From the NCBI RefSeq assembly GCF_016598775.1, contig NZ_CP066802.1, positions 1,178,001 through 1,242,000 on the forward strand: 64,000 nucleotides of DNA, written 5' to 3'. A program made the position numbers and the translations under genes. Positions 1-64,000 of the stretch are shown one piece after another. A model generated the notes under the pieces. That model ran no database searches. It was not told the DNA's origin and saw nothing but the letters and a program-made list of their open reading frames with translations. The stretch is from Actinomyces weissii. Its GTDB lineage: Bacteria > Actinomycetota > Actinomycetes > Actinomycetales > Actinomycetaceae. The number at the start of each line of letters is the position of its first letter. Within the stretch, counting starts at the first letter, position 1.

Positions 1-377
1 AGACCTTCGTCCGCTCCATCAACACCTCCGTGGTGGGTGTGCTGCCGGTCGCCTCGCTGCTGTTCGTCGGGGCCATCATCCTGGGGGCGGGTACCCTGCG
101 GGACATCGCCCTGACCATGTTCATCGGTATGATTGCCGGGACGTTGTCCTCCGTGTTCCTGGCCACCCCGCTGCTGGTGGACCTGCGCTCCCGTGAGAAG
201 GTCATCACCGAGCAGGCCGCGCAGGTGGCCGGGGCCCGGGCCCGGAGGATTGCCGAGCTGGACGGCGACCAGGAGGCTGTGGCGGCCCTGGCTGCGGCCC
301 CCGCCGCCGCTCCACTGCGACCCGGCCACCACCTGGGCGTCTCTGCCCAGCCCAAGCGGAAGAAGAAGCGCTCATGA
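1..377 (+). CDS. secF: Protein translocase subunit SecF, C-terminal part
   Basis: The gene enters from the left edge; the reading frame begins at base 3. SecF pairs with SecD in the membrane and helps pull secreted proteins out of the SecYEG channel using the proton gradient. The visible part starts TFVRSINTSVV, the conserved SecF stretch before the last transmembrane helices, followed by two hydrophobic segments (LPVASLLFVGAIILGAG and ALTMFIGMIAGTLSSVFLA). It ends with an Ala/Pro-rich cytoplasmic tail closing in KPKRKKKRS-like basic residues (QPKRKKKRS). Its stop overlaps the start of apt by four bases (ATGA), so the two are probably co-translated. The N-terminal half lies outside the window. 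Confidence 0.9.
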   Translation, partial: TFVRSINTSVVGVLPVASLLFVGAIILGAGTLRDIALTMFIGMIAGTLSSVFLATPLLVDLRSREKVITEQAAQVAGARARRIAELDGDQEAVAALAAAPAAAPLRPGHHLGVSAQPKRKKKRS

Positions 378-922
378 GCCAAGCCCCCCGTAGGCTGCCT
401 GCCCGGTTGACCCAGCTGTTGCTGGCCAACATCCGGGAGATCCCCGACTTCCCCGAGCCGGGGGTGCTGTTCCGGGACATCACCCCGCTGCTGGCCAACG
501 GCCCGGCCTTCGCCTCCCTGATCGAGGGCCTGGCGGAGTGCTACCAGGGGCGTATCGACGCCGTCGCCGGCCTGGAGTCGCGCGGCTTCATCCTGGCCGC
601 CCCCCTGGCGGTACGGCTGGGCATCGGCATGCTGACCATCCGCAAGGGCGGTAAGCTGCCGGGCCCGGTGATTGGTGAGGACTACTCCCTGGAGTACGGC
701 ACTGCCCGCATGGAGCTGCGCCCCGACTCGGTCAGTCCCGGTTCCCGGGTGCTGGTGATCGACGACGTGCTGGCCACCGGGGGCACCGCCCGCGCCTCCA
801 TAGACCTGATCGAGCAGGCCGGGGCTCAGGTGGCTGCAGTATGCATGCTGCTGGAGCTCCAGGAGCTCGGTGGACGCGCCCGCCTTGGTGACGTAGAGGT
901 CGACTGCGTCGTCTCCTACTGA
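374..922 (+). CDS. apt: Adenine phosphoribosyltransferase
   Basis: Salvages adenine to AMP with PRPP in the cytoplasm. The 182-residue product has the usual Apt length and opening (IREIPDFPEPGVLFRDITPLL) and carries the PRPP-binding loop VLVIDDVLATGGTA. The ATG at 374 overlaps the secF stop, and the secDF-apt-rel order is common in Actinobacteria, which supports the call. Coupling to (p)ppGpp metabolism through the next gene is a matter of neighbourhood only. A strong hairpin follows the stop, so transcription from secF probably ends here. Confidence 0.95.
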   Translation: MSQAPRRLPARLTQLLLANIREIPDFPEPGVLFRDITPLLANGPAFASLIEGLAECYQGRIDAVAGLESRGFILAAPLAVRLGIGMLTIRKGGKLPGPVIGEDYSLEYGTARMELRPDSVSPGSRVLVIDDVLATGGTARASIDLIEQAGAQVAAVCMLLELQELGGRARLGDVEVDCVVSY

Positions 923-937
923 GCCCTGCCCGGCTCC

Positions 938-975
938 TGCTCCGGGGCGCCCTGCCTGAGTTGCGCCCCGGAGCA
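938..975 (+). terminator. Hairpin terminator after apt
   Basis: A perfect 13-bp inverted repeat (938-950 with 963-975, 12-nt loop) lies 16 nt after the apt stop and is followed by a short T-rich stretch (ATCTTTCC). It separates the sec-apt transcript from the rel promoter. Confidence 0.75.
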
Positions 976-1039
976 GCATCTTTCCTGGAAGACACCGGCT
1001 GGTGGGTTCCGGCTCGGGTACATCAGGCAGGCCGGGCTA

Positions 1040-1045
1040 TATGAT
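1040..1045 (+). promoter_or_regulatory. -10 box of rel, leaderless arrangement
   Basis: TATGAT followed by 6 nt and the rel ATG at 1052. Transcription would start at or next to the start codon, and no Shine-Dalgarno sequence is present. Confidence 0.6.
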
Positions 1046-1051
1046 GCGGGA

Positions 1052-3382
1052 ATGACGGACTCCACGAGCACCACCGGCACCGCCGAGACAGTCGTTCCTG
1101 GGTCCAGGGTGCGCAGCCGCCTGGCCTGGTTCGGCTCCCGCGGGCACTCCACGCCTCCGGCTATCGAGCCGCTGCTGCGGGCCGTGCGGGCCAACCACCC
1201 CAAGGCCGACACCAGCCTGATCGTGCGCGCCTACGAGGTGGCCAGCACCGCCCACGAGGGGCAGATGCGCAAGTCCGGCGAGCCCTATATCACCCACCCG
1301 GTGGCGGTGGCCACGATCCTGGCCGAGCTGGGCATGACCTCCCAGACCCTGGCAGCCGCCCTGCTGCACGACACCGTGGAGGACACCAGCTACTCCCTGG
1401 ACCGGCTGCGGGCCGACTTCGGGGAGGAGATCGCCCTGCTGGTAGACGGCGTGACCAAGCTGGACAAGCTCCAGTACGGTGACGCCGCCCAGGCCGAGAC
1501 CGTGCGCAAGATGATCGTGGCCATGTCCAAGGACATCCGGGTGCTGGTCATCAAGCTGGGGGACCGGCTGCACAATGCCCGCACCTGGAAGTACGTCTCC
1601 GCCCAGAACGCCGCCCGCAAGGCCAAGGAGACCCTGGAGATCTACGCCCCTCTGGCCCACCGCCTGGGCATGAACACCATCAAGTGGGAGCTGGAGGACC
1701 GCTCCTTCAAGGCGCTCTACCCCGGCGTCTACGCCGAGATCGAGCACATGGTGGCGGAGCGGGCACCCGCCCGGGAGGAGTACCTGCGCCAGGTGCGCCT
1801 GCAGATCGAGGAGGACCTGCGGGTCAACAAGATCAAGGGCACGGTCACCGGCCGGCCTAAGCACTACTACTCCATCTACCAGAAGATGATCGTGCGGGGG
1901 AAGGACTTCGACGACATCTACGACCTGGTGGCCGTGCGGGTCATTGTGGACACGATCCAGGACTGCTACGCCGTGCTCGGTTCCCTGCACTCCCGCTGGA
2001 CCCCAATGAGCGGACGCTTCAAGGACTACATCGCCGTCCCGAAGTTCAACCTGTACCAGTCCCTGCACACCACCGTGGTCGGTCCGGGCGGAAAGCCCGT
2101 GGAGATCCAGATCCGCACCCACGAGATGCACCGTCGGGCCGAGTACGGGGTAGCCGCCCACTGGAAGTACAAGGCCGACCCCAACGCCTCCGGGCCCTCG
2201 CCACTGGGCCAGGGCACCGGGAAGGCGGACAAGGCCGAGCTCGGCTGGCTGCGCCAGCTGGTGGACTGGCAGCGGGAGACCCAGGACCCGGCCGAGTTCC
2301 TGGAGTCCCTGCGCTTCGAGATGACCGGCACGCAGATCTACGTGTTCACCCCCAAGGGCGACGTCATGGTGCTGCCCTCCGGCGCGACCCCGGTGGACTT
2401 CGCCTACGCCGTGCACACCGAGGTGGGGCACCGCACCGTGGGGGCGCGGGTAAACGGCCGCCTGGTGCCCCTGGACTCCCACCTGGAGACCGGCGACTCC
2501 GTGGAGGTCTTCACCTCCAAGTCGGTGTCCGCGGCCCCCTCACGGGACTGGCTGTCCTTCGTCAGCTCCCCGCGGGCCCGCAACAAGATCCGCCAGTGGT
2601 TCTCCAAGGAGCGGCGGGAGGAGGCCATTGAGGAGGGCAAGGCCCAGATCGCGCGTGCCATGCGCAAGAAGGACCTGCCTATCCAGCGCCTGATGAGCCA
2701 CGAGACCCTGATGAACGTGGCCAAGACCCTGGACAAGGGGGATATCGACGGCCTGTACGCGGCCGTGGGGGAGGGGCACGTCTCCGCCCAGCACGTGGTT
2801 CAGACCCTGGTGGCCACCATGGGTGGCGAGGCCGGGGCCGAGGAGACCCTGGCGGAGGCGGTCCTGCCCACCTTCACCCCCAGCAGCCGGCACGCTGCGC
2901 GCAGCGGCGACAGCGGCGTCGTGGTGGAGGGCATGAACGCCGGAGACCTCTACGTAAAGCTGGCCCGCTGCTGCACCCCTATGCCGGGGGACCCGATCGT
3001 CGGCTTCGTCACCCGGGGCTCGGGCATCTCCGTGCACCGCACCGACTGCCAGAACGTGGAGCAGCTGCAGGCCGAGCCGGAGCGCATGATCGCCGTGCAC
3101 TGGGCCGACCACGCCCAGGCCGCCTACCTGGTACAGATCGAGGTGGAGGCCCTGGACCGTGGCGGCCTGCTGGCGGACATCACCCGGGTCATGGCGGACA
3201 ACCACGTGAACATGGTCAGTGCCAATATCGGCACCAGCCGGGACCGGGTGGTGGTGGGCCGTTTCGTGGTGGAGCTGGCCGAGCCCGGGCACCTGGACCA
3301 CACCCTGGCGAACCTGCGCCGTATCGACGGCGTCTTTGAGGCCCACCGCGCCTCCACCACCTCACGCAAGCAGCGTTCCTGA
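1052..3382 (+). CDS. rel: Bifunctional (p)ppGpp synthetase/hydrolase
   Basis: Makes and degrades the stringent-response alarmone (p)ppGpp, responding to uncharged tRNA on ribosomes. The 776-residue protein has the full long-RSH layout: an HD hydrolase domain with HDTVED at about residue 106, a synthetase domain with RGKDFDDIYD near 280 and RFKDYIAVPK after it, a TGS domain near 424-488 (IYVFTPKGDVMVLPSGATPVDFAYAVH) and a C-terminal ACT domain from about 690 (LADITRVMADNHVNM). Both catalytic halves look intact, so it should be bifunctional as in other Actinobacteria. The ATG at 1052 fits a leaderless transcript from the TATGAT box just upstream. Confidence 0.97.
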   Translation: MTDSTSTTGTAETVVPGSRVRSRLAWFGSRGHSTPPAIEPLLRAVRANHPKADTSLIVRAYEVASTAHEGQMRKSGEPYITHPVAVATILAELGMTSQTLAAALLHDTVEDTSYSLDRLRADFGEEIALLVDGVTKLDKLQYGDAAQAETVRKMIVAMSKDIRVLVIKLGDRLHNARTWKYVSAQNAARKAKETLEIYAPLAHRLGMNTIKWELEDRSFKALYPGVYAEIEHMVAERAPAREEYLRQVRLQIEEDLRVNKIKGTVTGRPKHYYSIYQKMIVRGKDFDDIYDLVAVRVIVDTIQDCYAVLGSLHSRWTPMSGRFKDYIAVPKFNLYQSLHTTVVGPGGKPVEIQIRTHEMHRRAEYGVAAHWKYKADPNASGPSPLGQGTGKADKAELGWLRQLVDWQRETQDPAEFLESLRFEMTGTQIYVFTPKGDVMVLPSGATPVDFAYAVHTEVGHRTVGARVNGRLVPLDSHLETGDSVEVFTSKSVSAAPSRDWLSFVSSPRARNKIRQWFSKERREEAIEEGKAQIARAMRKKDLPIQRLMSHETLMNVAKTLDKGDIDGLYAAVGEGHVSAQHVVQTLVATMGGEAGAEETLAEAVLPTFTPSSRHAARSGDSGVVVEGMNAGDLYVKLARCCTPMPGDPIVGFVTRGSGISVHRTDCQNVEQLQAEPERMIAVHWADHAQAAYLVQIEVEALDRGGLLADITRVMADNHVNMVSANIGTSRDRVVVGRFVVELAEPGHLDHTLANLRRIDGVFEAHRASTTSRKQRS

Positions 3383-3419
3383 GCTGTCCACAGGCCCCCT
3401 ACGGCGCGCGCCCACCTGC

Positions 3420-3425
3420 CACGAT
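3420..3425 (+). promoter_or_regulatory. -10-like box of the AbiEi-like gene, leaderless arrangement
   Basis: CACGAT, then 6 nt, then GTG at 3432. The fixed spacing is the reason for choosing this GTG over the one at 3429. Confidence 0.4.
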
Positions 3426-3431
3426 GTAGTG

Positions 3432-4019
3432 GTGAGCACACGACGACGCCCCCAGTTCTCCAGCGCGGCCCTGGCCTGGCTGGAGCCCCGGCCGCTGGAG
3501 CCGGTGGTGGAGCAGCTGTCTGACCAGGAGCTGGCGCTGCTGCGCTGCCGGGGCCTGGACGAGCGGCTGTGCGCCCAGGTGCTGGGCAAGATGGTGCCCC
3601 GGGACCTGCTGTCCAGCCCCGCTGGCCGGGCCCGCTGCCTGTGGCCGCGCCTGCCAACGGGGGCCACCGTCTACGGCGCCAGCGCCCTGTGGGTGCACAC
3701 AGGGCAGGCACCGCCCCAGGTCCTGGAGGCCATCTGGCCAGGACACACCGGGCGCCGCCGCGACCTGCTGGTGCACCAGGGGCGGCTGCCGGAGAGCGAT
3801 ACCGTGCGGCTGGGGAAGGTGCCCTGCTGCACCCTGGCCCGGGCGGCGGTGGACGTGGCCCGCCTGGGACCACCGGCCCGGGCGGTGGCGGCGCTGCTGG
3901 CGGCCCAGGCGGCCGGGGTGGGGGCGCGGGAGCTTTACAACTGTGCCAGCCACTGCGTGGGGGCGCAGGTGAGTGGGCGCGACCGGGTGGAGCACCTGGT
4001 GCACCAGCTGTACCGGTAG
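3432..4019 (+). CDS. AbiEi-like antitoxin-family protein (orphan)
   Basis: A 195-residue soluble protein starting VSTRRRPQFSS. The middle (ATVYGASALWVHTG, GHTGRRRDLLVHQGRLPESD, VPCCTLARAAVDVARLGP) resembles the AbiEi C-terminal layout common in actinobacterial antitoxin-like proteins, where a 'LPxxD ... G(L/V)P.T...R...D.AR' core follows a short helical start. It lacks the nuclease-like C-terminal extension that some relatives carry. No nucleotidyltransferase toxin (AbiEii) lies next to it, so it is either solitary or works on a distant partner. It sits between rel and a convergent DUF349 gene. The family call comes from remembered motif order, so the function is uncertain. Confidence 0.55.
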   Translation: MSTRRRPQFSSAALAWLEPRPLEPVVEQLSDQELALLRCRGLDERLCAQVLGKMVPRDLLSSPAGRARCLWPRLPTGATVYGASALWVHTGQAPPQVLEAIWPGHTGRRRDLLVHQGRLPESDTVRLGKVPCCTLARAAVDVARLGPPARAVAALLAAQAAGVGARELYNCASHCVGAQVSGRDRVEHLVHQLYR

Positions 4020-4050
4020 CGGGCCACGGTTCGGCTACCGGGGCGGCAAG

Positions 4051-4089
4051 ACGCTGCGCCGCCACCCCGGTGAGGTGACGGCGCAGCGT
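4051..4089. terminator. Bidirectional hairpin between convergent genes
   Basis: Perfect 11-bp inverted repeat (4051-4061 with 4079-4089). It sits between the stops of the AbiEi-like gene (+) and the DUF349 gene (-), so it can serve both. Confidence 0.6.
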
Positions 4090-4115
4090 ACCCGCCGGTC
4101 GGGGCGGGCGGGGGG

Positions 4116-5774
4116 TCAGGCGCGAGCGGACTGGCGCACCTGCTCCAGCCAGGCACGGCGCGCGGTCAGGGCCGCCTCCGCCTCCGCGATCTTCTTGGTG
4201 TTGCCAGCGGCCTGGGCGGCGGCCAGGTCCTTCTCCAGGCCGGCGATGGAGTCCTCCAGCTGTCCGGCCAGCCCCTCCGCCCGGGCCTTGGTCTCCGGGT
4301 CGGTGCGGCGCCACTCGGCGTTCTCGGCCTCACGGATGGCGTCCTCGACGGCCCGCATCCGGCCCTCGATCCGGCGCACCGCCGCCCGCGGGACCCGGCC
4401 CGCCTCCTCCCAGGCGTCCTGGATGGGGCGCATGGCCTTCTTGGCAGCCTTGACGTCCTTGATGGGCAGCAGGGCCTCCGCCTTGGCGACCAGCGCCTCC
4501 TTGACCTTCAGGTTCTCAGCGAACTCGGCGTCGGTGGCCTCGTCCTTGGCGCGGCGGGCGTCGAAGAACACCTGCTGGGCCGCCCGGAAGCGGGCCCACA
4601 GGGCGTCGTCCTCCTTGCGGGAGGCGCGTCCGGCCTTCTTCCACTCCTCCATCAGGTCGCGGTACCTGGCGGAGGTGGTGCCCCAGTCGGTGGAGGAGGA
4701 GAGCTCCTCGGCCCGGCGGATCAGGGCCTCCTTGGCGGCCTTGACCTGAGCCTGCTTGGAGTCCAGCTCGGAGAAGAACTGGCGGCGGTGGCGGTCAAAG
4801 GTGGTGCGGGCGTGGGAGAAGCGCTTCCACAGGCCGTCCTCAGTGGGGCGGTCCAGGCGCGGTCCACGACGCTGGGCCTCCTTCCAGCGCTCCAGCAGGT
4901 CCCGCAGCTCGGCCCCGGAGGTCTTCCACTGGGTGCGGGCCGGGTCCTGCTCGCTGATGGCCTCCGCCCGCTCGACGATAGCGGTGCGGTCCTTGAGGGC
5001 CTGCTCCTTGGCGGCGGCACGCTCGGCGGAGACCGCCTCCCGGCGCTCAGCGGCGACCTCCCGCAGGGCGGTGAAACGGGCGCGCAGGCCGTCCAGGTCA
5101 CCCACGGCGGCCGGAGCGACCAGGGACTCCTCAATGGACTTCACCGTGGTGTCGATCTCGCGGACGCTCAGCTGCGGCAGGCGGGTGGCGAACAGGTCGA
5201 TGGTGGCCTTCAGGTCCAGGAAGCGGCGCACGTAGAAGGCCAGGGCCTCAGCCACCGGCGCGTCGGGGAACTGCCCGACCTCGCGCTCCTCACCGTTGTC
5301 CTGCACGTAGACCTTGCCCTCACCGTCCACCCGGCCCCACTTGGCGGCCGCCATGGCCTCCTCCGGGTCGATGGCGGGCTCCACCGGGGTCGGCACGGCG
5401 CTGGGGGTAGGCACCGGGGCCTTCTCGCCGGCGGGGGCAGCGGGCTGCGCGGCCTCGGCGTCTGCGGCAGCCGGGGCGCTGGGGCCGTCAGCCGACTCTG
5501 GCGCCAGCGGCTCCTGCACGGCGGTCGGGCCGGTGGGAGGCTCCTGTGGAGCGGCGTCGGAAGGAGCGGGGGCGGGCGCCTCAGCGGCTGGCTCCGTGGC
5601 GGGTTCACCAGCGGGGGACTGGTCTGCGGCGTCTGGGGTGCTTACCGGCTCCGCGGCCTGTGCCGTGGGCTCCGGGCTGGTCTGCTCGGTCAGGGTGTCC
5701 GTGGGGGTGGTGGTGCTGGCTGCGTCCTCATTGAGGGTACGAGCCTCAGGGGTGTGCTGCGACTGCTCAGACAC
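4116..5774 (-). CDS. DUF349 repeat protein
   Basis: The 552-residue product begins with about 130 residues rich in Ala, Pro, Glu, Thr and Ser that look disordered, followed by a long, highly charged helical region with repeated units of the DUF349 type (for example TQWKTSGAELRDLLERWKEAQ, STDWGTTSARYRDLMEEWKKA and IQDAWEEAGRVP). These helical repeats occur in bacterial proteins of poorly known function. The start is a GTG at 5772-5774 with a good Shine-Dalgarno (AAGGAG) 6 nt upstream on the minus strand. No signal peptide or membrane segment is seen. The location beside rel is common in Actinobacteria but gives no specific role. Confidence 0.85.
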   Translation of the reverse strand: MSEQSQHTPEARTLNEDAASTTTPTDTLTEQTSPEPTAQAAEPVSTPDAADQSPAGEPATEPAAEAPAPAPSDAAPQEPPTGPTAVQEPLAPESADGPSAPAAADAEAAQPAAPAGEKAPVPTPSAVPTPVEPAIDPEEAMAAAKWGRVDGEGKVYVQDNGEEREVGQFPDAPVAEALAFYVRRFLDLKATIDLFATRLPQLSVREIDTTVKSIEESLVAPAAVGDLDGLRARFTALREVAAERREAVSAERAAAKEQALKDRTAIVERAEAISEQDPARTQWKTSGAELRDLLERWKEAQRRGPRLDRPTEDGLWKRFSHARTTFDRHRRQFFSELDSKQAQVKAAKEALIRRAEELSSSTDWGTTSARYRDLMEEWKKAGRASRKEDDALWARFRAAQQVFFDARRAKDEATDAEFAENLKVKEALVAKAEALLPIKDVKAAKKAMRPIQDAWEEAGRVPRAAVRRIEGRMRAVEDAIREAENAEWRRTDPETKARAEGLAGQLEDSIAGLEKDLAAAQAAGNTKKIAEAEAALTARRAWLEQVRQSARA

Positions 5775-5971
5775 TGTGTGCTCCTTCGAGGTTGACGGGG
5801 TTGGCGCCGACGCGCTTTCCGTTCTCGCCCAGCCTGCTGGCCGGGTGGTGGGTGGCCCCCGCCGGAAGGCGGAGGTGGGCGTCAGTCTACGTGCTACACG
5901 GCACCAAGGCAGCCGTCAGCCAGCCGGTCCTCGCTGGGCAGTGCCGCTCGTGACCTGGTCCTGGCAGCAGT

Positions 5972-6003
5972 CCGGGCAGGCTGTCGGCTGGCAGGCTGCC
6001 CGG
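5972..6003 (-). terminator. Hairpin after the methyltransferase gene
   Basis: 8-bp inverted repeat (5972-5979 with 5996-6003) immediately beyond the stop at 6007 on the minus strand. No clear U tract, as is usual in high-G+C genomes. Confidence 0.4.
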
Positions 6004-6006
6004 GCC

Positions 6007-6627
6007 TCAGCCCACGGCCACCAGCCGTAGCCAGCCCTTGCGCTCGTGGCGCTCAGCGCTCACCCGGCGGAAGCCGATGCGCTGGCACAGGGCGATCAGC
6101 GCGTCAGTGTCCGGCAGCAGCGGGCCCTGCCCGGTCTCCGCCAGGGCCGTCCCGGTGGCAAGCGTGCGCTCGTTGGCAATGACCAGCCGGCCACCCTTGC
6201 CCAGGACCCTACGGGCCTCCCGCAGGCCGGTGGCCAGGCTGGGCCAGCCCTGGACGACCTCGAAGGCCGTCACCACGTCAAAGCTGCGGGAGCGGAAGGG
6301 CAGCATCTCCACCGTGCCCTCCGCCAGCCGCAGGCGCCCGGAGCGGAGGGCCGCACGGTTCAGGGTCCGGGTCAGCTCTCGCGCAGCCGGGCTGCTGTCA
6401 AAGGCCGTGACCTGGGCGCTGGTGAGCCTGAGGATACGCCGCACCGCCCCGGCCCCACCGAAACCGAGGTTCAGCAGCCGGTCGGTGGGCTCTACGGCAG
6501 CAGCCTCCAGCGCCCACTGCTGCAGCCGCCCCTGGCTGAGACTGAGCACCGGCAGGCTCAGGCCCCGGCTGGCAGGCGCGACGAAGGGAAGGTCGAAGCC
6601 TCTGGTGGAGGACAGCGCGATCGTCAT
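6007..6627 (-). CDS. Class I SAM-dependent methyltransferase
   Basis: A 206-residue protein with the Rossmann-type methyltransferase core: motif I as LLNLGFGGAGAVRR near residue 50, an acidic residue at the end of strand 2 (VTAFDSSPAA), the pre-motif EGTVEMLPFRSRSFDVVTAFEV and the post-motif REARRVLGKGGRLVIANE. The pattern suits UbiE/MenG-like small-molecule or lipid methyltransferases, but the substrate cannot be read from the sequence. I chose the ATG at 6625-6627 because the frame further upstream has no methyltransferase-like residues, and because a CACGAT box lies 6 nt before this ATG. It is divergent from the next gene. Confidence 0.8.
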   Translation of the reverse strand: MTIALSSTRGFDLPFVAPASRGLSLPVLSLSQGRLQQWALEAAAVEPTDRLLNLGFGGAGAVRRILRLTSAQVTAFDSSPAARELTRTLNRAALRSGRLRLAEGTVEMLPFRSRSFDVVTAFEVVQGWPSLATGLREARRVLGKGGRLVIANERTLATGTALAETGQGPLLPDTDALIALCQRIGFRRVSAERHERKGWLRLVAVG

Positions 6628-6633
6628 GCCGCC

Positions 6634-6639
6634 ATCGTG
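6634..6639 (-). promoter_or_regulatory. -10-like box of the methyltransferase gene
   Basis: CACGAT on the minus strand, 6 nt before the ATG at 6627; leaderless arrangement. It is divergent from the TAGGCT box at 6721. Confidence 0.4.
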
Positions 6640-6720
6640 ACCAGGGTTATGGTCCCAGAACAGTGCCGTTAACACATGGTTCGGTACCTGTGACCCAAAC
6701 GTTGCCCGGGCTGGCACCGG

Positions 6721-6726
6721 TAGGCT
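6721..6726 (+). promoter_or_regulatory. -10 box of the MBL-fold hydrolase, leaderless arrangement
   Basis: TAGGCT, 6 nt, then ATG at 6733. Confidence 0.6.
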
Positions 6727-6732
6727 GGCCCC

Positions 6733-7533
6733 ATGATCCTTGAGCGCACGGTCGCCGCCGTATTCGGAGCCAACTGCTACGTCCTGGCCGCCGGGCCCGG
6801 CCAGCCTGCCCTCGTCGTCGACCCCGGTGCCGGGGCGGCCCGCGGTGCCCTGGCGCTGCTGCGCTCCAACCAGCTGAGCCTGGGGGCGGTGCTGCTCACC
6901 CACGGGCACGCCGACCACGTCTGGGACGCCCAGCGCCTCATCGACGTCGCGGTCGGCTCCCGCCTGGTCCCTGGCAGCAGCCGCGTGCCGGTGTACATCC
7001 CGGAGCCGGACCTCTACCGCCTGGAGGACCCGGACGCCACCACCGGCATCCGCGCCTCCGGCATGGGCTTCGCGGACATGGCGGGCACGCCCTGGCTACG
7101 GCCTGAGGACGTGCGCCCCTTCCCGGCGGAGGGCTTCGGGCAGGCGGTCGAGCTGGTGGCAGGCGTGGCCATCCAGGCGCTGGCCGCCCCCGGGCACTCC
7201 GAGGGCTCCACCATGTTCTTCCTCAACGCCCACCTGGGGGACAACCACCTGCTCTTCGAGGCCGAGGTCCTGGACGACCCCGCCAACGTCCCCGAGCGGG
7301 ACTACCTGGTGAGCCTGTCCGGGGACGTGCTCTTCAAGGGCAGCGTGGGCCGCACCGACCTGCCCGGTGGGGACCAGTACCAGATGTGGGCCACCCTGCG
7401 GCTGCTGGCCTCCGTGGTGGACCCGGCCACGGTGCTGCTGCCCGGGCACGGGGCCGCGACCACCATGGAGCACGAGCACCACGGCAACCCCTACCTGGCT
7501 GAGGCCAAGGTGCGTGGCGGGGAGCGCGGCTGA
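6733..7533 (+). CDS. MBL-fold metallo-hydrolase, glyoxalase II-like
   Basis: A 266-residue cytoplasmic protein of the metallo-beta-lactamase fold. The zinc ligands are visible: THGHADH at residues 56-62 (His57, His59, Asp61, His62), a later His in APGHSEGST, and a final LLPGHG. This family hydrolyses thioesters or related bonds; the layout is closest to glyoxalase II/YcbL-like proteins, but the substrate is not known. In Actinobacteria a gene of this type often sits just before hisS, as here. The start at 6733 follows a TAGGCT box by 6 nt. Confidence 0.85.
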   Translation: MILERTVAAVFGANCYVLAAGPGQPALVVDPGAGAARGALALLRSNQLSLGAVLLTHGHADHVWDAQRLIDVAVGSRLVPGSSRVPVYIPEPDLYRLEDPDATTGIRASGMGFADMAGTPWLRPEDVRPFPAEGFGQAVELVAGVAIQALAAPGHSEGSTMFFLNAHLGDNHLLFEAEVLDDPANVPERDYLVSLSGDVLFKGSVGRTDLPGGDQYQMWATLRLLASVVDPATVLLPGHGAATTMEHEHHGNPYLAEAKVRGGERG

Positions 7534-7712
7534 GCGGCAGGCCCGCCAGCAGCCGCGGCCGCCCGACGCCGTCGCTGAGACCGGGGCGGGGTGGGCAGCT
7601 CCGGCAGAGCAGTCAACGACAACAGTGCAGGCAGTGGGGTCGGAGCGGGCAGCGTGGCCAGGGGCACGCCCCGATCTGTCTCCCAGCAGGTGGCCCGCTC
7701 GTGCCGACGTGA

Positions 7713-7718
7713 CACAAT
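7713..7718 (+). promoter_or_regulatory. -10-like box of hisS
   Basis: CACAAT followed by 7 nt and the ATG at 7726; leaderless arrangement. Confidence 0.5.
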
Positions 7719-7725
7719 GCGGCAC

Positions 7726-9114
7726 ATGGCACAGGCACGCATGGCTCAGTCCTCACTCTCCGGCTTCCCTGAGTGGCTCCCCGCAGGCCGTCTGGTGGAG
7801 CAGCACTTCATTGACACCCTGCGCCGCACCTTCGAGCTGCACGGCTTCAGCGGGATCGAGACGCGCGCCGTGGAGCCCCTGAGCCAGCTCACCAAGAAGG
7901 GGGAGACCTCCAAGGAGGTCTACCTGCTCTCCCGCCTGCAGGCCGACCCGAACGAGCCCGCCGAGACCGACCCGGGCAAGCAGCTGGGCCTGCACTTCGA
8001 CCTGACCGTGCCCTTCACCCGCTACGTGGTGGACAACGCCGGCACACTCACCTTCCCCTTCAAGCGCTACCAGATCCAGAAGGTCTGGCGCGGCGAGAGG
8101 CCCCAGGAGGGGCGCTTCCGCGAGTTCTACCAGGTGGATATCGACGTCGTGGGCGACGGCGGGCTGCCGCTGCACTACGACGTGGAGGCGCCGCTCATCA
8201 TGCACGAGGCCCTCTGCGCCCTGCCGGTGCCGCCTGTGACCATCCACGTGTCCAACCGCAAGGTCGCCCAGGGCTTCTACCAGGCCGTCGGGATCCCGGA
8301 CGCACAGCTCGCCGAGGTGCTGCGGGCCGTGGACAAGCTGGACAAGACTGGCCCCCAGGCCGTCACCGCCGAGCTGGTGGACACGGTGGGCACCACCCCG
8401 GAGCAGGCAGCCGCCGCCCTGCGCCTGGCCACCATCCAGGGCACCGAGCCCCAGCAGGTGAGTGACGCCGTCCTGTCAGCCCTGGAAGGTGCCGAGCCCA
8501 CCGAGCTGCTCCTCACCGGGCTGGACGAGCTCACCTACCTGATCGCCACGGCGGGCCGCCGTCGCCCCGGGGCCGTGGTCGCGGACCTCAAGATCGCCCG
8601 CGGCCTGGACTACTACACGGGCACCGTCTACGAGTCCTTCATGGCCGGGGCGCACGACCTGGGCAGCGTCTGCTCCGGGGGCCGCTACGACAACCTGGCC
8701 TCCAACGGCAGACGCACCTTCCCGGGCGTGGGTATCTCCATCGGCCTGTCCCGCCTGCTCTCGCGCGTGCTCGCCGACGGCGTCGTCGAAGTGAGCCGCG
8801 CGGTGCCCACCGCCGTGCTCGTGGCCGTCACGGACGAGGAGCACCGCTCCCAATCAGACGCCGTGGCCGACGCGCTGCGCGCCCGGGGGATCAGCGCCGA
8901 GACCGCCCCCACGGCGGCCAAGTTCGGTAAGCAGATAAGGTTCGCCGACAAGCGTGGTATCCCCTTCGTCTGGTTCCCCGGCCCGGAGGGCGCCGCAGAC
9001 TCCGTCAAGGACATCCGCTCCGGCGAGCAGGTGGAGGCCGAGGCCGCTACCTGGACCCCCGCGGACCCCACCGACCTGGCACCCCGTCTGCGGGCCCGTC
9101 CCCAGACCCCCTGA
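7726..9114 (+). CDS. hisS: Histidyl-tRNA synthetase
   Basis: Charges tRNA-His with histidine. Class II synthetase motifs are visible: motif 2 region FKRYQIQKVWRGERPQEGRFREFYQVDIDVVG, the histidine-specific ARGLDYYTGTVYE, and motif 3 GVGISIGLSRLL, followed by the anticodon-binding domain. The length, 462 residues from the chosen start, is within the family range. The frame stays open upstream to 7591, but homology begins at SLSGFPEWLPAGR. Of the ATGs at 7717, 7726 and 7741, the one at 7726 lies 7 nt after a CACAAT box, so I chose it; 7741 remains possible. Confidence 0.95.
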   Translation: MAQARMAQSSLSGFPEWLPAGRLVEQHFIDTLRRTFELHGFSGIETRAVEPLSQLTKKGETSKEVYLLSRLQADPNEPAETDPGKQLGLHFDLTVPFTRYVVDNAGTLTFPFKRYQIQKVWRGERPQEGRFREFYQVDIDVVGDGGLPLHYDVEAPLIMHEALCALPVPPVTIHVSNRKVAQGFYQAVGIPDAQLAEVLRAVDKLDKTGPQAVTAELVDTVGTTPEQAAAALRLATIQGTEPQQVSDAVLSALEGAEPTELLLTGLDELTYLIATAGRRRPGAVVADLKIARGLDYYTGTVYESFMAGAHDLGSVCSGGRYDNLASNGRRTFPGVGISIGLSRLLSRVLADGVVEVSRAVPTAVLVAVTDEEHRSQSDAVADALRARGISAETAPTAAKFGKQIRFADKRGIPFVWFPGPEGAADSVKDIRSGEQVEAEAATWTPADPTDLAPRLRARPQTP

Positions 9115-9150
9115 GCCGCCGCGAGGCGCTGGACAAGAGCGAGATAGTAC

Positions 9151-10899
9151 GTGAGCCCTGAGAAGCTTCCGGCGGCAGCCCACGCCGCCCAACAGGTGGC
9201 CGCCCTGCGTGACCTGCTGGCGGCCACCAGGCTGCCCTACGCCCTGCCCGCAGCCGCCCAGGCCAGAGCCAGTGCCCAGGCCGTGTCCGACCAGCTGACC
9301 AACTACGTGCTGCCCCGCCTGGACAGCCTGGACGCCCCCCTGCTGGCGGTGGTGGGCGGTTCCACCGGGGCAGGCAAGTCCACCCTGGTCTCCTCCCTGG
9401 TACGCGCGCACGTGGCTGCCTCCTCTGCGATCCGGCCCACCACCCGCCGGCCCCTGCTGCTCCACGCCCCGGACGACGCCCCCTGGTTCGACAACGACCG
9501 GGTGCTGGGATCCCTGGCGCGCGTCCGCGTGCCCGAGGGTGCCCCACCCACCCCGGCCGGGCAGGTCACGCCCCGGGAGGTGGAGCTGCGCCCCTGCTCC
9601 GCCCTGCCTGCTGGCCTGGCGCTGCTGGACGCCCCCGACGTCGACTCGGTGGTGGAGGAGAACCGGGCCCTGGCGGGCACGCTGCTGGCCAGTGCCGACA
9701 TGTGGGTCTTCGTGACCACCGCCGCCCGCTACGCCGACGCCGTGCCCTGGGACCACCTGCGGGAGGCCGCCCGGCGCGACATCCTGGTGGCCGTCGTCCT
9801 GGACCGGGTGCCGCCCGGTGCGGGCCAGGAGGTGGAGGCGGACCTGCGGCGTCGTCTGGCGGAGGCGGGACTGGCCCAGGCCCCGGTGTTCCAGGTGGCG
9901 GAGAGCACCCTGGACACGCAGGGCTTCCTACCTGACCAGCTGGTGGCGCCCCTGCGCGGCTGGCTGCACCAGCTGGCTGCCGACGCCGCCGCCCGCCACG
10001 CCGTGGCCCGGCGCACCGCCCAGGGGGCGCTTACCGCCGCCCTGGCCAGCGCCCAGGAGGTAGCCGCCCAGGTCACGGAGCAGGACCGGGCCGCCGCTCA
10101 CCTGGCCCACCTGGCCACCGAGTACCACCAGGAGGCGGGCCAGAGGCTGCAGACTGCCACGGCCGACGGCGCTATGCTGCGCGGCGAGGTGCTCGCCCGC
10201 TGGCAGGAGTACGTGGGCACCGGAGAGCTGCTGCGCGCCCTGGAGAGCCGGGTCGGCTGGCTGCGGGACCGCCTGGGCAACGCCCTGCGAGGCAGGCCAG
10301 CCCCCTCACAGGCCGTCAGCTCCGCCATCGAGGACCAGCTGGCCGCCCTGGTGGTGGCGGAGTGCCAGCGGGCGGCCCTGGAGACCGAGCGGGCCTGGCG
10401 GCGTGAGGCCACCGCACCCTACGCCCTGACCGTGGCCGTGTCCGGCCTGCCGGGTGCGCAGGCCCTCAGTGACAGCGCCGCGGAGCTGGTGCGCCAGTGG
10501 CAGGACGACGTGCTGGGCTTGGTGCGTGCAGAGGGCTCTGAGCGGCGCCTGACCGCGAGGATCCTGTCCTACGGCGTCAACGGCGTGGGCGTGGCCCTGA
10601 TGGTCACCGTCTTCGCCTACACCGGTGGGCTCACCGGCGGGGAGGTGGGGATAGCGGGCGGTACCGCGGTCCTGGCCCAGAAGGTCCTGGAGGCGGTCTT
10701 CGGTGACCAGGCCATGCGTACCCTGGCGCAGCAGGCACGTAAGGACCTGCAGGCCCGCTGGAGCACGTTGCTGGAGCAGCAGCGCACGGTGTTCCAGGAG
10801 GCCCTGCCACCGGTGACGCCCAGCAGCGAGGAGATCTCCGCGGCCGTGGCGGCCGCGACCGCCGGCCTGGAGGCCCTGAGAGACTGGGAGGCGTCGTGA
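9151..10899 (+). CDS. Dynamin-like GTPase with membrane-associated C-terminus (first of a pair)
   Basis: The 582-residue product has a P-loop GGSTGAGKST near residues 69-78, a switch-like LLDAPDVDSVVEEN, and a long helical second half with one clear hydrophobic stretch (VNGVGVALMVTVFAYTGG, about residues 472-489). This is the layout of bacterial dynamin-like or membrane-tethered GTPases, often annotated only as 'GTPase domain protein'. The start is a GTG at 9151 with no strong ribosome site. Its stop overlaps the start of a second, distantly similar GTPase by four bases, so the two are translated together and may form a hetero-oligomer, as paired bacterial dynamins do. The membrane role is inference. 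Confidence 0.75.
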   Translation: MSPEKLPAAAHAAQQVAALRDLLAATRLPYALPAAAQARASAQAVSDQLTNYVLPRLDSLDAPLLAVVGGSTGAGKSTLVSSLVRAHVAASSAIRPTTRRPLLLHAPDDAPWFDNDRVLGSLARVRVPEGAPPTPAGQVTPREVELRPCSALPAGLALLDAPDVDSVVEENRALAGTLLASADMWVFVTTAARYADAVPWDHLREAARRDILVAVVLDRVPPGAGQEVEADLRRRLAEAGLAQAPVFQVAESTLDTQGFLPDQLVAPLRGWLHQLAADAAARHAVARRTAQGALTAALASAQEVAAQVTEQDRAAAHLAHLATEYHQEAGQRLQTATADGAMLRGEVLARWQEYVGTGELLRALESRVGWLRDRLGNALRGRPAPSQAVSSAIEDQLAALVVAECQRAALETERAWRREATAPYALTVAVSGLPGAQALSDSAAELVRQWQDDVLGLVRAEGSERRLTARILSYGVNGVGVALMVTVFAYTGGLTGGEVGIAGGTAVLAQKVLEAVFGDQAMRTLAQQARKDLQARWSTLLEQQRTVFQEALPPVTPSSEEISAAVAAATAGLEALRDWEAS

Positions 10900-12626
10900 C
10901 CGTACTGCCCGTGGGGTCGCCCTCGGGGGCGCGTCCCAGACCGGAGAGCGCCACGCTCCCCGCCCCGGCCACCGGCCTGGACCGGGCGCTGTGGCAGCTG
11001 GCCCGCGTCAGCGAGCTGGGCCAGGGCCTCCTGGAGGCGCCGCACCTGGAGGGCGCGCAGAGGATCACGCAGCGGGCGGGGCAGCGTCGGCGCCTGGCCC
11101 CGTCCCTGACCGTCACCGCCCTGCTCGGGGCCACCGGTTCCGGCAAGTCCTCCCTGCTCAACGCCCTGCTAGGCCAGCAGGTGGCGCGCACCGCCGTCAC
11201 CCGGCCCACCACCACCGAGCCCCTGGCCGCCCTGCCGGTGACCTCAGGCATCCCCGTGCAGGAGGCTGCCGCCCTGCTGGACTGGCTGGAGGTGCATGAG
11301 CGCTCCGAGGTCCACGCCGCGCCCGCCGCCGCCCTGGGGGAGGGCACGGTGCTGCTGGACATGCCGGACATGGACTCAGACAGCCGCGGGCACCGGGCCG
11401 TCGTGGAGCGCATGGTCCAGCTGGTGGACGTGCTGGTGTGGGTGCTGGACCCCGAGAAGTACGCCGACGCCCTGGTGCACCAGGGCTTCCTGGCCCAGCT
11501 GCGGGAGCACGCCCGGGTCACCCTGGTGGTCCTGAACCAGGTGGACCGTCTCAGCCCCGCGGACCGGGAGCCGGTGCTGGCGGACCTGCGGCGCCTGCTG
11601 GTCAGCGAGGGCCTGGGCGAGGTGCCGCTGCTGGCGGTCAGTGCCCGCACCGGTGAGGGACTGGAGCGGCTGCGGGAGCAGATCGCCCAGGTGTCCCAGG
11701 CCCGTAAGGCCCGCGACGAGCGCCTGGCTGCCGACGTGCGCCACTGGGCGGTGCGCACCAGCCAGGAGCTGGGGCTGGACACGGTGTCGGTCAACCCGCA
11801 GGACCTGTCCTCGGAGGTGGCCACCGACCCCAGGTGGGACAGCCTGCGCCGGGCCGCCCGGGTGGCCGCTTCCGTGGACCTGGTAAGCCAGGCGGTGGGC
11901 GGGTCCTACCGCCGCAGCGCCCAGGCCCGGGTCGGCTGGATCCCGCTGCGCTGGCTGGCCCGGCTGCGGCAGGACCCGCTGCGCGCCCTGCACCTGCTCA
12001 CGGACCTGCGGGCGGCTCGGTCCGCAGAGGCGGAGGGGAGCGACGGCGTCGTAGGCCGCTCCTCCCTGCCTGCTGCCTCGGCGGCTGCCGCCGGGGCCTT
12101 GCGTACCAGCGCCCACAACTGCGCCGCCGCAGCGGTGGCTCCCCTTCCAGCCAGCTGGGCCGCGGAGGCCGTGGCCCGTTCCGACCAGCGGGCCCTGACG
12201 CTGCCTGACGCCCTGGACCGCGCCGTGGTGCGCACCGACCTGGACAGCGGCAGGAGGCCCGGCTGGTGGGCAGCGGCCAACACCCTGCAGTGGCTCTGCC
12301 TGCTGACCGCGCTCACCGGGGGCCTTTGGCTGGGGGGCCTGCACCTGGTGCGCAGCTACCTGCTGATCGAGGTCGCGCCCCCTGTGCTGGGACGACTGCC
12401 CTACCCGACGCTGCTGCTGGGGACTGGGCTGCTGCTGGGGGCCGTACTGGCCCTGGGCGGCACCTGGCTGGCCCGGCTGGCCTCACGGCGCCTGTCCCGC
12501 CGGATCCGCTCCCGGCTGGGAGAGGCGGTGGACGGGGCCGTGGAGCAGACCGTGGTCATGCCGCTCCTGGAGGAGCTGCGGGCCTGGGACGAGCTGGTGC
12601 GCACCATCCGGGATCTGCGTAGCTGA
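10896..12626 (+). CDS. Dynamin-like GTPase with two membrane segments (second of a pair)
   Basis: A 576-residue partner of the preceding gene, joined by an ATGA-type overlap (GTGA). The P-loop is GATGSGKSS near residue 79. The G3-like motif is LLDMPDMDSDSRGH and the G4 motif is NQVD (VVLNQVDRL). Two hydrophobic segments lie near residues 465-485 (LCLLTALTGGLWLGGLHLV) and 505-525 (LLLGTGLLLGAVLALGGTWL), with a basic linker after them, so the C-terminus is anchored in the membrane. Possible roles include membrane remodelling, division or stress repair; nothing in the sequence decides. A strong bidirectional terminator follows. Confidence 0.75.
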   Translation: MTVLPVGSPSGARPRPESATLPAPATGLDRALWQLARVSELGQGLLEAPHLEGAQRITQRAGQRRRLAPSLTVTALLGATGSGKSSLLNALLGQQVARTAVTRPTTTEPLAALPVTSGIPVQEAAALLDWLEVHERSEVHAAPAAALGEGTVLLDMPDMDSDSRGHRAVVERMVQLVDVLVWVLDPEKYADALVHQGFLAQLREHARVTLVVLNQVDRLSPADREPVLADLRRLLVSEGLGEVPLLAVSARTGEGLERLREQIAQVSQARKARDERLAADVRHWAVRTSQELGLDTVSVNPQDLSSEVATDPRWDSLRRAARVAASVDLVSQAVGGSYRRSAQARVGWIPLRWLARLRQDPLRALHLLTDLRAARSAEAEGSDGVVGRSSLPAASAAAAGALRTSAHNCAAAAVAPLPASWAAEAVARSDQRALTLPDALDRAVVRTDLDSGRRPGWWAAANTLQWLCLLTALTGGLWLGGLHLVRSYLLIEVAPPVLGRLPYPTLLLGTGLLLGAVLALGGTWLARLASRRLSRRIRSRLGEAVDGAVEQTVVMPLLEELRAWDELVRTIRDLRS

Positions 12627-12644
12627 CAGTCCTGGCAGGCACAG

Positions 12645-12682
12645 GCGCGGGCCCCACCTTGGAAAACAGGTGGGGCCCGCGC
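12645..12682. terminator. Strong bidirectional hairpin terminator
   Basis: Perfect 15-bp inverted repeat (12645-12659 with 12668-12682, 8-nt loop TGGAAAAC) between the GTPase pair (+) and the helicase gene (-). Confidence 0.8.
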
Positions 12683-12721
12683 GTGCTACGGCCTGCTAGC
12701 CCTTAGCGCAGGGGGAGCGGC

Positions 12722-15367
12722 TCACCAGCGGTCGCCGCGGCCCTGCCGGTTGCCGCCCGGGCGGCCAAAGCCCTTGCCGTCACCCCGCAAGCCCCGGCCG
12801 CCGTCACGACCGCCACGGAAGCCGCCCCGGCCGCCACCAAAGTCACGCCCACCGTCACGGCTCCCGCGGAAGCCACCGCGCTCGCCGCCGCCGTCACGGC
12901 CGCCGCGGAAGCCGCCGCGCTCGCCGCCGCGACCAGCGCGGAAGCCGCCCCGGCCGCCCTCACGATCCCCGCCGAAGCCACGCCCGCCGTCGCGCTCACC
13001 GCGGAAGCCACCACGGTCACCATCGCGCGCGCCGCCGAAGTCCCGGCCACCCCGGAAGCCGCCGCGCTCGCCGTCGCGACCAGCGCGGAAACCACCCCGG
13101 CCGCCACCAAAGTCACGGCCGCCGTCACGGCCGCCGCGCTCGCCGCCGAAGTCCCGGTCACCCCGGTTGCCGCGCCCGCCGTCGCGGCCGCCGCGGAAGC
13201 CGCCGCGCTCGCCGTCGCGCTCACCGCGGAAGCCACCCTGGCCGCGGGGCCGCCCAGCGCGCTCACCGGCGAACTGCGAGGGCGCGTTGTCCTCGTTGTC
13301 ACCGCCGTGACCCGGACCCTGGTCCACCCGGATACGCAGCTCGCGGCCCCCGAAGGTGGCGTGGCGGAGCCGGTCCAGCTGCTCCTGGCTCAAGGGAGTG
13401 TGCACCTCCACCAGGGAGAAGGACTGCAGGATGTCGATGCGCCCGATCTCCGAGCCGGAGATACCCGCCTCGTTGGCGATGGCCCCCACGATCGCGCCCG
13501 GCAGCACCCGGTCGCGGTGCCCGACCTCCACCCGGTAGGTAGTGCCGGTGCCGTCCTCGTGGCGGCGGCCGCCCCGGGCCGCGCCCGGCTTGCCCTCAGG
13601 CCGCTCCCGCCGCTCCCGGCCCCCCTCGAAGGAGGCAGACACGAAGGTCCCCTCCGCGTCCACGGTCTCCTCCCGGCGCACCCGCTGACGCGGCTCGTCC
13701 TTGCGCTCCTCCCGGGTACGGGGGCCCTCGTCACCCACGGCCAGGGCCAGCAGGGTGGCGGCGATCTGGGAGACCTCCACCTCCAGCTCCTCGGCCTTGG
13801 CGGCCACCAGCTCGGTGTACATCTGCAGGCGGCCCCGCTCCAGGCGGGCGGTCACCCGCTCCAGCAGCTTGCGGGCCCGGTGCTGGGAGACGTCGGCGGG
13901 GGAGGGCAGGGTGATCTCCTCCAGCCGGGTGCCGGTCAGGCGCTCGATCTGGCGGAGCTTGCCCTTCTCCTTGGGGGTCAGGAAGGTCACGGCCTCTCCG
14001 TGGCGGCCCGCCCGGCCCGTGCGGCCGATACGGTGCACGTAGGCCTCCGCCTCCCGGGGCACGTCAAAGTTGACCACCAGGCCGATCCGGTCCACGTCCA
14101 GGCCGCGGGCGGCCACGTCGGTGGCCACCAGCACGTCCAGCGTACCCGCGCGCAGGCGCTCCACCAGGCGCTCGCGCTCCCGCTGGGGCACGTCCCCGGA
14201 GATGGCCGCGGCCTGGATGCCCCGCCCGGCCAGCTCGATAGCCACGTCCTCAGCGGTGGACTTGGTACGCACGAACACGATCGCGGCCTGGGCCTCCGTG
14301 ACCGCCAGCACGCGGGAGACCGCGCCGATCTTGTGACGGAAGGGCACCACGGCATAGGTCTGGTGGACGGTGTCCACCGTGGAGGCCTGGCGGGAGACCT
14401 CCACGTGCACCGGGTCGGTCAGGTGCTGGCGGGCCACCGCCTGGATGGCCGGGGGCATGGTGGCGGAGAACAGGGCGGTGCGGCGCTCCTGCGGCAGGGA
14501 GGCGGCAATGGTCTCCACGTCCTCGGCGAATCCCATGCGCAGCATCTCGTCGGCCTCGTCCAGGACGAAGAAGCACACCTCGTCCAGGCTCAGAGCCCCC
14601 TTCTCGATCAGGTCGATCACACGGCCTGGCGTGCCCACGACCACCTGGGCACCAGCCTTCAGGGCCCCGATCTGGGGGCCGTAGGGGGCGCCGCCGTAGA
14701 CGGCCACCACGTCCAGCCCGCGGGAGCGCTGGGCCATGTCCGTGATCGCCTCCGCGCTCTGCAGCGCCAGCTCGCGGGTGGGGGCGAGCACCAGGGCCTG
14801 CACGGCACCGTTGCGGGCCTCCACCGCGTCCAGCAGGGGCAGGCCGAAGGCCGCGGTCTTGCCGGTGCCGGTCTGGGCCACGCCGACGACGTCACGGCCG
14901 GAGACGAGCACCGGGATGGCCTCGCGCTGGATGGGGGTGGGGGTGGTGAAGCCCATGTCGGTCACGGCCCGCAGCAGGTCGGCGGGCAGGCCCAGGTCGG
15001 CGAAGGTCGGCTCGGCGGGCTGGGTGGGCTCGGGGGAGTCCTCCTCACCGTCGTCCAGGAAGGCGGCGTGGCCGTCCACGTCCTCCTCGTCGGTGTCCTC
15101 GTCGAGATCGTCGGCCTCCTCGGCCGGGTCCTCGTCCTCCGGGTCCATCTCGGGGGCGTTGGTCTCGACGTCGTCGGCCTCGTCCTCGTGCTCCAGGTCG
15201 GCGGGGTCGGCGGGGCTGTCGGCGGACTCAGGGGTGCTGAAGTCCTGGGGGGAGGCGGGGGTGGCGCCGAGCTCGGCGTTGAAGAGCTCGTCCAGGCTCA
15301 GGGGGGAGCCGTCGTGGGCGGCGGCCTGGCGCCCCGCCTGCTCGGACGCGTGTGCGGAGTTAGTCAT
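12722..15367 (-). CDS. DEAD-box RNA helicase with acidic head and RGG tail
   Basis: An 881-residue CsdA/DeaD-like helicase that unwinds structured RNA in ribosome assembly or mRNA decay. Motifs in order: Q motif near GFTTPTPIQREAIP, AQTGTGKT, APTRELA, VLDEADEML, SAT (FSATMPP), ATDVAARGLDVDRI and HRIGRTGRAGR. A DbpA-type RNA-binding domain follows (TYRVEVGHRDRVLPGAIVGA). The N-terminus (about residues 45-120) is strongly acidic, and the last ~175 residues are GGFRGGRD-type repeats, both unusually long. The start is the ATG at 15365-15367 (MTNSAHASEQ); upstream in-frame codons give non-helicase sequence. The low-complexity tail makes the opposite strand look open, but this frame is the gene. 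Confidence 0.93.
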   Translation of the reverse strand: MTNSAHASEQAGRQAAAHDGSPLSLDELFNAELGATPASPQDFSTPESADSPADPADLEHEDEADDVETNAPEMDPEDEDPAEEADDLDEDTDEEDVDGHAAFLDDGEEDSPEPTQPAEPTFADLGLPADLLRAVTDMGFTTPTPIQREAIPVLVSGRDVVGVAQTGTGKTAAFGLPLLDAVEARNGAVQALVLAPTRELALQSAEAITDMAQRSRGLDVVAVYGGAPYGPQIGALKAGAQVVVGTPGRVIDLIEKGALSLDEVCFFVLDEADEMLRMGFAEDVETIAASLPQERRTALFSATMPPAIQAVARQHLTDPVHVEVSRQASTVDTVHQTYAVVPFRHKIGAVSRVLAVTEAQAAIVFVRTKSTAEDVAIELAGRGIQAAAISGDVPQRERERLVERLRAGTLDVLVATDVAARGLDVDRIGLVVNFDVPREAEAYVHRIGRTGRAGRHGEAVTFLTPKEKGKLRQIERLTGTRLEEITLPSPADVSQHRARKLLERVTARLERGRLQMYTELVAAKAEELEVEVSQIAATLLALAVGDEGPRTREERKDEPRQRVRREETVDAEGTFVSASFEGGRERRERPEGKPGAARGGRRHEDGTGTTYRVEVGHRDRVLPGAIVGAIANEAGISGSEIGRIDILQSFSLVEVHTPLSQEQLDRLRHATFGGRELRIRVDQGPGHGGDNEDNAPSQFAGERAGRPRGQGGFRGERDGERGGFRGGRDGGRGNRGDRDFGGERGGRDGGRDFGGGRGGFRAGRDGERGGFRGGRDFGGARDGDRGGFRGERDGGRGFGGDREGGRGGFRAGRGGERGGFRGGRDGGGERGGFRGSRDGGRDFGGGRGGFRGGRDGGRGLRGDGKGFGRPGGNRQGRGDRW
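12725..13262 (-). repeat. RGG/GGFRGGRD coding repeats
   Basis: Within the helicase C-terminus. Units of the form (E/D)RGGFRGGRD(G)GR recur, giving a low-complexity Arg/Gly/Asp tail of roughly 175 residues. Such tails bind RNA and can drive condensate formation in other organisms. Slippage between near-identical units would change tail length. Confidence 0.85.
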
Positions 15368-15810
15368 ATTCAGGTATTCCCGTTCTTGCCCCAGCACGTG
15401 GGTGGGGCTGCTCGCGGAGTGTGGGGGCGGGCCTCTCGCCCGCCGCTCTTGCCGCACCGGCCCCGCCACACTCCCGCCCGGGCTACCTTGGTGGGTGCGC
15501 GGGCTGTACGTACAGACTCACGGGTCCGGCCACAGACCTGGCCGGGACCCGAACGGGGTTCCTAGGACGCGGTTCGCTCCTGGTGGGAGCCTACGGGACG
15601 GCGGCATGCGGCAGGGCGCTGGCGCAACGCGTCACAGGTGAGATGGGTCTCCCAGGCCCGGACCGTCCTGCCAGTAGGCGGCCCGGGCCGCCGGGTGGCG
15701 GGACACCGGGCCCAGGCCCGGCCTCCCCGTCCTGACGGTTAGGCCTGGCGGCCAGGTTGCCTGCGGCGGCCCTACAGCTACTTGGGCCTGCTTGGCGGAA
15801 GGTGAGGGCC
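15368..15810. other. 443-nt divergent intergenic region between the helicase and YbjN genes
   Basis: No supportable gene. It holds a perfect 12-bp palindrome CTGTACGTACAG at 15504-15515 and a 12-bp hairpin with one bulge (15521-15532 with 15539-15551). Both lie where the promoter and leader of the minus-strand helicase gene would be. A G+C-rich stretch with imperfect GGCCCGG inverted repeats follows near 15680-15720. Confidence 0.45.
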
Positions 15811-16282
15811 ATGCGGCAAGATCAGGCTGGTACTGGCGACGGGGGTCCGGCGGCTAGGCCGGAGGTGCTCACGCCGCTGTCGGTGGAGCGGATCGCGGGC
15901 TTGCTCAAGCAGCGCGGTGACGTGTTCTTCATCGACTCAGCCAGGCGGCTGGGGGGGGGTGACTGGAACCGGGTGTTCTTCTACTTCCTGCTCCAGGGGG
16001 ACGACCGGGAGGCGCTGGAGGTGCGGGCCGACTACCCCGGCACCGTGAGCGCGGTGCACCTGGAGAAGGTGCGGGAGGTCATCGACGACTCGAACCGTCG
16101 CTTCCCCCTGGTACAAGGGCTTCTACCGGATAAATGACAACGGCCTCATCCGGGTGGTCGGCAGCCACGGCGTCGACTATGAGCACGGCGCCACGGATAC
16201 CCAGATCCTCCATCAGATCGACAGCGTGATAAGGGCGGTGCTGGGGCTCTTCGACTCTCTGGACCAGGCCCTGGGGCGCTGA
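15811..16282 (+). pseudogene. YbjN-family protein, frameshifted (first copy)
   Basis: Starts at ATG 15811 behind a good ribosome site (GGAAGG). The open frame (VLTPLSVERIAGLL, VFFYFLLQGDDREALEVRADYPG, VHLEKVREVIDDSNRRFP) ends early at 16137. From 16109 the +1 frame continues the family sequence as WYKGFYRINDNGLIRVVG and then YEHGATDTQILHQIDSVIRAVLGLFDSLDQALGR, with a stop at 16280-16282. Removing one C from the five-C run at 16104-16108 joins the two parts. An in-frame nine-G run lies at 15951-15959. YbjN proteins are small and resemble type III secretion chaperones; their function is poorly known. This could be real decay, phase variation or a sequencing error. Confidence 0.7.
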
Positions 16283-16294
16283 AAGGGACAGATC

Positions 16295-16817
16295 ATGTCT
16301 TGGTTTACACGCCGTAACCGCCCTGAGCAGGCTGGTACGCCCGCAGCCGGTGGGGGACCGCTGCCAGCCGGCTCCCCCCCAGGGCCCGTGCACCTCTCCC
16401 TTGAGCCGGGAGCGTCTGGCTAGGCTGCTCGTCTCCGAGGGCTGGCGGGGCCAGTACAATGACGACGGAGACTTCCAGTTCCGCGTGGAAGAGGACGTCG
16501 TCATATGCGTCATGCTGCGTGGACCGCAGGACGAGGTGCTTAACGTGACGGGGTTGATGATGGAGCCCATCCCCAAGTCCCTGCTGGATGAGGCCCGCTT
16601 CGCTATCGACGAGCGGCACCGTGGGCACCTGTGGCCGCAGTGCTTCTGGACGGACAACGAGGACGCTGAGCAGACCTTCCTAATAGGTGCCCACCTGGCC
16701 GTGGACTGGGAGGCAGGTGTCACGGACCAGCAGCTGGAGCTGCAGATTGAGGACGCCGTGCTGTACTGCGTCCAGGCATTTAACGACTTCCGTGACCGGC
16801 TCGGCCTGCACTCCTAG
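16295..16817 (+). pseudogene. YbjN-family protein, frameshifted (second copy)
   Basis: Starts at ATG 16295 (MSWFTRRNRPEQ) 12 nt after the first copy, with AAAGGGA as ribosome site. The frame from this ATG stops after about 43 codons. Removing one C from the seven-C run at 16374-16380 joins it to LSRERLARLLVSEGW, followed by QFRVEEDVVICVMLRG, PKSLLDEARFAIDERHRG and LQIEDAVLYCVQAFNDFRDRLG, a full YbjN-like domain ending at 16817. A GTG at 16350 already in the downstream frame could start a shortened product of 155 residues. The same kind of lesion (one extra C) affects both copies. Confidence 0.7.
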
Positions 16818-16963
16818 GAGGGCTGGCCTTACTGTGCGGGCATTCCGGTAGGGGCCTGCGCGGGCCCGCTCCGGCCGGGGCCCCGGTCCCAGGGACCTGC
16901 CAGGGTGATGCCTTGGTCGACATCAGTTTCATCACAGATAGGGCATAACGGCATTTCGCCGCT

Positions 16964-16969
16964 AGGATG
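16964..16969 (+). promoter_or_regulatory. -10 box upstream of the first surface-protein gene
   Basis: TAGGAT in a locally A+T-richer stretch (16920-16965). The start codon chosen at 17046 would leave a leader of about 70 nt. Confidence 0.4.
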
Positions 16970-17045
16970 TTCGCAGGACGGTGCCGGTGCTACGCGCTCC
17001 CGGACACTGATCTGGCAGATGTACCTGACGAGAACGGTCACCCAT

Positions 17046-18167
17046 ATGCCCAACGGCCAGAGCTACACAGAGGAACTGCGGACGCCGTCGCGACGGCTGC
17101 GCTGTCCGGTGCGGCTTGCTGGCGCCGTGGGCCTGTTCGCTTTTGGTCTACTGGCTAGCGGAGGCGCGGTCGCTGCCCCGGCCGACGCCACCAATGGCTT
17201 TGGCACCCCTGTGGCTACCGTGCTCGCCGGAGACCTGGATCCGGTCGCGGGTGAGGACACGCATACGCCTTCGCAGCTGATCAGCGAGGTCCAGCAAGGT
17301 GATGCAGTCCCGCAGGACCCGGCCCCGCCCACGCAGAGCCAGGCTCCTGGTCGTTCAGAGACGCCCGGCGCTACGACGGAGCCTGCCCCGCAGGACCCGC
17401 CTGGCACCGGCCCGGTGCCTACGCCATCTGTAGAGCCCTCCGCTCCGTCGGCCTCCGGCTCCACGGGTAACCGGCGCGTCCAGGTCATCCCCGGCCGGGA
17501 CGTGGCTGACGCGCCTGGCGGCAGCGGCTCCGGGCAGCAGCCTGTCGCCGTCGAGACGCAACCGCCTGCACCGCAGGAGGCTAGGGCGCAGGACGACTCC
17601 GATGACGAGGCCTCCCGCCCCGTGCGCGCAGGCAACCCAGCGAGCAGCAGCCCCAGCGCCTCCGCTGCCGCCACCAGCACGGACGGGCGGCCCGCCAAGG
17701 CCCCGGTGCCCCCAGTGAGCTCGGCTGAGCAGCTGACCAAGGACAACGCCGGGTCTGTCTCTGGGGGGCGTCAGGGTGACGAGGTTACTCTCTACCTCCC
17801 CTCCTCCGAGGTGAGGCCCAAGGAGTGGGTCTCCGTGTTCACCTACCCGGAGGCCAAGGACTCAGGCTGGCTGGAGGTCAGCGGTGAGCGCTCGGTGGTC
17901 ATCAGTATCAGCGGCATGGAGGCTGGCTCCTACAAGCTGGCGGTGGTCAACAGCGCTGGTGCGTTGCTGGGCTGGGCCCAGCTGGAGATCTCCGAGGAGA
18001 ACCAGGCAGATGAGGGCGGCGCGTTCGCTCCGGTGGTCGGCGCCGCTGAGCCGGACAACGGGATGGGCAGCGGTGACTGGCTGCTGCTTTGCGCCGCCGG
18101 GGTGCTGGTAGCCGGGACTGGTGGTTTCGTGTTCCTCACCCGCCCGCGTGCGGTCGGCGGGCTTTGA
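17046..18167 (+). CDS. Secreted, membrane-anchored surface protein
   Basis: A 373-residue protein starting MPNGQSYTEELRT. A basic patch (RRLRCPVRLAG) and a hydrophobic stretch ending LLASGGAVAAPADA form a signal peptide. About 190 residues rich in Pro, Ser, Thr, Gln and Glu follow and look like a flexible stalk. Then comes a compact beta-rich domain (GDEVTLYLPSSEVRPKEWVS to SYKLAVVNSAGALLGWAQLEI). It ends with one transmembrane helix (WLLLCAAGVLVAGTGGFVFL) and a short tail. There is no LPXTG motif, so it is anchored by the helix, not by sortase. The ATG at 17046 is preferred because it gives a normal signal peptide; in-frame ATGs lie upstream. Ligand and function unknown. Confidence 0.7.
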   Translation: MPNGQSYTEELRTPSRRLRCPVRLAGAVGLFAFGLLASGGAVAAPADATNGFGTPVATVLAGDLDPVAGEDTHTPSQLISEVQQGDAVPQDPAPPTQSQAPGRSETPGATTEPAPQDPPGTGPVPTPSVEPSAPSASGSTGNRRVQVIPGRDVADAPGGSGSGQQPVAVETQPPAPQEARAQDDSDDEASRPVRAGNPASSSPSASAAATSTDGRPAKAPVPPVSSAEQLTKDNAGSVSGGRQGDEVTLYLPSSEVRPKEWVSVFTYPEAKDSGWLEVSGERSVVISISGMEAGSYKLAVVNSAGALLGWAQLEISEENQADEGGAFAPVVGAAEPDNGMGSGDWLLLCAAGVLVAGTGGFVFLTRPRAVGGL

Positions 18168-18182
18168 GGGGAACTGCGCCCG

Positions 18183-18917
18183 ATGCGCTTCATCCGGCAC
18201 CTGGGACCCAGGTGGCTCGACCGGGCGTCTGTGCGAGCCCGCATGACGAGCGGGCTACCGGCGCTGGCCGTGACCGCCCTGTTCTCCCTGCTCGTGGTGG
18301 CCACCTGCCTGCCGGGGCCGCCAGCCCGGGCCCAGGAGCAGGACTCCACCACGGGCACAGCCTCCACCGTGAGCCCCTCCACGGTTGCCAGGGGCGGGAC
18401 CCTGCGCTACACCCTGAGCGGCTTTCCCGTCGGGGCACAGGTGGAGGTGCTGCTTGACGACGTCGACACGCAGGTGCTCACGAACCTGGTGGTCGGCCAG
18501 GACGGCACCGCCTCCGGCACCCTGGAGCTGCCCAAGCTGATCGGGCTGGGTCCGCACTGGCTACGCTTCCGCACCAGGACGGTGGAGGAGGGGCCTGGGC
18601 CAGGGGTGCCGGGAAGCTCCACCGCGCCTCCCGGGGCGGGCCCCGTGAGCAACAAGTCTCCTTTCTTCACGGTGGGTGAGGTCACCGTGATCGGCTCCTC
18701 CGCCGGGCAGCGGAGCCCGGCTGCCAGCGGGCTCCCAGACGCGGCCACGGCGCCACCGGTGCCGGTGGAGGAGCACGGGCCTGGGCTGCCTCTGGCGCTG
18801 CTGCTTGCCGCTGTCCTGCTGTCCGGTGGCGGGGGTCTCGCCGTCGTGCTGCTGCGTCGGCGGCGGACGGCTGCCGGTCCTGAGTCAGGGCGCAGCCCCG
18901 GTGCGGGGGAGCGGTGA
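18183..18917 (+). CDS. Secreted Ig-like protein with C-terminal membrane anchor
   Basis: A 244-residue partner of the previous gene, 15 nt downstream, with ribosome site GAGGGGAA. Order: an N-terminal signal segment (LPALAVTALFSLLVVATCLPGPPARAQ), then one Ig-like unit with the pattern seen in actinobacterial cell-wall proteins (STVARGGTLRYTLSGFPVGAQVEV, DGTASGTLELPKLIGLGPHWL), a Pro/Ser-rich linker, a transmembrane helix (LPLALLLAAVLLSGGGGLAVVLL) and a basic tail (RRRRTAAG). It has the same topology as its neighbour, which suggests a two-part surface complex. No sortase motif was seen. Its role is unknown. Confidence 0.7.
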   Translation: MRFIRHLGPRWLDRASVRARMTSGLPALAVTALFSLLVVATCLPGPPARAQEQDSTTGTASTVSPSTVARGGTLRYTLSGFPVGAQVEVLLDDVDTQVLTNLVVGQDGTASGTLELPKLIGLGPHWLRFRTRTVEEGPGPGVPGSSTAPPGAGPVSNKSPFFTVGEVTVIGSSAGQRSPAASGLPDAATAPPVPVEEHGPGLPLALLLAAVLLSGGGGLAVVLLRRRRTAAGPESGRSPGAGER

Positions 18918-18937
18918 GTACTGGCGCGGCGCCGGGC

Positions 18938-18943
18938 TAGACT
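18938..18943 (+). promoter_or_regulatory. -10 box upstream of aspS
   Basis: TAGACT, leaving a leader of about 70 nt before the aspS ATG at 19022. Confidence 0.4.
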
Positions 18944-19021
18944 CGCCTGCGGTGCCCGCCCGTCTCGCGGTGCGCCCCGCCGGGCACCGGCTCAGTGCCC
19001 CCAAGGGAAGGACACAGCACC

Positions 19022-20806
19022 ATGCTGCGAACCCGTACCGCCGGCTCCCTGCGGGCAGCGGACATCGGCCAGGAAGTAACCCTTACCGGCTGGGTGGACC
19101 GCCGTCGTGACCACGGTGGCGTCGCCTTCATCGACCTGCGTGACGCCTCGGGCATCTCCCAGGTGGTGATCCGGGAGGAGGTCGCCCACGACCTGCGTGC
19201 CGAGTACGTCCTCAAGGTCGTGGGCCAGGTCTGCGCCCGGCCGGAGGGCAACGCCAACCCGAACCTGCCCACCGGAGAGATCGAGGTCGTCGTCTCCGAG
19301 GTGGAGATCCTCAACACCGCCGCCCCCTTGCCCTTCCAGGTCTCTGACCACGCCGAGGACTCCGGGCAGGTGGGGGAGGAGGCGCGCCTGCGGTACCGCT
19401 ACCTGGACCTGCGCCGCTCCAAGATGCAGCACGCGATCCGGCTGCGCTCCCAGGTCTCGCAGGCGGCCCGCAAGGTGCTTGGTGCGCACGACTTCGTGGA
19501 GATCGAGACCCCGACCCTGACCCGCTCCACCCCTGAGGGGGCGCGTGACTTCCTGGTGCCCGCACGCCTGGCCCCCGGCTGCTGGTACGCCCTGCCCCAG
19601 AGCCCCCAGCTGTTCAAGCAGCTGCTCATGGTGGCGGGCATGGAGCGCTACTACCAGATCGCCCGCTGCTACCGTGACGAGGACTTCCGTGCCGACCGGC
19701 AGCCTGAGTTCACCCAGCTCGACATCGAGATGAGCTTCGTGACCCAGGAGGACGTGATCGCGGTGGCCGAGGACGTCCTCAAGGAGGTGTGGGCGCTGAT
19801 CGGCTACGAGCTGGACACGCCGATCCCGCACATCACCTACGCGGAGGCTATGGAGAGGTACGGCTCCGACAAGCCCGACCTGCGTTTCGACCTGCAGCTG
19901 GTGGACCTGACCGAGTACTTCAAGGACACCACCTTCCGGGTGTTCCAGAACCCCTACGTGGGTGCCGTGGTCATGCCCGGCGGCGCCTCCCAGTCCCGCC
20001 GCACCTTTGATGCCTGGCAGGAGTGGGCCAGGCAGCGTGGTGCCAAGGGCCTGGCCTACGTCACCGTCGCTGAGGACGGCGAGCTCGGCGGCCCGGTGGC
20101 CAAGAACATCACCGAGGCGGAGCGCGCGGGCCTGGCCCAGGCTGCCGGCGCCCAGCCCGGCGACTGCATCTTCTTCGCTGCCGGGTCCGTGGACGCCTCC
20201 CGGGCGCTGCTGGGGGCCGCCCGCCTGGAGATCGGCAAGCGCTGCGGGCTCATTGACGAGGACGCCTGGTCCTTCGTGTGGGTGGTGGACGCCCCCCTGT
20301 TCAAGCCCTCGGCGGAGGCCAAGGCCGACGGCGACGTGGCCCTGGGCAAGTCTGCCTGGACGGCGGTGCACCACGCCTTCACCTCGCCCAAGCCGGAGTG
20401 CCTGGACAGCTTTGACACCGACCCCGGAAGCGCCCTGGCCTACGCCTACGACATCGTCTGCAACGGCAACGAGATCGGTGGCGGCTCTATACGTATCCAC
20501 CGCCGGGACGTGCAGGAGCGGGTGTTCAAGGTCATGGGGATCGGCGAGCAGGAGGCGCAGGAGAAGTTCGGCTTCCTGCTGGACGCCTTCAAGTTCGGGG
20601 CCCCGCCCCACGGCGGCATCGCCTTCGGCTGGGACCGGATCGTCTCCCTGCTCACCCGTGCGGACTCCATCCGCGACGTGATCGCCTTCCCCAAGTCCGG
20701 TGGGGGCTTTGACCCGCTGACGGAGGCCCCGGCGCCGATCACCTCGGAGCAGCGCAAGGAGGCCGGTGTGGACGCCAAGCCGGAGGAGACCAAGGCCCAG
20801 GCCTGA
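19022..20806 (+). CDS. aspS: Aspartyl-tRNA synthetase
   Basis: Charges tRNA-Asp (and possibly tRNA-Asn, if Asn-tRNA is made by transamidation; that is not decided here). The 594 residues show the bacterial layout: N-terminal OB-fold anticodon domain ([23 protein letters not shown]), class II motif 2 ([30 protein letters not shown]), the bacterial GAD insertion (about 290-420) and motif 3 ([14 protein letters not shown]). The start at ATG 19022 follows AAGGGAAGG. In-frame codons upstream exist, but the family begins [12 protein letters not shown] hairpin terminator follows. Confidence 0.97.
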
Positions 20807-20836
20807 GCCCGCCAAGGCCTGAGCCCTGCTGCGCCC

Positions 20837-20880
20837 CTGGTGCCCCGGTCACTCCCGCAAGGGGGGGGCCGGGGCACCAG
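20837..20880 (+). terminator. Hairpin terminator after aspS
   Basis: Perfect 12-bp arms (20837-20848 with 20869-20880), with additional C/G pairing around a GCAA tetraloop inside. No U tract. Confidence 0.7.
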
Positions 20881-20957
20881 CGTTACCAGTCATAGCGCGG
20901 GTCAGCGGGCTGGTCCTGCTGCTTGGGGCGGGGGCTTGGCGGCCACGGCGTGGTCGT

Positions 20958-21467
20958 GGGTTATCGGCGTGTATGTGTGTGATTGGGTTTTTTCGTTGAG
21001 GTAGTAGGGGAAGGCCGGAGTTTATCGGGTTGGGACATGTGGTTCAGTCTGCCTCGCGTTAACAGGCCGCGTTGTGCGGTACGCGACACTAGAACGCCTG
21101 GTCCGCCTGGCGGGCCCATCACGGCCCACACGCCGCCGGGGCCTGTGGCCCTGGCCGCCCCTGGTGGGCTGGGCAGCGCGGGGGCTGTCACTGGCGGAGG
21201 GTTAGAAGCCCTGACATCGTCTGCTGAACCTTCAACCACCGCGGAATCAAGCCAAAAGCTCCCCCACCCCAGAACCAGGGAAGTGCTCTAAGCCTCCACC
21301 AGTGACAAAACGCGCCCACCCAGGCACCACAAGACCCACCAGACCAAGACGGGCGCCACAAAGTGCCCCCGGGACAGCCCCCGCCCACCCGACCTAGCCA
21401 ACACCGGTCCGCACGACCACACCAACCCCTACCAAACCCTAACCACACACATTCACACCGATAACCC
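20958..21467. mobile_element. 510-bp inverted-repeat-bounded relic (MITE-like or degraded IS)
   Basis: The ends are near-perfect inverted repeats: 20958-20990 matches the reverse complement of 21434-21467 at 30 of 33 aligned positions with one gap, both starting GGGTTATCGG. The left part is G/T-rich and the right part C/A-rich on the + strand. No transposase could be recognised inside; two frames of about 100 codons (20983-21291 +, 21188-21514 -) look non-coding. A related hexamer, GTGGTC, occurs near both outer edges but with different spacing, so a target duplication is only suggested. Confidence 0.5.
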
Positions 21468-21524
21468 GTGGTCTTCCAGGACGGACCGGGCCAGCAGGAA
21501 GAGACGACAGACATATAAGACGAC

Positions 21525-21554
21525 GGGGTCCGGAACCAGCAGGTTCCGGACCCC
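21525..21554 (-). terminator. Hairpin terminator after the His/Cys-rich gene
   Basis: Perfect 13-bp inverted repeat (21525-21537 with 21542-21554, loop AGCA), 24 nt beyond the stop of the minus-strand gene. A T-rich stretch follows on the minus strand. Confidence 0.75.
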
Positions 21555-21578
21555 GGAGGTTCTCAGAGGAGCTGAGAC

Positions 21579-21899
21579 TCAGGCGGCGTGCGTGCAGGTC
21601 TGGCAGCTGCAGTCTGCGCAGCTGCAGGAGGAGCAGCTGTCCTCGCAGTGCTCGCAGGAGCAGACGTTGTGGTTGCAGGTCGGGCAGCTGCAGTCCACGC
21701 AGTCGCACACGGCGCAGGCGTCCGTGCAGTGGGCGCACTGGCAGGTGTCGCACTCGTCGTAGTGGCCGTTGTCCTCGTGGTGGGCGTGGCCGTCGTGGAT
21801 GTAGTCCACGTGGTTGCCGTGGATGACGGCCAGGTGCCCGCAGTCGGGGCCGTGGGTGTGGCTGTGGGCCTCAGCGGGACGGTGCGTGGTGGTGCTCAT
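21579..21899 (-). CDS. Small His-rich protein with metallothionein-like Cys tail
   Basis: A 106-residue protein with 16 His and 20 Cys. The first half (HSHTHGPDCGHLAVIHGNHVDYIHDGHAHH region) matches the short His-rich proteins that actinobacterial Zur controls. Those usually end soon after this block; here about 55 residues of CxC/CxxC clusters follow, including two near-copies of a 14-residue unit, CAVCDCVDCSCPTC and CSSCSCADCSCQTC. This suggests zinc (or copper/cadmium) binding and storage. The start at 21899 has GAGGAG as ribosome site. The A+T-rich upstream region holds three Zur-like boxes and a terminator follows, so it is an independent regulated gene. Metal identity is inference. Confidence 0.8.
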   Translation of the reverse strand: MSTTTHRPAEAHSHTHGPDCGHLAVIHGNHVDYIHDGHAHHEDNGHYDECDTCQCAHCTDACAVCDCVDCSCPTCNHNVCSCEHCEDSCSSCSCADCSCQTCTHAA

Positions 21900-21987
21900 G
21901 TGCTCACTCCTCTGGGTTCCTGCCCCAGTTCGGGGCGGCAGGTGATTCTTTTGAAGAATAGGTGCGAGTATTACTTTTTGGCAAACA

Positions 21988-22002
21988 TGAAAATGTTTCT
22001 CA
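21988..22002. promoter_or_regulatory. Zur-like box 1
   Basis: TGAAAATGTTTCTCA, an imperfect palindrome of the TGAnnAT-nn-TTCTCA type bound by actinobacterial Zur. It is the box nearest the His/Cys-rich gene (start at 21899). Confidence 0.5.
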
Positions 22003-22019
22003 GTGCTGCGAAGAATGCA

Positions 22020-22034
22020 TGAATATCATTCTCG
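22020..22034. promoter_or_regulatory. Zur-like box 2
   Basis: TGAATATCATTCTCG, the same pattern as box 1, 32 bp further on (about three helical turns). Confidence 0.5.
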
Positions 22035-22054
22035 AATGCATTTGATAACGTAAC

Positions 22055-22069
22055 TGATAATCGTTCTGT
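22055..22069. promoter_or_regulatory. Zur-like box 3
   Basis: TGATAATCGTTCTGT, the same pattern, 35 bp beyond box 2. It is the last A+T-rich stretch before normal G+C-rich sequence resumes. Confidence 0.45.
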
Positions 22070-22428
22070 GGCTCTCTGGTGCGCTAGCGCACGGCCAGGG
22101 CCCACGGTCGGGGAGCGTTGGCGGCGCGGACAGGAATCGCGGGACCTGGGTGTCCGCCGGGAGGTGGCCTGACGGGGCAGGTAACCGCAGGCGTGGAACC
22201 GTCCCGCCAGCTGGGCCAGGCGCAGGGCCGGCCCGTCAGGTGGGCTGTGCGGGGGCAACCAGCCGTTATCACCTCAAGCCCCGAGGTGGGCTCCACGGGT
22301 GGGGAGGGTGCCGTGCGGGCGCCCCAGAGGCTGCGCCGTCGGCGAGGCCAGGTGCCTGACCGGCCGCACGCGCGGAGGTCGCCAGAAACCGTCGGCCGGT
22401 ATCTCTGCGCACTGCCTGCGACCTGGCG
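22070..22428. other. Intergenic stretch without a recognisable gene
   Basis: G+C-rich sequence between the Zur-like boxes and the yciO promoter. Frames on both strands are open, but they are Arg/Gly/Pro-rich with no recognisable family and no ribosome sites worth noting. I see nothing to annotate. Confidence 0.4.
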
Positions 22429-22434
22429 CACAAT
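22429..22434 (+). promoter_or_regulatory. -10-like box of yciO
   Basis: CACAAT, 6 nt (GGAGGC), then ATG at 22441. The GGAGG could be a ribosome site only if transcription started further upstream. Confidence 0.5.
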
Positions 22435-22440
22435 GGAGGC

Positions 22441-23058
22441 ATGTCACGCTACCTGGAGATCCACCCGGACAACCCGCAACCTCGTCTTGTTGAGAAGGTG
22501 GTGACCGCCCTGCGCGACGGCGGACTGATCGCCTACCCCACCGACTCCGGCTACGCCCTGGCCTGCGCACCGGGCAACAAGTCCGGCCTGGACCGTATCC
22601 GGGCCATCCGCCAGCTCTCGGACAAGCACGACTTCACCTACGTCTGCGCGGACTTCGGGCAGGTCGGCCCGATCGCTATCGTGGGCAACAACGCCTTCCG
22701 GCTCATCAAGCGCCTGACCCCCGGCCCCTGGACCTTCATCCTCAAGGGCACCAAGGAGGTGCCGCGCATGAGCCTGAACCCCAAGAAGCACACCCTGGGG
22801 GTGCGCATCCCCCAGCACACCATCAGCCAGGCCCTGCTGGCCGGCTTCGGGGGGCCGATCCTCTCCTCCACCTTCCTGCGCCCTGGCGACGAGCAGCCGC
22901 AGACCAGCGGCTGGGAGATCGAGGACTCCCTGGGGCACCTGATCGACGTCGTTGTGGAGGGGCCGGTGACCTCCACCGAGCCCACGACCGTGGTGGACCT
23001 GACCGCGGACCTGCCGGAGGTCGTGCGCCAAGGGGCGGGGGACGTCGGCCTGCTCTAG
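22441..23058 (+). CDS. yciO: YciO-type Sua5/YrdC-family protein
   Basis: A 205-residue protein of the Sua5/YciO/YrdC fold. It follows the E. coli YciO pattern along its whole length (YLEIHPDNPQPRLVEKVV, GGLIAYPTDSGYALAC, IRQLSDKHDFTYVC, TPGPWTFILKGTKEVPR, TLGVRIPQHTISQALL, PTTVVDLT) rather than the TsaC/Sua5 pattern. TsaC/Sua5 makes threonylcarbamoyl-AMP for the t6A37 tRNA modification. YciO members bind RNA and nucleotides, but their physiological job is less certain, so this gene should not be taken as the essential t6A synthase. The length equals that of YciO. It stands alone, with its own promoter and a terminator-like hairpin after it. Confidence 0.9.
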   Translation: MSRYLEIHPDNPQPRLVEKVVTALRDGGLIAYPTDSGYALACAPGNKSGLDRIRAIRQLSDKHDFTYVCADFGQVGPIAIVGNNAFRLIKRLTPGPWTFILKGTKEVPRMSLNPKKHTLGVRIPQHTISQALLAGFGGPILSSTFLRPGDEQPQTSGWEIEDSLGHLIDVVVEGPVTSTEPTTVVDLTADLPEVVRQGAGDVGLL

Positions 23059-23344
23059 CCCTACAGCCAGTCCCTAGGCCTCGGGCCGCTCTGACACCTC
23101 AGTCGGGCCCCGAGGCCCCGGGCCGCTTGGCCCTGGCTGAGGTCCTGCCTGCAGGCCCTGGCTCCACACCTGCCCGAGGGCTGGCCGTGGGGCGGTGGTA
23201 GGGGAGGGGTAGGCAGACACCTGTTCCGTGCCCGCTCGGGCGGCTGCTCGTGGGGCAGTGGACGGCTGCCGGTGGGGGAGGTGGGGCAGAGGCCTGCGCT
23301 ACGCCCGCCTGAGCGGTGGTCTGCCTATAGCCCGGACGCCCTAA
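23059..23344. other. Intergenic stretch with a hairpin, no gene
   Basis: About 290 nt between yciO (+) and the end of the MMPL gene (-). Apart from an 11-bp hairpin with one bulge at 23077-23117 near its left end, I see nothing to support. Confidence 0.5.
23077..23117 (+). terminator. Hairpin after yciO
   Basis: Left arm 23077-23087 and right arm 23106-23117 pair over 11 bp with one bulged C, 18 nt after the yciO stop. Confidence 0.55.
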
Positions 23345-23365
23345 CCCAGGCGATGGCGCCCTGGG
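23345..23365 (-). terminator. Short hairpin after the MMPL gene
   Basis: CCCAGGCG pairs with CGCCCTGGG across a 4-nt loop with one bulge, directly after the stop at 23367 on the minus strand. Confidence 0.45.
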
Positions 23366-23366
23366 C

Positions 23367-25667
23367 TCAGTGCTTCAGGCCGTACTTCTCGTGCAGTTCA
23401 CGCAGGGGCGCGGGAGCCCACCAGTTCCACTCGCCCAGCAGGGTCATGGTCGCGGGCACCAGCAGCATGCGCACCAAGGTGGCGTCCAGGGCCACGATAA
23501 TCGCCATAGCCATGCCTATCTGCTTGACCACCAGCAGCTCGCCGGACACGAAGCCGACGAACACCAGCACCATGATCAGTGCTGCGGAGGTCACGATCCG
23601 CCCCGAGCGCTGCAGCCCCAGCTCCACCGCCTGGTCATTGTCCGCTCCGGCGTCCCAGTACTCCTTGATACGGCTGAGCAAGAACACCTCATAGTCCATG
23701 GCCAGCCCGAAGCCCACGGCCACCGCCGTCACCACCACGTAGGTCTCCACCCCGCCGATCGGGGTGAAGCCCAGCAGGCTGGCACCGTAACCGTCCTGGA
23801 AGACCCAGGTGAGCACGCCCAGGGAGGCCATCAAGGAGATGGCGTTGATGACCAGGGCTTTGAGGGGTACCAGCAGCGATCCCGTCATCCAGAACAGCAG
23901 CAGGAAGGTGGCCAAGACCACCAGGGTGATCGCCAGCGGGGCGCCGTCGACCACGGCCTGCTTGAAGTCCACCTGGTTGGCGGCCTGGCCGGTGACCCAC
24001 ATCTGCACCGGCGGGGTGGTCTCGCGCACCGCGCGCACCGCCTCCTCCGCAGTGACCGAGCCGGGCCTGCCCTCCAGGTCCAGGTAGAGCACCGTGTACC
24101 TGCCGGCGGTAGCGATCTGCAGCACACGGGTCACGCCGGGGGCCGAGGCTAGCGAGTCGTTCACGAAGGCCAGCACGTTCTCCCCGGCCCCGGCCAGGAC
24201 GATGGTCGCGTCAGGCTGCTGAGCCGCCGGGTAGCTCTGCTCCAGGATGTCCAGGTAGGCGCGCTGCTGGGATCCGGCAGGCAGCAGGTCCTCCTTGGAG
24301 GACAGCAGGTGCAGGTGGCTCAGCGGGGCCGCCATCAGGACCAGGAGCACCAGGCAGCTGACCAGTACCACCCACGGGTGCGTGTGCACCCGCCGCGCCA
24401 GCCGGGAGAAGACCCCCTCCTCCTGACCCACGTCACCCAGGTGCTGCTGCAAGGCGCCCAGGCCCGGGACCCGGGACAGGAGGCTCGGGTGCCGCAGCCT
24501 GTCACCGGCGAGCGCCAGCAGGGCCGGTACCAGGGTCAGGGCCACCAGCACCGAGACCATTACCACCGCCACGCCCGCCAGGCCGATGGAGCGGAGCACC
24601 TGGGGCCGCAGGAGCAGCAGGCCAAGGAGGCAGATCGCCACGGTCAGGGCGGAGAAGAGCACCGTGCGGCCAGCCGTGGACAAGGTCGCCTCCAGGCAGG
24701 CGGCCAGCCGGGGGTCGTGGCGGCCCGTGCGCCGACGGCGCGGCCCGCCCGGGCTGGGAGCCCCGGCCTGCCCGGGGCCCTCCTCCCGGCACAGCTCCTC
24801 CCGGAATCGTGAGGTGATCAGCAGGCTGTAGTCGATGGACAGGCCCAGTCCGATCACCGAGACGATGTTGACCACGAAGGACTGGAGGTCCAGGGGGTGG
24901 CTCAGGAACAGCATGATGCCCAGGGAGCAGCCGATCGTGGCCAGCGCCCCCACCAGGGGCATGCCCGCCAGCAGGAAGCCCCCGAAGACCAGGACCATCA
25001 CCAGCAGCGCCAGCGGCAGGGACACGACCTCGCCGTGCACCAGGTCCTGCTCCACCTGCTCGTTCAAGGTAGCGGCCACCAGCTCGGCGTAGGACACGGT
25101 GCCCGTGGCCTGCGGGGCCACCGGGGCCAGGTCCTGCGGCACCTGGTTCAGGCGCTCCGAGACCTTGGCTACCAGGCGCTCGACCTCCTTGTCGTACTTG
25201 TGGTCACCCGGCGCGGCCACCTCCGGCCCGTTGGGGTTGACCGTGGCCACGATCAGGAAGCCGTCCAGCGCGGTGGAGGCCAGCGCCTGCGCCGCCGGCT
25301 CGGCCAGCATCCCCGGCACTACGAAAGGGTCCAGCACGTTCGTGGAGCCCACCAGCTCCTTGAGGTCCTTGTGGGCGGGACCCAGGGCCTGGGCCACCGC
25401 CTCCTGCTGCTGCGGGGTGCTGATATCCACCCCGGTGACCAGCAGGGTGACCGCTACGCCGTCGCCGGTCAGGGAGTCCAGCACCTGCTGGCCCTCAGCG
25501 CTAGAGTAGCCGGAGACCAGCACGTCCCCGGCGTGCAGGCGCTCGAACAGGCCGCCCCCGCCCACCCCGGTCAGGGAGAGGGTGGCCAGGACGGCTGTCA
25601 CCGCCGCCCACGTCCCGACGACGTACCAGGCGTCCTTCACGATACGACGCGACAACCATGCCAGCAT
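23367..25667 (-). CDS. MMPL/RND-family membrane transporter
   Basis: A 766-residue protein with the typical layout: an N-terminal helix ([19 protein letters not shown]), a large extracytoplasmic domain, a block of membrane helices ([49 protein letters not shown]), a second extracytoplasmic domain and a final block ([53 protein letters not shown]). The paired '[10 protein letters not shown]' and '[10 protein letters not shown]' helices hold the Asp-Tyr proton relay of MMPL proteins. These export lipids, siderophores or drugs; the substrate is not evident. The frame stays open far upstream, but that extension is antisense to rarA; the ATG at 25665-25667 has a GACAAT box 6 nt before it. Confidence 0.9.
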
Positions 25668-25673
25668 GAGGAT

Positions 25674-25679
25674 ATTGTC
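25674..25679 (-). promoter_or_regulatory. -10-like box of the MMPL gene
   Basis: GACAAT on the minus strand, 6 nt before the ATG at 25667; divergent from the rarA box at 25715. Confidence 0.5.
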
Positions 25680-25680
25680 C

Positions 25681-25697
25681 CACCTGCTGGACAGGTG
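25681..25697. promoter_or_regulatory. Palindrome between divergent promoters
   Basis: CACCTG-N5-CAGGTG lies between the -10 boxes of the MMPL gene and rarA, where it could act as an operator for either. No regulator gene lies next to it. Confidence 0.35.
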
Positions 25698-25714
25698 TGT
25701 TGCAGCTATCCGGG

Positions 25715-25720
25715 TAGGCT
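25715..25720 (+). promoter_or_regulatory. -10 box of rarA
   Basis: TAGGCT, 7 nt, then ATG at 25728; leaderless arrangement. Confidence 0.55.
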
Positions 25721-25727
25721 CGCTCGC

Positions 25728-27176
25728 ATGGACCTTTTTGAGTCTCTGGGCACGGACGACCACGGCGTGCCTAGTACCGCGCACGCCCCTCTGGCGGTGC
25801 GTATGCGGCCCACCTACCTGGAGGAGGTCCTGGGGCAGGACCACCTGCTGGGTGCGGGCTCCCCGCTGCGCCGCCTCGTGGAGCCCGCCGCCGAGCAGCC
25901 TGGCTCCGGAGCCGCCTCCGTGGTGCTGTGGGGCCCTCCCGGCACCGGCAAGACGACCCTGGCCTACCTGGTGGCCCGGGCCAGTGGCAGGCGCTTTGTG
26001 GAGCTCTCCGCGGTCACGGCCGGGGTCAAGGACATCCGGCAGGTGGTGACCGAGGCGCGGCGCCGCCTGGTGTCCAGCGGTGAGCAGACGGTCCTGTTCG
26101 TGGACGAGGTGCACCGTTTCAGCCGCACCCAGCAGGACTCCCTGCTGCCGGGGGTGGAGAACCGCTGGGTGACCCTGGTGGCTGCCACCACCGAGAACCC
26201 CAGCTTCTCGGTGGTCTCGCCCCTGCTGTCGCGCTCCCTGCTGCTGACCCTCCACCCGCTGGAGCCCGCCGCCGTGCGTACCCTCCTGGAGCGGGCCGTG
26301 GCCGACGAGCGGGGCCTGGGCGGCGCCGTAAGTATGGGCGAGCAGGTCCGGGAGCAGATCGTGCGCCTGGCCGGTGCCGACGCTCGCAAGGCCCTGACTA
26401 TCCTGGAGGCGGCCGCCGGGGCCGCTCAGGCGGCCGCGGGCCCGCTGTCCCAGGAGCCCGCCCCGGTCACCCTGGAGGACGTGGAGCGGGCCGCGGACGT
26501 GGCCGCCGTGCGCTACGACCGGGCCGGGGACCAGCACTACGACGTCATCAGCGCCTTCATCAAGTCCATGCGGGGCTCGGACCCGGACGCCACCTTGCAC
26601 TACCTGGCCCGGATGCTCGCCGCGGGGGAGGACCCGCGCTTCGTGGCCCGTCGCATCACCATCCAGGCCGCCGAGGACGTGGGCCTGGCCGACCCCACGG
26701 TGCTGGGCACCGCGGTGGCCGCCCAGCAGGCCGTCGCCCTGATCGGCATGCCCGAGGCCCGCATAGTGCTGGCCCAGGCGGCCCTGGCGGTGGCCACGGC
26801 ACCCAAGTCCAACTCCGTGATCCGGGGCATCGAGGCAGCCCTGCGGCACGTGCAGGCGGGAGAGGCTGGGCCGGTGCCCCCGCACCTGCGCGACGCCCAC
26901 TACCCCGGCGCCAAGGAGCAGGGTCACGGCGTGGGCTACCTCTACCCCCACGACTACCCCCACGGCGTCGTGGCCCAGGAGTACCTGCCGGAGGGGCTGC
27001 AAGGGGCCCGCTACTGGGAGCCCAGCGGCAACGGGCACGAGCGGCGGCTCGCAGAACGGATGGAGGCGGTACGGGAGCTCCTCCACCTGGATCCGCCCCC
27101 TGCCGGCGGGCCGGCGCCCCGCCCCGAGGAACCCCGTCAGGGCGCCGCCAGCCAGGACGAGCCTCATGGGTGCTGA
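25728..27176 (+). CDS. rarA: Replication-associated recombination protein RarA (MgsA)
   Basis: A AAA+ ATPase of 482 residues related to clamp loaders and RuvB, acting at stalled replication forks. Visible: the opening [17 protein letters not shown], Walker [12 protein letters not shown], Walker [10 protein letters not shown], sensor 1 [19 protein letters not shown], and the C-terminal tetramerisation region ([27 protein letters not shown], then [38 protein letters not shown] ending, shown here in part). The frame is open much further upstream, but that part is antisense to the MMPL gene. The family starts around the ATG at 25728, which is 7 nt after TAGGCT. Confidence 0.95.
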
Positions 27177-28005
27177 GACGGTAGCCGCAGCTGACGACGC
27201 CGGGCGGCCCCGCTGGTGGCGCACCCTGCTGGTGGCCCTCACCGGAGCCGGGGCCGGGCTGCTCTCCGGGCTCTTCGGCGTGGGCGGCGGCCTGGTGATA
27301 GTCCCGGCCCTGATCTCCGTGCTGCGGATGGACCAGCGCCGGGCCTCTGCCACCTCCCTGGCCGCCATCGTGGTCACCGCCGCCGTCGGCGCCCTCAGCT
27401 ACGGTGCCCAGGGCCAGGTGTCCCTGGTCTCCGCGCTGCTGCTGGTGCCCGGGGCGCTGCTGGGCGCGCAGGCGGGGGCCTGGCTACTGCGGCGCCTGAG
27501 CAGCCGGGTGCTGCCCTGGGTGCTGATCGGCTTCGTGGCGCTCGTGGTGGTGCTCCAGCAGCTGCACGTGCCGGAGCGCGATGCCGTCCTGGTGCTGGAC
27601 CTGCCCCGGGGCCTGGCCCTGGTGGGGGTGGGGCTGCTCTCGGGCGTGATGGCCGGGCTGGTGGGGGTCGGTGGCGGCAGCGTCATCGTCCCCGGACTGG
27701 AGCTGGCCGTGGGCCTGGGCGACCTGCTGTCGCGCGGCACCTCCCTGCTGGTCATGCTCCCCACCGCGGTCACCGGCACCTGGACCAACCTGCGCCACGG
27801 CCTGGCGGACCTGCGGGCAGGGGTCCTGGTAGGGGCTGCCGCGGTGGCCACCGCCCCCCTGGGGACCGCCCTGGCCACCTACCTGACTCCCGTCCAGGGC
27901 AGCCGGCTCTTCAGCCTGTTCCTGGTGTGGGTGGCCGTCTCCACCCTGCGGCGGGCCCGGCGCGAGCGGCGGGCCGCCCGGAGCCAGCACGTCCCCACCC
28001 CCTGA
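27166..28005 (+). CDS. TauE/SafE-family sulfite/organosulfonate permease
   Basis: A 279-residue polytopic membrane protein made of two homologous halves, each with a glycine-rich signature: [19 protein letters not shown] near residue 30 and [15 protein letters not shown] near residue 165. Eight or so hydrophobic segments are visible. The family exports sulfite, sulfoacetate or related anions, or imports sulfur compounds; the substrate is not evident. It overlaps the end of rarA by 11 nt in another frame, so it is likely expressed with it. A short hairpin terminates the unit. Confidence 0.88.
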
Positions 28006-28026
28006 GGCCGTGAGTTTCGGCTCACA

Positions 28027-28050
28027 CCAGGGCGTCGCGGCTCGCCCTGG
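28027..28050 (+). terminator. Hairpin after the TauE gene
   Basis: Perfect 8-bp arms, CCAGGGCG (28027-28034) and CGCCCTGG (28043-28050). Confidence 0.5.
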
Positions 28051-28065
28051 CACCACGCTTGCCGG

Positions 28066-28071
28066 TACAGT
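28066..28071 (+). promoter_or_regulatory. -10 box of rpsD
   Basis: TACAGT, giving a leader of about 120 nt. The leader contains a 7-bp hairpin (28144-28150 with 28162-28168) upstream of the ribosome site AGGAAAGAAG. Confidence 0.4.
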
Positions 28072-28199
28072 TCCCGAGTTGCCTGGGCCCGCTCAGCCGG
28101 ACCAGGTGGCTCCTGGGGTCCAGGCCCAAGCAGGCTGACCCCGCGCCGCGTGCACCAGGCCCGCGGCGTGCGAACACTCCGACAGGAAAGAAGAACGCT

Positions 28200-28823
28200 A
28201 TGGCAAACGCCCGCGCCCGCCGCACGGTCCGCCTCTCCCGCGCCCTCGGCATCCCGCTCACCCCCAAGGCTGTGCGCTACTTCGAGAAGCGCCCCTACGG
28301 CCCCGGTGAGCACGGCCGCGCCCGCCGCCGCACCGAGTCCGACTACGCGATCCGTCTCAAGGAGAAGCAGCGCCTGCGCGCCCAGTACGGCATCCGCGAG
28401 GCCCAGCTCCAGCGCGTCTTCGAGGAGGCCCGCCGCGAGAAGGGCCTGACCGGTGAGTCCCTGGTCGAGCTGCTGGAGATGCGCCTGGACGCCCTCGTGC
28501 TGCGCTCCGGCTTCGCCCGCACCATCGCCCAGGCCCGCCAGGACGTCGTGCACCGCCACATCATGGTTGACGGCAAGGTCGTGGACCGGCCCTCCTTCCG
28601 CGTCAAGCCCGGCCAGACCATCCAGGTCCGCCCCCGCTCCCAGGTGATGGTGCCCTTCCAGGTGGCCGCCGCCGGCGCCCACCGTGACGTGCTGCCGCCC
28701 GTTCCCGAGTACCTGAAGGTCGAGCTGGAGAAGCTCACCGCCACCCTGGTGCGCCGTCCTAAGCGGGCTGAGGTCCCCGTCACCTGCGACGTGCAGATGG
28801 TCGTCGAGTACTACTCGCGCTGA
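28200..28823 (+). CDS. rpsD: 30S ribosomal protein S4
   Basis: The 207-residue primary 16S rRNA-binding protein S4, which starts small-subunit assembly and in some bacteria represses its own translation. The sequence starts MANARARRTVRLSRALGIPLT and carries the S4 RNA-binding motif (LEMRLDALVLRSGFARTIAQARQDVVHRHIMVDGKVV, shown by its ends). It lacks the four zinc-binding cysteines of some S4 proteins (it is the Cys-minus form, with only one Cys, near the C-terminus). ATG 28200 follows AGGAAAGAAG. It stands as a single-gene unit before alaS, an order common in Actinobacteria. Confidence 0.96.
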   Translation: MANARARRTVRLSRALGIPLTPKAVRYFEKRPYGPGEHGRARRRTESDYAIRLKEKQRLRAQYGIREAQLQRVFEEARREKGLTGESLVELLEMRLDALVLRSGFARTIAQARQDVVHRHIMVDGKVVDRPSFRVKPGQTIQVRPRSQVMVPFQVAAAGAHRDVLPPVPEYLKVELEKLTATLVRRPKRAEVPVTCDVQMVVEYYSR

Positions 28824-28835
28824 CCTAGCAAGCGC

Positions 28836-28873
28836 CGTGGCGCCCCGACCGGTCACCGGCTCGGGGCGCCACG
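28836..28873 (+). terminator. Hairpin terminator after rpsD
   Basis: Perfect 13-bp arms (28836-28848 with 28861-28873) and a 12-nt loop, 12 nt after the stop. Confidence 0.75.
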
Positions 28874-28897
28874 TGTTCCAGCGCCCGGAGGCGGTAG

Positions 28898-28903
28898 TAG
28901 CCT
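28898..28903 (+). promoter_or_regulatory. Candidate -10 box of alaS
   Basis: TAGCCT within GGTAGTAGCCT; it would leave a leader of about 75 nt and a GAGGA ribosome site before ATG 28986. Confidence 0.35.
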
Positions 28904-28985
28904 CAGCCCTGAAGGACCCAGCCGCCGCCGCGGCACCACCAGCCACCCCCCGCCCCGCAAGAGCGGGCCCAAGCCGAGGACATAC

Positions 28986-31694
28986 ATGCGCACCTCAGAG
29001 ATCCGTACCCGCTGGCTAGACTTCTTTGCCGCGAAGGACCACGAGATCCGCCCCTCCGTGTCCCTGATCTCCCCAGAGCCCTCTATCCTGTTCACCGTGG
29101 CCGGGATGGTGCCCTTCATCCCCTACATCCTGGGCACCGAGCCCGCCCCCTGGCCCCGGGCCGCCAGCGTGCAGAAGTGCATCCGCACCAACGACATCGA
29201 CAACGTCGGCAAGACCACCCGGCACGGGACCTTCTTCCAGATGAACGGCAACTTCTCCTTCGGGGACTACTTCAAGGAGGGGGCTATCCAGTACGCCTGG
29301 GAGCTGCTCACCACCCCCCAGTCCCAGGGCGGCTACGGGCTGGACGGCGACCGCCTGTGGATGACCATCTGGGAGCAGGACCAGGTCTCCTGGGACTACC
29401 TGACCAGGAACATCGGCCTGGACCCCAGCCACGTGCAGAAGCTGCCTTTCGAGGAGATCTCCTGGTCCACCGGGCAGCCGGGCCCGGCAGGCTCCTGCTG
29501 CGAGATCCACTACGACCGCGGCCCCCAGTACGGCCCCGACGGCGGCCCGGTCGTGGACACCCAGGGAGACCGCTTCCTGGAGATCTGGAACCTGGTCTTC
29601 GACGAGTTCATCCGGGGTGAGGGCCAGGGCCACGACTTCGAGCTGGTCGGCAAGCTGGACCAGACCGCCATCGACACCGGCGCGGGCCTGGAGCGCATCG
29701 CCTTCCTGCTGCAGGACAAGCCCAATATGTACGAGATCGACGAGGTCTTCCCCGTCATCGCCGCCGCCCAGGACATGAGCGGCAAGACCTACGGACTGGG
29801 GGCGGCCGGTCCCTCCGCCGGGGCCGCCTACCTGGACGACGTGCGCATGCGCGTGGTGGCTGACCACGTGCGCAGCGCCCTGATGCTGATCGGCGACGGC
29901 GTGCGGCCCGGAAACGACGGCCGTGGCTACGTGCTGCGCCGCCTGATCCGCCGGGCGGTGCGCTCCATGCGCCTGCTGGGCGTGGAGGAGGCCGCCCTGC
30001 CCACCCTGCTGACCGCCTCCAAGGACGTCATGCGCCTGTCCTACCCGGAGCTCGACGAGCGCTGGGCACAGATCAGCGACGTCGCCTACGGCGAGGAGGA
30101 CGCCTTCCGCAAGACCCTGGCCGCCGGGACCACCATCCTGGACACCGCCGTCGCCAAGGCCAAGCAGGCGGGTGGCAGCCAGGCGGTGGTCTGCGGCAAG
30201 GACGCCTTCACCCTGCACGACACCTACGGCTTCCCGATCGACCTGACCCTGGAGATGGCCGCCGAGCAGGGCGTCTCCGTGGACGAGCAGGGCTTTATCG
30301 CGCTCATGAACGAGCAGAAGGAGCGCGCCCGCGCCGACGCCCGCGCCAAGAAGACCGGGCACACCGACGTGCGGGTCTTCCAGGAGGTCGCCAAGGAGAT
30401 GGGCGGCGGCTCCGAGTTCCTGGGCTACACGGAGCACGCCGTGGACGACGCCAGCGTGGCCGCGCTGCTGGTGGACGGCGTGGCTGTCCCGGCCGTCACC
30501 GCCCCCGTAGAGGTCGAGGTGGTCCTGGACCGCACCCCCTTCTACGCCGAGATGGGCGGCCAGCTGGCCGACCACGGCACCATCCGCCTGGCGGACGGGG
30601 CCGTGATCGAGGTGCACGACGTGCAGGCGCCCCTCAAGGGCCTGTTCGTGCACCGCGGCACCCTGACCGAGGGCACCGCCACCGTGGGCGCCCGCGCCTA
30701 CGCCCAGATCGACTCCGTGCGCCGCCTGGCTATCGCCCGGGCGCACACCGGCACCCACATGGTCTACGCCGGGCTGCGGCAGGTCGTCTCCCCGGAGGCC
30801 ACCCAGGCCGGCTCGGAGAACTCCCCGGCCCGGCTGCGCTTCGACTTCCGGCACGGCTCGGCCCTGACTGGCTCACAGGTGGACGGCATCGAGTCCCTGG
30901 TGAACGAGAAGCTGGCGGAGGACCTGCCGGTGACCACCGAGGTCATGAGCCTGGAGGAGGCTCGCCAGGCCGGGGCAATCGCCCTGTTCGGGGAGAAGTA
31001 CGGAACCCAGGTGCGCGTGGTCACCATCGGTGACAACTTTGACAAGGAGCTCTGCGGTGGCACGCACGTGCCCTACACCGGGCACATCGGCCGGGTGGCC
31101 CTGCTGGGGGAGGGCTCTATCGGCTCGGGGGTGCGCCGCCTGGACGCCCTGGTGGCCGACAGCGCCTACCGCTTCCAGCACAAGGAGCACGCCCTGGTCT
31201 CGCAGCTGTCCAGCATGGTGGGGGCCCGCCCCGCCGAGCTGCCGGAGCGCATCGAGGGCCTGCTGGCCCGCCTCAAGGAGGCTGAGAAGAGGCTCGCGGC
31301 CGCTGAGCAGGCGGCCCTGGGCGCTCGCACCGCCGAGATCGTCTCCGGGGCCGTGCAGGCTGGCGCTTACCGGCTGGCCAGCGCCAACCTGGGCGAGGTC
31401 TCCAACGCCGACGCCCTGCGGGCCGTGGTGCTGGACGCCCGTGCCCGCCTGGGTGAGGGCCAGGCTGCCGTCGTGGTGGTGGCGGGCGTGACCGGGGGGC
31501 GCCCGGTGGTGGTGGTGGCCACCAACGACGCCGCCCGCAAGGCCGGCGCCAAGGCTGGTGACCTGGTGCGGGTGGCCGCCAAGGTCCTGGGCGGCGGGGG
31601 CGGCGGCAAGCCGGACCTGGCCCAGGGGGGCGGACAGGACCCCACCAAGGTCGCGCAGGCGCTGGCCGCCGTCGCCCAGGAGCTCACCGCGTGA
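28986..31694 (+). CDS. alaS: Alanyl-tRNA synthetase
   Basis: Charges tRNA-Ala. The 902 residues show the family order: class II catalytic domain (EIRTRWLDFFAAKDHEIRPS, then KCIRTNDIDNVGKTTRH), a tRNA-recognition region, an editing domain with the zinc-binding HTGTH (near 30740) and CGGTH (near 31054), and a C-terminal oligomerisation/C-Ala domain closing in a Gly-rich GGGGGGKPDLAQGGGQDPTK. All catalytic and editing motifs look present. Its stop overlaps the start of ruvX (GTGA), which begins a coupled run alaS-ruvX-mltG-aroE. Confidence 0.97.
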   Translation: MRTSEIRTRWLDFFAAKDHEIRPSVSLISPEPSILFTVAGMVPFIPYILGTEPAPWPRAASVQKCIRTNDIDNVGKTTRHGTFFQMNGNFSFGDYFKEGAIQYAWELLTTPQSQGGYGLDGDRLWMTIWEQDQVSWDYLTRNIGLDPSHVQKLPFEEISWSTGQPGPAGSCCEIHYDRGPQYGPDGGPVVDTQGDRFLEIWNLVFDEFIRGEGQGHDFELVGKLDQTAIDTGAGLERIAFLLQDKPNMYEIDEVFPVIAAAQDMSGKTYGLGAAGPSAGAAYLDDVRMRVVADHVRSALMLIGDGVRPGNDGRGYVLRRLIRRAVRSMRLLGVEEAALPTLLTASKDVMRLSYPELDERWAQISDVAYGEEDAFRKTLAAGTTILDTAVAKAKQAGGSQAVVCGKDAFTLHDTYGFPIDLTLEMAAEQGVSVDEQGFIALMNEQKERARADARAKKTGHTDVRVFQEVAKEMGGGSEFLGYTEHAVDDASVAALLVDGVAVPAVTAPVEVEVVLDRTPFYAEMGGQLADHGTIRLADGAVIEVHDVQAPLKGLFVHRGTLTEGTATVGARAYAQIDSVRRLAIARAHTGTHMVYAGLRQVVSPEATQAGSENSPARLRFDFRHGSALTGSQVDGIESLVNEKLAEDLPVTTEVMSLEEARQAGAIALFGEKYGTQVRVVTIGDNFDKELCGGTHVPYTGHIGRVALLGEGSIGSGVRRLDALVADSAYRFQHKEHALVSQLSSMVGARPAELPERIEGLLARLKEAEKRLAAAEQAALGARTAEIVSGAVQAGAYRLASANLGEVSNADALRAVVLDARARLGEGQAAVVVVAGVTGGRPVVVVATNDAARKAGAKAGDLVRVAAKVLGGGGGGKPDLAQGGGQDPTKVAQALAAVAQELTA

Positions 31695-32185
31695 GCGCAG
31701 GCTCCGGTCTCAGGCCGGGGGTGCGGCTGGCCTTCGACGTCGGTAAGGTGCGGGTCGGTGTGGCCCGCTGCGACGCTGAGGCCATCCTCGCGGTACCTGT
31801 GCGGACTATTAAGCGGGACCGTTACGGTGCCGACGTAGACGAGGCAGCGGACCTGGTGGAGGAGTACCGTGCTATAGAAGTAGTTGTTGGACTCCCAACC
31901 AACCTTCAGGGAAAAAGCACAGGCTCTACCAAGGACGCAAGAGGCTGGGCCCAGGCCCTGGCGGACACGGTGGCACCAGTCACCGTGAGGCTTGTGGACG
32001 AGCGCCTGTCTACCGTGAGCGCCCACCAGGCGCTGCACGGTGCAGGACTTGACGAGAGGTCATTCCGTTCCGTGGTCGACCAGGCTGCGGCGGTCGTGAT
32101 CCTCAACCAGGCCCTGGACGCTGAGCGGGCCTCCGGCTCCCCAGCGGGCCGAACCGTGCACCCCAGAACGAGAGGTAAAGCGTGA
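31691..32185 (+). CDS. ruvX: RuvX/YqgF-family nuclease
   Basis: A 164-residue RNase H-fold protein of the YqgF family, described as a putative Holliday junction resolvase that also takes part in 16S rRNA maturation. Visible landmarks: LAFDVGKVRVGVA (the usual 'GxDxGxxRIGVA'), VVVGLPTNLQGKSTG and RLVDERLSTVSAHQAL, with a late D/A-rich helix (VVDQAAAVVILNQAL). It starts with GTG overlapping the alaS stop and its own stop overlaps mltG. The position between alaS and mltG is the standard actinobacterial order. Confidence 0.93.
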   Translation: MSAGSGLRPGVRLAFDVGKVRVGVARCDAEAILAVPVRTIKRDRYGADVDEAADLVEEYRAIEVVVGLPTNLQGKSTGSTKDARGWAQALADTVAPVTVRLVDERLSTVSAHQALHGAGLDERSFRSVVDQAAAVVILNQALDAERASGSPAGRTVHPRTRGKA

Positions 32186-33408
32186 CTGACCACGACCAGG
32201 ACCTCCTGGACGCCGTAGGACTGACCGATGAGAGCAGCTCAGCGGCCCCCGACGGCACCCGCCGTCGTCGCAGTGACCGGCGGGCTGAGCGCGCCAACCG
32301 CAAGCGGCGGCGTCGCAGGCAGGCCGTGGTGACCGCCCTGGTGCTGCTGGTGCTGGTTAGTGGGGTGTTCTACATCGGTCGGCAGGCCATCACGGAGATC
32401 CGCGCCGCCAGTCCTACATCAACCGCGGTTACCGACTACCCGGGCCCTGGGGAGCAGGAGGTCACGATCACCATCCCGGAGGGCTCCACCGGCACCCAGA
32501 TCGGCGAGATCCTCAAGACCGCTGACGTGGTGGCCTCCGTGGAGGCCTTCGTGGAGGCCTTTGACGCCAACTCCAAGTCCGGGAACATCCAGCCGGGCAC
32601 CTACAGCCTGAGGACCCGCATGTCCGCCGCCCAGGCTGTGGCCGGCCTGCTGGACCCTGCCTCCCGGTCAGAGCACACGCTGACCATCCCGGAGGGCTTC
32701 ACCAAGAACCAGGTACGCGAGCGTCTCAAGACCGTAGGACACTTCTCCGACACCGATATCGACGCAGCCTTCGCAGACGCCGCCGGTATCGGCCTGCCTG
32801 AGGTCGCTGGCGGGGACGTGGAGGGCTGGCTGGCCCCCAAGACCTATGGCCTGCAGGAGAACGCCACCGCCAAGGACGTGATCGCCAAGATGGTGGAGAC
32901 CACCATCAACGAGTTGCGCGAGGCCGGTATCTCCGAGGCTGACTACCAGACGATCCTGGTCAAGGCCTCCATCATCGAGCGGGAGGCCAATGACCCCAAG
33001 TACTACGCGCAGGTCGCCCGGGTCATTGAGAACCGTCTGGTGGACACCGCCGGAGACACTCGCGGCCTGCTGCAGATGGACTCCACCGTCCTGTACGGGC
33101 TGGGCCGGGTCGGAGGCATCCCCAGCACCGCAGAGCTGGCCGACGGCGAGAACCGGTACAACACCTACGTGCACCAGGGGCTTCCCCCCACCCCGATCGG
33201 CAGCCCCTCCAAGGCGGCCATCGAGGCGGCCAAGCAGCCTGCTGAGGGCAGCTGGCTCTACTTCGTGACGGTGGACCTGACCACGGGGGAGACGCTGTTC
33301 GCCTCCTCGCACACCGAGCACGAGACCAACGTCAAGCGTCTGAAGGAGTACTGCCAGAACAACCAGGAGATCTGTTCCGGCACCACCACCCCCTCCCCAG
33401 CCGGTTGA
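32182..33408 (+). CDS. mltG: Endolytic murein transglycosylase MltG
   Basis: Cuts nascent glycan strands at the membrane and so sets peptidoglycan chain length. The 408 residues comprise a charged cytoplasmic start with an Arg-rich patch (RRRRSDRRAERANRKRRRRR), one transmembrane helix (AVVTALVLLVLVSGVFYIG, about 55-73), a LysM-like part (EVTITIPEGSTGTQIGEIL), and the YceG domain with the catalytic Glu in VKASIIEREAND and the conserved LLQMDSTVLYGLG and GLPPTPIGSPSKAAIEAA. The start is GTG, overlapping the ruvX stop. Confidence 0.95.
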   Translation: MTDHDQDLLDAVGLTDESSSAAPDGTRRRRSDRRAERANRKRRRRRQAVVTALVLLVLVSGVFYIGRQAITEIRAASPTSTAVTDYPGPGEQEVTITIPEGSTGTQIGEILKTADVVASVEAFVEAFDANSKSGNIQPGTYSLRTRMSAAQAVAGLLDPASRSEHTLTIPEGFTKNQVRERLKTVGHFSDTDIDAAFADAAGIGLPEVAGGDVEGWLAPKTYGLQENATAKDVIAKMVETTINELREAGISEADYQTILVKASIIEREANDPKYYAQVARVIENRLVDTAGDTRGLLQMDSTVLYGLGRVGGIPSTAELADGENRYNTYVHQGLPPTPIGSPSKAAIEAAKQPAEGSWLYFVTVDLTTGETLFASSHTEHETNVKRLKEYCQNNQEICSGTTTPSPAG

Positions 33409-34370
33409 GCGGGACAGGGACGGTAGGCGGCCCTAGCGCCTGCCGCAGTGCGGGCAGCGGGGAGGAACCCAGCCACTGGTGCGCCGTGGTCGGCTCACCC
33501 GTGGGGCACTCCCTGTCCCCGGTTCTCCACCAGGCCGCCTACCAGGCCCTGGGGCTGAGCGGCTGGCGCTACGAGGCCCTGGAGACCAGCGCTGCCGAGA
33601 TGCCCGGCCTGGTGCGTCGCCTCTCCAGCCCGGTTCCCGCAGGGGCGGCTGTGCCCGTAGGGCTGTCCGTGACCATGCCGCACAAGCAGACGCTCCTGCC
33701 CCTGCTGGACGCCGTGGACCCCCTGGCTGAGGTGGTCGGCGCCGTCAACACCGTGGTGGCGCAGCGGGCGGGCCGGGGGGAGGCGCTGCTGACCGGCTTC
33801 AACACGGACGTGGCTGGGATCAGCCAGGCCTTCCGGCGCACCGCCACCCCGCCGGTGGCGGGGGCGCGCGCGGTGGTGCTGGGGGCCGGGGCCACCGCCT
33901 GCTCCGCCCTGGCCGCCCTGACCGAGCTGGGGGCTACCAGCCTAACCGTCGCGGCCCGCCGTCTGTCCGGCCCCGGCCGGGTGCTGGCGGCCGCCCACCG
34001 CATGGGCCTGGAGCTGTCCACCCTCACCTGGCTGCCGGGGGATCCGGGTCAGGGGGATGCGCTCTGTGCCGCCCTGGCGGAGGCCGACCTGGTGGTCTCC
34101 ACCCTGCCTGCTGGCACCGCCGACCCCTTGGCCAGGCAGCTGGAGGCAGGTGGGTCCCTGCGCCCGGGCGCGGTGCTGCTCGACGTCGTCTACGACCCCT
34201 GGCCCACCGCCCTGGCTACCACCTGGCAGCGCCGTGGGGGGCTGGTGGCCCCGGGCTGGCTGATGCTCCTGCACCAGGCGGTGGCGCAGGTGGGGCTGAT
34301 GACCGGGCGGGAGGCGCCGGTCGCAGAGATGGACGCCGCCCTGCAAGCGGCTCTGGCACGGCGTGGCTAG
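33405..34370 (+). CDS. aroE: Shikimate dehydrogenase
   Basis: Reduces 3-dehydroshikimate to shikimate with NADPH, in chorismate synthesis. 321 residues; recognisable substrate-site residues are VGSPVGHSLSPVLHQAA, the Lys in TMPHKQTLLPLLD and the Asn/Asp in GAVNTVV and LTGFNTDV. The nucleotide-binding loop reads VVLGAGATACSALAAL. It starts with TTG, overlapping the mltG stop by four bases (TTGA); no better start lies close by. It begins the shikimate cluster aroE-aroC-aroKB. Confidence 0.93.
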   Translation: MSGTGTVGGPSACRSAGSGEEPSHWCAVVGSPVGHSLSPVLHQAAYQALGLSGWRYEALETSAAEMPGLVRRLSSPVPAGAAVPVGLSVTMPHKQTLLPLLDAVDPLAEVVGAVNTVVAQRAGRGEALLTGFNTDVAGISQAFRRTATPPVAGARAVVLGAGATACSALAALTELGATSLTVAARRLSGPGRVLAAAHRMGLELSTLTWLPGDPGQGDALCAALAEADLVVSTLPAGTADPLARQLEAGGSLRPGAVLLDVVYDPWPTALATTWQRRGGLVAPGWLMLLHQAVAQVGLMTGREAPVAEMDAALQAALARRG

Positions 34371-34528
34371 AGGCTAGCCGCCCCTGCCTGACCAGGTTTG
34401 AGCGGCCCGCGGGCTGCGGGCCTGGCGAGGGAGCCAATCGCTTCGCCACGGTCCTGAGGCGGAGCTGTCAGGGCAGCATCCGGGGCAGTCGCTGTCGTCT
34501 TCACCGCCCCGGCCCCGGAGGCGTATGG

Positions 34529-34534
34529 GATGAT
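34529..34534 (+). promoter_or_regulatory. -10-like box of aroC
   Basis: GATGAT, 7 nt, then ATG at 34542. It overlaps an in-frame ATG at 34530. Confidence 0.4.
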
Positions 34535-34541
34535 CTTGTGC

Positions 34542-35762
34542 ATGCTCAACTGGATGACAGCGGGCGAGTCGCACGGCCAGGCCCTGACAGCGGTGATCGA
34601 CGGCGTGCCCGCCGGTCTGGAGCTGAGCAGCCAGGACCTCGTGCAGGCCCTGGCCCGTCGTCGCCTGGGCTACGGGCGGGGCGCCCGCCAGGCCTTTGAG
34701 CGCGACGAGCTGCGGCTCCTGGGGGGGGTCCGGCACGGGCGCACCATCGGTAGCCCGGTGGCCCTGGAGATCGGCAACGCGGAGTGGCCCAAGTGGCGCA
34801 CCGTCATGAGCCCGGACCCGGTGGACCCGGCCAGCCTCCTGGTGGACGCCGGCACCGGGGACGAGCGGGAGGTCGCCCGCAACCGGCCCCTGACCCGCCC
34901 CCGGCCCGGGCACGCGGACCTGCCCGGCATGCTCAAGTACGACCTGCCCGAGGCCCGACCGGTGCTGGAGCGCGCCTCCGCCCGGGAGACGGCGGCCCGG
35001 ACCGCCCTGGGGGCGGTGGCAGAGGCGGTGCTGCGGCAGGTCGCAGGCATCGAGCTGGTCAGCCACGTGGTGCGGATCGGCGCGGTGGCCCTGCCGGAGG
35101 ATGCCTCCCGGCCGGTGCCCGTGGACACGCCGCGCCTGGACGCCGACCCGGTGCGCTGTACCGACCCGGAGACCTCGGCGCAGATGGTGGCGGAGGTGGA
35201 CGCGGCCCGCCGGAGCGGAGACACCCTGGGCGGTGTGGTGGAGGTGCTGGCCTACGGCGTTCCGGTGGGCCTGGGCTCCCACGTCTCCGCCTCGCGTCGT
35301 CTGGACGCCGCGCTGGCGGCCGCCCTCATGAGCATCCAGTCCGTCAAGGGCGTGGAGATTGGCGACGGCTTCGCCAGCGCCAGCCGGCGCGGCAGCCACG
35401 CCCACGACGAGATACTCCAGGTACAAGGCGGGCAGGTCCACCGGGCCAGCAACCACGCCGGGGGCGTCGAGGGGGGCACCTCCAACGGCAGCCCCGTGCG
35501 GGTCCGGGCCGCCTTCAAGCCCATCTCCACCGTGCCCCGGGCGCTGCGGACGATCGACCTGGCCACCGGTGAGGCTGCCACTGCCCTGCACCAGCGCTCC
35601 GACGTGTGCGCGGTGGTGCCGGGAGCCGTCGTCGCCCAAGCGGAGACCGCCCTGGTGCTGGCCCGGACCCTGCTGGACAAGACCGGCGGGGACAGCGTCG
35701 CTGAGGCCCGCCGTAACCTGCGTGCCTACCTTGCCCGGATCGAGGAAAGGACCAGCTGGTGA
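34542..35762 (+). CDS. aroC: Chorismate synthase
   Basis: Makes chorismate from EPSP using reduced FMN. The 406-residue product starts [21 protein letters not shown] and shows the family signatures [34 protein letters not shown] and [21 protein letters not shown] prefer ATG 34542 over the in-frame 34530 because the family begins at this Met-Leu and because of the GATGAT box 7 nt upstream. Its stop overlaps the fused aroKB gene by four bases. Confidence 0.95.
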
Positions 35763-37603
35763 CAGTCGACAACCACAGCAGACTAGGCCCCCAGCAGCTG
35801 CGGCTGGAGCCAGGCAGGCTACCCATCGTGCTCGTGGGCCTGCCCGGAGCCGGAAAGACCACGGTGGCCAGGCTGCTGGCCACGGCCCTGGGGGTGCAGG
35901 TCACGGACACCGACGCCGAGATCCGGCGGCGCGCCCGCATGACCGTGCCCCAGATCTTCCAGGCGGAGGGGGAGGAGGGCTTCCGTGACCGGGAGACCCG
36001 GGCCCTGCGCTACGTGCTCCTGGGGCAGGACCACGCCAAGGGCGTCCTGGCCCTGGGCGGCGGGGCGGTGGAGCGGGAGGCCAACCGCGTGCTGCTGCAC
36101 GGACGAACCGTGGTCTTCCTGGACGCGCAGCCGCAGACCGCCGCCCAGCACGTCGGCGTCGGGGAGGGCCGCCCCCTGATGGGCCGGGAGGCGGACTCCG
36201 ACGCGGCCGCGGGTGGGGAGGCCCTGAGCACCGCTGAGGGCGTCCTGGCCCGGATGCGTGAGTTCGACGCCCGACGTCGCCCCCTGTACGAGGAGGTCGC
36301 CACCCTCACCGTCCCCACCGACGGCCTGACCCCGGAGCAGGTCGCCGCCCTGGTGCTGGTGGGACTGGGCGGGCAGGCGGGACCGGTGGCCCGCAGCCTG
36401 TCCACCTGGCAGCGCCAGCAGGCGGCAGCCGACGCCGCTGCCGCCGCCGAGCAGCCCGGCCCCTCCCCACGCTCCTGGCCCGGCAACCCCCGCAGCATCC
36501 AGGTCACCGGCCAGCACCCCTACGAGGTGCTGATCGGCCACGGGCTGGAGGCCACTGTCGCCCGCGCTGTCAAACGCGCTCCGGGCGGGGGCGAGGGCGG
36601 GGTCGCCATCATCCACGCCGCCCCCCTGCAGACCGCCGCGCGGCGGATCGAGCAGGAGCTGGCCGAGGAGGGGCGGCGGGTGACCCGGATCGAGGTGGCG
36701 GGCAACGAGTCCTCCAAGCAGGCCGCGGTGCTGGAGCAGGTCTGGGAGCAGCTGGGGGGATTCCGGCTGGGCCGGGACGGTGCCGTCGTCGGCCTGGGGG
36801 GCGGGGCCACCACCGACCTGGCGGGCTTCGCCGCCGCCACCTGGCTGCGGGGGGTGCCGGTGGTGCAGGTGCCCACCAGCCTGCTCGCCATGGTGGACGC
36901 CGCCGTGGGCGGCAAGACCGGCATCGACACCGCCGCCGGGAAGAACCTGGTCGGGGCCTTCCACCCGCCCGCCACCGTGGTCTGCGACCTGGACACCCTC
37001 AAGGGGCTGCCCGTGGAGGAGCTGCGCTGCGGGCTGGCCGAGGTCATCAAGTGCGGGCTGATCGCCGACCCGGTGATCCTGGACCGGGTCCTGGCCGACC
37101 CCGCCGACTGCCTGCACTGGGACTCCCCGGTGCTGGCCGAGCTGGTGGAGCGCTCGGTGGCCGTCAAGGCGGCGGTGGTCTCCGCCGACCTGCGGGAGGC
37201 CGGGCTGCGGGAGGTGCTGAACTACGGGCACACCTACGCCCACGCCGTCGAGAAGCTGACCGGGTACCAGTGGCGCCACGGGGAGGCGGTGGCCGTGGGC
37301 TGCGTCTTCGCCGCCAAGGTGGCTCGGCGTTGCGGGCTGCTGGACGCCGACACCGTGCGCCTGCACCGCGAGGCCTTCCAGGCGGTGGGCCTGCCCTGCA
37401 CCTTCCCGCCGGGGGCCGGGCGCTGGGAGGAGCTGGAGCAGGTGATGCTCAGTGACAAGAAGGTGCGCGGCGGGGTGCTGCGCATGGTGCTGCTGGAGGC
37501 GGTGGGTATGCCCCGCCTGGGCATGACCCCGGCGCCGGAGGTGCTGCGCTCCGCCCATGAGGCGGTCGCGGGCACGGCCTGGACCGCGGAGCCCCAGGCG
37601 TGA
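35759..37603 (+). CDS. aroKB: Fused shikimate kinase / 3-dehydroquinate synthase
   Basis: One 614-residue protein joins two enzymes of the chorismate pathway. Residues 1-200 are shikimate kinase: P-loop GLPGAGKTT at 27-35, [11 protein letters not shown] (the shikimate-binding Asp), [22 protein letters not shown], and a lid-type Arg in RRPLYEEV. An Ala/Gln/Pro-rich linker (about 205-240) leads to 3-dehydroquinate synthase, residues about 245-614: [51 protein letters not shown] and the metal-site HTYAHAVE and [10 protein letters not shown]. In most Actinobacteria these are separate neighbouring genes, so this looks like an in-place fusion. Both halves keep their key residues. Confidence 0.95.
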
Positions 37604-38112
37604 GCGTGCGGGTGCTGGTGGGGCCGCCCGGGGCAGGCTGCTCCGCCGTCGGCCAGGCCCTGGACGCAGCCGGGCAGGGGCCCTGCCTGGACCTGGGCCA
37701 GAGCGTGGCCCAGGAGCTGGGCGCGCAGCCGGAGCTGGCCCTGGTGGCCGTGGGGGAGGAACGCTACCGCCGGGCCGAGACCGCGGTGGCGCTGCGCCTG
37801 CTGGAGCGGCTGGTCCGGGGTGGGGGAGTGCTGGCCCTGGGCTCCGGCTGCCTGGAGGACCCGCAGGTGCGCGCCGCGCTGGCGGCGCTACAGGCCGACG
37901 GCGGCCAGGTGGTGGCCCTGCTCGCCTCCGTGCGCCGCCTGGCGACGCGCAACGGGCTGGACGCGCCGCGCTCCATCGCCCTGGGCACGGTCCACCACAG
38001 CTTCACCCTGATGCTTAGGGAGCGGGAGGCGGCCTGCCGCGAGCTGGCCGACCTGGTGGTGGACACCACGGACACCTCGCCGCAGGAGGCTGCCGCACTG
38101 ATACTCGGCTAG
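37600..38112 (+). CDS. Shikimate kinase-like protein lacking the P-loop lysine
   Basis: A 170-residue paralogue of the shikimate kinase half just upstream, joined to it by a four-base overlap. The P-loop reads GPPGAGCS (residues 8-15): Cys14 replaces the Lys that holds ATP phosphates. The substrate Asp pair is lost (CLDLGQSVAQEL), the GGG loop is GSG (LALGSGCLED), yet EERYRRAE and a lid-like LREREAACREL remain. It probably cannot phosphorylate shikimate. It may be a regulatory partner of the fused enzyme or a decaying duplicate; the frame is intact. Its TAG stop at 38110-38112 is also the first half of the next -10 box. Confidence 0.75.
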   Translation: MSVRVLVGPPGAGCSAVGQALDAAGQGPCLDLGQSVAQELGAQPELALVAVGEERYRRAETAVALRLLERLVRGGGVLALGSGCLEDPQVRAALAALQADGGQVVALLASVRRLATRNGLDAPRSIALGTVHHSFTLMLREREAACRELADLVVDTTDTSPQEAAALILG

Positions 38113-38115
38113 GAT
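38110..38115 (+). promoter_or_regulatory. -10 box of the PaiB-like gene, overlapping a stop codon
   Basis: TAGGAT, 6 nt, then ATG at 38122. The first three bases are the stop codon of the preceding gene. Confidence 0.6.
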
Positions 38116-38121
38116 CGCCCC

Positions 38122-38814
38122 ATGTACGTACCGGGGCACTTCCAGCTCTCTGAGGAGCATGTGCGCCAGGTCCTGGCCACCCCCCGCACCGGCAACCTGG
38201 TCACCGTCCACGCCTTCGGCCCGGAGGCCACCCTGGTGCCCCTGTACCTGGACACTTTGCGGGACGTGCTGGTGACCCACCTGGTGCGCAACAACCCTCA
38301 GGCGCGTGAGCCCCTGACCGGTCCCGGCCTGGTGGTGCTGGACCAGGTGGACACCTACGTCTCCCCCCTCTGGTACGCAACCAACAGCGTCAAGGCCAAC
38401 GTGCCTACCTGGGACTACGTGACCGTGCACGTGCGCGGCCAGGTGCGGGTGGACCCCGACCCGGCCGCCGCCCTGGCCGCCGCCCGCAGGCTGACAGAGC
38501 TCAGTGAGGACAGCGACGTGCTCAGCCCTGTGGGTGAGGAGCAGCTGGAGCGGATGGCCCGGGCGATCGTGGCCGTGGAGGTCAGCCTGGACGAGGTGCG
38601 GGGCAAGGCCAAGATGAGCCAGAACCGCCACCCCGACGACATCATCAGCCTGGCCGCCGAGCTGGAGCGGCAGGGGGAGACGCAGATGGCGCAGTTCCTG
38701 CGGGAGGTCTCCCTGCCCTACGCCCAGGAACGCTTCCAGAAGCTGGCGGCACTGGGGGACACCGCGCGGGGACGGGCCGTCGCGGCCGCCCGCGCGGGCC
38801 AGACCTTCCACTGA
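38122..38814 (+). CDS. PaiB-family FMN-binding protein
   Basis: A 230-residue protein starting MYVPGHFQLSEEHV, the family hallmark 'MYxPxHF'. It continues with VTHLVRNNPQ, LVVLDQVDTYVSPLWYA, VPTWDYVTVHVRGQVRV and the C-terminal IVAVEVSLDEVRGKAKMSQNR. The PaiB fold is a split-barrel flavin-binding domain; Bacillus PaiB was named a negative regulator of sporulation and protease genes, but many relatives are just FMN-binding proteins of unknown role, and no DNA-binding domain is visible here. It sits between the shikimate cluster and efp, a place where other Actinobacteria have no such gene as far as I know. Confidence 0.85.
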   Translation: MYVPGHFQLSEEHVRQVLATPRTGNLVTVHAFGPEATLVPLYLDTLRDVLVTHLVRNNPQAREPLTGPGLVVLDQVDTYVSPLWYATNSVKANVPTWDYVTVHVRGQVRVDPDPAAALAAARRLTELSEDSDVLSPVGEEQLERMARAIVAVEVSLDEVRGKAKMSQNRHPDDIISLAAELERQGETQMAQFLREVSLPYAQERFQKLAALGDTARGRAVAAARAGQTFH

Positions 38815-38889
38815 CACCGTCCCGGTGGGGCGGGGTAGCCCGTGACAGGGGCGACACCGGCGGCCGGACGGCGGCGGTAGCGCGCACGG

Positions 38890-38895
38890 TAGTCT
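38890..38895 (+). promoter_or_regulatory. -10 box of efp
   Basis: TAGTCT, leaving a leader of about 35 nt with the ribosome site GAGGAAG before GTG 38936. Confidence 0.5.
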
Positions 38896-38935
38896 TGCGC
38901 TGTCAAGACTTTCACCGACAGTGAGGAAGACTCCC

Positions 38936-39499
38936 GTGGCAACGACGAACGACCTGAAGAACGGCCTCGTGCTCAACCTGGAAGGCCAGCTGTGGCAGGT
39001 TGTCGAGTTCCAGCACGTCAAGCCCGGCAAGGGCCCGGCCTTCGTGCGCACCAAGATCAAGAACGTCCTGTCCGGCAAGACCGTGGACAAGACCTTCAAC
39101 GCCGGGCTGAAGGTGGAGACCGCCACCGTGGACCGCCGCGACATGCAGTACTCCTACAAGGACGGCGACGACTTCGTCTTCATGGACGTCAAGTCCTATG
39201 AGCAGACCTACGTGCCCGCCGCCACCGTGGGGGAGGCCGCCGACCTGATGCTGGAGGGTCAGGAGGTCATCGTCGCCTTCCACGAGGACTCCGTGCTCTT
39301 CGTGGAGCTGCCTGCCTCCGTGGTGCTGACCGTCTCCCACACCGAGCCGGGCCTGCAGGGTGACCGCTCCTCCGCCGGCACCAAGCCCGCCACCCTGGAG
39401 ACCGGCGCCGAGATCCAGGTGCCCCTGTTCCTGAACACGGGTGACAAGGTCAAGGTGGACACCCGCAACCGCTCCTACATCTCCCGCGTCACCGACTGA
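38936..39499 (+). CDS. efp: Translation elongation factor P
   Basis: Relieves ribosomes stalled at polyproline stretches. 187 residues, the normal length, starting (GTG) [20 protein letters not shown]. The tip loop that reaches the peptidyl-transferase centre reads [14 protein letters not shown], with Lys in the position that other bacteria modify. Three barrel domains can be followed to the end ...[14 protein letters not shown]. The GTG at 38936 has GAGGAAG upstream. nusB follows 2 nt after the stop. Confidence 0.96.
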
Positions 39500-39501
39500 G
39501 C

Positions 39502-40089
39502 ATGACCGGAGAACCGACTAGCGCGGAGCAGCCAGCAGCGCAGTCCCTGGAGGGCGTGGCCCCGGCCGCGCCCTCCGGCACGCGCAGCCGTAGCAGCAAG
39601 CACCCGGTCACCGCCCGCACCAAGGCCCGCAGGCGCGCCGTCGAGATCCTCTTCGAGGCGGACCAGCGGGGCCTGCTGCGGGCGGCACAGCAGCCGGACG
39701 AGCTCTTTGAGGAGGCCCTCGCTGGGCAGGACGCGGCGGCTGAGAGGCTGCGTGAGCTGGCTGCTGAGCGTGCCGTGCACTCGGCCAACCACACGGAGGC
39801 TCCGGCCTACACCCGTCAGGTCCTGGCGGGGGTGGCTGACCACCTGGAGCGGGTCGACCAGATCCTGCAGACCCACGCCAAGGACTGGGAGGTCTCCCGC
39901 ATGCCTGCCGTGGACCGGGCCATCGCCCGGGTCGCCACCTGGGAGATCGTGTGGAACGACGAGGTCGACGCCCCCGTGGCCGTGGACGAGGCCCTGACCC
40001 TGGCGCGGATACTCTCCACTGACGACTCCCCGCGCTTCCTGGCCGGGCTGCTGGGCCGTATTGGCGACCTGGCCGAGACCCTGCGCTAG
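39502..40089 (+). CDS. nusB: Transcription antitermination factor NusB
   Basis: Binds boxA RNA with NusE in rRNA antitermination. The 195-residue product has about 45 extra N-terminal residues rich in Ala, Ser and Pro before the NusB core begins (TARTKARRRAVEILFEADQRG). The core ends with the conserved DRAIARVATWEIVWN, VAVDEALTLARILSTDDSPRFLAGLLGRI. Start and efp stop are 2 nt apart, so the two genes are coupled. A strong bidirectional terminator follows. Confidence 0.95.
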   Translation: MTGEPTSAEQPAAQSLEGVAPAAPSGTRSRSSKHPVTARTKARRRAVEILFEADQRGLLRAAQQPDELFEEALAGQDAAAERLRELAAERAVHSANHTEAPAYTRQVLAGVADHLERVDQILQTHAKDWEVSRMPAVDRAIARVATWEIVWNDEVDAPVAVDEALTLARILSTDDSPRFLAGLLGRIGDLAETLR

Positions 40090-40125
40090 AGCGGCAGGAG
40101 CGCTGCGGTCCCCGCCACTGGGACA

Positions 40126-40170
40126 CAGGTAGGTCCCGTGCACCACCGAGGTGCTCGCGGGACCTACCTG
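40126..40170. terminator. Bidirectional hairpin between nusB and the GH16 gene
   Basis: Perfect 13-bp arms (40126-40138 with 40158-40170) plus inner CACC/GGTG pairing, between convergent stops at 40089 (+) and 40187 (-). Confidence 0.8.
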
Positions 40171-40186
40171 CTGCTGGCAGTAGCGG

Positions 40187-41551
40187 CTACTGGTCCATCT
40201 CCCAGGCCCGGATGTAGTCGATCTCCATGGCGGCCTCCGTGAAGGTCGTGGTGTCGATCTTCGTCTCCAAGGAGTCCCCGGCCTGCGAGCACAGGCGCAG
40301 GTAGTAGGGCTTGCCAGGCCCGAATGCCTTGGCCCAGCGGTCGGGGTACTCCTGGCTGGTGACCTCGTGGTACTTGCGTCCGTCGAAGAAGAAGCTGATA
40401 CGTTCCGGGGTCTTCTCCATGGCGAAGACGTGGAACTGTGTCAGGTCGGGCTTGGGCTCCACCGGCACCGGCCGGTGCCGGTGGGGAACCGGGTCGTAGG
40501 TGTAGTGGACGTCGGCGGTGACCCGCCCCGTGTTGACGCCTCCGCCCCAGGACTCGGCGATGTCGATCTCCCCGTCGCCGTTGTCGCTGGGGCGCATCCA
40601 GATACCTCCCCAGAGCCCCGCGTGGGACTGGGGGAAGCGCACCCGCACCTCGACCCTGCCGTAGGTAAGGTCGAACTTGCCGCGGGTGACGATGTTGGCG
40701 GTGTCCACGTCACGCACGGTGGGGCTGATCCCCGCCTCCTGGTCCTTGGTATTGGGCCACCTGGTGATCGGTGTGGCCCGCTTGCGCCACAGGATCCGGC
40801 CCAGGCCGTCCCGCACGTTGTGGGCGTCGGTGGTGTTCACGCCCCAGTCGTACCCGACGTAGCCCGGGTTCCAGCCCGGGCGGTGCTCTCCCCAGCGCTC
40901 CGGATCGAAGTCAGTGCCGGTGGAGAAGGTGTCCTCGAACACCAGCCTGGAGAAGCCGGTCCCCGCAGTCGGTGCGCTGGAGGTGACCTTCAGCGAGTTG
41001 TTACGCACGTCGGTGGCGGACAGGGCCCGCTTGGACAGGTAGTAGGTCTGGCTGACCTGCGTGCCCTCGGTGATGGCGCCGTCCGTGGCGGAGAGCCGCA
41101 TGCCGGGCACGCCGTCGACCGTGGCCTCGAGCCTGTCACCCTTGACGGTTGTGCGCAGGACCCAGTCGCGGCGGCCGGAGTAGTCGGAGACCGGGACGGC
41201 GGGGCCGTCAGCGATCACGGTGGTTCCTGCGGGAGTGCAGCGCTCCAGCCGGAGACGGAGATGGGTCCTGTCGTTGTGTACCAGCGCCCGGTAGCAGGTC
41301 CTGCCCTCCTGCCGCAGCGCGGTGGAGATGTACAGGGATCCAGGAGCCTGGGCGTAGTCGTAGAGCCACTTGGCGACGACGGTCTGGTCGGCCTGGCAGT
41401 CCTTGATGACCTCCTCCACCGTGGTCCCGGGCTGGATGGTGCGCTTCCACTGGTAGGTGTGGCTGTCTGCTGCCGCGGTGGCGGGCAGCAGCAGTCCTGC
41501 CGCAAGAGCCCCGGTGCCAGCCAGGACACTGCGTCTTGACACGATAGTCAT
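40187..41551 (-). CDS. Secreted GH16 family glycoside hydrolase
   Basis: A 454-residue exported protein. The start MTIVSRRSVLAGTGALAAGLLLPATAAA is a Tat signal (twin Arg, then hydrophobic core). Residues about 35-200 form an extra beta-rich domain without a clear name. From about residue 205 (RLVFEDTFSTGTDFDPERWGEH) a GH16 jelly-roll follows, with GLWGGIWMRPSDNGDGEIDIAESWGG carrying the ExDxxE catalytic core (GEIDIAE). GH16 enzymes cut beta-1,3/1,4-glucans, agars or similar; the exact glycan is not evident. The ATG has AGGAGGAAGG as ribosome site. A 15-bp hairpin lies just upstream of that site in the leader. Confidence 0.9.
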   Translation of the reverse strand: MTIVSRRSVLAGTGALAAGLLLPATAAADSHTYQWKRTIQPGTTVEEVIKDCQADQTVVAKWLYDYAQAPGSLYISTALRQEGRTCYRALVHNDRTHLRLRLERCTPAGTTVIADGPAVPVSDYSGRRDWVLRTTVKGDRLEATVDGVPGMRLSATDGAITEGTQVSQTYYLSKRALSATDVRNNSLKVTSSAPTAGTGFSRLVFEDTFSTGTDFDPERWGEHRPGWNPGYVGYDWGVNTTDAHNVRDGLGRILWRKRATPITRWPNTKDQEAGISPTVRDVDTANIVTRGKFDLTYGRVEVRVRFPQSHAGLWGGIWMRPSDNGDGEIDIAESWGGGVNTGRVTADVHYTYDPVPHRHRPVPVEPKPDLTQFHVFAMEKTPERISFFFDGRKYHEVTSQEYPDRWAKAFGPGKPYYLRLCSQAGDSLETKIDTTTFTEAAMEIDYIRAWEMDQ

Positions 41552-41569
41552 TTATCTGCCTTCCTCCTG

Positions 41570-41620
41570 GGAGGCCAGGGCGGGCTCCGTCGCTTCCGGT
41601 CAGGACCCGCCCTGGCCTCC
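41570..41620 (-). other. Perfect 15-bp hairpin in the GH16 leader
   Basis: Arms 41570-41584 and 41606-41620 with a 21-nt loop, ending about 18 nt before the GH16 start codon and directly beside its ribosome site on the minus strand. It could be a leader hairpin affecting translation or mRNA stability, or a terminator for read-through from upstream. Confidence 0.55.
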
Positions 41621-41701
41621 GCCTACTCAGGTGCTGCCCTTGTCAGGTCAAGGGCACCAGCTCAGCATGCCAGCCCGTACCGACCTCCGGCAGGTTTCTG
41701 G

Positions 41702-41727
41702 GTAGGTACAGATCCCCATGTACCTAC
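41702..41727. promoter_or_regulatory. Palindrome GTAGGTACA-N8-TGTACCTAC
   Basis: Perfect 9-bp inverted repeat between the divergent GH16 gene and pyrR, about 150 bp upstream of the GH16 start. A candidate operator, for example for sugar control; no regulator gene is adjacent. Confidence 0.4.
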
Positions 41728-41873
41728 GACCCTGTTCCTGCCAGGTGCCTGGTGGAGGCAGGGCAAAGGAACCCAGGTGGCTGCTGGTGCCTGCGCGCCG
41801 GACCCAGGCGTGTACAGCGTCCCAGACGGGCGGGCCTAGCGACCCAGGTGGCGCACGCACCCGGCAGAGGAGC

Positions 41874-41879
41874 TAGTAT
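41874..41879 (+). promoter_or_regulatory. -10 box of the pyr operon
   Basis: TAGTAT. Transcription should start near 41886, leaving a leader of about 54 nt that contains the PyrR-binding hairpin. Confidence 0.55.
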
Positions 41880-41894
41880 CGGGGGCGTCAGACA

Positions 41895-41930
41895 TCCTTG
41901 AAGCCCGTCCTGTGAGGCGGAGAAGGAGGT
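41895..41930 (+). promoter_or_regulatory. PyrR-binding leader hairpin covering the ribosome site
   Basis: The leader contains TCCTGTGAGG at 41908-41917, which matches the conserved PyrR-binding loop UCCNGNGAGG. CCG (41905-41907) pairs with CGG (41918-41920) beneath the loop. A lower stem TCCTT (41895-41899) with AAGGA (41923-41927) includes the first half of the Shine-Dalgarno AAGGAGGT (41923-41930). PyrR bound to UMP would therefore hold the ribosome site shut, as described for translational repression in mycobacteria. No terminator-antiterminator pair is visible. Confidence 0.7.
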
Positions 41931-41939
41931 CCACGCGTC

Positions 41940-42545
41940 GTGGCCGAAACACTGTCCACCGGGAAGCAGATCCTCGGGGCCCCCGAGATCGCCCGCTCCC
42001 TGTTCCGCATCGCCCATGAGATCCTGGAACGCAACCGAGGGGTAGAGAACCTGATCCTCCTCGGGATCCCTTCGGCAGGCGCACCGTTGGCGCAGCGCCT
42101 GGCCAAGGCCCTGGCAGTAGCCGCCGTGCCGGGCCGGGCAGAGGGAACCAAGAGCCCCGCCCCTGAGGTCCCCGTCGGCACCCTGGACATCACCATGTTC
42201 CGTGACGACCTGGGACGACACCCCATCCGCGTGCCCCAGCCCACCTTCATCCCCGGCGGCTCCCTGGAGGGCCGCACCGTGGTCCTGGTGGACGACGTCC
42301 TCTACTCCGGACGCACCATCCGGGCCGCCCTGGACGCCCTGGGCTCCCTGGGGCGCGCCGCCTGCGTGCAGCTGGCCGTCCTGGTGGACCGAGGGCACCG
42401 CGAGCTGCCCATCCGCGCCGACTACGTGGGCAAGAACCTGCCCACCTCCCGCTCCGAGAAGGTCGTGGTCGCCCTCACCGAGCTGGGGGCCGAGGACGAC
42501 AGCGTGAGCATCGTGCCCGTCACCGTCCCCAAGGAGCAGCGATGA
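41940..42545 (+). CDS. pyrR: PyrR, pyrimidine operon regulator / uracil phosphoribosyltransferase
   Basis: A 201-residue RNA-binding regulator that senses UMP and also has weak uracil phosphoribosyltransferase activity. The PRPP loop reads [21 protein letters not shown], and the flanking [13 protein letters not shown] and [22 protein letters not shown] are diagnostic for PyrR. It starts with GTG at 41940, 9 nt after AAGGAGGT. It heads the operon pyrR-pyrB-pyrC-carA-carB-pyrF, whose members overlap by one to four bases. Confidence 0.96.
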
Positions 42546-43546
42546 AGCACCTGCTGAGCGCTAAGGACCTCTCCCACGACGAGGCGGTGATGGTCCTGGA
42601 CACCGCTGAGGCCATGGCCGCCACCCAGCGCCACGCCGTCAAGAAGCTGCCTACCCTGCGCGGCAAGACCGTGGTCAACCTCTTCTTCGAGGACTCCACC
42701 CGCACCCGGCTCTCCTTCGAGGCCGCCGCCAAGCGCCTGAGCGCCGACGTCATCAACTTCTCCGCCAAGGGCTCCAGCGTCTCCAAGGGCGAGTCCCTGA
42801 AGGACACCGCCCAGACCATCATGGCCATGGGGGCCGACGCCGTGGTCATCCGCCACAGCGCCTGCGGAGCCGCCCACCTGCTGGCCCACGCCGGGTGGAT
42901 CAACGTGCCGGTGCTCAACGCCGGTGACGGCACCCACCAGCACCCCACCCAGGCGCTGCTGGACGCCATGACCCTGCGCCGCTGGTACCAGCCGGGCGGA
43001 CCGGTAAGCGGCCCCCGGCGCGGCCGTGACGGCAGCCCCGCCGCCCAGGGGCAGGACCTCGACGGCGCCCGCGTCATCATCGTGGGCGACGTGCTCCACT
43101 CCCGGGTGGCCCGCTCCAACGTGGACCTGCTGACCACCCTGGGAGCCAGCGTCACCCTGGTGGCGCCCCCCACCCTCCTGCCCGTCGGCATGGAGGACTG
43201 GCCCTGCCACGTCTCCTACGACCTGGACGCCGCGATCGCGGAGACAGAGCCGGACGCCGTCATGATGCTGCGCGTGCAGCGGGAGCGCATGAGCGCCGCC
43301 GGGGGCGGGTTCTTCCCCAGCCCCGGGGAGTACTCGCGCCGCTACGGCCTGGGCGCCGCCCGCCGGGCCGCCATGCCAGAGCACGCCGTCATCATGCACC
43401 CCGGCCCCATGAACCGGGGCCTGGAGATCACCGCGGAGGCTGCTGACGACCCGCGCTCCCGCGTGATCGAGCAGGTCAGCAACGGCGTGAGCGTGCGCAT
43501 GGCCGCCCTCTACCTCCTCCTCGCCGACGAAGGGAACCAGCTGTGA
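42542..43546 (+). CDS. pyrB: Aspartate carbamoyltransferase catalytic subunit
   Basis: Joins carbamoyl phosphate to aspartate, the first committed step of UMP synthesis. The 334-residue product has the carbamoyl-phosphate loop [19 protein letters not shown], the 80s-type loop [17 protein letters not shown], and [12 protein letters not shown] somewhat longer loop (about residues 150-175) carries extra Gly/Arg/Asp residues. No regulatory pyrI gene is present. It overlaps pyrR and pyrC by four bases each. Confidence 0.96.
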
Positions 43547-44868
43547 GCACCACCCACCTCCTGCCCGCCGTCCGCCCCTACGGGGAGGAGCCCTGCGACG
43601 TCCTGCTCCGTGACGGCCAGATCGCCGCCCTGGGGCCGCAGGCCGCCGCCCAGGCCCCCGCCGACGCCACCGTGCACCGTGAGCTCAAGGGCCTGGTGCT
43701 GCTGCCGGGGCTGGTGGACATCCACACCCACCTGCGCCAGCCCGGCGGGGAGAGCGCCGAGACCGTCTTCACCGGCACCCGGGCCGCTGCCGTCGGTGGC
43801 TACACCGCCGTATTCGCCATGGCCAACACCACCCCGGTGCAGGACAACGCCGGTGTGGTGGAGCAGGTGCACCGCCTGGGCCAGGAGGCCGGGTGGGTGG
43901 ACGTGCACCCGGTCGGCGCCGTCTCCGAGAACCTGGAGGGCCAGCACCTGTCCCAGATGGGTGCCATGGCCCAGTCCGCCGCTCGGGTACGGGTCTTCTC
44001 CGACGACGGCCGGTGCGTCTCCGACCCGGTGCTCATGCGCCGCGCCCTGGAGTACGTAAAGGCCTTTGACGGCGTGATCGCCCAGCACGCCCAGGACCCG
44101 CGCCTGACCGAGGGCTCCCAGATGCACGAGGGCCGGGTCTCCGCCGAGCTCGGCCTGCGCGGCTGGCCCGCCGTGGCGGAGGAGTCGGTCATCGCCCGCG
44201 ACGTGCTCCTGGCCGAGCACGTCGGCAGCCGCCTGCACGTGTGCCACCTGTCCACCGCCGGCAGCGTGGAGATCATCCGGTGGGCCAAGTCCCGCGGCAT
44301 CGACGTCACCGCTGAGGCCACCCCCCACCACCTGCTGCTCACCGACGAGCTGGCCCGCACCTACTCGCCCCTGTACAAGGTCAACCCGCCCCTGCGCACC
44401 CAGGCGGACGTCGAGGCCCTGCGCGCGGCCCTGGCCGACGGCACCATCGACGTCGTCGGCACCGACCACGCCCCCCACCCCCTGGAGGACAAGGACTGCG
44501 AGTGGCAGGCCGGGGCCTTCGGCATGACCGGCCTGGAGACCGCCCTGTCCGTGGTCATCCGGACCATGGTGGAGCCTGGGCTCCTGGACTGGCGGGGTGT
44601 GGCCCGGGTGCTCTCCGAGACCCCCGCCCGCATCGGGCGGCTCAGCGACCAGGGCCGCCCGCTGGCCGTGGGGGAGCCCGCCAACCTCACCCTGGTGGAC
44701 CCCCAGGTGCGCCGCACCGTGGACCCCCGGGCCCAGTGGACCCGCTCCGCCAACACCCCCTACGCGGGCATGGAGCTGCCCGGGCAGGTCCAGGCGACCT
44801 TCCTGCGGGGGCGGCCCACCGTGCTGGGCGGGCATCCCGTAGGCACCTCTCCGGAGGCGTCGGCGTGA
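43543..44868 (+). CDS. pyrC: Dihydroorotase
   Basis: Closes carbamoyl-aspartate to dihydroorotate. The 441-residue class I dihydroorotase shows the metal-binding [12 protein letters not shown], a later [19 protein letters not shown], the catalytic [12 protein letters not shown] and a beta-sandwich C-terminus ([15 protein letters not shown]). It starts with GTG overlapping the pyrB stop, and its stop overlaps carA. Confidence 0.95.
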
Positions 44869-46165
44869 GCCGCACCGCGCAGCCCACCTGGGGGCCGTCC
44901 CGTAGCGGGCGGCCCCCAGCCCTGCTGGTGCTGGAGGACGGCACCACCCTGGTGGGCCAGGCCTACGGGGCCACCGGCCGCAGCGTCGCCGAGATCGTCT
45001 TCAACACCGGGATGACCGGGTACCAGGAGACCCTCACCGACCCCTCCTACCACCGCCAGATCGTGGTGATGACCGCCCCGCACGTCGGCAACACCGGCGT
45101 CAACGACGAGGACCCCGAGTCCGCCCGCATCTGGGTGGCCGGGTACGTGGTGCGTGAGCCCGCCCGCCGTGCCTCCTCCTGGCGCGCCCGCCGCGAGCTG
45201 GAGGAGGAGCTGCGCCAGGCCGGGGTCGTGGGGGTCTGCGGGGTGGACACCCGCATGCTCACCCGCCACCTGCGCGAGCGCGGCACCATGCGGGCTGGGA
45301 TCTTCTCCGGAGAGGCCCTGCCCGCCGGGGCACTGAGCGGTGGCCAGGAGGCCCCCAGCCAGGCCGCCGTGGACATCTGCGTCAGCGCCGTACGTGCCCA
45401 GCCGCTGATGGCAGGGCAGGCGCTGGCCGCGGAGGTCAGCACCCCGCAGGCCTACGTGGTGGAGCCCTCCGGGGCCTTCCAGGGCCGCGAGCCGGTGGCC
45501 GTGGTGGCCGCCCTGGACCTGGGCATCAAGTCCCGCACCCCCTGGCAGCTGGCGGAGCGGGGCGTGCGCGTGCACGTCCTGCCCCAGAGCACCACCCTGC
45601 CCCAGCTGCTGGCCCTGCGCCCCGACGGCGTGTTCTTCTCCAACGGCCCCGGGGACCCCGGCACCGCCGACACCGAGGTGGAGCTGCTGCGCGGGGTGCT
45701 GGACGCGGGCCTGCCCTTCTTCGGCATCTGCCTGGGCAACCAGGTCCTGGGCCGGGCCCTGGGCTACGGCACCTACAAGCTCGCCTACGGGCACCGGGGC
45801 GTGAACCAGCCGGTGCTTGACCGGGCCACCGGCAAGGTGGAGATCACCGCCCACAACCACGGCTTCGCGGTGGACGCCCCCGTGGGGGAGGACTCCGTGG
45901 CCCCCTACGACGGCGGCCGCTACGGCCGGGTGCGCGTGAGCCACGTGTGCCTCAACGACCAGGTGGTCGAGGGCCTGGAGGCCCTGGACCTGCCAGCCTT
46001 CTCCGTGCAGTACCACCCGGAGGCCGCCGCCGGGCCCCACGACGCCGAGCACCTCTTTGACCGCTTCCTGCGCCTCGTGCGGGAGCACCAGCAGGCAGGG
46101 AGCCCGCCTAGGCCCGGGCCCGGGCAGCCGCCAGCCACCACCGCCGAGCAGGAGGAGCAAGCCTG

Positions 46166-46166
<1 letters not shown>
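44865..46166 (+). CDS. carA: Carbamoyl-phosphate synthase small subunit
   Basis: The glutaminase subunit feeding ammonia to CarB. The 433 residues start (GTG) [13 protein letters not shown], with the N-terminal domain [39 protein letters not shown], and the glutamine amidotransferase domain with the nucleophile in [16 protein letters not shown] and catalytic His/Glu in [12 protein letters not shown]. The frame is open upstream inside pyrC, but the family begins at the GTG at 44865, which overlaps the pyrC stop. A short Pro/Gly-rich tail precedes the one-base overlap with carB. Confidence 0.95.
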
Positions 46167-49497
<3,331 letters not shown>

Positions 49498-49501
<4 letters not shown>

Positions 49502-50382
49502 GCCCCAGCATGGCGACCAGCAGGGGTGGGCAGCCTTTCGGGGTGCGCCTGGCGGCCGCCATGGAGGAGCAGGGCCCGCTGTGCGTGGGCATCGACCCCC
49601 ACGCGCAGCTGCTGCAGGCCTGGGGCCTGCCGGACAGCCCTCGGGGGCTGCGGGACTTCTCCCTACGGGTGGTGGAGGCGGTGGCTGGCCGGGTCGCCGC
49701 CGTCAAGCCCCAGTCCGCCTTCTTTGAGCGCCACGGCAGCGCCGGGGTAGGGGTGCTGGAGGAGGTGCTGGCGGCGCTGGGGGAGTCCGGCACCTTGTCC
49801 GTGCTGGACGTCAAGCGGGGGGACATCGGCTCCACCATGGCCGGTTACGCCCAGGCATACCTGCAGGAAGGCTCCCCGCTGGCCGCCGACGCCGTCACGC
49901 TCTCCCCCTACCTGGGGCTGGGTTCGCTCAGCCCTGCCCTGGGGCTGGCGGAGCAGAACTGTCGCGGGGTGTTCGTGCTGGCCCTGACCTCTAACCCGCA
50001 GGGGGCCCAGGTGCAGCACGCCACCGGGGAGGACGGGCGGGCCGTGGCCCGCAGTGTGGTGGAGGGGGTGGCCGTGCTGAACGCCCCGGCCCGGGCCGCT
50101 GGCGTGCTCGGGAGCGTGGGCCTGGTGGTGGGGGCCACCACGGGCGACGCCGTCGCCCGCCTGGGCATTGACCTGCAGGCCGCTAACGCCCCCCTGCTGG
50201 CTCCGGGGGTGGGGGCCCAGGGGGCGGGGGCAAACGAGCTGGAGGCGGTGTTTGGGGCTGCCCGGCGCAACGTGCTGGCCTCCACCTCCCGGGCTGTGCT
50301 GCAGGCCGGTCCCACCGTGCCGGGGCTGCGGGCGGCGGCGGCACGGGCTACCGCTGAAGTCCGGGCGGCCCTGCGGGACTAG
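49498..50382 (+). CDS. pyrF: Orotidine 5'-phosphate decarboxylase
   Basis: Last step of UMP synthesis. 294 residues, the type 2 (longer) form found in Actinobacteria, with [29 protein letters not shown] and the catalytic Lys/Asp set in [19 protein letters not shown], then [14 protein letters not shown] for phosphate binding. It ends the pyr operon seen here; pyrD and pyrE are not in the window. No strong terminator follows. Confidence 0.95.
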
Positions 50383-50497
50383 CCAGGCCCAGGGGCCGCC
50401 GTCGAGAAGCTTCCCGCCGTCCGGGATCTTCCTTACCATCCAGAACCTGTCCAGAATCCATCCAGAGCACCCAGAAGCCGACCACAGGAGGCCTCCC

Positions 50498-50890
50498 ATG
50501 CCAGTCCCCATGCCACTGACCCTCAGCCGCCGTGCGCTCACCCGCCTGGCCCTGCCCGTGCTGCCCCTGGCCCTGCTGGCGGCCTGCGGCTCCCCGGCCC
50601 AGCCGGTGGACGCGCAGCGCCCGGGCACGGTGATCGACGTGCGCACCGCCGAGGAGTACACCCAGGGGCACCTGCAGGGGGCGGTGAACATCGACGTGTC
50701 CGCGCCGGACTTCGACGAGCAGGTCGGGCAGCTGGACAAGACGGGGCGCTACACCCTCTACTGCCGCTCCGGGCGCCGCTCCGCCCAGGCCGCTGAACGC
50801 ATGAAGCAGCTCGGCTTCACGGACGTGCAGGACGCGGGCTCCTACCAGGAGGCCACCAAGGCATTGGGTCTGCCGGAAGTCACCGGCTGA
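50498..50890 (+). CDS. Rhodanese-domain lipoprotein
   Basis: A 130-residue exported lipoprotein: the signal peptide ends in a lipobox LLAAC with Cys30 as the lipidation site. One rhodanese domain follows (TVIDVRTAEEYTQGHLQGAVNIDV) with the catalytic Cys89 in LYCRSGRRSAQAA, so it is of the single-domain PspE/GlpE type and should transfer sulfur outside the membrane or handle persulfides. ATG 50498 has AGGAGG upstream. It sits between pyrF and gmk, where many Actinobacteria carry the mIHF gene. Confidence 0.85.
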   Translation: MPVPMPLTLSRRALTRLALPVLPLALLAACGSPAQPVDAQRPGTVIDVRTAEEYTQGHLQGAVNIDVSAPDFDEQVGQLDKTGRYTLYCRSGRRSAQAAERMKQLGFTDVQDAGSYQEATKALGLPEVTG

Positions 50891-50940
50891 GCCGGGTGGG
50901 TGGTGGCCGGGGGCAGGTGAAGGTGGCTGCGGCTATACGG

Positions 50941-50946
50941 CATCAT
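50941..50946 (+). promoter_or_regulatory. -10-like box of gmk
   Basis: CATCAT, 6 nt, then ATG at 50953; leaderless arrangement. Confidence 0.4.
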
Positions 50947-50952
50947 GCCTCC

Positions 50953-51531
50953 ATGCCCTCCTCAGACAGCCCAGCCGCCCCCCGCCTCACCGTCATCGCC
51001 GGGCCCACCGCCGTCGGCAAAGGCACCTTGATGACCGAGCTGCGCCGTCGGCACCCGGGGCTCTTCGTGTCCGTCTCCGCCACCACCCGGGCGCCCCGCC
51101 CCGGAGAGGTCGACGGCGTGCACTACCACTTCGTCTCCGACGCCGAGTTCGACCGCCTGGTGGACGAGGGGCAGATGCTGGAGTGGGCGCTGGTGCACCG
51201 CAGGTACCGCTACGGCACCCCCCGCCAGCCGGTGGAGGCACGGCTGGCCGCCGGTGAGCCCGCCGTCCTGGAGATCGACCTGGACGGCGCCCGCCAGGTG
51301 CGTGGCTCCATGCCCCAGTCCCGGCTGATCTTTATCGCCCCTCCCAGCTGGGAGGAGCTGGTGCGGCGGCTCCAGGGGCGTGGCACCGAGCAGCCTGCTG
51401 AGCAGCAGCGGCGCCTGGAGACCGCCCGCACGGAGATGGCTGCCCAGGCGGAGTTCGACCACGTGGTGGTCAACGACACAGTGTCGCGCGCCACGGACGA
51501 GCTGGAGGGCCTGATCGGCCTGACACGCTAG
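50953..51531 (+). CDS. gmk: Guanylate kinase
   Basis: Phosphorylates GMP to GDP. 192 residues from the chosen ATG ([25 protein letters not shown]). The P-loop reads GPTAVGKGT; the GMP-binding [20 protein letters not shown] and the lid [11 protein letters not shown] follow. The open frame extends upstream to 50896, but that part has no family character. ATG 50953 lies 6 nt after CATCAT. The TAG stop at 51529-51531 is shared with the rpoZ -10 box. Confidence 0.95.
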
Positions 51532-51534
51532 AAT
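51529..51534 (+). promoter_or_regulatory. -10 box of rpoZ, overlapping the gmk stop
   Basis: TAGAAT, whose first three bases are the gmk stop codon. An ATG lies 6 nt later at 51541 but in a different frame from rpoZ; the rpoZ ATG at 51605 would have a leader of about 64 nt. Confidence 0.55.
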
Positions 51535-51604
51535 CTGCCGATGTATAGCGCCACGAGCCGGTCACCCGGCCCGTGCAGGAGACACCAGGAGCGGAGCCAA
51601 CCAC

Positions 51605-52006
51605 ATGCTCGGAACCTCACCCCAGCCCGAGGGCATCACCAACCCGCCTATCGACGAGCTGCTCGACAAGGTGGACTCCAAGTACGGGCTCGTGGTGGAG
51701 GCCGCCAAGCGGGCCCGCCAGATCAACACCTACACCCAGCAGCTGGAGGACAACCAGCTGGAGTTCTTCGGCCCCCTGGTGGAGACCGAGGTGGACGAGA
51801 AGCCCCTGGGCATCGCGCTGCGTGAGATCGTGGCCGAGAAGCTGCAGGTCATCTCCGGGGAGGAGGCTCGTGCCCGCCGTGCCGAGCTGGAGGAGGCCCG
51901 CCGCGCCGCCGAGGCTGACATGTTCGCCGACATCAACGTGGACCTGCCGCTGAGCGGCTCCGAGACGGCGGAGCCCGCCGTCGACCTGGGCGAGATCCAG
52001 TTCTGA
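51605..52006 (+). CDS. rpoZ: RNA polymerase omega subunit
   Basis: Small RNA polymerase subunit that helps assemble the beta-prime subunit. 133 residues, longer than the ~90 of E. coli, as in other Actinobacteria. The core is [31 protein letters not shown] and [18 protein letters not shown]; an Ala/Glu-rich helical and acidic tail follows. ATG 51605 has CAGGAGCGGAG upstream. coaBC follows 18 nt after the stop. Confidence 0.95.
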
Positions 52007-52024
52007 GTCCCCAGGACACCAGCC

Positions 52025-53356
52025 TTGGCTGACAGCCCCGTACGCGCCGCGCACCCGTCCAGGTCGCGGCGCGTCGTCGTGGGGGTGGCCGGCTCGATTG
52101 CCGCCTACAAGGCTCCCTTCGTGGTCCGCGCGCTGCGCGCCCAGGGGCACGAGGTCAAGGTGGTGGCCACCGAGTCCGCCCTGCGCTTCATCGGGGCCCC
52201 GGCCCTGGCGGCGGTGAGCGGGGGACCAGTGTCCACCGGGGTGTTCGACGACCCGGCCGCGGTGGAGCACGTGGCCACCGCCGAGTGGGCTGAGCTGGTG
52301 CTGGTGGCCCCCGCTTCAGCCGACCTGCTGGCCCGGGTGGCGGCCGGACGCGCCGACGACCTGCTCACCGCCACGATCCTGACGGCCACCGCCCCGGTGG
52401 TGCTGGCCCCGGCCATGCACACCCAGATGTGGCAGGCTGCTGTCACCCAGGAGAACGTGGCCACCCTTAGACGGCGGGGCCTGACCGTGATCGAGCCGGA
52501 CTCCGGGCGCCTGACCGGCGCCGACTCCGGCCCGGGCCGCTTCCCGGGGCCCGAGCGGGTGGTGGCGCAGGCCCTGGCCCGCCTGCAGGCCGAGCCGCCC
52601 GCCGCTGAGGAGACCCTGCCGGGGGCGGGACAGGTACCGACTCCGGTGCTGGCCGGGCGCCGGGTGCTGGTCTCCGCCGGAGGCACCCGGGAGCCCCTGG
52701 ACCCCGTGCGCTACCTGGGTAACCGCTCCACCGGCCGCCAGGGCTGCGAGATCGCCGCCGCCGTCACCCAGGCGGGAGGCAGCGCCGTGCTGGTGGCCGC
52801 GAACATTGAGCCGCAGCTGCTCGCCACCCTGCCGTCCGGCGTGCGCGTGGTGGCGGTGGGCACCGCCCTGGAGCTGGAGGCGGCGGTGCGCTGTGAGGGG
52901 CAGCAGGCCGACGCCGTCGTGATGACCGCGGCGGTAGCGGACTTCCGCCCGGCCCAGGCCAGCGGCACCAAGATCAAGAAGCACCCGCTGGGCGGTGACG
53001 GGGGCCCGGCCGGGCCCCTGAGCCTGGAGCTGGTGGAGAACCCGGACGTGCTGGCGGGCCTGGTGCGCCAGCCGCTGCGCCCCGGCCAGGTGGTGGTGGG
53101 CTTCGCTGCCGAGACCGGCGACGAGCACGGTGACGTGCTGGCCCACGGCCGGGCCAAGGCCCGCCGCAAAGGGGCGGACCTGCTGGCCGTCAACGCGGTG
53201 GGGGAGCGGCTGGGCTTCGGGGACGTGCCCAACGCGGTGGTGGTGCTGGACCGTCAGGGCCAGGAGGTCGCCCGCACCAGCGGCACCAAGGCCCAGGTGG
53301 CGCGGCTGCTGGTGGAGCTGGTGGCAGCGCGGCTGGCGGAGCGCCAGCAGCCTTAA
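52025..53356 (+). CDS. coaBC: Bifunctional phosphopantothenoylcysteine decarboxylase / phosphopantothenate-cysteine ligase
   Basis: Two steps of coenzyme A synthesis in one 443-residue protein. The N-terminal flavoprotein decarboxylase shows VVVGVAGSIAAYKAPFVVRAL, VLVAPASADLLARVAAGRADDLL and PAMHTQMW; the C-terminal ligase shows RRVLVSAGGTREPLDPVRYLGNRSTGRQG and VADFRPAQASGTKIKK. In the E. coli enzyme the active-site flap reads ACGD; here the matching place is LTGADSGPGRF, with no Cys. I believe other actinobacterial enzymes also differ here, but cannot check. The start is probably TTG 52025; a later GTG would cut into the conserved strand. Confidence 0.92.
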   Translation: MADSPVRAAHPSRSRRVVVGVAGSIAAYKAPFVVRALRAQGHEVKVVATESALRFIGAPALAAVSGGPVSTGVFDDPAAVEHVATAEWAELVLVAPASADLLARVAAGRADDLLTATILTATAPVVLAPAMHTQMWQAAVTQENVATLRRRGLTVIEPDSGRLTGADSGPGRFPGPERVVAQALARLQAEPPAAEETLPGAGQVPTPVLAGRRVLVSAGGTREPLDPVRYLGNRSTGRQGCEIAAAVTQAGGSAVLVAANIEPQLLATLPSGVRVVAVGTALELEAAVRCEGQQADAVVMTAAVADFRPAQASGTKIKKHPLGGDGGPAGPLSLELVENPDVLAGLVRQPLRPGQVVVGFAAETGDEHGDVLAHGRAKARRKGADLLAVNAVGERLGFGDVPNAVVVLDRQGQEVARTSGTKAQVARLLVELVAARLAERQQP

Positions 53357-53406
53357 GGTGCAGGTGAGCACACTGGTGGTGCGTAAGGCTGTCAGTGGTG
53401 CACGGG

Positions 53407-53412
53407 TACCAT
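53407..53412 (+). promoter_or_regulatory. -10 box of metK
   Basis: TACCAT, 6 nt, then GTG at 53419; leaderless arrangement with a GTG start. Confidence 0.55.
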
Positions 53413-53418
53413 CAGCAC

Positions 53419-54624
53419 GTGACTTCCACACTGCGCCTCTTCACCTCCGAGTCCGTAACCGAGGGCCATCCGGACAAGGTCTGCGACCGTATCTCGGACG
53501 CCATCCTCGACGCCATCCTTGAGCAGGACCCTGCGGCCCGCGTGGCCGTGGAGACCATGGTCACCACCGGCCTGGTGCACGTGGCCGGGGAGGTGACCAC
53601 CGAGCGCGCCTACGTGGAGATCCCGCAGATCGTGCGTGACGAGATCACCCGCATCGGCTACACCTCCTCCGAGGTCTGCTTTGACGGCCGCTCCTGCGGG
53701 GTGTCCGTGTCTATCGGCCAGCAGTCCCCGGACATCGCCGCCGGGGTGGACAAGGCGCTGGAGGCGCGCAGCGACGCCGGGCAGGTGGACGAGCTGGACC
53801 TGCAAGGGGCCGGGGACCAGGGCCTCATGTTCGGCTACGCCTGCACGGACACCGCCGAGCTGATGCCCCTGCCTATCCACCTGGCGCACCGGCTGGCGGA
53901 GCGCCTGACGGCGGTGCGCCGCCAGGGGATCGTGGAGGGCCTGCGCCCCGACGGCAAGACCCAGGTCACCATCGGCTACGACGGGGACCGGCCCGTGACC
54001 CTGGCCGGGCTGGTGGTCTCCACCCAGCACGACCCCGACCGCAGCCAGGCCTGGCTGCAGGACGCGATCGCCCAGGAGGTCGTGGCCCCCGTGCTGCAAG
54101 CCGCCGCCGAGTCAGGTGTGGAGCTGGACACCCGGGACACCGAGCTGCTGGTCAACCCCTCCGGCCAGTTCGTGATTGGCGGGCCGGCAGGTGACGCCGG
54201 GCTGACCGGACGCAAGATCATCGTGGACACCTACGGCGGGGTGGCCCGGCACGGGGGCGGGGCCTTCAGCGGCAAGGACCCCTCCAAGGTGGACCGCTCC
54301 GCCGCCTACGCCATGCGCTGGGTAGCCAAGAACGTGGTGGCCGCCGGGCTGGCGCAGCGCTGCGAGATCCAGGTGGCCTACGCCATCGGCGCGGCCCACC
54401 CCGTGGGGCTGTACCTGGAGACCTTCGGCACCCACACGGTGCCGGTGGAGCGGATCACCACCGCGGTGCAGGAGGTCTTCGACCTGCGTCCGGCCGCCAT
54501 CATCCGCGACCTGGACCTGCTGCGTCCCGTCTACCGCGAGACCAGCGCCTACGGGCACTTTGGTCGCCCAGGCTTCACCTGGGAGGCCACTAACCGGGTG
54601 GACGCCCTGCGCGCCGTGATCTGA
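53419..54624 (+). CDS. metK: S-adenosylmethionine synthetase
   Basis: Makes SAM from methionine and ATP. 401 residues starting (GTG) [31 protein letters not shown]. Signature sequences [13 protein letters not shown] and [22 protein letters not shown] are present and the protein is complete. In-frame codons upstream to 53395 are excluded because TACCAT places the transcript start at the GTG. Confidence 0.97.
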
Positions 54625-54625
54625 G

Positions 54626-56662
54626 ATGGGCGCACCGGCCGGTGAGCAGGGGACGCTGCTCGCTGCTCCTGTGCCGGTGACCCGGCCGGTCCGCAGCGCG
54701 GAGGTCGCCCAGCCGGTGGCCCAGGTGCTGCTGGACACGCCGCTTCCCCAGCTGGACCGGCTCTTCGACTACCTGGTGCCCCCGGCCCTGGACGAGGCCG
54801 CCCAGGTCGGGACCCGGGTGGTGGTGCGCTTCGGCAGCCAGGAGGCGCACGGCTGGGTCTGGGGGCGCAGCCAGGAGACCACCCACCGCGGCAGGCTGGC
54901 CCCCCTCCGCCGGGTCGTGTCCGACCTGCCGGTGCTCACCGGCGCCACCCGCGCCCTGGTGGAGGCCGTGGCCCAGCGCAGCGCCGGGTCGCGGGCGGAC
55001 GTGGTGCGCCTGGCCGTGCCCGCCCGCCACCGGGCCACCGAGCTGTCCGAGCGCGAGCGGGGGCCGGTGCGCCTGCCTGCCTGGGCGGCGCCCGGGGCCG
55101 GTGGCTGGGCGGACTACCAGGGTGGTCCCGGGCTGCTGGAGGAGCTGGCAGCCGGGGCCGCCCCCCGCTGCTGCTGGCACGTGCTGCCCCACGCCCCCTC
55201 CGGGGAGGGCTGGCTGGAGCTGGTAGCCCGGGCCGCCCGCGCCACCCTGGCCTCCGGCCGGGGTGTGCTGCTGGTGCTGGCCACCCACCAGCAGGCCGAG
55301 CACGCCGCCACGCAGCTGGAGCGGCTGCTGCCGGGGGAGCCGGTGGTCCACCTGACCGCCGAGGCTGGCCCCGCTGCCCGCTACCGGGCCTTCACCCGCC
55401 TGCTGCTCGGGCACGCCCGCGTCGCCGTCGGCACCCGGGGGGCGGCCTACGCGCCGGTGTCCCGCCTGGGGCTGGCCGTGGTGTGGGACGACGGCGACGA
55501 CCGCCTGGACGAGCGGCGCGCTCCCTACACGCACGCCCGGCAGGTGCTGACCCTGCGGGCGGGGTTGGAGGACGCGGGCCTGCTGGTGGCGGGCTACACC
55601 ACCTCCGTGGAGGCCCAGGCCCTGGTGGAGCGCGGCTGGGCCCGTGAGCTGCGCCCCGGGCGGCGCAGCGAGCTGGAGCACAGGCCCCGGGTGGAGGTCC
55701 CGGGCCCGCAGGAGTTGGAGGCGGAGGGTGCCTCCGGGGGTGCCCGGATCCCCTCCCTGGCCCACCGGCTGGTGCGCGCCGCCCTGGCGGAAGGGCCCGT
55801 GCTGGTCCAGGTGCCGCGGGGCGGCTACGTGCCGGTGGTCGCCTGCCAGTCCTGCCGCCAGGCGGCCCGCTGCAACACCTGTGGCGGACCCGTGTCCCTG
55901 CTGGGGGACGGCGCAGCGGCCTGCCGCTGGTGCTCCCGGCCGGTGGGCCGCTGGAGCTGCTCGCACTGCGGCGGCCGGAGCATGCGCATGGTGGGGGTGG
56001 GTACCGCCCGTACCGCGGAGGAGCTGGCCCGTGCCTTCCCGGGAGCCGCCGTGCTGGTCTCGGGCACCAAGGCCTCCCACGGGGTGGTGCGTGAGCTGGA
56101 CGACCGCCCCCGCCTGGTGGTGGCCACCCCGGGGGCGGAGCCGGTGCCCCAGGGCGGCTACCGGGCGGTGCTGCTGCTGGACGGGGCGGTGCTCTCCTCC
56201 CGCCCCGAGCTGGGGGCGCAGGCGGAGGCCCTGCGCCGCTGGTCGAACGCGGCCGCACTGGCGGCGCCGGGCGCCCGGGTGCTGCTGCTGGGCCGCCCGG
56301 AACCGGACACCGCCCAGGCCCTGCTGCGCTGGGACCAGCCGGGATTCGCTCGGGCCCAGCTGCGGGAGCGCGACCAGCTGCACCTGCCCCCGGCCTGGCG
56401 CACCGCCCGGCTGGACGGCGAGCGGGCGGCGGTGGAGTCCGTGCTGGAGGAGGCCCGCCGGGCGGGCTTCGAGACGCTGGGTCCCTCCCTGATGACCCCG
56501 GGCAGCGCCCCCGGTACGGAGGGCCTGCGGCGGGCCCTGGTGCGTACCCCGGTGGAGCGGGGACGGGAGCTGGCCCAGGTGCTGCGTCAGACCACGGTGC
56601 GCCGGGCCCTGGAGCAGCTGCCTGCGGTGCGGGTGGAGATGGACCCCACGGTGCTGTGGTGA
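54626..56662 (+). CDS. priA: PriA-like primosomal protein without helicase motifs
   Basis: Replication-restart protein N'. The 678-residue product keeps the 3'-DNA-binding domain (AQVLLDTPLPQLDRLFDYLVP, GTRVVVRFGSQEAHGWVWG) and a zinc region with eight cysteines (CQSC, CNTC, CRWC, CSHC between about residues 408 and 450). The helicase part is degenerate: no GxTGSGKT P-loop (that area reads CCWHVLPHAPSGEGW) and no DEAH box (VVWDDGDDRLDE). This form is typical of Actinobacteria, where PriA probably acts as a scaffold. It starts 1 nt after metK. Confidence 0.93.
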   Translation: MGAPAGEQGTLLAAPVPVTRPVRSAEVAQPVAQVLLDTPLPQLDRLFDYLVPPALDEAAQVGTRVVVRFGSQEAHGWVWGRSQETTHRGRLAPLRRVVSDLPVLTGATRALVEAVAQRSAGSRADVVRLAVPARHRATELSERERGPVRLPAWAAPGAGGWADYQGGPGLLEELAAGAAPRCCWHVLPHAPSGEGWLELVARAARATLASGRGVLLVLATHQQAEHAATQLERLLPGEPVVHLTAEAGPAARYRAFTRLLLGHARVAVGTRGAAYAPVSRLGLAVVWDDGDDRLDERRAPYTHARQVLTLRAGLEDAGLLVAGYTTSVEAQALVERGWARELRPGRRSELEHRPRVEVPGPQELEAEGASGGARIPSLAHRLVRAALAEGPVLVQVPRGGYVPVVACQSCRQAARCNTCGGPVSLLGDGAAACRWCSRPVGRWSCSHCGGRSMRMVGVGTARTAEELARAFPGAAVLVSGTKASHGVVRELDDRPRLVVATPGAEPVPQGGYRAVLLLDGAVLSSRPELGAQAEALRRWSNAAALAAPGARVLLLGRPEPDTAQALLRWDQPGFARAQLRERDQLHLPPAWRTARLDGERAAVESVLEEARRAGFETLGPSLMTPGSAPGTEGLRRALVRTPVERGRELAQVLRQTTVRRALEQLPAVRVEMDPTVLW

Positions 56663-56868
56663 CTGCCTGCGGGTGACGGCCGCAGCGGACCGTATCCGGG
56701 GCGGCCTCCAGGCTCCCGGGCCCTTGAGTATGTCGCCGAGACTCCACTAAAATGATTGATTTTGCGCGATTTATGCTTGTTTTAATTAGGTCTTGACAAT
56801 CAGGGGTATCCAACCGATGATCGGCAGGACCAGGAGCGTCACTCCCCACATCAGGCAAAGGAGCCCCG
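56663..56868. promoter_or_regulatory. A+T-rich promoter region of the GH101 gene
   Basis: The sequence between about 56744 and 56800 is far more A+T-rich than its surroundings. A -35 box TTGACA (56793-56798), a 17-nt spacer and a -10-like GATGAT (56816-56821) give a regular promoter, with a leader of about 40 nt and a strong ribosome site AAAGGAG (56857-56863). AAAAT-N5-ATTTT near 56750-56764 is a possible operator. Confidence 0.6.
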
Positions 56869-59800
56869 ATGCGACGTCTACCTTTCTCCCGCCCGCTGTC
56901 CCTGCTCGGGGCGCTGGCACTGACCATTCCCTTGGCCGCGACCGGAGCCGTGACGGCGGTGGCGGCCCCGGCTGAGGCCCTAACCGCCCCCGCCACGATC
57001 TCCGTGCCTGGCCTGACCGCCACGGTCGCGGCCGACTTCCCGCAGGTGATCGGCTACCAGCTGGCTGGCAAGCACCTGGGTGGCCGCACCGCCACCGTCC
57101 AGGAGGTGCTGATCGACGGCCGTCCCCAGGCAGTGCAGGGCGTCACCGCCCAGCGTGATGACGCCACCAAGGTCAGCTACCAGGTCTCCCTGGCGGGTGG
57201 CACCAGCTTCACGGCGGAGATCCTGGTGGACACGGTCGCCTCCCACGCCGAGGGCACCAGGAACGTCACCCGCCCCACGCTCACCTTCCGTGTCACCAGC
57301 CTCAGGGGCGGGCACACGATCGAGATCCCGGGCCACAGCCTGGTGTCGCTCTCCGCCAACGACGCCGGGGCCGCCTTCGCCGCAGCCACCACCGGCACCG
57401 CCCGGGGGGCCTCCGCCGAGGACCCCGAGGCCGGGGTCCAGGACACCTTCGGCACGATCACGGCTGCGACCCCGCTGGACGACCAGGCCGTAGGCTCGGC
57501 TTACCTGCTGCTCAGTACCGCGGAGGTGGCCGTGGGCCTGGAGACGAACGCCACCCCCGACCAGGCCGGACCAGGCACACAGTTCAACAACGGTCGCTGG
57601 TCCCGGCGGGTGGTGGCTGACGCCGCAGGCACCCCCACCCTGACCGCCAGCGCTGGTGAGTGGACCTACCGCTCTGCCGCCGCCACCGACGCCGTCGGGG
57701 ACGAGGCCCGCCCCTACGCCACCCTCGTCTTCGCAGGCGACGCCAACTCCTCCGGCACGATCGACTGGCAGGACGCCGCCGTCGCCTACGCTGACGTCAC
57801 TGAGCCGGTGCGTGGCGCGGAGGACAACTCCAACTGGGTGGTAACCCACATCCCCTTCAACTTCGCCTCCCAGGCCACCCACCCGTTCCTGCGCACCGCC
57901 GACGACGTCAAGCGCGTCAGCCTGGCCACAGACGGCCTGGGCCAGCGCGTCATGCTAAAGGGCTACGGCTCCGAGGGCCACGACTCCGCCCACCCGGACT
58001 ACGCCTCCAACGTCAACAACCGGGCGGGCGGGGCCGCCGACCTGAAGACCCTTTTCGACGCGACCAGGGACGTCAACGCCGTCTACGGCATACACGTCAA
58101 CACCACCGAGGCATACCCGGACGCCCAGAGCTTCAGCACCCTGGACCTTGCTGGCAACGCCGGGTGGGACTGGCTGGGCAAGTCCTACTACATCAACCAG
58201 CGGCAGGACCTGGGCAAGGGCAAGGTAACCAGTCGCTTCCAGGCGCTGCGCGACGAGTTCCCGCTGGCCAGCTACCCGGCCTTCCGCTGGATCTACATCG
58301 ACGTCTACTACGGCTCCGGCTGGACCGCTGACCGTCTGGGCCAAGAGCTCAACAAGCAGGGCTGGGAGGTCGGCTCCGAGTGGTCCGACAAGTTCGAGCG
58401 CCACTCCGTGTGGTCCCACTGGGCCAATGACGAGAACTACGGTGGCGCCTCCCTCAAGGGCATGAACTCTGAGGTCATCCGCTTCATCGACAACGCCAAC
58501 AAGGACACCTGGAACCCGGACGTCGCCCTGGGCTACCCGCAGGTCGTCGAGTTCGAGGGCTGGACCGGGCACCAGGACCAGCGGGCCTTCTACGCCAACG
58601 TCTGGGGCAACAACCTGCCCGCCAAGTTCATCCAGGCCTCCCGCCTGATGCGCCACGAGACCGAGGCGGCGGACGCGGCCACCAAGCACACCTGGACCAC
58701 CGCCAACGGCACCGTGGCCACCGGCACCACCGCCGTCACCAACCGCTCCCACGGAAGCCAGGTGGCCGAGCAGATCCGCACCGACATGGCGGCCAGCCGC
58801 GAGATCAGCTACGACGGCGCCACCGTGCTGCGGGGGAGCACCTACCTGCTGCCCTGGACCGACAACGGCACCAAGGAAGGGGCCCCGCGCCTTTACCACT
58901 ACAACCCGGCCGGGACGCAGACCACCTGGCAGCTGACCCGTGCCTTCGCCTCCCAGGGCTCCCTGACCCTCTACCGGCTCACCGACCAGGGCAAGGTGAA
59001 GGTCGCTGACCTGCCGGTCACCGAGGGCGCGGTCACGATCCCCGCCAGCGCCTTCGCGGAGGTCCCGGCCACGGACCTGGCCTCCACCGCCTTCGTGCTC
59101 TACCCGGCCACCACCCCCGCCACCGCCGTGGACCCCCAGTGGGGCGCGGGCACCGTCTTCACCGACCCAGGCTTCAACGCGGGCAACCTCCAGGCCTACA
59201 CCACCACCGGCACGGTCAGCGCCGTCAAGGACGCCCACAACGACCCGGTGGCCCAGATCGGCGCCGGTGCGGGCTCCCTGGCCCAGGGATTTACCCTGGA
59301 GCCGGGCACCTACGAGGGCTCCACCTGGGTGGAGATCGGGGGCGGCCGGGCCCAGCGGGAGGTCAGCGTGTCCGTCTCCGGAAAGGGCCTCGGCCCAGCA
59401 GGCTCCCAGACCGGCCAGGACACTTCCGCCGCCACGGCGGAGCAGCCGGTGACCGTGGCCTTTGAGGACTTCGAGCACGTCCCCCAGGGCTGGGGGCCCT
59501 TCGTCAAGGGCGACGCCGGTGGCTCCACCGACCCGCGCACCGTGCTGGCTCCCCTGAACAGCCCCTACACCCAGAAGGGCTGGACGGCGCCCAACGGCCG
59601 GGTCAAGGCCACCGACGACGTCATCGGCGGCCACTGGTCGCTGAAGTCCCACTCGGAGAACGCCGGGCTGGTCTACCGCACCGTGCCGCAGACCATGGAC
59701 CTCAAGGCCGGGCACCGCTACCGCGTGTCCTTCGACTACGAGAACGCCAAGGCCGGCGTCTACCAGTGGGTGACCGCCTACGACGTCCTGGGCCAGGACG

Positions 59801-62241
59801 GCGCCACCGCCGTCACCCTGGACACCACCGACCTGCCCGAGGCCACCGTCCCCACCCGCTTCAGCGAGGAGCTGGTGGCAGGCGGCTGCGGCAGCTACTG
59901 GGTGGGGCTGCGCAGCGTGCGCGGCGGGGTGGACGCCGCCGACCTCACCCTGGACAACTTCCGGGTGGAGGACCTGGGTGCCAGCCCGCAGGTCCCGGGC
60001 TGTGCCGCAGCTGCCGTGAGCCTGCGTGGGTCCCTGCAGGAAGGCAGCACCGGCCAGGTGGTCACCACGGTCACCAACTCTGAGCCCACGGCTGTCACGG
60101 ACGTGACCTCGCAGCTGGTGGTGCCCCAGGGCTGGCGCGCCACCCCACGGGGCGCGGCCTCCGCCGCCCGTGTCGGTACCGGAGAGACCTTCTCGGTGAC
60201 CTGGGACGTGGCGGTCCCCCAGGGGGCCGGAGGCAGGACCTTCACCCTGGGCCACCAGGCCACCTACAGCGTGGACGGCACGCCCCGCACCACCAGCGCT
60301 ACCACCAAGGCATCCGTGCTGGGCGGGGTCAACCCTAACGGCGTCACCTTCCTGTCCGACCTGCCGGTAAACCCCGCCTTCAACCGCAACGGCTGGGGCC
60401 CGGTGGAACGGGACCTGGGCAACGGTGAGCAGGAGCAGGGAGACGGTCCGGCCCTACGCGTCGACGGGGTGGCCTACCCCAAAGGCCTGGGGGCGCACGC
60501 CCGCTCTGACGTGGGCTTCGACCTGGGAGGACAGTGCCACACCTTTGCCGCCACCGTCGGCGTGGACGACGCCCAGACCGCCAAGGGCACGGTGACCTTC
60601 GAGGTCAAGGGCACACGTGACGGCAGCAGCTGGGAGACCGTGGTGCCGCAGACCGAGGTGCTCCGGCACGACTCCCCGGGACTGGAGCTCACCGGAGACG
60701 TCACCGGTATGCGCACCATCCGCCTTATCGTGGGCGACGGTGGTGACGGCAACGGCAACGACCACGGAGACTGGGGCGCTGCCCGGGTGGCCTGCGGCAC
60801 CGGTGCCATAGACCAGGGTGGTCCCGACGGACCGGCGCCCGGGGCCGAGCTGCAGCCCTACACCGGTGCGCTACAGGTCGTGGAGGCACCTGCCGCCTAC
60901 AGCGGCAACCCGGCGTCCAACATGCTGGACAAGGACCCGGACACCTTCTACGACAAGGACTGGATCAACCTGCTTCCCCACCCCTCCACGGTGCTGCTGG
61001 GGCTCTATGAGGGAACCGACGTGACCGCCGTGGCCCCCACCCAGGTCTCGGGCCTGTCCGTGACCGGGCGCGCCGGGCAGGCAAACGGGCGGATCGAGGG
61101 CTACAAGGTCTACGTCGGCCAGGACGCCGCCAACGTAAACAACCTGGTGGCGGAGGGGACACTGTCCAACACCAGCAAGGAGCAGCGGATCGTGTTCTCC
61201 CACCCGGTGGAGGCAAAGCTGGTGCGGCTGGAGGTGACCTCCTCCTTCAAGACCAAGTCCGACCAGCCTGACGGCCTGCTGGCGATCGCCGAGATCAACG
61301 CCTTGACCGGCGAGATCACCAGCCCTGCTCCCGCAGGCCCGGACCAGCCTGGCTCCCCGGAGGGACCTGCTACGGCTGACCCGGCTGCGGTTACGGTCAG
61401 CACCGACGCCGGCGGGGTGATCGGCCAGCGGTACCTGGAGGTGGTCACGGCAGCCTCCCAGGCCCGGCCCAGCGGCACCGTCAGCACGGTGCTGGGCACC
61501 AGCCTGGCCCGCAACTGGGTGGCCGCCGACCAGAAGCACGACAGCTTCTTCCAGCGGGTGCCGGTGCGCTTCACCGTGACCGGTAAGGCCACCGAGGTCA
61601 CCTTCACGGTGGCGGCCGGTGAGGGCAGCGCGCCGGTGCTGGTGGACGACCTGCGCCTGGTGCGGGTGGACCGGGCGGCTGAGAACGACCTGCTGGGCGT
61701 GGACTGCGCTGCCACGCCCACGCCGCAGCCGTGCAGCTCGGTGACGGCCAACAGCCGGGTGGGCCTGAGCACCCCGGCCCGGGCCGCAGTGACCCCACCC
61801 AGCCCCTCCCCGACGCCTGCCCCCTCCGAGCCCGGTCCCCGCCCCGACCCGCAGGGTCCGAAGCCTGCCTACGTGGCGGCGGTGGAGGCTGCTGGTCCCG
61901 GCAAGGGCCGGCTGCTGGCCGGTGACTGGGACGGCGACGGCACACTGACCTGGGCGGTGCGCGTGGGCAGCCGGGTGGTGTTCTACAACCAGAACCAGGT
62001 GGACGCTCCCGTCTACGCCTCCATCTCCCTGGGCCGGAGCACGGACGAGGTGCTGGTGGGCGACTGGAACGGGAACGGTTACGAGACCCTGGCGCTGCGC
62101 CGCGGCACCACGGTGCTGACGCAGGACCGCCTGACCAGCACAGCCACCACGCGGGTGGCGGTGCCGGGGATCACCCGCAGCTCCCAGCTGGTGGTCAAGC
62201 GGGAGCAAGGCAAGCCGGACGTGATCGAGCTGGCCAAGTGA
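56869..62241 (+). CDS. Secreted endo-alpha-N-acetylgalactosaminidase (GH101)
   Basis: A 1790-residue enzyme that removes the core-1 disaccharide from mucin-type O-glycans. Order: signal peptide (1-33); beta-rich N-terminal domains; a GH101 barrel (about 330-620) with the nucleophile Asp478 in RWIYIDVYYGSGW, acid/base Glu504 in GSEWSD, and the diagnostic NYGGASLKGMNSEVIRFIDN and VVEFEGWTGHQDQ; further beta domains; an NPCBM domain (about 1160-1310, GVAYPKGLGAHARSDVGFDL); a discoidin-like domain (about 1330-1480, SNMLDKDPDTFYDKDW); a Pro-rich linker; and two GDWDGDG/GDWNGNG repeats near the C-terminus. Residue assignments follow alignment by eye to the pneumococcal and bifidobacterial enzymes. 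No LPXTG motif or transmembrane anchor was seen, so the repeats may bind the cell wall. Confidence 0.92.
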   Translation: MRRLPFSRPLSLLGALALTIPLAATGAVTAVAAPAEALTAPATISVPGLTATVAADFPQVIGYQLAGKHLGGRTATVQEVLIDGRPQAVQGVTAQRDDATKVSYQVSLAGGTSFTAEILVDTVASHAEGTRNVTRPTLTFRVTSLRGGHTIEIPGHSLVSLSANDAGAAFAAATTGTARGASAEDPEAGVQDTFGTITAATPLDDQAVGSAYLLLSTAEVAVGLETNATPDQAGPGTQFNNGRWSRRVVADAAGTPTLTASAGEWTYRSAAATDAVGDEARPYATLVFAGDANSSGTIDWQDAAVAYADVTEPVRGAEDNSNWVVTHIPFNFASQATHPFLRTADDVKRVSLATDGLGQRVMLKGYGSEGHDSAHPDYASNVNNRAGGAADLKTLFDATRDVNAVYGIHVNTTEAYPDAQSFSTLDLAGNAGWDWLGKSYYINQRQDLGKGKVTSRFQALRDEFPLASYPAFRWIYIDVYYGSGWTADRLGQELNKQGWEVGSEWSDKFERHSVWSHWANDENYGGASLKGMNSEVIRFIDNANKDTWNPDVALGYPQVVEFEGWTGHQDQRAFYANVWGNNLPAKFIQASRLMRHETEAADAATKHTWTTANGTVATGTTAVTNRSHGSQVAEQIRTDMAASREISYDGATVLRGSTYLLPWTDNGTKEGAPRLYHYNPAGTQTTWQLTRAFASQGSLTLYRLTDQGKVKVADLPVTEGAVTIPASAFAEVPATDLASTAFVLYPATTPATAVDPQWGAGTVFTDPGFNAGNLQAYTTTGTVSAVKDAHNDPVAQIGAGAGSLAQGFTLEPGTYEGSTWVEIGGGRAQREVSVSVSGKGLGPAGSQTGQDTSAATAEQPVTVAFEDFEHVPQGWGPFVKGDAGGSTDPRTVLAPLNSPYTQKGWTAPNGRVKATDDVIGGHWSLKSHSENAGLVYRTVPQTMDLKAGHRYRVSFDYENAKAGVYQWVTAYDVLGQDGATAVTLDTTDLPEATVPTRFSEELVAGGCGSYWVGLRSVRGGVDAADLTLDNFRVEDLGASPQVPGCAAAAVSLRGSLQEGSTGQVVTTVTNSEPTAVTDVTSQLVVPQGWRATPRGAASAARVGTGETFSVTWDVAVPQGAGGRTFTLGHQATYSVDGTPRTTSATTKASVLGGVNPNGVTFLSDLPVNPAFNRNGWGPVERDLGNGEQEQGDGPALRVDGVAYPKGLGAHARSDVGFDLGGQCHTFAATVGVDDAQTAKGTVTFEVKGTRDGSSWETVVPQTEVLRHDSPGLELTGDVTGMRTIRLIVGDGGDGNGNDHGDWGAARVACGTGAIDQGGPDGPAPGAELQPYTGALQVVEAPAAYSGNPASNMLDKDPDTFYDKDWINLLPHPSTVLLGLYEGTDVTAVAPTQVSGLSVTGRAGQANGRIEGYKVYVGQDAANVNNLVAEGTLSNTSKEQRIVFSHPVEAKLVRLEVTSSFKTKSDQPDGLLAIAEINALTGEITSPAPAGPDQPGSPEGPATADPAAVTVSTDAGGVIGQRYLEVVTAASQARPSGTVSTVLGTSLARNWVAADQKHDSFFQRVPVRFTVTGKATEVTFTVAAGEGSAPVLVDDLRLVRVDRAAENDLLGVDCAATPTPQPCSSVTANSRVGLSTPARAAVTPPSPSPTPAPSEPGPRPDPQGPKPAYVAAVEAAGPGKGRLLAGDWDGDGTLTWAVRVGSRVVFYNQNQVDAPVYASISLGRSTDEVLVGDWNGNGYETLALRRGTTVLTQDRLTSTATTRVAVPGITRSSQLVVKREQGKPDVIELAK

Positions 62242-62258
62242 CCCGCTGAGCTCCCCGC

Positions 62259-62307
62259 CCGCCGGGCCCGGTACCCCCTCCTGTGCGGGGAGTGCCGGGC
62301 CCGGCGG
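62259..62307 (+). terminator. Hairpin terminator after the GH101 gene
   Basis: Perfect 13-bp arms (62259-62271 with 62295-62307) with inner CCCC/GGGG pairing, 17 nt after the stop. Confidence 0.75.
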
Positions 62308-62377
62308 CGTCTTTGGCCAGGAGGGCGGGGCCCTGCGACCAGTCTCGGTGGTCCAGGACCAGGAAGATGAGGGCTGC

Positions 62378-62399
62378 GGGGGGGGGAGAGAGAGAGAGA
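62378..62399 (+). repeat. Homopurine microsatellite-like tract
   Basis: Nine consecutive G followed by (AG)6A. Such tracts are prone to slippage and can form unusual DNA structures. Confidence 0.6.
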
Positions 62400-62655
62400 C
62401 GAGCGCGCCTACGCCGTCGGCAGGCCGGGCCGTGGCAGCTAGTTCGGGTGCTGGTTGGGGGTGTAGAGGGTGTCATCTGGGTGAGATGGCGTGTGGCCGG
62501 GGTGTGGGGTGACTTGGGCGCGGTGGTGTGTGCTTGTGAGAGGTGCCTGGAGCATGGCCGTGAGCCGGTGAGGGTGCGGGGCGCGTCGTAGGCGTGGTGG
62601 GCCTGTTGGTGGTGCACGTGGATCTCACGGTAGGCGGTGTGCCTACCACCCCCCG

Positions 62656-62718
62656 ACTTGTGCATTTCGGCGCGAGTGGTGCGGTTTTCCGGCACCACTC
62701 GCGCCGAAATGCACAAGT
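62656..62718. repeat. 27-bp perfect inverted repeat
   Basis: Arms 62656-62682 and 62692-62718 are perfectly complementary, with a 9-nt centre (GGTTTTCCG) that can itself pair GG with CC around TTTT. No second copy was seen in the window. It lies between a terminated gene and the HAD promoter. Confidence 0.85.
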
Positions 62719-62830
62719 GGAGGCGAGGGAGGTCCAGGTGGCTACGGCGACGGCAACGGTGTCGCCGGTCCGGGCCTGCCTGCCACACCTTCTGGTCCCG
62801 CAGTCCTGGGTGGGGGCGGACCTAGGGCGC

Positions 62831-62836
62831 TAGGGT
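62831..62836 (+). promoter_or_regulatory. -10 box of the HAD gene
   Basis: TAGGGT, 6 nt, then ATG at 62843; leaderless arrangement. Confidence 0.55.
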
Positions 62837-62842
62837 CGGCCC

Positions 62843-63520
62843 ATGAGCAGTGCCAGTACCCACCCCGGTCAGCCGGTCCAGGCCGTCGTCTTCGACTACG
62901 GCAACGTCATGATCACCTGGGACCCCGTAGGTGCCGTATCCGGCCGGGTGCCCCTGGAGGAGTGGGACGCCTTTGCCCAGGGGGCGGGCTTCCACGAGCT
63001 GAACCTGCGCTCTGACGCCGGGGAGGACTTTGAGACGATCGTGGCGGACCTGGCCGCCGCCCACCCCGAGCACCCGCAGTGGCCCGGGATACTGCGGACC
63101 TACCGGGCGAACTTCCCGCACTCGATCACCGGTCACGTGCCCGGCACGCTCGCCCTGGTCCGCGAGCTGCTGGAGGCCGGGGTGCCCCTGTACCTGCTGT
63201 CCAACTTCGACGTCGAGCCCTTCGAGTACGCCCGCAGGCTCGTGCCCGAGCTGGACCGCTTCCAGGGGCTGGTGGTCTCTGGCCGGGAGCACATGGTCAA
63301 GCCCGACCACCGCCTCTACCGGATCGCCCTGGAGCGCTACCACCTGGACCCCGCCACCACCTTGTTCATTGACGACTCGCCCCAGAACGTGGAGGCCGCC
63401 CGGGCCGTGGGTATGCAGGCACTGCAGTTCACGGGGGCAGGCAGGCTGCGGGCCGAGCTGACCGAGCTGGGCCTGCTGACGGGACCGGCCCAGCAGCCCC
63501 CGATCACGCCCGTAGACTGA
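62843..63520 (+). CDS. HAD-family hydrolase
   Basis: A 225-residue haloacid-dehalogenase-fold protein, probably a phosphatase. Motif I is [13 protein letters not shown] (nucleophile Asp; the second position Asp is replaced by Asn, as in the YihX-like and epoxide-hydrolase-like subgroup), motif II is LYLLSNFD, motif III Lys is in [14 protein letters not shown], and motif IV is [14 protein letters not shown]. The YihX type dephosphorylates glucose-1-phosphate, but the substrate here is uncertain. It sits between the GH101 enzyme and fmt, with its own -10 box. Confidence 0.85.
63513..63518 (+). promoter_or_regulatory. -10 box of fmt
   Basis: TAGACT, 6 nt, then ATG at 63525. The last T is the first base of the preceding gene's TGA stop. 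Confidence 0.55.
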
Positions 63521-63524
63521 GCCC

Positions 63525-64000
63525 ATGCGAGTCCTTTTCGCCGGAACACCCGAGGTCGCTCTGCCCGTCCTGCAAGCCCTCATGCAGGAGCAGTCCCATG
63601 AGGTCGTCGGTGTGCTTACCCGGGCTGACGCCCGCCGTGGGCGCGGGCACAGCCTCCAGCCCTCACCGGTGGCTGCCGTGGCCCGGGAGGCCGGGCTGGA
63701 GGTGCGCACCCCCAGGACATTGCGGGACCCGGAGGTCCAGGAATGGGTGCGCTCCCTGGACGCGGACGTGGCCGTCGTCGTGGCCTACGGGCGGCTGGTG
63801 CCCCCGGAGCTGCTGGACGTGCCCCGCCACGGCTGGCTCAACCTCCACTTCTCCCTGCTGCCCGCCTGGCGGGGGGCCGCCCCGGTGCAGTGGGCGGTGA
63901 TCAACGGGGACCAGGTCACTGGAGCCTGCGTGTTCCGCCTGGAGGCGGGACTGGACACCGGCCCCGTCTACGCCCGCCTGAGCCGTCCCATCGGCGCCCG
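63525..64000 (+). CDS. fmt: Methionyl-tRNA formyltransferase, N-terminal part
   Basis: Formylates initiator Met-tRNA. The gene runs off the right edge after about 158 codons. Reading from ATG 63525 gives [19 protein letters not shown], then [20 protein letters not shown], the catalytic/folate signature [20 protein letters not shown] and [11 protein letters not shown]. In Actinobacteria fmt normally follows priA directly; here it is separated from it by the GH101 and HAD genes. Confidence 0.95.

Follow-up and report, generated by a model that had tools for sequence, protein, structure and literature searches.

A His/Cys-Rich, Metallothionein-Like Protein of Actinomyces and the Possible Exchange of Its Metal Sensor from SmtB Type to Zur

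Introduction

What is a protein of 106 residues, rich in both histidine and cysteine, good for, and which metal sensor decides when it is made? Its gene lies in a 64,000-nucleotide stretch of DNA from Actinomyces weissii (the window, by which we mean the whole of that stretch). To our knowledge, few bacterial metallothionein families are recognized beyond those of cyanobacteria, pseudomonads, and mycobacteria. In cyanobacteria, regulators of the SmtB/ArsR type repress the metallothionein gene and release it when metal is plentiful (PMC8790569).

The answer toward which the sequences incline us, with moderate confidence in the joint claim, is that this would be a zinc-surplus metallothionein whose SmtB-type control has been replaced by activation through Zur. 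In most sampled relatives, the gene would be second in an operon, after an SmtB-type ArsR gene, and made at zinc surplus; at ten Actinomyces loci, that of the window among them, ArsR would have been lost, and zinc-loaded Zur would activate from boxes 5' of the predicted -35 element. The response, a larger amount of buffer at high zinc, would have been kept and the sensor exchanged.

Results

The Protein and Its Gene

The preliminary description gave the protein 16 His and 20 Cys, which is the exact count, and divided it into a His block and a metallothionein-like Cys tail, a division that the alignments and the Cys spacing uphold (Table 1). Cys50 comes directly after the His block. With 2 Tyr and neither Trp nor Phe, the protein is small, Cys-rich, built of CxC and CxxC clusters, and poor in aromatics, all traits of the metallothionein-like class. 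The duplicated unit had been taken to be 14 residues long; the true repeat is 27 residues (53-79 and 80-106), of which that stretch is a part, and each copy has its 9 Cys spaced 1-2-3-2-1-2-1-2 with a single His past the last. The codons of residues 52-78 and 79-105 are identical at 57 of 81 nucleotides. The 9-Cys set of the mammalian beta domain holds about three divalent ions, and each 9-Cys module here could hold one zinc-thiolate cluster. Metal binding, and zinc as the metal, we infer; the His module and the two 9-Cys modules together would make an intracellular metallothionein-like zinc buffer, which we regard, on the sequence, as very probable.

Is this a chance ORF? It is a real gene, because relatives occur in 77 of 200 sampled Actinomycetaceae genomes and as 27 proteins of a large protein set. 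An ORF of 144 aa lies opposite it (21588-22022, + strand). The dN/dS values (0.35-0.67 in five pairs) indicate moderate constraint only, and AlphaFold2 gave no confident fold for the 106 residues (mean pLDDT 50.5; the model was left unused). The hairpin past the stop codon has an MFE of -40.1 and a z-score of -7.1, and none of 200 shuffles of the 72-nt stretch folded as low. A second hairpin, in the 5' leader, looked conserved by eye and was rejected, with z-scores from -1.93 to +0.70 across 10 leaders.

Table 1. Features at the His/Cys locus, in window coordinates
Feature	Position	Strand	Basis or remark
His/Cys protein gene, 106 aa	21579..21899	-	ATG at 21899, stop TGA 21579-21581
His-rich module, residues 1-49	21753..21899	-	alignments, His positions
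Cys unit 1, residues 53-79, 9 Cys	21663..21743	-	Cys spacing
Cys unit 2, residues 80-106, 9 Cys	21582..21662	-	Cys spacing, same as in unit 1
Ribosome-binding site AGGAG	21907..21911	-	7 nt 5' of ATG; read from sequence
Predicted -10 TATTCT	21955..21960	-	TAnnnT here in 9/10 ArsR-less Actinomyces loci; L024 one base off
Predicted -35 TTGCCA	21979..21984	-	18-bp spacer to predicted -10
Proximal Zur-like box TGAGAAACATTTTCA	21988..22002	-	ends 3 nt 5' of predicted -35
Middle Zur-like box CGAGAATGATATTCA	22020..22034	-	score 15.3
Distal Zur-like box ACAGAACGATTATCA	22055..22069	-	score 14.2
Terminator-like hairpin, 14-bp stem	21524..21555	.	folding; between His/Cys gene and convergent aspS; strand unassigned
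aspS-like class II (D, K, N) tRNA synthetase gene	18995..20806	+	Pfam; convergent, marks orthologous locus
Sua5/YciO/YrdC gene	22441..23058	+	Pfam; divergent, marks orthologous locus

Relatives of the Protein

The 77 family genomes (the window's own included; E<=1e-3) comprise 37 that match across the full two-module length, and the window's genus contributes 29 with a match and 8 listed without. Some of the 27 proteins from the large set are fragments or His-only forms, their names, where given, are "hypothetical protein," and their sources include Actinomyces slackii, A. vulturis, Mariniluteicoccus flavus, and an Austwickia MAG. A second collection yielded 20 loci, among them those of A. bovis, A. 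israelii, A. gerencseriae, A. oris, A. naeslundii, and A. johnsonii, and further ones from a Flaviflexus MAG, Aeromicrobium, and Dietzia; several of these genomes are seemingly the same as genomes of the 200-genome sample.

Common as the His block is, the tail with its Cys units is rare. That the block alone is common had been said at the outset, and the phylum sample agrees: of its 396 genomes, 43 have a profile match, which by match range runs through the His block in nearly all. Among 19 further phylum loci that were read, the two-unit form occurs in one (G413) and the one-unit form in one (G238). The His half alone as query found 12 proteins, 10 of them already known and two short; the Cys tail alone found no candidate with enough shared words, a result of little weight since the search was length-limited.

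The 58 two-unit loci, counting that of the window, encode 42 distinct proteins (P0009, which lacks one Cys, was left outside the set). Among these 42, the Cys skeleton of the window protein recurs in 34, seven others have one spacing change or one extra Cys, and one has four extra Cys (exceptions L045, L047, L048/L096, L049, L050, L051, L095, and L097). Forms of 80-82 aa with one Cys unit (P0013-P0016 and P0019) come, to judge by the source given (ena), from metagenomes, where an assembly may have collapsed the repeat; other one-unit forms stand on a 1-Mb contig (P0022) and in a sampled genome (L182).

The His block comes single (about 50 aa) or doubled (about 95-100 aa), and in L188 and L197, it is the C-terminal tail of ABC-3 permeases, following the ABC-3 domain. 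The nearest NCBIfam models of these two are AztB and, lower down, ZnuB, both below cut-off. The tail is the same His block as in the 106-residue protein, but it is without Cys units and belongs to a membrane protein. Its place at the end of these permeases probably explains the transporter labels on free-standing His blocks.

Does the protein belong to a family already described? The preliminary description named none, and profiles, the PDB, and the open-licence literature, among the matches listed, agree. None of 25 aligned members matches Pfam (E<=10) or NCBIfam (E<=1), nor does the 106-residue protein alone, in scans where HMMER filters may hide weak Cys-rich matches. In these scans, no member matches the profile of the SmtA/BmtA bacterial metallothionein family (PF02069 in Pfam), and no sequence relation to metallothionein profiles was found. 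When PDB chains were searched with the profile at E<=10, 3 matches came up, none named metallothionein. Titles and abstract openings of the open-licence papers among the matches listed for bacterial metallothioneins, Zur, and Actinomyces contain no description of such a His/Cys protein.

An SmtB-Type Regulator Upstream in Most Relatives

Of the 37 family-sample genomes that encode the two-module protein, 29 have an ArsR-family gene directly upstream of it, and in five of eight such loci inspected, the two reading frames overlap by 17 bp; at L181, too, there is an ArsR-like ORF upstream. All 28 distinct ArsR proteins extracted from 40 loci carry an alpha5 zinc-site motif, DxHx10Hx2[E/H]; the signature is given as DxHx10Hx2E, and the site is present in SmtB and AzuR (PMC8790569). 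One of these ArsR proteins is above cut-off for the NCBIfam ArsR/SmtB metalloregulator subfamily, and its PDB matches include NmtR, CzrA, and SmtB. A sequence like ATCAA-N4..9-TGATAT, possibly the ArsR operator, stands in 17 of 31 distinct upstream regions. At L047, genes for an ABC ATPase and an ABC-3 permease are followed by the ArsR-His/Cys pair.

The arrangement resembles the cyanobacterial pairs SmtA/SmtB, BmtA/BxmR, and NmtA/AzuR, where an SmtB/ArsR-family regulator governs a metallothionein (PMC8790569). There, smtB and smtA are divergent, whereas the ArsR and His/Cys genes here are co-directional and often overlapping. By analogy, since most orthologues stand behind an SmtB-type regulator, the metallothionein-like gene in these relatives, second in an ArsR-led operon, is probably made at zinc surplus.

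The window's lineage departs from the cyanobacterial systems in having no ArsR gene, and in its His module and two 9-Cys units. No ArsR gene adjoins the window gene, and none of SmtB type was found elsewhere in the genome at E<=1e-6. Seven ArsR-less genomes gave no ArsR orthologue elsewhere at that threshold; in two, there are matches of 32-38%.

How old is the ArsR state? The Actinomyces loci compared, with and without ArsR, are flanked by the same aspS and/or Sua5 genes, and the rows of an aspS tree from other genera (G020, G049, G073, and G091) are of the ArsR type; for these reasons, ArsR is probably the older state. The tree holds 30 genomes (20 with ArsR, 7 without, and 3 without the His/Cys gene). 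A single loss was rejected, one clade of ArsR-less genomes having p-AU 2e-5; the fewest changes are 4, and the starred branches force 2. Repeated switching or transfer of the locus may lie behind the scattered ArsR-less genomes, in a tree of one gene.

Outside Actinomyces, the ArsR gene is also absent at L050 (about 4870-4960) and at L051 (Dietzia). Upstream of the gene in L050 are an inverted repeat, ACATGCAC-N12-GTGCATGT, and a short ORF that looks like the beginning of an ArsR, a possible ArsR remnant with control in trans.

Zur-Like Boxes at the ArsR-Less Promoters

There are ten ArsR-less Actinomyces loci: the window, L003 (A. bovis), L022, L024, L025, L026, L029, L033, L034 (A. israelii), and L035 (A. 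gerencseriae). We scored their promoters with a Zur matrix trained on 10 boxes. The best ZnuA gene of each of 11 Actinomyces genomes was inspected; 9 genomes supplied the boxes, 2 (G062 and G027) showed none there, and other ZnuA regions (L127-L135) were left out. Since a Zur-like consensus guided the choice of training boxes, the matrix owes nothing to the ArsR-less promoters but does depend on that consensus. Every one of the ten promoters has one to three sites scoring >=12, with best scores of 12.3-22.6 that were reached by 0-10 of 500 dinucleotide shuffles per promoter. Of 26 other loci (23 with ArsR, and L048, L050, and L051 without), L031 alone scored >9, in searches over 650 bp as against 250 bp for the ArsR-less Actinomyces loci; loci whose protein duplicated that of a scored locus were omitted, as were L091-L097. 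The ArsR-less sets outside Actinomyces (L048/L096, L050, and L051) have no Zur box and hence neither switch.

L031 (G049) has both an ArsR gene and, upstream of it, a Zur-like box, TGAAAAGCATTTTCA; unique among the loci scored, it is a possible intermediate state.

Where do the boxes sit? Aligned on the proximal box, nine of the ten loci have in common a stretch similar to CATTTTCATGTTTG: TTG stands at the predicted -35 in eight, TAnnnT follows 18 bp on in all nine, and the box ends 3 nt before the predicted -35. Bringing L024 into line takes a 17-bp spacer and a proximal site that is very weak (5.2); the proximal site is also weak in L022 (11.0), and L029 has a further box (13.6) between the predicted -35 and -10. 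The layout was picked by eye after the sequences were read; a script's free best -35/-10 pair coincides with it in 5 of 10 loci (6 counting the 17-bp version of L024) and differs in L003, L025, L026, and L033. In the 2.56-Mb genome, the pattern TGANAATNNTTNTCA, written after the promoter was seen, matches exactly at the proximal box only. The znuA box is placed otherwise: in eight of the nine genomes with one (the exception is G083), its last base is the A of a candidate ATG, and if the promoter is leaderless or has a short leader, the box would overlie its start.

The window's genome has one Fur-family match, about 2 kb from a ZnuA gene. Its best PDB match is 3mwm (E 3.6e-42), followed by 7vo0 and by 2o03, the FurB zinc uptake regulator. 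The PDB names 3mwm and 7vo0 a putative metal uptake regulation protein, and we take both to be Zur of S. coelicolor. This sole Fur-family match is a Zur homologue, and it has His at the position counted as H36 of ScZur. That residue is required for activation (PMC11077047).

The preliminary description had tied the His block to Zur. For the window promoter, with three Zur-like boxes and a Zur homologue in the genome, the link stands, and we hold it highly likely that Zur acts there through the predicted boxes. For the block in general it does not: among loci with the His block only, scores >=12 occur at 2 of 15 from the family and at 0 of 16 from the phylum sample (two of the 16 are permease tails and hence have no promoter), counts that are to be read with an Actinomyces-specific matrix in mind.

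Discussion

Two known systems show what Zur might do at such a promoter. At zitB of S. coelicolor, the gene of a zinc exporter, Zur is positioned 8 nt upstream of the -35 and acts as an activator, one that depends on further upstream sequence for its full effect (PMC5472717, PMC11077047). The window gene shares a Zur box just 5' of a TTGCC-type -35 and a homologous Zur; it differs in its product and in a gap of 3 rather than 8 nt, and whereas the upstream sites of zitB are described as cryptic (PMC5472717), those of the window score as boxes. In marine Synechococcus sp. WH8102, Zur activates the metallothionein gene bmtA, which PMC9337993 calls unprecedented, SmtB-type repression alone having been reported before. 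There, too, are Zur boxes (two, against one to three here), one of them beyond the -35; the first box at bmtA, however, overlaps the -10 and -35, and activation was measured there and is inferred here. As in these two precedents, we think it probable that Zur activates rather than represses the window promoter. The confidence that we place in the buffer, in the action of Zur, and in activation is not independent from one to the next.

Could Zur instead repress the gene, as at znuA? The protein would then be a product of zinc starvation, either storing or donating zinc inside the cell with high affinity or scavenging wrong metals. A Zur dimer extends past the 15-bp core, so that with a box just 3 nt from the predicted -35, against 8 nt in zitB, it could also repress. 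Repression is the usual mode of Zur (PMC6103462), and the basal expression of marine BmtA at low zinc, from a promoter whose first box overlaps the -10 and -35, is discussed as possible zinc donation (PMC9337993). Against this, the boxes lie 5' of the predicted -35 in nine of ten loci (the extra box of L029 apart), znuA boxes by contrast lie at the start codon, most orthologues are under an SmtB-type regulator, and a thiol-rich sink made in starvation would presumably compete for zinc. We consider repression rather unlikely; with the orthologues mostly behind SmtB-type regulators and the boxes 5' of the -35, the role in zinc limitation implied by the test first suggested is probably the wrong way around.

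Activation by Zur at zinc surplus has also to be set against a protein that handles mainly copper or cadmium/mercury, its zinc regulation being incidental. CxC and CxxC clusters are good ligands of Cu(I) and Cd(II). The SmtB/ArsR family includes Cd/Pb sensors (PMC8790569), and one of these, CmtR, is among the NCBIfam matches below cut-off. Both alternative regulators point to zinc, however, as do the zinc permeases AztB and ZnuB that are nearest, below cut-off, to the His-block permeases of L188 and L197, and as does the ABC-3 permease beside the L047 pair; a main role with the other metals seems to us quite improbable. Nor do we give much for the thought that the palindromes are sites of another regulator, or AT-rich promoter sequence, instead of Zur sites. 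Several bacterial regulators use AT-rich palindromes, and the matrix was built on 10 sites; but the genome has a single Fur-family match, the motif is common to the znuA boxes of related genomes, and shuffles seldom reach the best score, so this reading strikes us as very unlikely.

Would all this amount to a new, unannotated family of actinobacterial metallothioneins, its zinc-surplus sensor exchanged in place, perhaps repeatedly, from the SmtB type to Zur activation at one to three boxes? Taken whole, that statement seems to us evenly poised. If true, Zur control of a metallothionein arose independently in Actinobacteria, with another protein and another promoter layout. The orthologous SmtB-type and Zur-type promoters would be a natural experiment in which a metal sensor was replaced and the response left unchanged, and the ArsR-less promoters, with upstream sites that score as boxes, would provide another compact system, besides zitB, in which to study activation by Zur. 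The protein itself is found in several Actinomyces species, A. oris and A. naeslundii included, and is called hypothetical where it is named at all.

Other Observations

From the other genome-wide Zur-like matches, no coherent regulon emerged. Some matches may deserve a line of their own, with the caution that the ORF lists behind the L047, L065, and L080/L090 neighborhoods are greedy and have antisense ORFs among them. At L065:8473-8493 (G000:C1 about 2286472-2286492, minus strand), TGAGAATGAGATCGACTCTCA lies about 20 bp before an ORF of 1070 aa, possibly another Zur target, which is upstream of an interrupted ZnuA-type gene. At L059:2841-2855 (G000:C1:919340), the box CGAGAACTATTATCA comes just before a methyltransferase-domain gene. 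Two strong Zur-like boxes at L080/L090 (G124:C1:2127709 and 2127977) stand beside a FecCD-family permease gene, the product of which perhaps takes up a metal chelate. In the window itself, two neighboring ORFs at 16905-18917 (+) are, by eye, rich in Ser, Thr, and Pro with a C-terminal hydrophobic stretch, and they look like surface or exported proteins.
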